Position numbers and translations under genes: made by a program. DNA of 37,764 nt from an uncultured Verrucomicrobiota bacterium. Lineage in GTDB: Bacteria; Verrucomicrobiota; Verrucomicrobiia; Limisphaerales; UBA8199. The notes under the pieces are model-generated. The model did not search any database. It was not told the origin of the DNA and saw nothing but the letters and a program-made list of their open reading frames with translations. Of this stretch, positions 1-37,764 are shown piece after piece. The first letter of the stretch is position 1. Each line of letters opens with the position of its first letter. The stretch spans positions 1 through 37,764 of the forward strand of contig CAIQQM010000214.1 of assembly GCA_903873945.1 (NCBI GenBank), read 5' to 3'.

Positions 1-3000
1 ATGCGTCCGTCACCACCACGCTGCTCGCCGTCGATGGCCCAAAATTCGTCACCCAAATCGTGTATACAAGGTTGCTCGTGGCCGACACCGTCCCATTGCC
101 GCTCTTCCATATCCCCACATCCGCCAGCGGCGTCACCGTGCAGGTGATCAGCGCACTTGCACAGCCGCCGCGACCGTCGCTGATGGTGTAGGTAATGGTA
201 GCCGGGCCGGTATTGGTTGGCGTGAAGGTAAGGTTTGTGCCGCCCGCATTGATCGTCACGATGCCATTGGCCGTCACCGCGTTGGTGATAATCAACGCAT
301 CACCGTAGAAGTTGGTGTCATTGATCAGCGGATAGATTTTGGTGGGCGTAAAATACAACGCCGAAGCCGTGTCGTTGACCGCAATCGGCTCGAGCCGATC
401 AAAGAAATCGTTCTTGTTTGTGACCAGGCCCGCGGTAATGACCAGCCCAATTTGGTTGTCGTTGGGAGGCCGCGTGTCTCCTGTGCTGTAGTAACCGTAG
501 AGATCGGATTCCCGAATGACGTAATTGCCAGGTGTGATGTCCTGGAACGTGTAAACGCCGTTGGTACCGGTGGTCGTGCTGGCTACGACCGGTTCGCCGT
601 TATCGGCCAGGCCATTCCCGTTGACGTCCTGCACCAGATCGAGCGAAACATTGCCGACACCGGGCTCGCCGACGTAATTCGTGCCGAAGCCGTTGGTGTC
701 GTTCCAAACTGTGCCGCTGATGGTCGCGTAAACGACGGGGTTGGGCAGATAATCGAAGAAGTTATTGTTCGCATTGGTCGACAAGGAGGTGATGTTGACA
801 GCGATGCGGTTGTTAACGGGAGCGGTGCTGATGAACCCGGGCAGGTCGGTTTCCACGATGACGTAATGCCCGATAGTCAGGTTCAGAAACTCGTAGTAAC
901 CAGTGGTATCGGTAGTGGTGATTTTCACCAGTGAGCCGTCCGCCGGATCGCCGTCGCCATTCGGGTCGGTGGAAAGCTGAACTGTAACACCGTCGAGACC
1001 GACGTCGCCAGCCGTCAGAGTGCCGCTCTGGTCCTTATCGTTGTAAACGAAGCCGGTGATTTTAGCCGCGCCGGTAACAAGATTCGTGACCGTGCTCGAT
1101 GAGGCCGGCACCGGATCGCCATTGCTGTCCACCGCGAAATCAACCGTGGCCGTGTTGAGCGCCGGATTCCCCGCGCCAACGACCTCCATGGTAATATCGT
1201 TGGTAATACTGGTGTTGGTGGCAAGCGGACCGGCACTGGCCAAGTTCGTCCAAAGCAAACTCCCCGACCCGCTACCGTTAGTCGGAATCGTAGAGGAGAC
1301 GTACAGCAAGTAACTATGGCTAAAGGTGTCCTCCATCGGCAAGGTCGGGATGGTTGTATTGCCGGTGTTCTTAACGATGATGCGGAAGGTGACGTTGCTG
1401 CCAATGTTCACGGGGCCATTGGTGGGAATGAGCAGAGTCTTGGTAACAACCAGCGCCGGTTTGGTAATGGACACACTGGCAGAACCGGTGCCGATAGTGG
1501 CACCGACGCTGGCAGTAGCTGAATTCGTCGCCGAAACCGCAGAAGCAATGGCCGTGAACGAAACGGAAATATTCGTCGTTTGGCCCGGCGTCAGCAAACC
1601 GAGATTGGTCCAAGTCAAGGCGGTAGCCGTCACGATATTCGGGGTCAGGCCGGCGGATTGGAAACTGAAGCTCGAGGAGGGGAAGTTGTCCGTCAACGAG
1701 ACATTGGTGAGCGTGGTGCTACCGACGTTAACGACCTGCAAGTTGAATTGCATTGTGTCTCCCACCAAAGCCTGGCCATTGACCGGAGAAATCAAGGTTT
1801 TGTTGACAGCCACGCCGGGGATGCCGGGCAGCGGCAAAATCGTGGCTGTGGCGCTGGATTGATCCGAGGAATCTTCCGGGTCCGTGTAAGACACCGTGAT
1901 GCTCGAGCCGACCGGCGCGAAAAGGATGCTGTTGTTTGACCCGCTGCCACCGTTCGTCTGGGTGGTAAGACAAGCGGTGAAAACACCCGTGTTTGTCCCG
2001 GTCTCGGTCAACAGCACCCGTTCAGAATCACCAACACTGCTGGTCACTGTGACATTGATATTCGTAATTCCCTCCGAGACCTTATCCAGATCGGTTACGC
2101 GCATGCAGACCGTCGAGTTGGCAGGGAACGCGTTTGTGGCCGGACCGTTATTGCCGCTCGTAAATTCGGTGGTGCTCGGTGTGCCGAGGTCGAGGAAGGT
2201 CAACGTGACACTGGTCACGGCAACATCCGTGATGCCTTCGGTGCCTTCGTTGGCGGTCATAGCCACGTTGTAGCCGCCAGTGGTCGCGCCGGTCTGCCAT
2301 GCGTACTCATAAGTTTTCGCACAGCCGGTGTTGGCCACCACATTGGCGTCAGTCAAGGTGGCATTGATATTGGCGGCCGGAATCGGCGCGGTAATGGCGA
2401 GGTTGAGACTGGTGATGTCGTAGCTGCCGAAAGGATCACTCACTGTGGCGCGCACATACAAAGGTGTGCCAGCCACCGGCGTCGTCACCAGATTGCCGCC
2501 CGGATATGGCGCGTCATAAACACCAAGGCTGGTGATTTGAATGACCGTCGTTGTTGGCAGCGTAATTTTGGACGGCGCGTTGGTGCTGTCATAATTAATC
2601 GTGTAGGTAACGCCGGACTGATTATTGGTGATTGTGCAAGCAAAAGCCTGACCCGCGACATTCGTAACCGCACTGGCAACGGTCCCGCTCCAGACAAGGG
2701 TGCCGACGGTGCTATTATAGATCGGGCTGGACAGAGTAAGAATGATGTTCGCGCCATATTTAAGTGTGGCAGTGATGGCGGGATTGGCGGGCATCGTGCC
2801 CACACCGCTGGTTACGGTAACATAATTAGTAATGGTAACCGTTCCGCCAGCCGGCATGACAAAATTCTGGCAGAAATTCGGGGTCTGATTGAAGGTAACC
2901 GTATTCGTGCCACCGCCTCCCCCTCCACTAGCCGGTTTGATGGGGACGGCCGCGATCGTCCATTGCTGACTATTCGAAGCGGTGTAAGTATTCGTAACCG

Positions 3001-6000
3001 AAGCTGCGCCCGGTTTTGTGCTGGCAGCCGCACCAGTGTAGTTGCCATTTGTGGCCCAAAGCTGGGTTTGACCAGCCCCGGGGCTAACGACCTGGGCGAC
3101 AAGGCCAACATCCCAATCGGCCGTGGAGAACACCAGTTCGCCGCTGGCCGAACTGACCGTTACGCTCGCGGTGGTGCCAGTGGCAGCCGAATTCGTCGCG
3201 GCTGCGCCTAACGGTGTCGTTTGGTTCACATTGGTGAACGTGGTGGCGCCGACAGACATGCTTGATGCGGAACCGGCGCTTACGACGACGTTGGTCGCGC
3301 CAGAAGGCGGATTAATTAGACTGTAGATGTAGGACCTCGCCGGAGAATTCGTGACGCTCGTGACCCGGGTCATGGCCACACCTCCGAAAGTGACCCCGGT
3401 CACCGGGCCGCCAGCCGGAGTGTCGGTTGCTTGTGTTGCCCCCACACCCACCGCCACCAGCAAGAGACGGTTCGGGCCGGTGCCAGGTGTGTGGGAAAGC
3501 GTCAGGCTAGTGCTATTCGCGATGAAACCCCTGCTCGTCGCAGCCGCGCCAATGGTAGATGATCCGCTGCTCCCCAACACCACACTTTGAACGGTATTGG
3601 TGCGCCCCGCAGCAACCGGGTCAACGCGATACAAGGTGTTGGTTGTCACCACCGAGCTCAAATAAAGCACTTTGCCAAGTGTGGGTGTTTGAATCATCGC
3701 CGAAGCGCTGGCGCTGTTGCCGTAAATGGGATCGGTAAAACTCACCGTCAACGTATCGCCCGCGGACACGTTTAGAGTGCCATCCTCTTGTGAAACCCCG
3801 GCAGAAAGCGAGGAGGGCAGGCCATTCGTGTTGCGGAACACGCCAGTATTGGGGCCGGTTTCGATCAGGGTAATAGTCTCAAAATCGCCGTCCGTAGCGT
3901 CGTAAACAACAACGGGAACCGTTTGCTGAGAACTGGAAGAAGTGTTGGCGCCCGGATCGGTGAGCGTAACGAAAATGTTGGCTCCGGCAGCATAGGAAGC
4001 CGCGGTTGTTCCGCCGGAATCAGTGAAGTTGATCGTTGAGGTGTTGGTGTTAGGCGTCAAGGTGTTGTCAGTTGATGCCGTCATGGCAGCCACGCCGACC
4101 CAGTTGCTGATGACGCCAGAACCAACAACCTTCGCCTGGTACCTAAAGGTACTTGTGCCCGCGCGAAGAATCACGGGAATGGTGTAGCCTGTTGGCGAGG
4201 ACAAGGGAAACGCCGGACCGGATACGTTGTCTGAAATCGGGGTGCCATTCAGAGTCGTGCTGTTGGTGACATAGCTCAAATTCGTCGGCGGCAGATCGAT
4301 CACCAAAGTGTTTCCCAAGGGCAAGAGCCCTTTGTTGTCCAACTCGACGGTGTATGCGAGCGTATCGCCAATGCTAAGCCCAACTGGCGGCACGTCCGTT
4401 ACGATGGTGGAAGTCTTGGTCAAAATCGGCACGGGGAAAGGCAACACCGTAGTGCCGGCATCAATATAGGGATTGCCGGGCGCGGCCACATCCGGGTCCT
4501 CTCCCCAAGCGGCACTAATCAAGGTGCCGTCGAGAGTGTAGACCCGCATGCCGGTTTGGTCTTTGCTTGGGTCGTAGATTTTCTGCGATTGCAGGGCAAC
4601 GAGATCATAGTTTGTATCGTATTTGTTGCCGTTGGGGTCCGTCAGCGGCCCATTGTGGTCGCCTTTGTAATCGACATAAATGCGCGTTGGGCCGATTGGC
4701 GTAACCCAGACCGGACTGCCGTCCTTAGTACCATCGCTGCTACCCGGAGCCCAGCCAACATCAGCCTCCGTGGTCAGGCCGCCGACTGGCAAAAGTGTGA
4801 AGCCCCAGTTGTAGGAGGTGTCCGCGGCGGGGTTGGCCCCCACAGTGCACAGGGCGTAAAATTTCGCCCCGCCCTGGCTCGTAAAGCCGGCTCCCGAACC
4901 CTTGGGCATTTGAAATTGGTAGGCGCTGCTGGTACCCGGCACAGAGAAACTGCCGGACCCGACGAGGGTATTGTAGGTGATCGTTATATTCGTTGGGTTC
5001 GGGTTGTAGAGATAGACAAAGGCTGGATTACCACTGGCTGACGTAGCCACGGGCGTGTAATAAGCACTGCTCCATTGCTCCACGGGATAGAGTGTGAACC
5101 AATCGGCGGCATAAGCTCCGCCCACATGACCGATGATCAGATCGGCCTGCACAGGCTTGCTCGCCACAACGCTTGCGCCGGTCTTAATACCGCCGTTGAC
5201 GAGATAGGATTCGCCCTGATTCAAAGTTACAGTCACAGGCGCCACAGGACCCGAGCCGTCCGTGTCAATCGTTACAGAAGTTCCATCCTGCGCTGCCATG
5301 ACGAACAGCCCGACGTATTTGAACAGGTTGTTGGTCAGGTCCTGACCAACCGGGCTGATGTAATTTGTGCCGTAATCAATCGTGGCAAGGACACTGACGG
5401 CGCCGGCGAAGACTGGCCCAGGACTGACGGGCCAACCCGCATGAGTAACCACGATAGCTTTGGTCGCAGCGATCCGGTCGCGTCCGTCATACAGGAAGGT
5501 GGACGGGTTACGCGGCAGGGGCACGGTATTGGTGAGCGTGATGATGGTGCCGGCCGGCAGTCCAAGGGGGTTGTGGGCAAATCCTGGAGGTATGCCGTGG
5601 GCGTCATTGCCATCACCCCAGATCTGGGTCGTTGATTGGGTTGGATGGCTTAGATCGATTTCGTAACCATCTTCCCACTGGTCATAGTAGATGACGGTAC
5701 CGTTTCCGGTGACGATGATTGAATAAGTCGAACTTTGCGCAGAACCTATCCCCCCCTCGATAGTCGACAGAGCCTGATAAATCTGCGCCTCCGGCATTGG
5801 CAAATAGAATTCCTGAACCAAAGCCGCAGCATTTGCCGCCATTGCCCAGAAGAGGAAGGCGCACGACGCGATGGCCAACCGGCATCGCAACAATCGCCGC
5901 GTTGCCATCGCCAGAAGCGACGCCATGCCATTCGATCGCGGCACTGCCGATAGTGTGTAGTCCAGTTTATTTCCCGAGCGCCGGGCCAAATTCGCAGCGC

Positions 6001-6037
6001 ATCGCGACTGCATCCATCTGATTAATGACATATTCAT
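1..6037 (-). CDS. giant adhesin-like surface protein, 3' end outside window
   Basis: The reading frame is open from an ATG at 6037 to the left edge, about 2012 codons with no stop that I found; the ORF track misses it because it has no stop in the window. Residues ~38-70 contain an Arg-rich stretch and a hydrophobic core ending in AMAANA, an export signal. MASLLAMATRR at 5926 is an alternative start that gives a more normal signal length. Residues ~85-460 resemble the IgGFc-binding-protein N-terminal domain (YYDQWEDGYEIDL, then a long beta-rich part). Later come DUF11-like repeats (residues ~530-645, ~1400-1650 and again at the edge), two ETGxNTGVF segments, two SdrD_B-like prealbumin folds (residues ~1660-1750 and ~1770-1870, e.g. 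GVYTFQDITPGNYVIRESD) and a tandem Ig-like segment beginning AVNDTAS. The role is inferred: a secreted or cell-surface adhesive or structural protein. No anchor or sorting signal can be seen because the C-terminus is missing. Confidence 0.9.
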   Translation of the reverse strand, partial: MNMSLIRWMQSRCAANLARRSGNKLDYTLSAVPRSNGMASLLAMATRRLLRCRLAIASCAFLFWAMAANAAALVQEFYLPMPEAQIYQALSTIEGGIGSAQSSTYSIIVTGNGTVIYYDQWEDGYEIDLSHPTQSTTQIWGDGNDAHGIPPGFAHNPLGLPAGTIITLTNTVPLPRNPSTFLYDGRDRIAATKAIVVTHAGWPVSPGPVFAGAVSVLATIDYGTNYISPVGQDLTNNLFKYVGLFVMAAQDGTSVTIDTDGSGPVAPVTVTLNQGESYLVNGGIKTGASVVASKPVQADLIIGHVGGAYAADWFTLYPVEQWSSAYYTPVATSASGNPAFVYLYNPNPTNITITYNTLVGSGSFSVPGTSSAYQFQMPKGSGAGFTSQGGAKFYALCTVGANPAADTSYNWGFTLLPVGGLTTEADVGWAPGSSDGTKDGSPVWVTPIGPTRIYVDYKGDHNGPLTDPNGNKYDTNYDLVALQSQKIYDPSKDQTGMRVYTLDGTLISAAWGEDPDVAAPGNPYIDAGTTVLPFPVPILTKTSTIVTDVPPVGLSIGDTLAYTVELDNKGLLPLGNTLVIDLPPTNLSYVTNSTTLNGTPISDNVSGPAFPLSSPTGYTIPVILRAGTSTFRYQAKVVGSGVISNWVGVAAMTASTDNTLTPNTNTSTINFTDSGGTTAASYAAGANIFVTLTDPGANTSSSSQQTVPVVVYDATDGDFETITLIETGPNTGVFRNTNGLPSSLSAGVSQEDGTLNVSAGDTLTVSFTDPIYGNSASASAMIQTPTLGKVLYLSSVVTTNTLYRVDPVAAGRTNTVQSVVLGSSGSSTIGAAATSRGFIANSTSLTLSHTPGTGPNRLLLVAVGVGATQATDTPAGGPVTGVTFGGVAMTRVTSVTNSPARSYIYSLINPPSGATNVVVSAGSASSMSVGATTFTNVNQTTPLGAAATNSAATGTTASVTVSSASGELVFSTADWDVGLVAQVVSPGAGQTQLWATNGNYTGAAASTKPGAASVTNTYTASNSQQWTIAAVPIKPASGGGGGGTNTVTFNQTPNFCQNFVMPAGGTVTITNYVTVTSGVGTMPANPAITATLKYGANIILTLSSPIYNSTVGTLVWSGTVASAVTNVAGQAFACTITNNQSGVTYTINYDSTNAPSKITLPTTTVIQITSLGVYDAPYPGGNLVTTPVAGTPLYVRATVSDPFGSYDITSLNLAITAPIPAANINATLTDANVVANTGCAKTYEYAWQTGATTGGYNVAMTANEGTEGITDVAVTSVTLTFLDLGTPSTTEFTSGNNGPATNAFPANSTVCMRVTDLDKVSEGITNINVTVTSSVGDSERVLLTETGTNTGVFTACLTTQTNGGSGSNNSILFAPVGSSITVSYTDPEDSSDQSSATATILPLPGIPGVAVNKTLISPVNGQALVGDTMQFNLQVVNVGSTTLTNVSLTDNFPSSSFSFQSAGLTPNIVTATALTWTNLGLLTPGQTTNISVSFTAIASAVSATNSATASVGATIGTGSASVSITKPALVVTKTLLIPTNGPVNIGSNVTFRIIVKNTGNTTIPTLPMEDTFSHSYLLYVSSTIPTNGSGSGSLLWTNLASAGPLATNTSITNDITMEVVGAGNPALNTATVDFAVDSNGDPVPASSSTVTNLVTGAAKITGFVYNDKDQSGTLTAGDVGLDGVTVQLSTDPNGDGDPADGSLVKITTTDTTGYYEFLNLTIGHYVIVETDLPGFISTAPVNNRIAVNITSLSTNANNNFFDYLPNPVVYATISGTVWNDTNGFGTNYVGEPGVGNVSLDLVQDVNGNGLADNGEPVVASTTTGTNGVYTFQDITPGNYVIRESDLYGYYSTGDTRPPNDNQIGLVITAGLVTNKNDFFDRLEPIAVNDTASALYFTPTKIYPLINDTNFYGDALIITNAVTANGIVTINAGGTNLTFTPTNTGPATITYTISDGRGGCASALITCTVTPLADVGIWKSGNGTVSATSNLVYTIWVTNFGPSTASSVVVTDA

Positions 6038-6612
6038 GCAAAGCTAAAACGGAACATCTCTGGAATGCTGCTTACTGTTGGTAGGCAGGGTATTACACGA
6101 TAGTGGAGATGGCTAGTATGAAATGCACACTAATTGGACAGTCGCACGCCACGCTTTTCCATAGAGCCGGTTTCATAAGTCCAAATTAGCAAAACACATC
6201 TTGATAATAAACAAGTCGCGATGACAGAAGAGGCTTATTAAACCAGTTCTAATGTTATCAGAGATCCGTCCTGATTTTGGACGGTTTTGTACTGTTGCGC
6301 ACCTCCGACACAGACCGGGATGTTCCGGCAGACAAATCGGTATGGGGGGTCAATGGTGCCAGCCTTTGAGACTGATCCATCGCGCGAGCATTGAGGTTGC
6401 GCCAAAGGCAACATCCCGTACCGGTCAAGGGAACGCGACCCTGGTTTTGCACACGAACTTCCGCCATGCTGCGCTTCGCTTTCCACATTGTGTTGTTAGT
6501 GTTTCCGGCTTTCTTTTTTTGACAGCCCCAGTTATCGCTCATCGGACGTGTGGCATCCTGGGTTTTGTGTTAGATTTGGACGTCTCATGGATATGCGAGA
6601 GAGAATTTTCGT
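6038..6612. other. 575-bp non-coding gap between divergent genes
   Basis: This gap must hold the promoters of the giant surface protein (leftward) and of the adenylating enzyme (rightward). The ORFs in it (for example 6252..6758 and 6258..6542) have no recognisable protein character and look accidental. The part from 6060 to 6260 is AT-rich. I see a TTGACA at 6519-6524 on the plus strand but no convincing -10 box 16-18 bp downstream, so no promoter is called. A terminator-like hairpin lies at 6266-6289 and is listed separately. Confidence 0.6.
6266..6289 (+). terminator. orphan rho-independent-type hairpin
   Basis: CCGTCC, a seven-base loop TGATTTT, then GGACGG followed by TTTTGT forms a short GC-rich stem with a U tract on the plus strand. 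No plus-strand gene precedes it in the window, because the upstream gene runs leftward. It may end a small untranslated RNA, insulate the divergent promoters, or be chance. Confidence 0.45.
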
Positions 6613-7890
6613 ATGCTTACAACGCCGGAACTGATGCGAGAATCGGCTCTGCCGTTTCGGCTGGGCAAAATGTTGCCCCGCTGGTTGCGCGATGTGCCCC
6701 TTTACCGGCACGCAAACGATGCGGCTGGTTTGAGCGCTGCCGCGGTATCGCTGGATGAACTGCGCCGGCTACCGCTGATCACCAAGCAGGATATCCGCCA
6801 TGAGTTTCCACACAATTTCCTCCGTGACGGAATGGCCATTGAGTCACTCCTCGATCGGGAGCTGGTGGAGCTCGAACACACTTCAGGCACATCCGAAGAG
6901 CGCACTCCTTTGCTGCTGGGACGCGGCTGGTGGGCGGAGCAGGAGGAGCGGGCTCTGCAGCTAAACTCGATGGTGGCCGGCATGCTGGACGATTACCCGA
7001 ACGCACGCCGGGTCACGATCAACTCACCGGTTTGCAGCGGTGACATCTGCTACTCCGGCATACCCTCGCGCACCGAGCGCATCGTCGGCAACGCGCTTTT
7101 TGCCAGCCTTTCCCGGTTTCCTTTCCTGTGGAGCAAAGCCGACCTGGAACGAATGGCAACGGAGGCGGCCGAATGGAAGCCGCAATTTCTCGACGTGGAC
7201 CCAGTTTACGGCGTGGCGTTTGCGCTTTACTGTGAACGGCACCATATCCGTTTGCCGTCGCTGCAATTCATCCTGTGCAGCTATGAGTTCGTGAGCGTGA
7301 CGCACCGGCGCATTCTCCAGCGGGCATTCGGCGTACCGGTGTTTAATCTCTACGGCTCGACCGAGACGGGGCATTTGCTGATGGAGACCCCCTGCGGCGA
7401 TATGCGCGCCAGCTTCGAGACCGCGTTCCTTGAGGTTCTGCATCCCAACCATCAGGGGGTTGGCGAACTTGCAGTAACAACTCTGACGAATGATTTCATG
7501 CCGCTCATCCGCTACCGCATCGGCGACCTGGTTGAACGGAACGAACAACCTTACCGCACAACTTTCGTCGTGCACGGTCGTGCTGTGGATGCATTTATCA
7601 CACCGGATGGCTTGCGAGTCACGACGTGGCAGGTGGACCAATGCCTGGCGGACCTCCCGGGCCTCGCGCACTACCAGCTGATGGAGAGAGGTTCGGGCAA
7701 ATGGTTGTTCCGCTATGTGCCCGACGTCCGCGCTCCCGGCTCAACAGAAACTGAAGAAGTTCGGTGCCGGCTCCAGCGGCTGCTGGGAATTGCATCGGGA
7801 TTGGAGATTCAAGAGACGGATTTGCTGATGCCGGAAAGTTCTGGAAAGTTCCGGCTGGGTTATCCCGCTGTGCGGCGGGCAAATCGCTGA
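6613..7890 (+). CDS. PaaK/CapK-like adenylate-forming enzyme (ANL superfamily)
   Basis: A 425-residue protein resembling the phenylacetate-CoA ligase / CapK branch of AMP-forming ligases, which activate a carboxylic acid as an acyl-adenylate. The visible family motifs, in order, are the Thr/Ser/Gly-rich loop near residue 90 (HTSGTSEERTP), the adenylate-binding FNLYGSTETG near residue 245, the YRIGD hinge motif near residue 297 and HGRAVDAF shortly after. The C-terminal part ends with SSGKFRLGYP, resembling the lysine-bearing end of the family. The phosphate loop is SGTSEER rather than the usual SGTTG, which may change activity. The start is supported by GAGAGAG about 10 bases upstream. The gene stands alone, convergent with the response regulator, so its substrate cannot be inferred. 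Confidence 0.75.
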   Translation: MLTTPELMRESALPFRLGKMLPRWLRDVPLYRHANDAAGLSAAAVSLDELRRLPLITKQDIRHEFPHNFLRDGMAIESLLDRELVELEHTSGTSEERTPLLLGRGWWAEQEERALQLNSMVAGMLDDYPNARRVTINSPVCSGDICYSGIPSRTERIVGNALFASLSRFPFLWSKADLERMATEAAEWKPQFLDVDPVYGVAFALYCERHHIRLPSLQFILCSYEFVSVTHRRILQRAFGVPVFNLYGSTETGHLLMETPCGDMRASFETAFLEVLHPNHQGVGELAVTTLTNDFMPLIRYRIGDLVERNEQPYRTTFVVHGRAVDAFITPDGLRVTTWQVDQCLADLPGLAHYQLMERGSGKWLFRYVPDVRAPGSTETEEVRCRLQRLLGIASGLEIQETDLLMPESSGKFRLGYPAVRRANR

Positions 7891-7891
7891 C

Positions 7892-7914
7892 GCCGGTGTT
7901 TGGGAGCCACCGGC
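7892..7914. terminator. hairpin between convergent genes
   Basis: GCCGGTG, a nine-base spacer, then CACCGGC forms a 7-bp GC-rich stem just after the stop of the adenylating enzyme and just beyond the stop of the convergent response regulator. There is no clear U tract on either side. A bidirectional transcription barrier is plausible from its position but not proven. Confidence 0.45.
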
Positions 7915-7933
7915 AACTCGCGTGTGGAGCAGT

Positions 7934-9307
7934 TTACGCGGGATCAACTTCGTAACCTTCTTCCCGGAAGCGCTGGAGTTTATAAATCAGCGCCCGGCGG
8001 CTGATGCCGAGGGCTTTCGCCGTTTCGGTCCGATTGAAGTTGTGCTTGCGGAGGGCCTGGAAAATTGCCTGGCGCTCAATCTCCCCCAACCTCTGCGCAT
8101 CGGCTGGTTCCGCAGCGGGCAATAATTCCGCGGGTCCACGCGCTCTCGCCGGCAGATGCTCAGGAAGAATCAGGTCGCCCATGGACAGCAACGTCGCACG
8201 TTCCATTGCGTTCCGCAGCTCACGGACATTCCCGGGCCAGGAGTAGCGAGCCAGGCAATCGACGACCGCAGAGGAGAAGCGCGCTTTTCCGTGCGTGAGC
8301 TCGGCCACAAACGCATTGGCCAGCGGCAGGATATCTTCCGGCCGCTCACGCAAGGCGGGAATGTTGAGTTCAACAACATTCAGCCGGTAGAACAGGTCTT
8401 CGCGGAAACGGCCGGCCTTGACTTCATCTTCAAGGTTGCGGTTCGTAGCCGCCAGGATGCGGGCGTTGGTTTGGATGACATTGTTGGAGCCGACCCGGTT
8501 GAAGCGTCCCTCCTGAGTCACCCGAAGCAGCTTGGCCTGGAGCGGAGGAGACATGTCGGCGATCTCATCCAGGAAGATGGAACCGCCATTGGCCAATTCA
8601 AAACGACCGATCCGCTGAGCCACCGCGCCGGTGAAGGCTCCTTTCTCGTGGCCAAAGAGTTCGCTTTCCAACAAAGTTTCAGGGATGGCGGCGCAATTAA
8701 CTTTTACCAACGGGCCGGACGAGCGGAAACTCCACGCGTGGATCACATCGGCCAGGACTTCCTTGCCAACGCCGCTTTCGCCCGTGATTAAAACGCGGCT
8801 CTCGGAGGGTGCGATCAATGAGGCGTCGTGCAACACAGCCTGCATTAGCGGACTTTTCGCCACCACGTGGCCGGGCAGAGGTTTCTCCGCCTCGAACTTT
8901 ACCGGGGTGACGGTCGTCATGCCGGTCGCCTGCTGGACCGTGGCGAGCAGTTCATCGAGGTCAATCGGTTTCGCGAGGTAATTGAGGGCACCATCGCGCA
9001 TGGCCCCCACAGCCTCCCGGATATCGGCGTAAGCCGTCACGAGCAGGACCGGCAGGACGGCGTGCTCCTGACGCGCACGGCGCAGGGTTTCCAAGCCAGA
9101 CATTCCCGGCATGCGCACGTCGGAGATCATCATGCTGATATCCTGACCACGAAGGGTTTCCAACGCCTGCTCACCCGAGTTCACAGGCACGGTGTGGAAG
9201 CCCTGACTGCGCAGGAATGAATCCAGCAGGCTCCGTTGGCCGGGGTCGTCATCCACGATCAGAATGCGTGGCGCCCTTAAACCATTCTTGCGAGGTTCGG
9301 ACGGCAT
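7934..9307 (-). CDS. NtrC-family sigma-54-dependent response regulator
   Basis: 457 residues with the classical three-domain layout. The receiver domain spans residues ~13-125, with the acidic pocket at D19-D21, phospho-acceptor D63 (SDVRMPG) and K113 (LAKPID). An AAA+ sigma-54 activation domain spans ~145-385, with Walker A GESGVGKE at ~176-183, the sigma-54-contacting GAFTGA loop at 223-228 and LDEIADM as Walker B. A Fis-type helix-turn-helix lies at ~412-450 (RTETAKALGISRRALIYKL). It is the last gene of the long minus-strand run, and the sensor kinase four genes upstream is the obvious partner. Having an intact GAFTGA, it should activate sigma-54 promoters; one with matching enhancer-like palindromes lies at the head of this gene run (27004-27110). 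The kinase-regulator pairing and the target are inferred from context. Confidence 0.95.
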   Translation of the reverse strand: MPSEPRKNGLRAPRILIVDDDPGQRSLLDSFLRSQGFHTVPVNSGEQALETLRGQDISMMISDVRMPGMSGLETLRRARQEHAVLPVLLVTAYADIREAVGAMRDGALNYLAKPIDLDELLATVQQATGMTTVTPVKFEAEKPLPGHVVAKSPLMQAVLHDASLIAPSESRVLITGESGVGKEVLADVIHAWSFRSSGPLVKVNCAAIPETLLESELFGHEKGAFTGAVAQRIGRFELANGGSIFLDEIADMSPPLQAKLLRVTQEGRFNRVGSNNVIQTNARILAATNRNLEDEVKAGRFREDLFYRLNVVELNIPALRERPEDILPLANAFVAELTHGKARFSSAVVDCLARYSWPGNVRELRNAMERATLLSMGDLILPEHLPARARGPAELLPAAEPADAQRLGEIERQAIFQALRKHNFNRTETAKALGISRRALIYKLQRFREEGYEVDPA

Positions 9308-9339
9308 GCGGCCATGCTATCCGAAGGGGCCGGAGCGAT

Positions 9340-10773
9340 TCAAGCAACTGCTGCGGAAGATTTTTCCAGCCGGCGCAGGTATTCGTCCATTGATTTGGCC
9401 GCGCACTTTCCGTCGCCCATGGCGAGGATTACGGTCGCCGCTCCGCGGACGATATCGCCGCCGGCAAAAACTCCCGGCAGGCTGGTCATACCTTTCTCGT
9501 CCACAACAATGTTGCCCCATTTATTGAGCTTTAACTCCGGGCAAGTGGCCGTGAGCAACGGGTTGGCGCGCGTGCCAACCGCCACCACCACGACATCGCA
9601 CGGGATGATGAATTCAGAGCCGGGAATGACCATCGGCCGGGCGCGGCCCGAGGCGTCAGACTCGCCCAGTTGCATACGGACGCACCTGAGACCCGTCACC
9701 CATTTCTTTTCGCTGCCAAGCACTTCAACCGGCGCGATCAGGTATTCGAACTGGATGCCTTCCTCCTCTGCATGGTGAATTTCCTCGGCGCGCGCCGGCA
9801 TTTCCTTGCGTGTCCGGCGATAAACGATCATTGACGCCTGGGCCCCGAGGCGTTTGGCGGTGCGGGCGGAGTCTATGGCCACGTTGCCGGCGCCGACCGT
9901 AGCGACACGCTTGCCGTTAAGCACGGGCGTGTCGGACCTGGGGAATTGATATGCGGCCATCAGGTTCACGCGGGTCAGATACTCATTGGCGGAGTAGACG
10001 CCCTTGAAGTTTTCGCCCGGCACGTTCATGAAAACCGGCAAGCCCGCGCCATTCGCGATAAACACCGCGTCGAACTGCTTACGCAATTCCTGCAAGGTGT
10101 ACGTCCGGCCAATGACCGTATTGCAGACAATTTTCACCCCCGCCCTCACCAGGCGGTTCACTTCCGATTCCACGATCTTTTTCGGCAGCCGGAACTCCGG
10201 GATGCCATAAACAAGCACGCCGCCGGGCTTGTGCAGCGCCTCAAAGACAGTGACATCGTGGCCGAATTTGACCAGTTCACCGGCCGCAGTGAGGCCGCCG
10301 GGCCCGGAGCCGACGACAGCAATCTTCCTGCCGCTGGGCCGGGCGACCTGGAGGAATTGTTGTTCGCTGCTGCCGCGGGCCCAATCGCCGACATAGCGCT
10401 CAAGATAGCCGATGGCCACCGGCAATCCTTTGTGGCCACGGATGCATTCCACCTCGCACTGCGTCTCCTGCGGACAGACCCGGCCGGTGATAGAAGGAAG
10501 CGCATTATCATTGAGGAGGCTTTTCGCAGCTTCAGAAAGATTGCCCGCGGAAAGCAGTTCGATGAAGCGCGGGATGTTGACCATCACAGGGCAACCGGCC
10601 ACGCACCTGGGGTCCTTGCATTGCAGGCACCGCTCGGCTTCGAGCACGGCCACCTTCTCAGGCAGACCGAGGTTGACCTCGTTAAAGTTGGCGTTGCGGA
10701 TCAGCGGCTCCTGTTCCGACATTTTTTGCCGGTTGATTTGGAGCCGTTGTTTGGTGGTGATCTTGGGTGTCAC
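9340..10773 (-). CDS. nfnB: NfnB-type / GltD-like FAD iron-sulfur oxidoreductase, large subunit
   Basis: 477 residues homologous to the small subunit of glutamate synthase and to the large subunit (NfnB/SudA) of ferredoxin:NADP oxidoreductases. The N-terminal cysteine clusters for two [4Fe-4S] centres are present (C49, C52, C57, C61 in RCLQCKDPRCVAGCP, and C100, C106, C110). A first FAD-binding GSGPGG motif lies near residue 155, a second nucleotide-binding GAGNVAIDSA is followed by YRRTRKEMPA, and FAGGDIVRGAATVILAMGDG lies near the end. The GTG start at 10773 puts RQKMSEQEP where the family usually has PMPEQ, so I keep it over the internal ATG. The gene follows the NfnA-like subunit by 24 bases. 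A partner flavoprotein without any glutamate synthase large subunit favours an NADH/ferredoxin/NADP transhydrogenase over a GOGAT role. That is inference. Confidence 0.85.
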   Translation of the reverse strand: MTPKITTKQRLQINRQKMSEQEPLIRNANFNEVNLGLPEKVAVLEAERCLQCKDPRCVAGCPVMVNIPRFIELLSAGNLSEAAKSLLNDNALPSITGRVCPQETQCEVECIRGHKGLPVAIGYLERYVGDWARGSSEQQFLQVARPSGRKIAVVGSGPGGLTAAGELVKFGHDVTVFEALHKPGGVLVYGIPEFRLPKKIVESEVNRLVRAGVKIVCNTVIGRTYTLQELRKQFDAVFIANGAGLPVFMNVPGENFKGVYSANEYLTRVNLMAAYQFPRSDTPVLNGKRVATVGAGNVAIDSARTAKRLGAQASMIVYRRTRKEMPARAEEIHHAEEEGIQFEYLIAPVEVLGSEKKWVTGLRCVRMQLGESDASGRARPMVIPGSEFIIPCDVVVVAVGTRANPLLTATCPELKLNKWGNIVVDEKGMTSLPGVFAGGDIVRGAATVILAMGDGKCAAKSMDEYLRRLEKSSAAVA

Positions 10774-10797
10774 GGAGTCAGGAAGGAAGATATGAAA

Positions 10798-11637
10798 TCA
10801 CTTCAGCCCGATCTTGCAGGTTCCCTCCGGGCATGACGCGAGGGACTGTTGTTCGAATTCGCGGTAAGTGCCCAAACGGTCCATCAACAGATCGAAGTCA
10901 ACCTCGTGACCATCGAATTCCGGGCCGTCCACGCAAGCGAACTTCGTCTGGTGTCCCACATCGACCCGGCAGCCGCCGCACATCCCTGTGCCATCCACCA
11001 TCACCGGGTTGAGGGATACAATCGTACGGACGCCAAGAGGTTTCGTCAGCTTTACCACAGCGCGCATCATTGGGACAGGGCCAACGGCATAGACAATATT
11101 GATGCCGCCGTGGGCAAGTTCGTCTTTGGCCGCGTCTGTAACAAACCCATGCCGCCCATAGCTCCCGTCGTCGGTGCAGACAATCACTTTGCCCAACCGA
11201 TGCAGCTCGGGCTCAAAAATGACCCATTCTTTCGAGCGCCCGCCGATGATGCTGAGCACGTCCACGCCACGCTGGTGCAATCCCTGGGCAATGGGATGCA
11301 CCACAGCCGTACCGACACCACCGCCGATGCACAAGGCCCGGCCCGACGCAATCAGTTCCGTCGGGTGCCCGAGCGGCCCGGAAATGTCCGTAATCGCCTC
11401 ACCGGGTTCGAGCGCGACCAAGTCCTGTGTGCTTTTACCCACCGCCTGGATAACCAACGCAATAGTGCCAGCTCCGAGGTCAGCGTCCGCGATTGTCAAC
11501 GGGATGCGTTCCGCTCCTTCACCCCGCCGGACGATGACGAACTGGCCGGGCCGGCGGATTTGGGCAATGCGCGGCGCCTCGACATCGAGGCGCGTGACAT
11601 TCGGGCTCAGGCGAGCCTTGGCGGTGATTTTATGCAT
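10798..11637 (-). CDS. nfnA: NfnA-type FAD / [2Fe-2S] NAD-binding oxidoreductase, small subunit
   Basis: 279 residues of the ferredoxin-NADP reductase-like family shared by NfnA, SudB and dihydroorotate dehydrogenase electron-transfer subunit PyrK. The FAD region has PGQFVIVRRGEGAERIPLTI at residues ~30-50 and the NAD-binding region has CIGGGVGTAVVHPIAQ. The C-terminal [2Fe-2S] cysteines are in GTGMCGGCRVDVG and FACVDGPEFDGHEVDF. The ORF track starts at a GTG (11673), but homologues begin close to MHKITAKARLSPNV, so the ATG at 11637 is chosen. The 243 bases between this gene and the kinase upstream hold no gene; a TTGACT without a convincing -10 is present there, so an internal promoter is possible but unproven. 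Together with the next gene it should form a soluble cytoplasmic electron-bifurcating or sulfide-dehydrogenase-type complex. Confidence 0.85.
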   Translation of the reverse strand: MHKITAKARLSPNVTRLDVEAPRIAQIRRPGQFVIVRRGEGAERIPLTIADADLGAGTIALVIQAVGKSTQDLVALEPGEAITDISGPLGHPTELIASGRALCIGGGVGTAVVHPIAQGLHQRGVDVLSIIGGRSKEWVIFEPELHRLGKVIVCTDDGSYGRHGFVTDAAKDELAHGGINIVYAVGPVPMMRAVVKLTKPLGVRTIVSLNPVMVDGTGMCGGCRVDVGHQTKFACVDGPEFDGHEVDFDLLMDRLGTYREFEQQSLASCPEGTCKIGLK

Positions 11638-11880
11638 GTAAAAGTATCGCTTGAAACCGGCAAGGCGTTGCACCCAAGACTATTTCATCAAAGCCCGGGC
11701 CCGCTGAGAACTTCAGCGCCACAATGCACGAATGACCAGATTCTTGATTTCAAGACCGACCAGCATGGCAACCATTTTCCCCTGAGTCAACTTTCTTGGG
11801 TTCCGGTTGCGGACTCTCTGTCGGCACATTGATGCCGATACGGGTCGGATGGCGGTTGAAACAATGCGCGCCGGAATCAG

Positions 11881-13425
11881 CTAAACGGCCACTTTAAGGT
11901 GGGTAATGCGGAAGATAGCGCCTCGGGGAACGTTGGGCAGGCATTCGATTTCCCAGCCGTGAGCCAGGACAATCTGTTGCACGACGGCCAATCCCAACCC
12001 GGTGCCCTTTTTCTGAGTAGTGAAATAGGGCTTGAAGATCTCAGTACGACGCTCGGGGGGAACGCCGGGACCGTTATCGCGCACCTCGAGGGAAGCCTCG
12101 GTTCCATTGCGTTTCCCGGCCACTACCTGGATCTCGCCGCCCTCGTCAACCGCTTGAGACGCATTAAGAAGCAGGTTGAAAAGCGCCTGGCGGAGCAATT
12201 GTTCGTCCGCCTCAATCCTAAGCGCGTCGCCGCCAACCTCCAGTTTGATTTTCTTCTCCTCGAGGTCGTAGGTAAGGGCGCGAACGACTTCATTCACGAC
12301 GGAGCTGAGGGCGAGAACAGAACGGCGGACTTCGCGCGGACGCGAATAGTTGATGAACTCGTTCAATTGCGCGGCGACTTTGTCGGCTTCATCGATGATC
12401 TCACGCGATTTTCTCTGAACCTCGGGAGGGGAACCGGGCTGTTTGGAGAGCATCTGGGCCAGGCCGCGAATAATGTTGAGCGGGTTGCGGGTTTCGTGGG
12501 CGAGACCGGCGGCAGCGAGATTCATTTCCTTGAGGTGGGTGTTGAGTTCGCTTGCGCGGACAAGGCGGATCTGGAGGTCGGCGGACTTGGCAAGGTTGCG
12601 CCAGGCGAGGCTTGAGCCGAGAGCGGAGACGGTAGCGAGCACAAAGATGATCCAACGCAGCCTGAGATCATTGGCGCGCGCAGTTTCGAAAGCGTCCGTG
12701 GACAGGGCAAGAACGAGGGCATGCAAAGCGCGTTGTTCGACGAGGGATTGGTATTCCTTTTCATCCATCCCGCGCAACCAGGGCGGGCGCCGCGGTCGTG
12801 AGCCCCTTTCTTCAGGAGGAGGGCCGACGGGCTCGCCGGGAAACGGAGCGGTCAACGCCGCCAAGTTCGAAGAGGTTGTCGAGTCTTGAGAGTCGGGCGG
12901 CGGGCGGCGAGGGAATCTGCCACGAAAGCTCTCGGGCGCGTTGTTGGTCAGGCCTCGCAAAGGCGGGAGCACCACTGTCGGATTCGTAGAGCCTTCGGAG
13001 CTAAGGCTCGTGCCGAGGTCCACCGGAGTCACGATAGTGACGGTCTTGCGTCCCCAACGTTCTCCTTCCTGCAGGATATCCTTTTGCCCAAAATCGATGG
13101 GGCGGCCGGCGGAAGCGACGGGCTCACCAGCAGCGTTCAGGAGAGCAATGGAGATGAGGTCGCTGGATTTGACGAGCTCGTTGGTGCGGCCGTTGACAAG
13201 TTCATCCAGAACGGGCTCGAGGCGTTCCTGCAAGACGGCACCGCGAAAGCGCATGCCGCGGATGCAGGCGCTGACGGTGTTGGCGATGTCTTTGGCGCGG
13301 TTCCGGAGGTCGGCCTTCGCAGCATTGGTGATGCGCGCATGTTCTTCAAGCTGCCAGGTCACGACCAGCGCCCAGACAGCCGCGAGAAGTCCGTAAACCA
13401 CCAGGTTACGACGAGCTATTTTCAT
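11881..13425 (-). CDS. membrane sensor histidine kinase (NtrB/ZraS type)
   Basis: 514 residues. An N-terminal membrane segment lies at ~7-24 and a second at ~257-275, enclosing a ~230-residue extracytoplasmic sensor region. That region includes a proline/arginine-rich, low-complexity stretch (~160-215) that looks disordered. The dimerisation/phospho-acceptor helix has H310 in GLAHETRNPLNIIRGLAQ. The ATPase domain shows NLLLNASQAV (N box), DNGPGVP (G1) and KGTGLGLAVVQQIV (G2). The family senses an extracytoplasmic signal and phosphorylates an NtrC-type regulator. The only such regulator nearby is the one at 7934-9307. The gene starts 16 bases after the secretin barrel gene, so it is very probably co-transcribed with the secretion genes. 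Confidence 0.93.
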   Translation of the reverse strand: MKIARRNLVVYGLLAAVWALVVTWQLEEHARITNAAKADLRNRAKDIANTVSACIRGMRFRGAVLQERLEPVLDELVNGRTNELVKSSDLISIALLNAAGEPVASAGRPIDFGQKDILQEGERWGRKTVTIVTPVDLGTSLSSEGSTNPTVVLPPLRGLTNNAPESFRGRFPRRPPPDSQDSTTSSNLAALTAPFPGEPVGPPPEERGSRPRRPPWLRGMDEKEYQSLVEQRALHALVLALSTDAFETARANDLRLRWIIFVLATVSALGSSLAWRNLAKSADLQIRLVRASELNTHLKEMNLAAAGLAHETRNPLNIIRGLAQMLSKQPGSPPEVQRKSREIIDEADKVAAQLNEFINYSRPREVRRSVLALSSVVNEVVRALTYDLEEKKIKLEVGGDALRIEADEQLLRQALFNLLLNASQAVDEGGEIQVVAGKRNGTEASLEVRDNGPGVPPERRTEIFKPYFTTQKKGTGLGLAVVQQIVLAHGWEIECLPNVPRGAIFRITHLKVAV

Positions 13426-13441
13426 GCGTCAATGAATCGAA

Positions 13442-14764
13442 TCAGTTTGGCACGCTGGACGGGCTGGTTTTGCCTTTGCTGGATTTTCCGGGTGCGGGGA
13501 CAGGGCTCTGTTGTGCTGGCAGCGCGTCAATGAACTTGTCCAGATCGCGCTGATCAAAGGACTTGGGGGCATCGGTCTTTGCTCTTTCAGCGGCAGTCAG
13601 CGCAGCCAGTTCGGTGGGTGATTGAACGATGTATGGCGTCAGGAAAATAATGAGCTCAGTTTGACTGTCGTTTTTCACTGAGTGCTTGAAGAGGTTACCC
13701 AGCAGGGGGATATCGCCGAGGATAGGAATCTTCGTGTCGGTTTTTGCCTTCGAGCTTGTCATCATACCGCCAAGGATGACGGTTTGTCCCGAGGGAGTGA
13801 CGGCGACCGTGTTAGCGGAACGTGTTTCGATATAGGGGACAGTGATGCCTTGCGAGATGGTTTGGGTTTGGGTTGGGTCGACTGAGGAAACCTCGGGGTT
13901 GATAATCATCTCGACCATGCCATCCGAAGTGATAAAAGGAGTCACATTCAGGATGATGCCCACATTCTGGTACGTATAGGCCTCAATGGGAGTGCCATTC
14001 AAGCCATTATAAGAGACGCTGGTGACGAGCGGCACCTGCTCGCCGGAGAAGATTTGCGCCGGCTGGTTATTCCGGGCAAGGATGGAAGGGCGCGACAACA
14101 CCTTCGTGCTTCCGGATTGGGCAATGGCACGCACAGTCGCCTGGTAATTTGCGCCAAGGACCTGATACAGACCGGCGGCACCCGCGCCTACGCCGGTTGA
14201 CTGGAAACTGGAAATGGGCTGTCCGACGGCATTGTACTGCAAATTGGAGGGGGCGGTGTTGAGTCCGCTGAGACCAAACACATTGGCGGCATTGGCAATC
14301 GGCTGATTGCCGGTGCCAGTCCAACCTCCCTCGACACCGATATCGGAACCCTGATTGCGAGTGACCTCGAGGAACACAACCTTGATGAGGACCTGGGGCT
14401 TGGGCTTATCCAGATTTGTCAACACCTGCATCACATAAGGCATGGCCTCCTCCGGAGCGATAACGACGACCCGGCGGGTTTCGGGGTCGATGGTAAAATA
14501 GGCGTCGGGGATGGTGCCATTGGCAGGATATTGCCGGGAAACGACATTGCCACTGCCAGCGCTCGACGTGCTGCGACCAGCGGCGCTCCCGCTAGTGCCG
14601 CCACCACCACCGAAACCGCCGCCGCCAAAACCACCTCCGCCACCCGTTCCGCCGCCCCCGGTTCCGCCGGCTCTCTGTTGCGCCTGGATATCGAGCGCGG
14701 CGCACAAACCGAGGCTCAAGATGCAGATGAGGCACTTAAGCCATTTCGAGTATATCGTAATCAT
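13442..14764 (-). CDS. secretin, C-terminal barrel half of a split GspD
   Basis: 440 residues. A signal peptide (MITIYSKWLKC..., ending near DIQAQ) is followed by a glycine-rich tract and then ~45 residues (YFTIDPETRRVVVIAPEEAM...) that look like the second half of a secretin_N ring domain. The outer-membrane secretin barrel domain fills the rest: QVLIKVVFLEVTRNQGSDIG at its start, VLSRPSILARNNQPAQIFSG, TVAVTPSGQTVILGGMM and KIPILGDIPLLGNLF. A charged/proline tail closes the protein. Start: the ORF track begins at a TTG (14806), but the ATG at 14764 has GAGG five bases upstream and directly begins the signal peptide. It lacks the N0 and N1-N3 domains expected of GspD; these are encoded by the preceding gene. 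Family knowledge: 12-16 copies form the T2SS outer-membrane gate. Confidence 0.9.
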   Translation of the reverse strand: MITIYSKWLKCLICILSLGLCAALDIQAQQRAGGTGGGGTGGGGGFGGGGFGGGGGTSGSAAGRSTSSAGSGNVVSRQYPANGTIPDAYFTIDPETRRVVVIAPEEAMPYVMQVLTNLDKPKPQVLIKVVFLEVTRNQGSDIGVEGGWTGTGNQPIANAANVFGLSGLNTAPSNLQYNAVGQPISSFQSTGVGAGAAGLYQVLGANYQATVRAIAQSGSTKVLSRPSILARNNQPAQIFSGEQVPLVTSVSYNGLNGTPIEAYTYQNVGIILNVTPFITSDGMVEMIINPEVSSVDPTQTQTISQGITVPYIETRSANTVAVTPSGQTVILGGMMTSSKAKTDTKIPILGDIPLLGNLFKHSVKNDSQTELIIFLTPYIVQSPTELAALTAAERAKTDAPKSFDQRDLDKFIDALPAQQSPVPAPGKSSKGKTSPSSVPN

Positions 14765-14818
14765 GTTTACCTCGCCGTTGTTGTTAGTTGATAACTTTGG
14801 ATTCAAATGGGCCTCCAG

Positions 14819-16486
14819 TTAGTTGCCGGTTGCGCTGCGAGAGCCGGTAGACCCAAGTGTTGTGGTACTGATAGTCGACGGCTGCGTTTGAGTCGCGCGC
14901 TGCGTGAGCGGGTTATTCTGCCCCAACAACGAGCGGCTGCTGCTGGAGTTCATACGGACAGTGCTGCGATTGAACAGATCAGAGAGAGCCTGCTGGACGT
15001 CCTGCGGGTCGGCGTTTTGCAGGTCATAGACGCCGACGACTTCTTTTCTGCCAGCCGCGGAATCCAGCTCCTCGATCATCTCGGTAATCTGGGGCATGAG
15101 CGTCTTCGAGGCGGTGACAATCAGTCTCGAAGTGCGTGGGTCCGGCACGGCAAGGACGCGTCCAAGTTTCTTTTCCCGATCGCTGCCGCCAGTCGTGGTG
15201 GTGGCAGCGCCTCCCCGCTGCCCGCCAAATCCGCCGCGGAAGAAAAACGGGAATTGGTTCTGATTGCCGCTGCTTGAGCTGGTGTCGTCAGGAAAGAGCT
15301 GGGAGAACTGATTGGCCAGCTCGGTAGGGTCGGCGTTTTTCAGGGTGAAGACCTTCAACTCGGTAACATCAGTGACCGGCTGGTCGATTTTATCGACGGT
15401 TTCGGCAATCGTACCCAGCAAATCAGCCGGGGCACTGACGATGAGCGAATTCGAGCGTTCATCGGCGACGGCGGTGACGCGCGTGGCAGCAGCGCCAGTG
15501 CCAGTGCTGCTGCGGCCACCGGCAGCAGTGTTCCCGCCGCCACCACCTCCGCCTCGTGCGCCGCCGAACATGTTGAAAAGAGCACCTCGACCGCCACCCC
15601 CACCGCCGCCGGTTTGAGTTGATTGAGACGGGGTGAACAATTGCGTAATGAGCGCGGCCAGATCCTTGGCATCAGCATACCGCAACGGCATGACTCTAAT
15701 TGATGAGACGCTGGCAATAGAGGTGTCGAGCGCCGTGACGATTTTGAGCATGCGTTTGATGTCGCTCTTGGTGGCCACCATGATGAGGCTATTGGCGCTT
15801 TCATTGACAGAGAGAGTCGCGGAAGTGGGGAGCAGCACTTCAAGGTTAGCCATTAACTGCGTGGCGTTGGCATACCGGACGGGGATGATTTGCGTCACCA
15901 CTTCATCCGATTTTTCAACGTCCGCGGGATCGTTGCCGGTAACGACTTCGAGATCCGGAGATGTTTTCGCGGATTCCATTGAAATGATCGTTAGAATCCG
16001 TCCGTTACGGCTCACTGCGTACCCATTTTTCTTCAGGACGGAATTGAGCAACTCGACCGTCTCATCTTTGGTGAGGGGCTCTTTGCTCCAGATTTCGACC
16101 GTGCCTTTGACATCGGTTGTCTTGTTGATAACGAAGCCGGCGGCATCACTCAGGTAATCCAGGATGAGGTTGAGGGGTGCGCCGCGGAAATTGAGGCGCA
16201 AACCATTTGTGGTATTTTCGGCGACGATTGTGGGTGGCGGAGTATTTGTAGCGCCTGCCGGGACCGAGACGGACGCAACAGGGGCGGAGGCCGGATTTGT
16301 GCTGACCGTCACGGCCTGGCTCGCCGTGGATGGAAGCGGAGCTTGCTGACTCGCGGCAGCGACATTGGTCGCGGCCAGGACAACCGGAGTGTCTTTGGCC
16401 GGCGTGCCGGGAGCAGGCTGCGCCGTCAGAATCTGAGTGCCTGCGCAAAGCCAGGCAATGAGTGAGAAGAATTTCATTGTTTTCAT
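14819..16486 (-). CDS. secretin periplasmic-domain half of a split GspD (N0-N3)
   Basis: 555 residues with a signal peptide (to about ILTAQ) and no barrel domain. An N0-like domain (LRLNFRGAPLNLILDYLSDA, ~95-165) is followed by secretin_N (NolW-type) repeats at ~190-260 (IIPVRYANATQLMANLEVL) and ~265-375. A third repeat lies at ~378-480, and the first half of a fourth follows (VVGVYDLQNADPQDVQQALS). Long Gly-rich loops (GGGGGGGRGALFNMFGG and another) sit inside the repeats. The protein ends with a Ser/Thr-rich tail, and the rest of the fourth repeat is found at the start of the next gene, 54 bases downstream. SD AGGAA lies 9 bases before the ATG. It is probably the periplasmic ring partner of the barrel half; the two would have to assemble together. 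The functional reading is inference, while the domain content is visible. Confidence 0.88.
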   Translation of the reverse strand: MKTMKFFSLIAWLCAGTQILTAQPAPGTPAKDTPVVLAATNVAAASQQAPLPSTASQAVTVSTNPASAPVASVSVPAGATNTPPPTIVAENTTNGLRLNFRGAPLNLILDYLSDAAGFVINKTTDVKGTVEIWSKEPLTKDETVELLNSVLKKNGYAVSRNGRILTIISMESAKTSPDLEVVTGNDPADVEKSDEVVTQIIPVRYANATQLMANLEVLLPTSATLSVNESANSLIMVATKSDIKRMLKIVTALDTSIASVSSIRVMPLRYADAKDLAALITQLFTPSQSTQTGGGGGGGRGALFNMFGGARGGGGGGGNTAAGGRSSTGTGAAATRVTAVADERSNSLIVSAPADLLGTIAETVDKIDQPVTDVTELKVFTLKNADPTELANQFSQLFPDDTSSSSGNQNQFPFFFRGGFGGQRGGAATTTTGGSDREKKLGRVLAVPDPRTSRLIVTASKTLMPQITEMIEELDSAAGRKEVVGVYDLQNADPQDVQQALSDLFNRSTVRMNSSSSRSLLGQNNPLTQRATQTQPSTISTTTLGSTGSRSATGN

Positions 16487-16492
16487 ATAACG

Positions 16493-17476
16493 TTATTCCT
16501 GTTCCCGTCGCTGCATCATTCTCTTGATTATATCGCTTTCGGCGCCGCTGGAGGCGGCCGCAGAGGTTGTAGTCGTGGCCGGGGTTGGACCCGGGTTGGC
16601 CGCGTAGGTTTCGGCCCGGCTTACCGGATGCCAATCCCCTTCCTCCTCACGGCGCATTTGCCAACCCACGCCGAGTTCCACTTCGTTGGTTCCGGACGAT
16701 AGTTTGACTGTGTTCGGGGTAATGCTGGCAATTTTGTAGCCCGCAATCGCATCAGCGGTCTTGAGGGCTTTCGTATAATCGGAGCTCGTGCCGTCAAAGA
16801 ACGCAAATATGCCCTTCTCGTAACTCATGATACCCGCGAGCCTGAAGGATTCGACGGGAGCCGTCCGCTGGCGAGCCATTCCGGGCCGGTGTGGAACGCG
16901 ATTGGGGTCAAAAATATTCCTGTCCGCCACAATTTTGAAGGAAGCGTAGTCGAGTTTCAAGGGAGCGTTGTTCGTGCCTGCCGTCACAGCGCTTGCCACG
17001 GGAGCGCTAACTGCGTAAGAGCCGTTAGTCTGGGACTGCCGCTGGCGGCGGGAGCGACGAGAGCGGCGGCTGGGTTGGCTGTTAGTGCTCTTCTGAACGG
17101 AACCGCCGGCTTGCGACATAACAGTTGCCGGCGCGGCATTATCGGTTTGCGCCGCATCGTCCGGCTGGGAAATATCCTCAGCCTCCGTGACGTCATTGGT
17201 CGAAGAGGCAGGGGTTGTTTCCTGAGCTGTGACGAGCAAGCCGCTTATCAGGCCGACCAGCAGAACACTCCAAAGCCGCCAAGCTCTCTGCGACCGCCGC
17301 AACCCGATAACCGCCAACGCGTTTCCGTCGAAGGGTTTTGAGTTTTGCTCGAAGAGCCTGCCACCCCACCAACGACGCACTTTCGCCCCGGGCGCCGCAA
17401 CTTTCCCGCTGCCGTTTTCCAGCAAGCCGGTTTTATGCTCGGAATCGACTTCGCTGCTTGTTGGTTTCGACTTCAT
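16493..17476 (-). CDS. GspC-like inner-membrane protein of the T2SS
   Basis: 327 residues. A cytoplasmic N-terminal ~65 residues is followed by a membrane segment at ~68-84 (LWSVLLVGLISGLLVTA). Next comes a long low-complexity linker containing an unusual Arg/Ser patch (SRRSRRSRRQRQ). A compact domain at ~180-275 (SFKIVADRNIFDPNRVP, FRLAGIMSYEKGIFAFFDG) resembles the homology region of GspC and PilP, which binds the N0 domain of the secretin. The C-terminal tail is Ala/Thr/Ser-rich. The start overlaps the stop of gspM in an ATGA. Position immediately before the secretin genes fits the GspC role of joining inner-membrane platform to secretin. The match is structural-motif level only, so the name is tentative. 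Confidence 0.65.
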   Translation of the reverse strand: MKSKPTSSEVDSEHKTGLLENGSGKVAAPGAKVRRWWGGRLFEQNSKPFDGNALAVIGLRRSQRAWRLWSVLLVGLISGLLVTAQETTPASSTNDVTEAEDISQPDDAAQTDNAAPATVMSQAGGSVQKSTNSQPSRRSRRSRRQRQSQTNGSYAVSAPVASAVTAGTNNAPLKLDYASFKIVADRNIFDPNRVPHRPGMARQRTAPVESFRLAGIMSYEKGIFAFFDGTSSDYTKALKTADAIAGYKIASITPNTVKLSSGTNEVELGVGWQMRREEEGDWHPVSRAETYAANPGPTPATTTTSAAASSGAESDIIKRMMQRREQE

Positions 17477-18006
17477 TTTGCTTGCGAATTGAGAACGAGA
17501 CCGCTGATTTGCAGGCCGAGCGAAAGCTGCTGCCCTTCCTTGTCGCGCGCGGCGAGTTCCACTGACTGCAATTTGAGAGCCAGCGGTTCGCTTTCGACAC
17601 TATAAAGGAACCGGCTCAATCGGCTCAGGTCGCCCGTCGTATCGACGCGGCATTCATAGGTCATATACTCGTCACTGTCGTGTTTCCACTGAGGGGTAAT
17701 GGAGGCAATAATGACCCCAGCCTCCTGCGCCCAGCGATCAATCGCCTTGAAAACCTGTTGCTCGGCGGCCGAAGTGTTGTTCGAGAGCGTGTTGTGGGAC
17801 ATCCGATCCCAGCGGCTCCGGAGGTTCTGCGAGCGCAGCAACAACCGGTTGCCATTGGCGATATCTTTGCGCAACTCGGCGATGCGGGCCGAGCGCGCGC
17901 TCCACGATTTGGCAAGCGGCGTCAAGACCAGCCGGTCACCCGCGAACAGGCCAATGGCCGTCGCCGCGAGGATGATCAGCAGTTTCTGGCGGTTCTCAAT
18001 TTGCAT
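17473..18006 (-). CDS. gspM: GspM-like T2SS platform protein
   Basis: 177 residues when started at the ATG at 18006. The ORF track extends to 18210 but that part is the gspL sequence in another frame. The chosen start has GGGAGGAAAAA directly upstream and overlaps the end of gspL by 11 bases. A short cytoplasmic tail precedes one membrane segment (KLLIILAATAIGLFAGDRLV, ~8-27). A coiled-coil-like helix (~35-70) and a small ferredoxin-like domain (~85-175) follow, as in GspM/PilO. GspM pairs with GspL in the inner-membrane platform. The sequence is diverged, and the assignment rests mainly on topology and position. Confidence 0.75.
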   Translation of the reverse strand: MQIENRQKLLIILAATAIGLFAGDRLVLTPLAKSWSARSARIAELRKDIANGNRLLLRSQNLRSRWDRMSHNTLSNNTSAAEQQVFKAIDRWAQEAGVIIASITPQWKHDSDEYMTYECRVDTTGDLSRLSRFLYSVESEPLALKLQSVELAARDKEGQQLSLGLQISGLVLNSQAK

Positions 18007-19456
18007 TTTTTCCTCCCTCGTTCCAGACGAAGCTGAATGTGAATTGGAGCGCCGGCGGCTGACCGCGAGTGGCACCAAGGTTGACATCCGGAATTTGCGG
18101 CACAGTCCGCAGCCGTTCGACAGTCTTGAGCAATGCCTGGTAATTCCGCGAGGTACCCGAGCAAACGACCGTATTGAAATCGCGGATCTCGATGGTTTTG
18201 GCTGTGACACTGCCGTCCTCGGGGAAGGCTTCGGTGAGGCGTCGGAGAATGGTCAGCCCACGGATGGTGTCATCGAACCAAGGACGGTATTGTTTGATGC
18301 TGGCTTCGATGCCTTCGAGTTGGAGCACCGCCGGCTTCATCTTCGACCATTGGGCGCCAAGCCGCCAGAGTTGAAATTGCTGGACGGAAAACAACAACCC
18401 CACCAGCAGCGCCACGGAACCGGCTACGGTAAGGATAGCACGAAGCTTGCCGGAGGAATAACGCGCGGCCATTTGCTGCCACGCAGTGACCTTGGGCGGC
18501 AGAAAATCAAATGCCCCACAGCGGCCGGTCAAGCGTTCGGCAGCCAAGCTGAGGGCCGGAGACACCGCAGCGTCCTTTGGAAATTGCACACCAAATTCGT
18601 CCGCCGCATAGGCTGTAACCACTTCAACCTGCAGATTCATTGGTTCGAGGCGGAGTTCGATCTCGTCTGCGAGCTGGCGGGCGAGATCGCGCGGGCCGAA
18701 GATGCGAACCCGGCGCACGGCGGCGCGGACTTCGTCCGGCAACTGACCGAGGGTGATGCGCACCTCGCGCGCGACGAGGTCACCCTTGAGCTGGCGGAAA
18801 GAGCCCTCGGTTTCGATGGCCCCCTCCAGCGTCCGCAGGGCAATCACCCCACCACCAAAAGTTATCTGAAGGCCCACGTGGCTCTCGCCGATGGCCAGTG
18901 CCAGAACTCCGTTGGAGGAGTCCACCCCGGCTGGCTGGAGGGCGGCGATGCCCAATGCGAAAGCGGACGGCTTGAGCTTTGCCGCCTTCAGCACTTTTTC
19001 CAACACCGCAACATGGGTCCTAGGGATGCCAACCAGCATGGCGTAATCCTTACCAGCAGCCGAATGGCAGCGGGAAGTTGCGACCTGCAGCGTCTGAGCG
19101 TCGCAAGGGAACCCACGCTCGGCTTCGATCTGCAGGAAATTAGCAACGTCAGCCTCTGGCATTTGGGGGATCTCGGTATGGGTGGCGAGGACCCACTTCA
19201 AGGGCAGGCCCACAACGCAGTTGTGTTCGCGCACTTCGAGAGCATCAAGATGATTGCGAATCTCGCGGCCAACCAATTCCGGGTCGTTCGTAAGCGGGTC
19301 GAGCGAAAGCGAGACGGAGAAGGGGTGTTGAATTTCCAGGGCGCCGTTGGGGCGACGCAGGACGAGGCCGTCGAGGCGGCTTCCGTCCAGCACCAGACCC
19401 AACATCCCGGTAAGGCGTTGGCGTTTCAAAAAGTCCAATTTCGGCAGATTGATCAT
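17996..19456 (-). CDS. gspL: GspL-like protein: PilM-like actin fold fused to a PilN-like periplasmic domain
   Basis: 486 residues. The cytoplasmic ~330 residues look like the actin-like fold of PilM/GspL (MLGLVLDGSRLDGLVLRR; VLALAIGESHVGLQITFGGG). They are followed by one membrane segment at ~350-372 (AILTVAGSVALLVGLLFSV) and a ~110-residue periplasmic part with a PilN/GspL-type ferredoxin-like fold. In T2SS this protein recruits the ATPase GspE and binds GspM. The start at 19456 forms an ATGA overlap with the gspK stop and has AAAGGA seven bases upstream, so it is preferred over the ATG at 19480. The 612-residue plus-strand ORF covering this gene is a shadow. Confidence 0.85.
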   Translation of the reverse strand: MINLPKLDFLKRQRLTGMLGLVLDGSRLDGLVLRRPNGALEIQHPFSVSLSLDPLTNDPELVGREIRNHLDALEVREHNCVVGLPLKWVLATHTEIPQMPEADVANFLQIEAERGFPCDAQTLQVATSRCHSAAGKDYAMLVGIPRTHVAVLEKVLKAAKLKPSAFALGIAALQPAGVDSSNGVLALAIGESHVGLQITFGGGVIALRTLEGAIETEGSFRQLKGDLVAREVRITLGQLPDEVRAAVRRVRIFGPRDLARQLADEIELRLEPMNLQVEVVTAYAADEFGVQFPKDAAVSPALSLAAERLTGRCGAFDFLPPKVTAWQQMAARYSSGKLRAILTVAGSVALLVGLLFSVQQFQLWRLGAQWSKMKPAVLQLEGIEASIKQYRPWFDDTIRGLTILRRLTEAFPEDGSVTAKTIEIRDFNTVVCSGTSRNYQALLKTVERLRTVPQIPDVNLGATRGQPPALQFTFSFVWNEGGKNAN

Positions 19457-20898
19457 CGCGTATCCTTTGCCGCCAGCCATTTCTGGCGGACATCATTGCC
19501 GAGGGCCCAGCCGAGCTGGCTCAGGTCCTGGCGGTAGATGATTTGAGGTGTGCCACTGCTGGTGTCGAAGATAAATTTCACCCGCCGGTACCCCCGACCA
19601 TGCGGCCCGAGAGCCGCCACATCCGCGGCAAACTGGTAACTTTGGGTTGTGAGATAATCTCCCGCTTCAAGAAGTGACGCGTAGCTGGAGTAATTTTGAC
19701 CCAAGGCATCGACCACCCAGGCGATGGAGTTGAGATTGCCGGCATTCGACTGCCGGTAATTCACCAGTAACTGTCCGGCACTGGTATCGCCGCCCAACAA
19801 TGCAGCCAGCACCGGCGCGCTCGCGGTGTTCACATTGACGCGACCCTGGATATAGCTGCTGCTCGACATCATGATATTGTTGGCGATTTGGGCAAATTCC
19901 GTCGAAGTCATCCCGCTCCGGCGATAGAACTGGAGTGGGCTTGTGATGGGAGGGGTTAGGGGGAAGTTGTTTGCTGGAGGGTTCGTGAAGGTTGACTGGT
20001 TGTTAGTGCTACCGGAACCGCTGGTTATTCCCAGCCGGGTGAGAATCTGAGTCGCCCGCGGCTGGCCAAAACTGCCCTGCAGGAGGGTACTTAAGCTTCT
20101 GCTGGAACCACCTGTCAAACTGCTAGTGAGGTTGGTGATGTTGACTCGCGCGGTGCCGCTGCTGTTGGTGGCGGGGTTGGGTTCGCGGGTATAAACGGTC
20201 ACATATTCCAATACGCCGGCGTCCAGCATCCCGTTCTGGTTTTCGTCATTTTCGTTCGGGTCAAGGACGCCATTGCGATTTACGTCTTCACCCACCAGAA
20301 TATCCATACTGGCACCGTACAGGAGGCGCAACTCGTCCACCGTCTCGAAAGGGGCGCTCTTGCATTCGTAAGCCGGCTGAAGCGTTTCGTAATACATCTC
20401 GGTTGTGCCGGGACCGTTGGTGCTGCGCCAATCGAGAATGGCCGTCGTCAAATCCGTGGTCATGCGCGGCAGCCATACGATTTGATTGCTCGTAGCCCTG
20501 TTCAAACTGAGCTTGGACGCCTCGTCCACGAGCCCGAAACATAATTTGCCGGGCCCGACCGGATTATTGGTGTCGCGTCCAATCAGCCAGAAATGCGATT
20601 CGCCCACAGGCACTGCGGCGTTTGAGTAGGTTGTTATGCCAGGCAGAACGCCATTGGTCGCGTTGTATGAAAGTGTGGAACTGATGTAACGGGCTGCGCC
20701 GCCAATCGCTTCATCGGCGGATTGGGCTGAAACCCGGTTATCCGAGGCGCGTAGTTCAAAGGTCATGGAATTCGCGAAATAGAGAGCAAGGCTGACAAGC
20801 CCGAATGCGATCCACAGAACAATAATGAGCGTCGAGCCGCTCTCCGCAGCGCCAGCTGGCAGCCGCTGCCCATCTTTGGAATGCGTACCGGCGATCAT
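19453..20898 (-). CDS. gspK: GspK minor pseudopilin
   Basis: 481 residues. A short leader ends in ESG, followed by STLIIVLWIAFGLVSLALYF, the hydrophobic pseudopilin helix with the non-Phe residue typical of GspK. The large soluble domain includes two acidic loops, DVNRNGVLDPNE and DENQNGMLDAG, spaced like EF-hand/dockerin calcium loops, and a later helix-hairpin-helix-like segment (ASAPVLAALLGG). GspK caps the pseudopilus tip, and the large insert is normal for it. The ATG overlaps the gspJ stop as ATGA. Confidence 0.9.
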   Translation of the reverse strand: MIAGTHSKDGQRLPAGAAESGSTLIIVLWIAFGLVSLALYFANSMTFELRASDNRVSAQSADEAIGGAARYISSTLSYNATNGVLPGITTYSNAAVPVGESHFWLIGRDTNNPVGPGKLCFGLVDEASKLSLNRATSNQIVWLPRMTTDLTTAILDWRSTNGPGTTEMYYETLQPAYECKSAPFETVDELRLLYGASMDILVGEDVNRNGVLDPNENDENQNGMLDAGVLEYVTVYTREPNPATNSSGTARVNITNLTSSLTGGSSRSLSTLLQGSFGQPRATQILTRLGITSGSGSTNNQSTFTNPPANNFPLTPPITSPLQFYRRSGMTSTEFAQIANNIMMSSSSYIQGRVNVNTASAPVLAALLGGDTSAGQLLVNYRQSNAGNLNSIAWVVDALGQNYSSYASLLEAGDYLTTQSYQFAADVAALGPHGRGYRRVKFIFDTSSGTPQIIYRQDLSQLGWALGNDVRQKWLAAKDTR

Positions 20899-21605
20899 AA
20901 TGCGCCTCCGATGCTGTTCGTCGTAAGTGTCTGTGTGACGAGCGGCACAACAATTCCGAGCGGGTGCAAATTCCGGGCGTCAACGCCGGGTTCGGCCATC
21001 AGTTGGATACTAACGCGGACCGCCGTGGGCAGATTAGTATCGCCCATGCTTGTGTCCCAGGTATTGCGCCATTGCGTGCCATCGTAGCACTCAAATTGAA
21101 CACTGTTGATGTTGCCCATGAGCCATTGCTCATCAGGTGTCGGCATGCTGGTGGCAAGCAAGTTGCGGTTGACGTAGCGCACCAGGTCTTTGCCGGCCTG
21201 GTTCCGGTCGGCGGGATCTTTCAGCTGGTAATAAACTTCCTGGATGTCACCCCACGGTTCGTCATCGTTGATGGCCCCGGTGGAAGTGAAGAAATCAAGG
21301 CCGAGGCCCGAGGCTGAACCGAGGCCCATGGTCACGCCCATGGTCTGCGCCCCGCACTTGAAGTCGCCGGCGAGAATATTGTACGGTCCGACCGTGCCTT
21401 GCAGATCCCGGCGCAGAATAGCCAGGGCCTGCGTTGCGGGTAGAGCAGCATCCAACGTTGCCGAAGTTTTTTCCCGGAGGCGCACGGCGCTGAAAAAGAC
21501 GCCACCGATCGCCACCAGCACGATTGCCGAGATGGCGACGGCCAGTATGACCTCGACCAAGGTAAAGGCCGGGACAGGACGCCTGGCTGGAAGGTGGCGT
21601 GTCAT
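20895..21605 (-). CDS. gspJ: GspJ-like minor pseudopilin
   Basis: 236 residues from the ATG at 21605, which overlaps the gspI stop in an ATGA; the longer ORF to 21737 is gspI sequence in another frame. The leader MTRHLPARRPVPA is followed by FTLVEVILAVAISAIVLVAI, a type IV prepilin-like N-terminus. The residue before the cleavage point is Ala, whereas prepilin peptidase normally cuts after Gly. The rest is a beta-rich soluble domain (DEPWGDIQEVYYQL) typical of GspJ. It would act with GspI and GspK as the pseudopilus tip. Confidence 0.85.
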   Translation of the reverse strand: MTRHLPARRPVPAFTLVEVILAVAISAIVLVAIGGVFFSAVRLREKTSATLDAALPATQALAILRRDLQGTVGPYNILAGDFKCGAQTMGVTMGLGSASGLGLDFFTSTGAINDDEPWGDIQEVYYQLKDPADRNQAGKDLVRYVNRNLLATSMPTPDEQWLMGNINSVQFECYDGTQWRNTWDTSMGDTNLPTAVRVSIQLMAEPGVDARNLHPLGIVVPLVTQTLTTNSIGGAL

Positions 21606-22045
21606 TGCGAGAGATTGGTTGATAACGCGCTGTCCACGACAGTGCTCATCCGCACCGAGTAGTCCTGCCCTTGAACGGCGAAGACCACTTCGGCGGAAAG
21701 CAGGCGCAGGGGGGTCAAGGTCGGGTCCACGCCCCACGCATCATTGCGCACGGTCCAGCGGAACTGCCGAGTGCCATCATATTCGGTGCCGGACTGGGTG
21801 CCGCCGCTCGTCCAATTCGTCGTCACGATCGTTTCGTTGAGAATTCGCTGGGCAACGCGGGCGGCTTCACCCTTGCGCGCGGCGACGCTGCCGGCGCGGC
21901 TGGCAACGTGCATGCCTTCAAGCGCCACCGGGATGACGATGGCCATGAAAACCAATGCGGCCAGCACTTCCGCGAGAGTAAACCCCGCCCGGGAACGTGC
22001 GTTGCGAGAGGCTGCGGCGTTAACTAGGCTGCGTTCGAATTTCAT
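21602..22045 (-). CDS. gspI: GspI-like minor pseudopilin
   Basis: 147 residues. A basic leader ending RSRAG is followed by FTLAEVLAALVFMAIVIPVA, with the conserved Glu at position +5 after cleavage. The small soluble domain contains ARVAQRILNETI and RWTVRNDAWGVDP, a GspI-like arrangement. The gene overlaps the end of gspH by 26 bases and the start of gspJ by four. It is probably the nucleator of the pseudopilus tip together with GspJ and GspK. Confidence 0.85.
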   Translation of the reverse strand: MKFERSLVNAAASRNARSRAGFTLAEVLAALVFMAIVIPVALEGMHVASRAGSVAARKGEAARVAQRILNETIVTTNWTSGGTQSGTEYDGTRQFRWTVRNDAWGVDPTLTPLRLLSAEVVFAVQGQDYSVRMSTVVDSALSTNLSQ

Positions 22046-22727
22046 AGTTCAAACGGTTGCGCGAAAGTGTCACCCAGAGGGATGAACCCTCGCGGTCGCT
22101 CAATTGCAGCATCCGGGGGCTGCCATCGCTTACCGAGCCATCCGGCAGAAAACGGATCGTAGGCAGGCTCGGGTGTTTGCTGATGACCGGGGGCACGCTG
22201 GCCGTGCTGACCGGCATGGTGCTGCTGCGAACGACAGCCGGTTTGACGGAGTTCGCGCTGGACACTTCAATCTTCACATCCCGATCGAGCTCGAAATCGA
22301 CCGCTTTCGAGTCGCCATCGTTGTTATTGTCCTGATAACTGACCGCCGCTTCGAGCCCATAGGTCCGGCGCTCGGCATCGACCCACAGCTCCATCGGCAC
22401 GCCTTCAGACACCGCACGGCTCTGGCCGGCCCTTGTGAGGGCCAGGACGCGACGGGCTTCCGAGTCCAGCGCGCGGCCGGTGAAGAAGTGCGACAGCGTG
22501 GGCGCGGTGACCGAGACTGCCATGGTAAGGATCGCCATGACGAGAATGAGCTCGATGAGGGTGAAGGCCCTCAACAGGGACGACGATGGGGGCTGGTGGG
22601 CGCACCCTCGGCTGTGGCGTGTAGAGCGAGTGAGAGAAAAGCCGGACCCGGACAATACATACGGAGTCGCAAGGGACGTGGTTCCCCCGCTGCTCTTGCT
22701 ATTCGATTGTCCAATCATTGGCTTCAT
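22020..22727 (-). CDS. gspH: GspH-like pseudopilin with an unusually long leader
   Basis: 235 residues. The prepilin motif LLRA/FTLIELILVMAILTMAV starts only at residue ~54, so the predicted leader is about 53 residues, far longer than the usual 6-20. No ATG lies between 22727 and the motif; a TTG or GTG start closer to it is possible. As in GspJ here, Ala rather than Gly precedes the cleavage site. The soluble domain (VPMELWVDAERRTYGLEA; TIRFLPDGSVSDGSPRMLQL) has the look of GspH/FimT. It sits between the major pseudopilin and gspI, as in standard T2SS operons. Confidence 0.8.
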   Translation of the reverse strand: MKPMIGQSNSKSSGGTTSLATPYVLSGSGFSLTRSTRHSRGCAHQPPSSSLLRAFTLIELILVMAILTMAVSVTAPTLSHFFTGRALDSEARRVLALTRAGQSRAVSEGVPMELWVDAERRTYGLEAAVSYQDNNNDGDSKAVDFELDRDVKIEVSSANSVKPAVVRSSTMPVSTASVPPVISKHPSLPTIRFLPDGSVSDGSPRMLQLSDREGSSLWVTLSRNRLNYEIRTQPS

Positions 22728-22762
22728 TTTCAGGCCGGGACCGGCCTCCTTGTGCGCTTATT

Positions 22763-23206
22763 TCAGCGGCGCTGGGCCTGCCAGTTTCCGATGGGCGTAT
22801 TGGCTCCCGGCGTCCCTTGCGAGCTGATGTCGTAGAAACTCGGGTTGTGTTTGCCCGGGCAATCGTAGATGTATTCGCTGCCCCATGGGTCAAGGGGGAT
22901 GCTTTCCATGTAGGGCCCGTGCCAGCTCACGGCGTCGCGGGGTTGCACGACCAAATCATTCAGCCCGCTCTTCCCCTTCGGGTAGTAGCCGTTGTCCACC
23001 TCGAAGGAATCGAGCGCAGTTTTGAAGTTGGCGATCTGCGTCTGGGCGGCAGTGACGCGAGCCTGCTCGCTGCGGCCCATCACCTTCGGGTAAACAATGG
23101 CCGCGAGGGTTGCCAGGATAACGAGCACGAGCAACATCTCCACCAAGGTGAAGCCGCAGTTGTGCCGGCGAATGATTCGGTTTCGGTTTAGAGGTTGAAT
23201 TTTCAT
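22763..23206 (-). CDS. gspG: GspG major pseudopilin
   Basis: 147 residues. The leader MKIQPLNRNRIIRRHNCG is followed by FTLVEMLLVLVILATLAAIV. The soluble domain carries the GspG signature: VDNGYYPKGKSGLNDLVVQP, then GPYMESIPLDPWGSEYIYDC and an acidic/aromatic calcium-site region. GspG polymerises into the T2SS pseudopilus after cleavage and methylation by GspO, which is not encoded in this window. It lies 53 bases after gspF and 35 before gspH. Confidence 0.95.
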   Translation of the reverse strand: MKIQPLNRNRIIRRHNCGFTLVEMLLVLVILATLAAIVYPKVMGRSEQARVTAAQTQIANFKTALDSFEVDNGYYPKGKSGLNDLVVQPRDAVSWHGPYMESIPLDPWGSEYIYDCPGKHNPSFYDISSQGTPGANTPIGNWQAQRR

Positions 23207-23259
23207 AATAATTTAAACAATTGTGCCAAACCTGTTTGATTTTCCAAGTTGTGTAACCA

Positions 23260-24510
23260 TCACTTGATGTATTCCTGCATTGTGAAGATCGGCAGCACCA
23301 TGCTGATGAAGATTGTCCCGATGAAACCGGCGATGAAAAACAACAGCAGCGGCTCGGCAAACGCGACAGCCGTCTTCAATTCACGGTCGAGATCGCCCTC
23401 GGTGACGTTGGCGATGCGCACGAGTTCCGCGTCCAGCTTGCCGCTTTCCTCGGCGACGGCCACCATTTCGGAGACGGACCCCGGGAACAGGCCACGGCAC
23501 TCGGCGAGGCTCGCACCGAGCTGGCCGCCCTGCTGAACCCGCTCGATTGCGCGCGTGACGGCATCGACGAGGATTTGGTTGCCGATGGATTTGCGGGCGA
23601 CATTGAGGCCCTGCACCAGCGGGACGCCCGCCCCGAGGAGCGTGCCCAGCATCCGGCAGAACCGGGCCATGGCAAACTGAGCGACCAACGGCCCCACGAG
23701 CGGCGCGCGCAGGACCAATCCTTCCCAAACACGCCGCCCTTTCTCGGATGCGAACCAACTCCGAACGAGCAACACCGCGACGACCACGCCAACCACCACG
23801 AACAACCCATAGGACCGGACGATATGGCTGACGGCGAGGACAATTTGCGTCGGCAGAGGAAGTGCGGCACCGAGACCGGAGAAAATGATCTGGAACTTTG
23901 GAATGAAAAAGGTGAGGAGAAAAACGAGCACCGAAAGCGCGAGCACGAGCAGAATGCTGGGATAGAGCATGGCCGCGAGCACCTTTGAACGCAGGTCCTT
24001 TTCGCGCGCCTGGAAGTCCGCGATCTGCGCCAACACGACGTCCAAGAAACCGCCCGTCTCGCCCGCCTGCACCATTGCGGTATAAACCCGCGGGAAAGTG
24101 TCGGGGGATTTGCTCATCGCGTCTGCCAGCGACATGCCGTCGATCACGAGATCATGGATTTCCTTCCACTTCGCCTGGGCGGCCGGTGCGGAGGTTTCTT
24201 TATGCAGAATCACCAGCGCGCGGCTCAACGGGACGCCAGCAGCGAGCAGGCTTGAGAGCAGGCGGGTGAAATTCTCGAGCGACCGCGCAGAAACCCTGTG
24301 GGATTTCCGGGAAAAGGAGAACGATTTCAGGGATGCGGGCAGAGCCAGGCTTTTCTCGCCGTTGCCGGCGCCGGCTTTTTCGGCGAGGCTGATCGGCCGC
24401 AAACCCAGGGCCTCGATTTGCCGGAAGGCTTCGGGCCGACCGACCGCTTCAAGCTGGCCCTCCGTAACCCCTCCGCTCGCCTGCAAGCCTTTGTATTGAA
24501 AAATCGGCAT
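23260..24510 (-). CDS. gspF: GspF inner-membrane platform protein
   Basis: 416 residues with two T2SSF domains and three hydrophobic segments (~170-195, ~220-240 and ~385-405, the last being FFIAGFIGTIFISMVLPIF). The N-terminal domain begins MPIFQYKGLQASGGVTEGQL, as in PilC/GspF. Family motifs LLAAGVPLSRAL, MVQAGETGGFLD and a second VAVAEESGKLDAEL are present. The start is well supported: the stop of gspE (TAG) is part of the strong SD TAGGAGG six bases before the ATG, so the two genes are tightly coupled. Confidence 0.95.
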   Translation of the reverse strand: MPIFQYKGLQASGGVTEGQLEAVGRPEAFRQIEALGLRPISLAEKAGAGNGEKSLALPASLKSFSFSRKSHRVSARSLENFTRLLSSLLAAGVPLSRALVILHKETSAPAAQAKWKEIHDLVIDGMSLADAMSKSPDTFPRVYTAMVQAGETGGFLDVVLAQIADFQAREKDLRSKVLAAMLYPSILLVLALSVLVFLLTFFIPKFQIIFSGLGAALPLPTQIVLAVSHIVRSYGLFVVVGVVVAVLLVRSWFASEKGRRVWEGLVLRAPLVGPLVAQFAMARFCRMLGTLLGAGVPLVQGLNVARKSIGNQILVDAVTRAIERVQQGGQLGASLAECRGLFPGSVSEMVAVAEESGKLDAELVRIANVTEGDLDRELKTAVAFAEPLLLFFIAGFIGTIFISMVLPIFTMQEYIK

Positions 24511-24519
24511 AGTCGCCTC

Positions 24520-26292
24520 CTACGGTTGGTGTCTGGTTGGCAGCGGCGGCGGAGCGGGAGCCTTTGGCATGCCGCCCGGCTCATCGATTTTTGTCGTTCG
24601 CGCCACTTCCTTGGCGGTGGTCACGCTCAGAACTTCCTCGACGGTAGTAATGCCCATGCGAACGAGACGCCAGCCGTCATCGGCCAGGGTACGCATACCG
24701 GCATGCCGCGCGGCGTCCCGAATCACGTCGCTGGAGACATTCTTTAGTATCAACCGCCGGATTTCGTCGTCACTGTCCATCCATTCGAAGATGGCGTGGC
24801 GGCCGAAGAACCCTGTCTGGCGGCATTCCTGACAGCCAACCGATCGGAAAATTGTCGTGCTGGCCGGGATACCAACCTGAGCCTTGAATGCCTGGGCTGC
24901 CAGCGATGTGTCCGGCTGTTTGCACTCATTGCACAGCACGCGAACCAGCCGCTGCGCCAGCACCGCTTCAAGCGATGAAGCGACAAGGTAAGGCTCCACT
25001 CCCATATCCACGAGCCGGGTCAGGGCCCCCGGTGCGTCGTTGGTGTGAAGGGTCGAAAAAACAAGATGGCCGGTGAGCGAGGCCTGCACGGCGATTTGAG
25101 CCGTTTCCTGGTCGCGAATTTCCCCGATCAGAATCACGTCCGGATCATGGCGCAGAATGGACCGCAAACCGCGCGCGAAAGTCAGGCCCGCCTTCTCCGA
25201 AACCTGGATCTGGTTAACCCCCTTGAGCTGGTACTCCACAGGATCCTCGATCGTGATGATCTTGCGGACGGCATCGTTGATCTCGCTCAACGCCGTGTAG
25301 AGTGTTGAGGTCTTGCCGCTGCCGGTCGGCCCGGTCACCAGGATGATCCCATGCGGCATCTGGAGCACGCGCTGGAAGCACTGATGTTCCCGCTCATCCA
25401 TGCCCAACTGACCCATGCCGCGTAGCGTCGCGTTCTGGCGCAGCAGCCGCATCACTACCGCTTCGCCATGCAGCATCGGGATCACCGACACGCGAATATC
25501 CACCTCGTTTTCGTCTATGCGAATCTTGATCCGGCCGTCCTGGGGCAGACGCTTCTCGGCAATGTTGAGGTGGCTGAGGATTTTTACCCGCGAAACAATC
25601 GCCGGCTGGAAACGTTTCAACTGGGCAGGCACCGAGGTATCCTGCAGGACACCGTCAATCCGGTAGCGGATCTTGAATTCGTCTTCAAAGGGTTCCAGGT
25701 GAATGTCGGAGGCGCGCAACTCAATGGCGTCCCGAAGCACCTGGTTGACGAAACGGATAATGGAGGCGTCTTCAGCGGCGTTGTCCAGGTCTGTGTCGTC
25801 CTCATGATGTTCGTCCACTACCAGGAAAGTGGCATCCTCGCCGAGGGTGCCGATCGTGTCCGCGCCGACGCCAAGCCGCTTTTTCATCTCCCGCTGGATA
25901 GCTTCGCTGGTAGCCAAGACGGGGCTGAGGTTCAAGCCCGTCATGCTCTTGAGCGCATCCAGCCCCTGCGTGGCAAAGAGGCGGCTGGTGGCGATTTCAA
26001 CGGTCCCGTTGAGCCGCCGCAACGGCAGCAACTCTTCCTTTAGCAGAATCCTAGCGGGGAACAGGGAGAGGAGCTCCCGGTCCGGCTCGATATCGTCGAG
26101 AGTCGTGAATGCGAGATCGTATTCCCGGGCCAGCCACTTGAGGACATCCGCCTCTTCTTGAACTGCCTGGCCGGCACCGGACTCGTTTTGCCGCGACAAA
26201 ACCGCCGCATCGGTCACAGACAACTGCCTAGCTGCGACCATTCTATCGAGCAACGGTTTTGCCGGCGGTTCCTGAACAACGCTCTCGCTCAT
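24520..26292 (-). CDS. gspE: GspE secretion ATPase
   Basis: 590 residues. It has an N-terminal MshEN/GspE-N domain (~15-150), a catalytic core with Walker A GPTGSGKT at 321-328, the Asp and His boxes, Walker B-region DPDVILIGEIRDQETA and STLHTND. A tetracysteine zinc motif (VLCNEC ... GCQECRQTGF) of the GspE/PilB family lies near residues 460-500. The ATPase powers pseudopilus assembly from the cytoplasm through GspL and GspF. It lies 57 bases downstream of the small secreted protein gene, with no visible strong SD before its ATG. Confidence 0.95.
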   Translation of the reverse strand: MSESVVQEPPAKPLLDRMVAARQLSVTDAAVLSRQNESGAGQAVQEEADVLKWLAREYDLAFTTLDDIEPDRELLSLFPARILLKEELLPLRRLNGTVEIATSRLFATQGLDALKSMTGLNLSPVLATSEAIQREMKKRLGVGADTIGTLGEDATFLVVDEHHEDDTDLDNAAEDASIIRFVNQVLRDAIELRASDIHLEPFEDEFKIRYRIDGVLQDTSVPAQLKRFQPAIVSRVKILSHLNIAEKRLPQDGRIKIRIDENEVDIRVSVIPMLHGEAVVMRLLRQNATLRGMGQLGMDEREHQCFQRVLQMPHGIILVTGPTGSGKTSTLYTALSEINDAVRKIITIEDPVEYQLKGVNQIQVSEKAGLTFARGLRSILRHDPDVILIGEIRDQETAQIAVQASLTGHLVFSTLHTNDAPGALTRLVDMGVEPYLVASSLEAVLAQRLVRVLCNECKQPDTSLAAQAFKAQVGIPASTTIFRSVGCQECRQTGFFGRHAIFEWMDSDDEIRRLILKNVSSDVIRDAARHAGMRTLADDGWRLVRMGITTVEEVLSVTTAKEVARTTKIDEPGGMPKAPAPPPLPTRHQP

Positions 26293-26349
26293 TGTTAGTG
26301 TTTGGTAATAGGTGGCTAGTAACTGATATCACACGTCACCGCGTGGGCC

Positions 26350-26922
26350 TTACAGCAACCCGTTCAGCGTGGCGATGGCTTCCTGGCGAGTCGTCAAGAC
26401 TTTGCGAAGCTCGGCCTGGGCGCTTTCCAGCTCCGCTTGCTTGGCTTTGCGGGATTCAACGTACCTGGCGAGCGCGGCCTTTACTTCCGCCTTGGGCGCC
26501 TTCGCATCGATGGCCTTTTGCAGTGCCTCTGCTTCAGGATTGGGTGTCGGTGCCTGGAAGCCGCCACCGCGACGTTGCCCTCCCTGGTCGCCTGTGTTGT
26601 CTCCAGCATTGCGCCGGCTGCCGGCTCCCGGCCCAAACATACCGCGACCCATACCGCCAAAGGACCCCCGCCGGGCTTCCATAACTTTCTGGACGAGTGG
26701 CTGGGTCACCTTCCATTCCGCGTCATCCTTGATTTCAAGCTGTTCCTTGATGTTGTTCATCATTGCTTGCTGCCGCTCTTCCGGCGTCATGTTCCGGAAA
26801 TCGGGACGGCCACCATTTCCACCGGTGTTGTCCTGGGCTTGCGCCCAAAGGTTCGTCGAGCCCAAACTCATACCAGCGGCCAGAGCCGCCATTGCCAACC
26901 AAGTCTGCATTTTCATCATCAT
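26350..26922 (-). CDS. small secreted protein at the head of the T2SS operon
   Basis: 190 residues. The signal peptide MMMKMQTWLAMAALAAGMSLGS... ends near LWAQA. The mature part begins with FRNMTPEERQQAMMNNIKEQ, faintly like the LTxxQ motifs of Spy/CpxP periplasmic proteins. A Gly/Arg-rich middle (GGMGRGMFGPGAGSRR) and a long charged C-terminal helix (LARYVESRKAKQAELESAQA) follow. SD AGGAG lies 3-6 bases before the run of three ATGs. It is the first gene after the sigma-54-type promoter and directly precedes gspE, so it is likely co-expressed with the secretion system. It could be a cargo, a periplasmic chaperone or an assembly factor; the sequence does not decide. Confidence 0.8.
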   Translation of the reverse strand: MMMKMQTWLAMAALAAGMSLGSTNLWAQAQDNTGGNGGRPDFRNMTPEERQQAMMNNIKEQLEIKDDAEWKVTQPLVQKVMEARRGSFGGMGRGMFGPGAGSRRNAGDNTGDQGGQRRGGGFQAPTPNPEAEALQKAIDAKAPKAEVKAALARYVESRKAKQAELESAQAELRKVLTTRQEAIATLNGLL

Positions 26923-27003
26923 AATCTCCTACTGCGTTTATCGTTTATGTTTCATTGCACAGGGCCGCACGACGGGTGCTTCCCATGCTTCGAGTCACGC
27001 CCA

Positions 27004-27019
27004 AGCACGTAATATGCCA
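27004..27019 (-). promoter_or_regulatory. sigma-54 (-24/-12) promoter of the T2SS cluster
   Basis: On the minus strand TGGCATATTACGTGCT keeps the invariant GG and GC exactly ten bases apart and has the surrounding T, CA and TGCT of the -24/-12 consensus (TGGCAC-N5-TTGCW). Transcription would begin near 26993, about 70 bases before the small secreted protein gene. IHF-like and enhancer-like sites lie upstream in the expected order. Confidence 0.7.
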
Positions 27020-27040
27020 TGCACGAAACTGGCTGATTTT

Positions 27041-27053
27041 CAATAACTTGCTA
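27041..27053 (-). promoter_or_regulatory. IHF-like bend site
   Basis: TAGCAAGTTATTG on the minus strand fits the IHF consensus WATCAA-N4-TTR with a single mismatch and lies in an AT-rich stretch between the enhancer palindromes and the -24 element, where IHF bends DNA at many sigma-54 promoters. Short AT-rich matches arise by chance, so confidence is modest. Confidence 0.4.
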
Positions 27054-27060
27054 AAAATAT

Positions 27061-27077
27061 CGTGCAGCTTTTGCGCG
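27061..27077. promoter_or_regulatory. proximal enhancer-like site (degenerate palindrome)
   Basis: CGTGCAGCTTTTGCGCG matches the perfect palindrome at 27094-27110 at 12 of 17 positions when read on the minus strand. Its centre is 33 bp, about three helical turns, from that site. It is a candidate second binding site for the NtrC-type regulator encoded at 7934-9307. Confidence 0.5.
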
Positions 27078-27093
27078 ACATGGCCAAACCGGC

Positions 27094-27110
27094 TGCGCAA
27101 CTCTTGCGCA
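27094..27110. promoter_or_regulatory. distal enhancer-like site (perfect 7-bp palindrome)
   Basis: TGCGCAA-CTC-TTGCGCA is a perfect inverted repeat of two 7-bp arms with a 3-bp spacer, the form recognised by Fis-type dimers of NtrC-family activators. Its centre lies about 109 bp upstream of the predicted start site, a usual distance for a sigma-54 enhancer. Confidence 0.6.
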
Positions 27111-27237
27111 CGCAGTAGGTCATGCATTGGTTTCTTCCTTAACATTTGAGAGGCGCGTCTGCATAAGCTCTGAAAAGCCATAAATTCTTTCCCTGTTTGG
27201 CGATCATCGAGGTGTGAGGAGGCAGGGTTTGTGGTCG

Positions 27238-27302
27238 CGTGATCCTTTTTGAGACCTTTTGAGCCGTTTTGAGACCGGCTTTTTGGTACGTGCGGGGAAA
27301 TG
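27238..27302. repeat. 65-bp dispersed direct repeat, copy 1
   Basis: This copy and the one at 27788 agree at most positions over about 63 bases, with both containing GAGCCGTTTTGAGACCGG and GCGGGGAAATG. Similarity continues weakly to a GAAGGG...GTG downstream. The core is itself built from repeated TTTTGAGMC units, about ten bases apart. Confidence 0.8.
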
Positions 27303-27401
27303 ATGGGTGAAGGGCAAGTGACCAGTAATCGTTGAACCAGCGGCGTGGTTAAAAGAGGAAATCGGACCGATTTCCGATTTCGTAACGGCTGGGGGAAATC
27401 C

Positions 27402-27578
27402 AAACTTGACCAAACTTGACCGTAATTTAAAAAATGTTGGTCAACGTTCACAGGGCAGAACTTGTGTAAGTGGCTTTTGGTAAAGCTTTTGAGAGACAAA
27501 GCTGATCTCGGCCGGGTGAGTTTGAAACTTGACCCGGTAAAGTTTGAGATGGGGTGAAAACTTTACCAAAACTTTACC
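27402..27578. repeat. cluster of AAACTT(G/T)ACC decamers
   Basis: AAACTTGACC occurs at 27402, 27412 and 27525, AAACTTTACC at 27558 and 27569, and the reverse complement GGTAAAGTTT at 27536. The 27536 copy can pair with that at 27558 to form a 10-bp stem with a 12-base loop. Two pairs are spaced 10-11 bp, one helical turn. The spacing resembles iterons or a tandem operator; the function is unknown. Confidence 0.7.
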
Positions 27579-27787
27579 GAATTGGGCCGTTTTTTCGGTT
27601 GGTTGATATTCTCGCACGGTCCATGGCGCGGACTGACCGCTATGGCACAGCCAAAACAGGTTGCGTCCTGCAAGTAATTCTTCATTCCGGTTCAACGATG
27701 CCGCTCCGACGGAGCTCTATGTGTATTGGAACCGCCATTCTACAAAGATGCCAGCCCTCCGGGCTTTTCCATCCGATTCGCCAAACC

Positions 27788-27852
27788 CGTGATACTTTTT
27801 GAGACTTTTTGAGCCGTTTTGAGACCGGTATTTTGGCACGCGCGGGGAAATG
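27788..27852. repeat. 65-bp dispersed direct repeat, copy 2
   Basis: Second copy of the element at 27238, 550 bp further along in the same orientation. Differences are scattered single substitutions. In the minus-strand reading both give a basic peptide with VSKRLK, but the flanking frames are unrelated. Confidence 0.8.
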
Positions 27853-27886
27853 GAGAAAGGATGGTCGAAGGGAGAGTGTGGAGCGC

Positions 27887-27912
27887 GGTACACTTCGGTA
27901 CACCGGGTACAC
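27887..27912. repeat. three GGTACAC direct repeats
   Basis: GGTACAC occurs at 27887, 27897 and 27906, spaced 10 and 9 bases, shortly after the second 65-bp element. This helical phasing may mark a protein-binding site or simply be part of the same repeat family. Confidence 0.6.
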
Positions 27913-28158
27913 CAAAATCAGAATTTTCGGAGTATTGCAGGTCATCCGGGTTGACGGGCCGGGAAGAAAGCGGTGATGAACCGCGCACCGCCTAAACGCC
28001 AGAAGCCCTCTCGCTTTGTTGAAAACATTCATGACCTGCGAGCTCCGCCCAACGGCAGAGGGTCCGGTTTCAATTCCGTTCGCGCCCATGTTTTCAGCGC
28101 TTATGGAAATCTGTATCATATAGTTTTCATACACCTATCACTTTCCGGCTCATTGCGC

Positions 28159-28188
28159 AAGACAATAAAAGTATTTTACTTGTATGAT
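28159..28188 (+). promoter_or_regulatory. possible sigma-70-type promoter
   Basis: AAGACA (28159-28164) and TATGAT (28183-28188) are 18 bp apart in a locally AT-rich stretch. It could drive the histidinol-phosphatase-like gene with a ~330-base leader. The -10 is good and the -35 only fair. Confidence 0.35.
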
Positions 28189-28523
28189 ACAATCACGCAA
28201 AAGCGAGAGGAGGCAAGCAATCCAGAGCAGCGATCTGCCACCCGTCAAAGCCATTGGTGTGAAGTCAGAACCGCCGGAAAACTGACGAAATTTTCTGTTG
28301 ACGCTCTCTCCGCCCAGGTTAGCAGGATTGGTGTTGGAATGGCTGAGAGCGAAAACCAATTCTCCCTCACCCGCGTAGCGTACAATGTCGAGGGGCGCAA
28401 AAAAGCAAATCTATCAATAATTGACCGCTGGCGGCTCCGCAATCAGGCGGAAAGCGGGCACGGAGCATAAGAACCTGAAAAATGACCCCTTGCTGCTGCG
28501 CCGTGGTGCCTTTAGAGTTTCGC

Positions 28524-29324
28524 ATGGTTTTGCCCGCGGATTACCACCTGCACACGCCACTTTGCCGCCATGCTGTCGGCGAGCCTTCCGAGTTGGCGGC
28601 CCGGGCGGTAAAACTCGGCTTTGGGGAAATCGGCTTCTCCGACCACAGCCCGATGCCACGGGATGATTTTGACGATTGGCGCATGAGGAACGCGGACCTC
28701 GACGGGTATGTGGCTGCCGTCGAGCGGGCCCGGCGCGAGCATCCCGGCCTCGTCATCAAACTGGGCCTGGAAGTGGATTACCTTCCCGGTTGCGAGGATT
28801 GGGTTCGGGATTTAGCGGCGCGGCATCCATGGGATTACTTCATCGGCTCCGTCCATTATGTTTCCGAAACGTGGGCCATAGATAACCCGGCAAGGCTCTC
28901 CGAGTGGAAGAATCGCGAACCCCTGGAAGTCTGGACGGCCTACTTCGACCGCCTGACCATGGCGGCGGCATCCGGCTTGTTCGACATCATCGGCCACGTT
29001 GACTTGTGCAAGAAATTCTGTTTTTACCCCAAACAGGATTGCACACCGCTGGTCACCCGTTTTCTGGAAGCCGCCAAGCTCCACGGAGCGGCGATCGAGC
29101 TCAACACCTCCGGCTTGCGGAAAGACTGCAAGGAAATCTATCCCGCGCCGGCTATCGTGCGGCTTGCGGCGAAGCTGGGCGTACCGATCACGTTTGGTTC
29201 CGACGCCCATGCTCCCAGCGAAGTGGGGATGGATTTTGCGGAAGCGGTGCGGCTGGCCCGGAGCGCCGGATACACGCGGTATGGCCGCTATACCCGCCGC
29301 CGCCGGGAGGAGCAGCCGCTCTAG
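28524..29324 (+). CDS. PHP-family phosphoesterase, histidinol-phosphatase-like
   Basis: 266 residues when started at the ATG at 28524, immediately before the first metal motif. The ORF track start (28482) adds 14 residues of no family character. The PHP-domain metal ligands are visible in order: DYHLHTPLC, FSDHSPMP, GLEVDYLPG, FIGSVHY, IIGHVDL and FGSDAHAP. This pattern fits the HisJ/HisK type of histidinol-phosphatase, which dephosphorylates L-histidinol phosphate in histidine synthesis. Other PHP phosphatases look similar, and no other his gene is nearby, so the substrate is unproven. There is no strong SD. Confidence 0.85.
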   Translation: MVLPADYHLHTPLCRHAVGEPSELAARAVKLGFGEIGFSDHSPMPRDDFDDWRMRNADLDGYVAAVERARREHPGLVIKLGLEVDYLPGCEDWVRDLAARHPWDYFIGSVHYVSETWAIDNPARLSEWKNREPLEVWTAYFDRLTMAAASGLFDIIGHVDLCKKFCFYPKQDCTPLVTRFLEAAKLHGAAIELNTSGLRKDCKEIYPAPAIVRLAAKLGVPITFGSDAHAPSEVGMDFAEAVRLARSAGYTRYGRYTRRRREEQPL

Positions 29325-29438
29325 TCCAGACTTTTGTTTCACCTCTCGCGAAAACCCGGGAAATTTGCAACATTCTGGAAAGTTTCCTGTCATTACCTTA
29401 TGGTTAATTGGTTTGGAGAAAAAAACTGAACACAGGCT

Positions 29439-30959
29439 ATGAAGACAACATTTAATTGCCTCAGTAACTGTCTGCTGGTGTTTGGCTTAGGCGGAGCGGT
29501 CCTGGTAGCGGGCACCGCCTTGGCTGTCAATGAACTGTCACCAACGAAGGCTGGAACTGTCGGCGCAACCCCAGCTGTGCCAATCGATGAAACTCCACTG
29601 CCACGCCTCGCGGGTCCTTACAACAGCTTCGCGCCCATTGTAAAAAAGATTGCGCCCGCTGTGGTCAAAGTCGTCGTCGCATCCAAAGAAACCAAAATTC
29701 AAATGCCCGAAGGATTCGGTTTTAACGATCCTTTCTGGCGGCGCTTTTTCGGCGACCAGTTCGGAATGAATCGCCGCCGTCAGTTCAACGTCCCGCGCCA
29801 ATATGGCCTTGGCTCGGGCGTGCTTGTCACCAAAGATGGCTACATTCTCACCAACAATCATGTCGTGGACGGTGCGGACGAAGTGAAAGTGACGTTGCAG
29901 GATGGCCGCGAGTTTACAGCAAAGGTCGTCGGCCGGGATCCGAAGTCGGATGTGGCGGTGATCAAGATTGATGCGACAGACCTGCCGATTGTGCCAATGG
30001 CGGACAGTGACAAGGTGGAAGTCGGCGATATCGTGCTGGCCATAGGCAATCCGTTCGGCGTGGGCCAGACCGTCACTTCGGGCATCGTCAGCGCGATCGG
30101 CCGCGGAAACCTGGGCATCGAAGACTACGAAGATTTCATCCAGACCGACGCGGCGATCAACCCAGGCAACTCCGGCGGCGCGCTCGTAGACGTCAATGGC
30201 CGTCTCATCGGCATCAACACGGCCATCTTCAGCCGCTCCGGCGGCAATCAGGGAATCGGTTTCGCGGTTCCGTCCAATCTTGCCCATAACGTCATGGACA
30301 GCCTGGTTAAGTTCGGTCACGTCACCCGCGGTTATTTGGGCGTGATGATCCAGGACATCACACCGGCTCTCGCCAAAGAGTTTAAGCTTAAGGACCAGAG
30401 CGGGGCGCTCGTGGGCGAGGTCGTGCCCAAAGGCCCCGCTGACAAAGCTGGATTCAAAGACGGCGACGTTATTTTGGAGTTCAACGGCAAGAAAGTTTCC
30501 GACAGCCGCCACCTCAAACTCGAGGTGGGGGGAACCAGGCCCGACACCACCGTGCCAGTGAAGATCCTGCGCGACGGCTCGATAAAGACCCTACGGGTTG
30601 CCATGCAACAGCTACCCGGCAGCGAACAGCTCGCCAAAAGCACCGGCTCCGGCAGCGGCGACAATGGCACGCTCAACGGTGTGACCGTCGGCGATTTGGA
30701 CCAGCAAGCCCGCCAGGATTTTAAGATTCCGGAGGAAATCAGAGGGGTTGTGATCACTGAGATTCAGCCGGACTCAGCCGCGGCTGACGCCGGCCTGAAG
30801 CAGGGTGATGTCATTCAGGAAATCAACCGTCATCCCGTGAAAAGCGCGGAGGAAGCCGTGCAACTCACCGGGAACGCGAAGGACAAGGTGACCTTGCTCC
30901 GCGTCTGGAGCAACGGCGGCAGCCACTATGTTGTGGTAGACGAGAGCCAAGCCGACTGA
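29439..30959 (+). CDS. degP: DegP/HtrA (Do-like) periplasmic serine protease
   Basis: 506 residues. The signal peptide ends near TALAV. The trypsin-like domain carries the catalytic triad H141 (LTNNHVVDG), D171 (SDVAVIKID) and S245 (NPGNSGGAL). PDZ1 spans ~285-385 (RGYLGVMIQDITPALAKEF) and PDZ2 ~410-500 (GVVITEIQPDSAAADAGLKQ). This is the full Do-type layout of periplasmic quality-control proteases/chaperones. The stop at 30957-30959 is followed in the same frame by histidine-kinase-like sequence (see next entry). The gene lies 114 bases after the PHP gene and convergent with the DA1-like gene. Confidence 0.95.
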   Translation: MKTTFNCLSNCLLVFGLGGAVLVAGTALAVNELSPTKAGTVGATPAVPIDETPLPRLAGPYNSFAPIVKKIAPAVVKVVVASKETKIQMPEGFGFNDPFWRRFFGDQFGMNRRRQFNVPRQYGLGSGVLVTKDGYILTNNHVVDGADEVKVTLQDGREFTAKVVGRDPKSDVAVIKIDATDLPIVPMADSDKVEVGDIVLAIGNPFGVGQTVTSGIVSAIGRGNLGIEDYEDFIQTDAAINPGNSGGALVDVNGRLIGINTAIFSRSGGNQGIGFAVPSNLAHNVMDSLVKFGHVTRGYLGVMIQDITPALAKEFKLKDQSGALVGEVVPKGPADKAGFKDGDVILEFNGKKVSDSRHLKLEVGGTRPDTTVPVKILRDGSIKTLRVAMQQLPGSEQLAKSTGSGSGDNGTLNGVTVGDLDQQARQDFKIPEEIRGVVITEIQPDSAAADAGLKQGDVIQEINRHPVKSAEEAVQLTGNAKDKVTLLRVWSNGGSHYVVVDESQAD

Positions 30960-31127
30960 ATTTTCGTTCAGCAGCAAACAAACCCTCTGGCGCCGGAGTT
31001 GGGTTTGAGCCTGGTGAAAGCGGTGGCCGAAGCGCCTGACGGCAAAGTAACGGTTTCAAGTCATGTGAGTGCCGGTTCGGAGTTTGCCGTCCGGCTGCCC
31101 AGACAAGGAAGCGTTCGTTCCCACTGA
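30960..31127 (+). pseudogene. decayed C-terminus of a sensor histidine kinase
   Basis: Right after the degP stop, and in the same frame, the sequence reads ELGLSLVKAVAEAPDGKVTV then SSHVSAGSEFAVRLP, ending at a TGA at 31125. This matches the end of a HATPase_c domain: the G2 box GxGLGLSLVKxxAEAHGGxV and the closing GSxFxVxLP. The first Gly of the G2 box has become Glu and the usual HGG is PDG. There is no start codon, dimerisation domain or N box, so this is a remnant, not a gene. It could also be a lost C-terminal extension joined to degP. Confidence 0.7.
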
Positions 31128-31137
31128 GTGACCCGCG

Positions 31138-32370
31138 CTAACGAATGACCTCTTCCGTGAGAAACAGCTCGGTCTCCCTGCCTGAGTCCGCCACTTGAAT
31201 CCGAACTGAGCGGTCCCCGATAGCCAGGCAGCGCACCAACACATTCGTTATCCCCACGCGCACCTTTGCGGATTCTCCCACAGCCAAAGTCTGATCATTG
31301 ATCAGCGCCAGCGGCCGATTTCTCGCCGCAGAAATCCCTTTGAGCAACAGTTGGGGCGGTGCGGGTGCCTGCACCTGGCTGTAAACAAGGCCGTTCGTAA
31401 CCGACGCGGATTTCGGACGGGGCATTTCGACGTTACGAATATCTCCCAGGTCGGCCGCCTTCAAACGGGGGCTGACACCCCACCGCATCCAATCCAACAC
31501 ATCGTTGAACCCATATTCCTTTTCCGCCGCAATGAATAAATTGATCTGCCCGCGAGTGTAGGCATTTCGCAACATCTTTTTCATTTGATCCTCCTCGTGA
31601 AGCGTATCCATCAGCAAATAAGCAACCAGTTCGCAGAAGCCTTCATGGGCCTCGCGGCTGAGGGTCTTCCTCCGTCCCGAAGGCACATTTTCAAAAACCC
31701 AGGCATGTGAATACTCATGCGCGCAAGTGGCCTTGAACTCCGCCAGCGGCAAAGCGCTCATCAGGCTGATCGAGTGGCTCAGGCCGTTACGGTTTGTCCG
31801 GCTGTGGATATACCCCAATATATCCGGGCACTCGAAATCGTTTCCCGCCACCGTCAACTCGTCGTACAAGTTCACGCGGTCCACCAGGCCAACCGCCACG
31901 TTCGTCGAAGGCAGCGTCAGAAACCTCGAAAACTTTCTGTCCAATATGTCCCGGATCCCCTCGCATATCTCCCTGGCTTTCGCCTCATCCAGGACGGCGG
32001 TTTTGGCGTCGCGGGCACAGAGGAAACGGCCGTCCGCCAGTTTGGTATAGTTCGCCCTGACCGGCAGGCCGCAGATATAGCATTCGTCGGGGCATGTAGC
32101 GCAGTCGTAACAAAGAAAAACTTTTTCGTGCGTCACCTTATCCACGACCGTGTAAATGGCGGAGCCAAAAGGTTTGCCACAAACACCGCAGTGGTCGGGA
32201 TCCGCCCCGAGCAGAGGCAGACAGCAACAAGCATAAGCCAGCAGAATTAGAAAACCCGCAAGCGTCCACAGCCGAAGGCGCGAATCGAGAAAAAAATGAT
32301 CTTTAACGCCATGCGGGTCCGGAAGAACCGCTTGCGGGTGATGCGCCGTTTTCACGATTGTCGCAGCCAT
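31138..32370 (-). CDS. membrane-anchored LIM-like zinc protein with a DA1-type HExxH peptidase domain
   Basis: 410 residues. A cytoplasmic ~30 residues precedes a hydrophobic segment (LWTLAGFLILLAYACCCLPL, ~34-53). A cysteine-rich module at ~61-121 follows: CGVC, then CYDC, then CYIC and CARD, the spacing of a two-zinc LIM domain. The next domain has HEYSH (218-222) inside ATCAHEYSHAW and EGFCELVAY (~243-251), where the second Glu or its neighbour would be the third zinc ligand. This order of LIM then HExxH...EGxCxxxAY is that of plant/bacterial DA1-family peptidases. A ~100-residue beta-rich C-terminus (RVGITNVLVRCLAIGDRSVR) is unassigned. The gene follows the LOG gene by 63 bases and may share its transcript. 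Substrate unknown. Confidence 0.75.
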   Translation of the reverse strand: MAATIVKTAHHPQAVLPDPHGVKDHFFLDSRLRLWTLAGFLILLAYACCCLPLLGADPDHCGVCGKPFGSAIYTVVDKVTHEKVFLCYDCATCPDECYICGLPVRANYTKLADGRFLCARDAKTAVLDEAKAREICEGIRDILDRKFSRFLTLPSTNVAVGLVDRVNLYDELTVAGNDFECPDILGYIHSRTNRNGLSHSISLMSALPLAEFKATCAHEYSHAWVFENVPSGRRKTLSREAHEGFCELVAYLLMDTLHEEDQMKKMLRNAYTRGQINLFIAAEKEYGFNDVLDWMRWGVSPRLKAADLGDIRNVEMPRPKSASVTNGLVYSQVQAPAPPQLLLKGISAARNRPLALINDQTLAVGESAKVRVGITNVLVRCLAIGDRSVRIQVADSGRETELFLTEEVIR

Positions 32371-32433
32371 TATGCCTGCTGCTGTCCGGAGAGGAAGCCA
32401 GAATTACAAATCAACCCCGGCCGCCATGCGTGG

Positions 32434-33006
32434 CTAACGAGAAACCGGTTTGGGCACGTGAACGTGCTTCGTATCCATGAGCTTGTTGAGCAAAGACTCT
32501 ACATCGTTAGCGACCGTGAGCATGGAGTAATGCCGAGGTGTGAGAAACTGCTCGTCACGAGCGTGCGCGAGAAACTGAAGCAGAAAGTCATAGAACCCGC
32601 GGATGTTGAGCAGTCCGACCGGCTTGAGGTGCAGACCAAGCTGGAGCCACGTGAAAACCTCGGCCACCTCCTCCAGCGTGCCAATGCCACCGGGAAGCGC
32701 GACAAATGCATCCGCGAGTTGAGCCATCCGATGTTTCCGCTCGTGCATGGTTTCGACGATTATCAGTTCGGTCAGGTCGCGATGATCGCGCTTCTCTGCG
32801 ACCATGGCACGGGGAATGACGCCGATAACCCTGCCTCCAGCCGTCATGGCAGCATCCGCCAACGTCCCCATCAGGCCAACACCGCCACCACCATAAATAA
32901 TGGTGAGGCCGCGCCGGGCGCACGCGGTCCCAAAAGCCGATGCCGCCGCCGCATATTCAGGAGACACTCCAAAACTGGAGCCGGAGTAAACACAGATGCG
33001 AGTCAT
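32434..33006 (-). CDS. LOG-family nucleoside 5'-monophosphate phosphoribohydrolase
   Basis: 190 residues from the ATG at 33006 (MTRICVYSGSS); the longer ORF to 33147 runs into trpF-like sequence. The Rossmann-like family motifs are present: IIYGGGGVGLMG near the N-terminus, ERKHRM and LPGGIGTLEEVAEVFTW, the PGGxGTxxE signature of lysine-decarboxylase-like/LOG proteins. Characterised members release free cytokinin bases or other nucleobases from nucleotides. The gene is 19 bases downstream of the TrpF-like gene. Confidence 0.9.
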   Translation of the reverse strand: MTRICVYSGSSFGVSPEYAAAASAFGTACARRGLTIIYGGGGVGLMGTLADAAMTAGGRVIGVIPRAMVAEKRDHRDLTELIIVETMHERKHRMAQLADAFVALPGGIGTLEEVAEVFTWLQLGLHLKPVGLLNIRGFYDFLLQFLAHARDEQFLTPRHYSMLTVANDVESLLNKLMDTKHVHVPKPVSR

Positions 33007-33025
33007 AAAATCCTGGATGTTTCCT

Positions 33026-33682
33026 TCATTTTGGAAGGGCGTCGAAAAAAGCTGCGAGTTTGGCAGCATCAAGCTTGTCGTTGGTCCGGACGCCGCGGCA
33101 AACGTCAATGCCGAAAGGCCGAACGGCGGTAATAGCCATGGCGACATTGGACGGATTGAGCCCCCCTGCCAGAAAGAGCGGTTTGCGGATGACCTCGCGG
33201 ATGCGGCGGCTCAACGCCCAATCGTGAGTGCGGCCAGTGCCTCCAAGCTCCTTCGTCGCGAGTGCGGGGTTGCCGGAGTCGAGCAGGATGGCATCCACAT
33301 GAGTTGCAGCCGCAACCGCCAGATCGACAGACTCCGGGCCGGTGACATGGATGACCTGAACCAAAGCAATGCCCGGCAAGGCGTGGCGGAGTTGCTGATA
33401 AACGTCGGACGGAACATAGTCGCACAGCTGAATCGTATTTGTGCGGCAACGCCGCTGCTGAGCGATGATGACCTCCGCCCGAAGCTCGCTCGTGAGCAGA
33501 ACAGTCGCGATGGGTGGCGGCACCGTTCCGGCGATATGCATAATCGCCTCCTCGGAAATCACGCCAGGCCCGCTGGGCATTGCGGAGACAAGGCCAATCG
33601 CCGAAGCGCCATATGCAATCGCCAGCTCCGCTTCTTCCGGAGACTTGATGCAGCAGATTTTAACCTTTGGACGGGTCGGCAT
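33026..33682 (-). CDS. TrpF-like phosphoribosylanthranilate isomerase homologue
   Basis: 218 residues from the ATG at 33682 (MPTRPKVKICCIKS); an ATG nine bases earlier is equally possible and no SD is visible. It is a TIM barrel of the TrpF type: KICCIKSPEEAELAIAYGA at the start, LLTSE, TNTIQLCDYV, DAILLDSG, FLAGGLNPSNV and the phosphate-binding GIDVCRGV. In TrpF the first motif is KICGxT with a catalytic Cys; here it is KICC, and SGPGVISEE replaces the usual SPRxVS. This looks like a diverged TrpF subfamily rather than the housekeeping tryptophan enzyme, and no other trp gene is nearby. Confidence 0.75.
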   Translation of the reverse strand: MPTRPKVKICCIKSPEEAELAIAYGASAIGLVSAMPSGPGVISEEAIMHIAGTVPPPIATVLLTSELRAEVIIAQQRRCRTNTIQLCDYVPSDVYQQLRHALPGIALVQVIHVTGPESVDLAVAAATHVDAILLDSGNPALATKELGGTGRTHDWALSRRIREVIRKPLFLAGGLNPSNVAMAITAVRPFGIDVCRGVRTNDKLDAAKLAAFFDALPK

Positions 33683-33888
33683 AGTGTGCATGTGTACAGT
33701 GCCGGCAAAGGCCGGCCCAATCAAATTTTCTTGTGCCTGTTTGTTGCGGCCTAACGCCGGCCAGCCGGGTCCAACACTGCACCCGGCGCGCTTTACCACG
33801 AGCGCCCAGAGGGGGAAAGGTCTTCCGCAAAACAGGGTGATTGCCGGTCTGGAAAACCGAGTTTGTCTCGCGGCCTAATCGAAGCAAA

Positions 33889-35217
33889 TCAGCCCACATT
33901 TTCGGCAGAGGGAACCCTGAGGTCCGGATCCTGCGCATGCTCGCCGACTTCGCTCTGATATCGAGTCAGGCGGCCAAACTCGAGTTCAGCCTGCCGCTGG
34001 TCTCCATGCGCTGAAAGGGCACACACCGGCAGTTCGTAATTGCCGTCGGGGAGCGCGAAGCGATAGCTGAAAGTGCCATCCGGACGGATTCTGATCGGCC
34101 GACCGCCAATCGTCACAACCGCGTCCGGCTCCGTGGCACCGTAAACAACGAGCTCGGCATTGACGTTCAACCAGAATCCTTCCGGCCGCTGATGCTGCCC
34201 CATCAAGGGACTGGAAAGGGCCTCGGCTTCTTTTCCAAGGGGACTTGAGATAGCCGGGACCAAGCCCGGTAACGCTTCGAATTCAAGCTGAGCCGGACCT
34301 GCCAGCGAGATTTCAGCGAGCCCGGCGGAACCGGGTCCGTTCTTTCGCGCGCCCCAGAGATCAAGCAACCCGGCAAGGGCAAGTTCGTACGCCGAAGTCC
34401 ACCGCTCAGCAGACACAGGAGCGGGCGCCTGACCTCCGGAGTCGAGGATAGCTCGCGATTTTTCCACTCCTTCCCGAGACAACGGTCCACCTAAGTCGCC
34501 CGGTTCAGCAGGTCTGGCAACCCGCGGCAATTGCCCGCCGGGGGCGATGGTCGCGAATTGCACCGTCTTGTCTTCGGCTGCGGCGTCCGGCGGCGTCACT
34601 ACCGTCCCGGAGGTTATAATAGTCACCCATTGGCGCGGGGATTCGTAGTAACCGAGTTCAGCCACATATCTGGTTCCGGCACCCTGGACATGGATGAACC
34701 AATGCTGTGAGTCCGGATGCACGTGAAGTTCCGTGACTGGCTTGCCCTTAATTTTGTCGAGATACACGCGCACGACAAGGCAGTGACCGGCGGCGAGCGC
34801 GCTGTACCGCTGCCGCTGTTCGCGTGCCAGGTCCCAATGCGCGTAAAGCCAATGGGGATCGCGCGCCAGCAGCAGCAGTTTTTGCCTGCCATATGCCTCC
34901 GGCAATTCCCAGGCGGCTGGTCCGACCTGCCCACCCGGCCTTGCGGCAGGCTGGGGCGATGGTTCGTCACCTTCGAAGAGAACAGGCGGAATTTTCAGTG
35001 GTGTTCCGGGGCGGACAATTCCATTGCCTGCCCGCCCGAAGTCAGCGGCGGCAACTGCCTTCTCAAGCCGCTCCGAAATTCCCGCAGGCCGCTGTTCAAC
35101 GCTGGGGGTGACGGGCATTACGCGCCCAGCCAGCAACGGGTTTGCCACCTTCTTTGGAGCACGTTTACTGGCAACCGGCTTTGCCCTTTTTACAGACCGC
35201 GATTTCTGGTTTTTCAT
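33889..35217 (-). CDS. DUF4912-domain protein
   Basis: 442 residues. A basic N-terminus (KSRSVKRAKPVASKRAPKK) and a Pro-rich linker precede the DUF4912 core at ~105-215: LPEAYGRQKLLLLARDPHWL, YAHWDL, HVHPDSQHWFIHV and YVAELGYY. A second conserved block near the end (FWLNVNAELVVYGATEPDAV, then IRPDGTFSYRFALPDG) is an Ig-like fold often found with it. There is no signal peptide. The function of the family is unknown. The basic tail may bind nucleic acid or polyanions, but that is a guess. The 206 bases downstream hold GC-rich self-complementary GCCGGC tracts and no gene. Confidence 0.8.
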   Translation of the reverse strand: MKNQKSRSVKRAKPVASKRAPKKVANPLLAGRVMPVTPSVEQRPAGISERLEKAVAAADFGRAGNGIVRPGTPLKIPPVLFEGDEPSPQPAARPGGQVGPAAWELPEAYGRQKLLLLARDPHWLYAHWDLAREQRQRYSALAAGHCLVVRVYLDKIKGKPVTELHVHPDSQHWFIHVQGAGTRYVAELGYYESPRQWVTIITSGTVVTPPDAAAEDKTVQFATIAPGGQLPRVARPAEPGDLGGPLSREGVEKSRAILDSGGQAPAPVSAERWTSAYELALAGLLDLWGARKNGPGSAGLAEISLAGPAQLEFEALPGLVPAISSPLGKEAEALSSPLMGQHQRPEGFWLNVNAELVVYGATEPDAVVTIGGRPIRIRPDGTFSYRFALPDGNYELPVCALSAHGDQRQAELEFGRLTRYQSEVGEHAQDPDLRVPSAENVG

Positions 35218-35254
35218 GCGAAAAGCCCCTCGCCGGAGGCTGCTGGGTTTGCTT

Positions 35255-35271
35255 TAATGTTCGAAACATTA
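35255..35271. promoter_or_regulatory. operator-like palindrome between divergent genes
   Basis: TAATGTT-CGA-AACATTA is a perfect 7-bp inverted repeat with a 3-bp centre, located 38 bases upstream of the DUF4912 start and 94 bases upstream of the response regulator. Its position suits a repressor or activator site controlling one or both genes; the binder is unknown. Confidence 0.45.
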
Positions 35272-35364
35272 CGGCGGCGAAGCAAGCGCCGCAATCGGGA
35301 TTTTATGAAAGACGGCTTGCCATCCAGCGCTTGCAAGTGTTAACTAAAAGCCAGCGCGAAAGGA

Positions 35365-35772
35365 ATGACTGAATCTAAGGACAGCGGTTCCGGATCGGGA
35401 AAATCCGGGAAGGCATTGATCTACGTGGTGGATGACGAGCCGATGCTGCTGGAAGTGGCCTCGGCGATTCTGGAATCTTCAGGCTATGCTTTCCAAACCT
35501 TTTCCGACCCGGCGCAAGCGCTCGACGCTTTCAAGTCCGCCCCATCCCCACCTGCGCTCATCATCACTGACTACGCCATGCATTCTATGAATGGTGTGGC
35601 GCTTATTGCCGCCTGCCGCAAGATACATCCACGGCAGAAGATCCTGCTGGTCAGCGGTACAATTGACGAGCAGGCCTGTTTGAACTCCCCGGCCAAACCG
35701 GATCGTTTCCTCGCTAAACCCTACCAGGCAAAGCATCTCCTGGACATCCTGCAATCTCTGCTGGCGGAATAA
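35365..35772 (+). CDS. single-domain response regulator
   Basis: 135 residues: a short Ser/Gly-rich lead, then one CheY-like receiver domain with the acidic pair in VVDDEP (~22-25), phospho-acceptor D69 (TDYAMHSMNG), S97 in VSG where Thr is also common, and K118 (LAKPY). There is no output domain, so it should work as a phospho-relay or protein-interaction switch. AAAGGA lies directly before the ATG, unusually close, so the start is slightly uncertain. No kinase adjoins it. Confidence 0.9.
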   Translation: MTESKDSGSGSGKSGKALIYVVDDEPMLLEVASAILESSGYAFQTFSDPAQALDAFKSAPSPPALIITDYAMHSMNGVALIAACRKIHPRQKILLVSGTIDEQACLNSPAKPDRFLAKPYQAKHLLDILQSLLAE

Positions 35773-35839
35773 TTCGACCCCGTTTGAATTCACCGATCCA
35801 ATCGACTAAACATTACCAAACCTCAACCAACATCTGGAT

Positions 35840-36628
35840 ATGAAGAAACTGATCATTCGATTCATTGTCACGATCGTCGTCGTGGTCATCCTCGCCGCCC
35901 TGGCAGCACATCTATTGCTGGATGGAATTATCAAGCGAGGGATTGAAACCATCGGACCCAAGCTGACCAAAGTGGATATCAAGCTGCAAAGCGTCAGCCT
36001 GTCCTTCCTCTCAGGCTCGGGCAAAATCACCGGTCTGGTCGTAGGGAATCCCGAAGGGTATAAGACCCCGTCGGCGATCTCGGTCGGCTCCGCCAGCCTG
36101 GCTCTCAAACCGGGTTCGCTGCTTTCGGACAAGATTGTCATCAGCTCAATCAATGTTCAGGCGCCCGAGATCACCTTTGAAACCGATCTGAAGGGAAATA
36201 ACCTGAACAAAATTCTCGCGAACCTAGACGCGGCCACCGGTGGCAGTGGAAGCCAGCCGCCCAAAGCCAAGGAGCCAGCCCAACCCAAGGCGGCAAAGGC
36301 CGGCAAGAAACTGCAGGTTGATGATTTTGTCATTAGCGGCGGCAAAGTTCACGTCAGCATGACCACGCTGGGCGGAAAGGCTGCCACCATACCACTTCCG
36401 GACATTCACCTGACGGATTTGGGCAAGGGCCCCGAGGGCATTACGCCCGCGGAACTGACGAAAGTAGTGCTGCAGGCCATCGAGAAAAGCGCGGTTCAGG
36501 CAGCTAGTGGCGCGGTGGGAGACATTGGGAAAGGGGCCACGGCCCTAACAAAGGATCTGAGCAAGACCGTTTCCGGCAGCGCGGGGAGCATTACCAAGGG
36601 GATCGGGGGGTTGTTCAAGAAACAATAG
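35840..36628 (+). CDS. AsmA/DUF748-like membrane-anchored protein
   Basis: 262 residues. An N-terminal membrane anchor (FIVTIVVVVILAALAAHLLL, ~8-27) is followed by a beta-rich domain: IKRGIETIGPKLTKVDIKLQ, SGSGKITGLVVGNPEGYKTP and INVQAPEITFETDLKGNNLN. These are the repeat style of AsmA-family proteins that sit in the periplasm and bridge to the outer membrane. A Lys/Pro/Ala linker (~137-155) and a Gly/Ser/Lys C-terminus follow. It is much shorter than full AsmA proteins. It lies 67 bases after the receiver protein and may be co-transcribed. Function inferred only. Confidence 0.7.
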   Translation: MKKLIIRFIVTIVVVVILAALAAHLLLDGIIKRGIETIGPKLTKVDIKLQSVSLSFLSGSGKITGLVVGNPEGYKTPSAISVGSASLALKPGSLLSDKIVISSINVQAPEITFETDLKGNNLNKILANLDAATGGSGSQPPKAKEPAQPKAAKAGKKLQVDDFVISGGKVHVSMTTLGGKAATIPLPDIHLTDLGKGPEGITPAELTKVVLQAIEKSAVQAASGAVGDIGKGATALTKDLSKTVSGSAGSITKGIGGLFKKQ

Positions 36629-36690
36629 CCGCCGTAACCGCGAGAAAAGATTGAAAAGGGTTGTAAATAGCCCTGAAAAGGGTTCCCAGT

Positions 36691-36732
36691 GGGGCGGCGG
36701 CGATAGGGTTGCAGGTCATCTGCAGCCGCCCC
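36691..36732. terminator. GC-rich hairpin between convergent genes
   Basis: GGGGCGGC (36691) pairs with GCCGCCCC (36725), with an inner TGCAG/CTGCA stem. It lies between the AsmA-like gene and the convergent surface-protein fragment. No U tract follows. Two direct copies of GAAAAGGGTT (36653 and 36675) precede it. It is probably a transcription barrier, by position. Confidence 0.45.
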
Positions 36733-36754
36733 GCCAACCGACTGCAGCCACCAC

Positions 36755-37630
36755 TCAGTAATCGTTCAAAACTGCCCGCCTATAGCGGTTAGTCCCAACG
36801 CTCACGTAGATGTAATTGCTGTCAATGGACACCACGCCGGCGCCGAGGCCGTACGTAGTGTCCGTTGAGTTGGTCACGGTGCGCGGCAGGAGGGCCAATA
36901 TCGCGCTGATAGTAGTAGTGGTAGTAACTGTGCCACGGGCACGGAAAAACGTGCAGGGCAGCGCCATATTGAGCGGGATTGTCAGCGTGATCTCGCCGCT
37001 ATTGGTCACGCTGGTGTATGTGGTGCAAGTTTGCCACACGAGGGGCGCAGTCAAGTTGGTGCAGGCTTCCACGCACCACCCATCCACAAGATTTGTTTGA
37101 GCGATCTGAAGTACCCCATTCGTGCCCGCAATCGTGAAGGAGTCGATGCGCGGATAGCTGGCACTTGACACCATATCCATCGCGGGGATGTTGTGCGCCG
37201 TGAATAAAACGTGTTCATAACCACCTGTATCTACGTAGCTGTTGAGCACCCAAGCTCCCGCCATTTGGACAGGAGGTGCCAGCACATGAATCGCCGAATC
37301 CACGTAATCCTTGGTCGCTGCATCAGAGCCGTTGACTGGCTTGGAAAATTGAAAGGGTTGGCCGAAGAAACTGTTGGTATGGCCAAGCAACTCCCAGTGA
37401 TCGAGGCCGAACAAGGTAATATATCCCACGCCTCCGCCGGCACCGATTACTGCGAGTGAGATGGCGTTGGTTGTGGTGAAGCCGTTGGTCAGAACAAACC
37501 AGGCGGTCGAACCGTCAAAGCTGCCCACCAACTGCTCAAATACATTCGTGCCGGGTAATCCGGGTGGTGGGGAGCCGCCCAGCATGCCGCCAGAAAGGCT
37601 CCAATCGTAGAGCTGTGGCACGCGGGTGAC
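36755..37630 (-). pseudogene. C-terminal part of a surface-type protein cut by an IS element
   Basis: The ORF track gives 322 codons to 37723, but its first ~30 codons lie in the IS end and do not look native. From about VPQLYDWSLSGG on, it reads like a Thr/Asn-rich exported protein: NGSDAATKDYVDSAIHV resembles phage-tail-fibre or collar repeats, and NLTAPLVWQTCTTYTSVTN with FFRARG is a style common in verrucomicrobial surface proteins. It ends with VSIDSNYIYVSVGTNRYRR. No signal peptide or start belonging to the original gene is left in the window. The rest may lie beyond the IS element. Confidence 0.6.
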
Positions 37631-37764
37631 GTGACTTCGCTTTTTCGGGCCACTTGCAGTGTTAGTCTGGGCCGGACGAAAGGACCAGACAATGAAAGGC
37701 AAACGATATACGACGGAAGACAAGATCCGGGTACTGCGAGAGGCGGACCGTGGCGAGAAAAGCA
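37630..37764 (+). mobile_element. left end of an IS3-family-like insertion sequence (partial)
   Basis: The left boundary is approximate: composition and protein reading change between 37620 and 37645 (around GTGACTTCGCTTTTTCGGGC), 50-70 bases before a transposase start, as in IS3-type elements. The other end, target duplication and inverted repeat cannot be seen. Confidence 0.65.
37692..37764 (+). CDS. IS3-type transposase OrfA, N-terminus only
   Basis: MKGKRYTTEDKIRVLREADR continues to the right edge. This is the beginning of the helix-turn-helix OrfA protein of IS3/IS911-type elements, which bind the terminal repeats. SD GAAAGGA lies seven bases upstream. Only 24 codons are in the window. 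Confidence 0.8.
   Translation, partial: MKGKRYTTEDKIRVLREADRGEKS

What the first reader, a model, noticed from the sequence alone, without database searches (positions are those of the whole stretch)
13442..16486. T2SS secretin split into two exported polypeptides inside a ring domain
The first gene has a signal peptide, N0 and secretin_N repeats but no barrel; the next has its own signal peptide, half a repeat and the barrel. The fourth secretin_N repeat looks divided: its first strand/helix (VVGVYDLQNADPQDVQQALS) ends the first protein and its second half (YFTIDPETRRVVVIAPEEAM) begins the second. Usual GspD is one chain of 600-700 residues. If both are functional, the gate must be assembled by two-chain complementation.
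Basis: partly seen in the sequence, partly recalled or inferred. Interest (0 to 1): 0.75.

Follow-up and report, generated by a model that had tools for sequence, protein, structure and literature searches.

The report
T2SS secretin split inside ring domain
In this bacterium and at least 117 relatives, mostly Verrucomicrobiota, the outer-membrane gate protein of the type II secretion machine is made as two (in three relatives, three) separately exported proteins cut in the middle of one ring domain, so the ring most likely forms only when the half-domains fit together.

Summary
gspD is two genes inside a T2SS cluster (E-F-G-H-I-J-K-L-M-C-D1-D2-kinase). D1 (14819-16486) carries a signal peptide, N0, three whole Secretin_N repeats and the first half (beta1-alpha1) of a fourth. 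D2 (13442-14764) carries its own signal peptide, a Gly-rich linker, the second half (beta2-beta3-alpha2) and the complete barrel. The split is old and fixed, not a recent break. Of 118 distinct orthologous loci, 115 are two-chain and 3 three-chain; none is fused. The three-chain loci (two distant lineages) carry a second cut at the same loop of another repeat, again with a new signal peptide. Split secretins form one clade (SH-aLRT 99) nested in single-chain Planctomycetota GspDs, two of which sit in the same K-L-M-C-D order. Reading frames between the chains are random, so readthrough or frameshift fusion is not conserved. AlphaFold of the two halves on one string rebuilds a single canonical N domain (63 residues on HofQ at 1.8 A); D1 alone gives no fourth domain. 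Best reading: a multi-chain secretin ring closed by in-domain complementation. Split secretins exist (rhizobial RhcC1/RhcC2; mitochondrial GspD/GspDN); I found no report of this one. No wet-lab proof.

The parts
14819..16486 (-). chain 1 (GspD-N, P0001, 555 aa): signal peptide, N0, repeats R1-R3 and the first half of R4
15998..16195 (-). N0 domain (residues 98-163)
   Evidence: PF21305, E 5e-9; model matches ETEC GspD N0 4jtm, Z 11.8, 2.1 A
15056..15901 (-). three complete Secretin_N repeats R1-R3 (residues about 196-477), R2 and R3 with long Gly-rich loops between alpha1 and beta2
14966..15043 (-). R4a: beta1-alpha1 half of the fourth repeat (residues 482-507), VVGVYDLQNADPQDVQQALSDLF
   Evidence: Pfam profile 2-35; conserved in all orthologs; pLDDT about 85-92 in the linked model
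14765..14821 (-). TAA stop of chain 1 and 54-nt gap to the ATG of chain 2, lying where single-chain relatives have the alpha1-beta2 loop
13442..14764 (-). chain 2 (GspD-C, P0002, 440 aa): signal peptide, Gly-rich linker, second half of R4, secretin barrel
14681..14764 (-). signal peptide of chain 2 (residues 1-28; scored by hydrophobic core, not by a dedicated predictor)
   Evidence: same kind of N-terminus in 121 of 124 loci; alignment
14393..14509 (-). R4b: beta2-beta3-alpha2 half of the fourth repeat (residues 86-124)
   Evidence: Pfam profile 31-67; pLDDT about 90 in the linked model
13622..14128 (-). secretin barrel domain PF00263, complete
   Evidence: E 5.9e-50 in the genome search
16493..17476 (-). 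gspC-like gene directly upstream of chain 1
   Evidence: weak XpsN match, below cut-off; found upstream of the pair in 78 of 124 loci
17473..26292 (-). rest of the T2SS cluster: gspM, L, K, J, I, H, G, F, E
   Evidence: GspG, GspF, GspJ, GspK above Pfam cut-offs, GspH and GspM weak, GspI only by its N-methylation motif, GspL by position; GspE 608 bits; synteny
11881..13425 (-). histidine kinase gene directly downstream of chain 2
   Evidence: HisKA and HATPase_c; found downstream in 74 of 124 loci

Best explanation
This is the T2SS secretin GspD encoded as two adjacent genes after one ancient gene fission in the loop between alpha1 and beta2 of the last N domain (the GspD N3 equivalent). Each chain is exported by its own signal peptide (inferred from sequence). 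In the periplasm, beta1-alpha1 at the end of chain 1 packs onto beta2-beta3-alpha2 at the start of chain 2 to make one complete N domain, which joins the N0-R3 ring stack (chain 1) to the outer-membrane barrel (chain 2). A ring with 15 subunits, as in known GspDs, would then hold 30 polypeptides (45 in the three-chain lineages). Shown: genes, domains, conservation, single origin, selection on both chains, random relative frame, predicted complementation. Inferred: expression, export, assembly, stoichiometry, secretion.
For: Domain searches; 118 distinct split loci with none fused; one clade with SH-aLRT 99 nested in single-chain Planctomycetota GspDs; two of those single-chain genes sit in the same K-L-M-C-D order and have a 50-60 aa low-complexity loop exactly where the stop, start and signal peptide lie here; conserved order K-L-M-C-D1-D2; signal peptides on chain 2 in 121 of 124 loci, gap median 39 nt, frames 41/46/37; dN/dS mostly 0.1-0.3; linked AlphaFold model: R4a and R4b at pLDDT about 85-92, model residues 108-321 aligned as one N domain (HofQ 2y3m 63 residues, 1.8 A, Z 8.3; PilQ 4av2; EscC 3gr5); chain 1 alone: no beta1 strand, no matches past residue 480; second cut at the homologous loop of R2 with a new signal peptide in two distant lineages.
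Against: No experiment. The two halves were folded on one string, which brings them close, and AlphaFold knows the fold. A mutual-information test across the split was uninformative, and so was its single-chain control. Trans pairing between neighbouring subunits cannot be told from cis pairing.
Confidence: 0.85

Rival explanations
1. The stop codon is read through, or the ribosome shifts frame, so one long GspD is made.
For: In the window the two ORFs are in the same frame with a single TAA between them.
Against: Across 124 loci the relative frame is spread 41/46/37, the stop is TGA, TAA or TAG, and every chain 2 starts after the stop, nearly always with a signal peptide that would lie inside a fusion.
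Confidence: 0.03
2. Pseudogene or recent breakage (or assembly error) of a normal gspD, with another secretin doing the work.
For: The genome has other secretins, one a single-chain GspD-like protein.
Against: 118 distinct split loci in at least 45 family codes, including one-contig genomes such as G179; purifying selection on both chains; the other GspD lies in its own cluster with its own E, L and M genes.
Confidence: 0.02
3. Two proteins that work apart: chain 2 makes a short-necked pore by itself and chain 1 is a separate periplasmic ring or adaptor bound to GspC; the half-domains do not join into one domain.
For: In rhizobial T3SS, RhcC1 has been proposed as a linker between the secretin and SctD (PMC3459982); mitochondrial GspD makes pores without its N domains (PMC8134430).
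Against: Each half is conserved as exactly a half, never trimmed or completed, and together they match one N domain in sequence and predicted fold.
Confidence: 0.1

Closest known systems
Canonical T2SS secretin GspD (TIGR02517; ETEC and V. cholerae GspD, PulD, XcpQ)
   Same: N0, Secretin_N repeats, barrel, position after gspC in a T2SS cluster; both halves together cover TIGR02517 1-600
   Different: One chain there; here two or three exported chains cut inside the last N domain; the window's form also has one repeat more than N0-N3
RhcC1/RhcC2 split secretin of rhizobial-type T3SS (PMC3459982, PMC3973906, PMC3574062)
   Same: A secretin in two (B. elkanii: three) genes; N part without barrel
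   Different: Explained as partial replacement: RhcC2 comes from Tad, RhcC1 from a T3SS secretin; the genes are apart in the cluster. Here both halves come from one GspD, are adjacent, and are cut inside a domain
Mitochondrial T2SS GspD with GspDN1-GspDN3 (PMC8134430)
   Same: N domains on separate proteins; GspDN2 and GspDN3 are C- and N-terminal halves of a Secretin_N domain
   Different: Eukaryotic, organellar, no N0; here in bacterial T2SS clusters with Sec-type signal peptides, and chain 2 keeps the half-domain fused to the barrel
Single-chain GspD of Planctomycetota (L093-L096)
   Same: Closest single-chain relatives; L094 and L095 in the same K-L-M-C-D order
   Different: Unsplit; low-complexity loop instead of stop, start and signal peptide

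Membership tests
T2SS secretin GspD | secretin barrel domain PF00263 | tested here: met
   complete 169/169, 167 bits
T2SS secretin GspD | GspD-type N0 domain | tested here: met
   PF21305 in chain 1 above cut-off; fold match 4jtm
T2SS secretin GspD | three Secretin_N domains (N1-N3) before the barrel | tested here: met
   three complete in chain 1 plus one composite; short forms have two plus one composite
T2SS secretin GspD | single polypeptide reaching the TIGR02517 whole-protein cut-off | tested here: not met
   chain 1 186.9 and chain 2 236.1 bits against 351.35; together they cover positions 1-600. So it is filed as a split variant of GspD, not as a standard GspD
T2SS secretin GspD | encoded in a T2SS gene cluster next to gspC | tested here: met
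   GspG, F, J, K, E found by profile; gspC-like neighbour by weak profile match; synteny
T2SS secretin GspD | outer-membrane pore and protein secretion | not testable with these tools
   needs experiment
RhcC1/RhcC2-type split secretin | two halves of different phylogenetic origin (T3SS-like and Tad-like) | tested here: not met
   both chains match the GspD model best; the closest single-chain relatives match both chain profiles in one ORF
Mitochondrial split GspD (GspD/GspDN) | N domains encoded apart from a barrel that lacks N0-N3 | tested here: inconclusive
   same half-domain logic, but chain 2 keeps half an N domain and the system is bacterial; no eukaryotic sequences were compared here

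The most novel reading that the evidence does not exclude
The split is functional rather than neutral: ring stack and barrel are exported, inserted and perhaps exchanged separately, and joining of the half-domains is a controlled step of gate assembly, repeated a second time in the three-chain lineages.
Probability: 0.15. Interest if true: 0.8.

Novelty: new variant of a known kind. Interest (0 to 1): 0.62.

Why it matters
Secretins are taken to be homo-oligomers of one chain. A large bacterial clade that has kept an in-domain split, and has split again in two lineages at the homologous loop, suggests that a ring domain can be built from two exported chains. It gives a bacterial parallel to the half-domain GspDN proteins of mitochondria, a natural split-protein system for following secretin assembly, and a reason why T2SS surveys that use whole-protein cut-offs could miss GspD in Verrucomicrobiota.

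Tried and rejected
Covariation between R4a and R4b by mutual information with APC (effective number of sequences 67): top pairs not interpretable, and the intact repeat R3 used as control gave no clear contact pattern either, so nothing is claimed. Long stop-to-stop frames (G018, G041, G662, G668 and others, up to 1320 aa) looked like fusions in the search tables but are overlapping alternative frames; the chain 1 ORF is separate in each. Literature: no paper found on a split bacterial GspD; subscription journals and preprints are not covered. One script failed on a file name, one alignment on wrong coordinates and one paper search on a term too long.

Full report
Observation. On the minus strand, 14819-16486 encodes a 555-aa protein and 13442-14764 a 440-aa protein. 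Pfam finds the GspD N0 domain and four Secretin_N stretches in the first, and the second half of a Secretin_N domain (profile 28-69) plus a complete secretin barrel in the second. The GspD model TIGR02517 is covered 1-277 by the first and 279-600 by the second. The two halves of the fourth repeat score 19.4 and 26.5 bits alone and 45.5 bits when joined in order. Each protein begins with a signal-peptide-like segment. The pair lies in a T2SS cluster: GspG, GspF, GspJ and GspK pass Pfam cut-offs, GspH and GspM match weakly, GspI has only the methylation motif, GspL is assigned by position; GspE and the weak GspC match are.

Conservation. A search of 58 relatives with chain 2 and a look at wider regions showed separate ORFs for the two parts in every ortholog. 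Alignments show the half-repeats ending and beginning at the same place in all. Wider searches of the phylum and order and of named genomes, with regions fetched, were classified: 122 two-chain and 3 three-chain loci and no fused one among the orthologs; every locus with a chain 2 score below 350, bar one broken ortholog (L070, below), is single-chain. After removing duplicates and L070, 118 distinct loci remain, 115 two-chain and 3 three-chain. They fall into at least 45 family codes, mostly of the same order; others lie in other orders and classes of the phylum, and single ones are labelled Omnitrophota (L087) and Sumerlaeota (L091). In the order, 198 of 293 genomes have an ortholog. The named near relatives are Verrucomicrobiota, one labelled Pedosphaera parvula, so the window is taken to be from that phylum (inference).

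How the genes relate. The gap from the stop of chain 1 to the start of chain 2 has a median of 39 nt and is never negative; the frame relation is 41/46/37 for 0/2/1; the stops are TGA, TAA and TAG. There is no conserved readthrough or frameshift. Chain 2 has a recognisable signal peptide in 121 of 124 loci (scored by a simple hydrophobicity rule). Both chains are under purifying selection in close pairs, dN/dS mostly 0.1-0.3, one pair 0.59 for chain 2. The gene order K-L-M-C-D1-D2 is conserved, with a kinase downstream in 74 of 124 loci.

Origin. In a tree of the secretin domain the split rows form one side of a branch with SH-aLRT 99, next to single-chain Planctomycetota proteins (quick search on a subset of 50 split rows, no bootstrap). 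Two of these single-chain relatives, L094 and L095, are in the same K-L-M-C-D order. Their last repeat has a roughly 50-60 residue Ser/Gly/Gln-rich loop between alpha1 and beta2, where the split forms have a tail (median 52 residues, 75 percent G/S/T/N/Q), stop, start, signal peptide and Gly-rich linker. One fission in that loop is the simplest account. The three-chain loci show the same event again: L036 and L185 (one genus) and L069 (another family, distant in the tree) have chain 1 cut in the alpha1-beta2 loop of R2, and the new chain starts with its own signal peptide and Gly-rich linker.

Structure. The segment R3-R4a-stop-chain 2, read with TAA as Gln so that both parts lie on one string, was folded with 27 sequences. 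R4a (model 109-138) and R4b (290-319) have pLDDT about 85-92, the linker is mostly below 50. The structural comparison aligns model residues 108-321 as one N domain with HofQ (63 residues, 1.8 A, Z 8.3), PilQ, EscC and InvG, and 109-602 with N3 plus barrel of GspD. Chain 1 folded alone shows N0 and R1-R3, but at R4a only a helix, no beta1 strand, and no listed PDB match goes past residue 480. So neither chain holds a complete fourth repeat. This is a prediction on a linked construct; it shows that the halves fit, not that they meet in the cell.

Other secretins in the genome. Contig C280 has a single-chain 686-aa GspD-like secretin with its own GspE, GspL-like and GspM-like genes, C170 a 640-aa secretin, C25 an Amuc_1098-like protein below that family's cut-off. 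None lies in this cluster, and chain 1 has no second strong match in the assembly (assembly about 90 percent complete).

What is known. Split secretins are known in rhizobial-type T3SS, where RhcC1 and RhcC2 arose by partial replacement from different secretins (PMC3459982; PMC3973906; PMC3574062), and in mitochondria, where GspDN2 and GspDN3 are halves of a Secretin_N domain (PMC8134430). I found no report of a bacterial GspD split inside a domain. Rated as a new variant of a known kind: it works like GspD and descends from GspD, but fails the one-chain criterion of the standard family model.

Noticed in passing
L099, L101, L127 (Planctomycetota): Single-chain secretins of at least 2350 aa (open at the 5' end of the locus) with very many Secretin_N repeats before the barrel.
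   Followed up: no
G000:C280 (L074, 611-6862): A second T2SS-like cluster in the same genome with gspE-like, gspL-like and gspM-like genes and a single-chain 686-aa secretin.
   Followed up: partly
L040, L043, L044, L045, L047, L051, L056 and others: Shorter chain 1 that lacks the whole repeat R2, so the total is N0 plus three N domains as in canonical GspD; the split stays at the same loop.
   Followed up: partly
L046 (gap 805 nt), L223 (gap 335 nt): Unusually long distance between chain 1 and chain 2; what lies in the gap was not examined.
   Followed up: no
window 11881-13425 and 7934-9307: A histidine kinase directly downstream of chain 2 in most loci, and an NtrC-like response regulator further on, so the T2SS genes may be tied to a two-component system.
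   Followed up: partly
L070 (G012): Chain 2 is broken into two ORFs with several stops: pseudogene or assembly errors in one genome.
   Followed up: no
L087 (labelled Omnitrophota), L091 (labelled Sumerlaeota): Split pair outside Verrucomicrobiota: transfer, wider origin or misbinning; not resolved.
   Followed up: no
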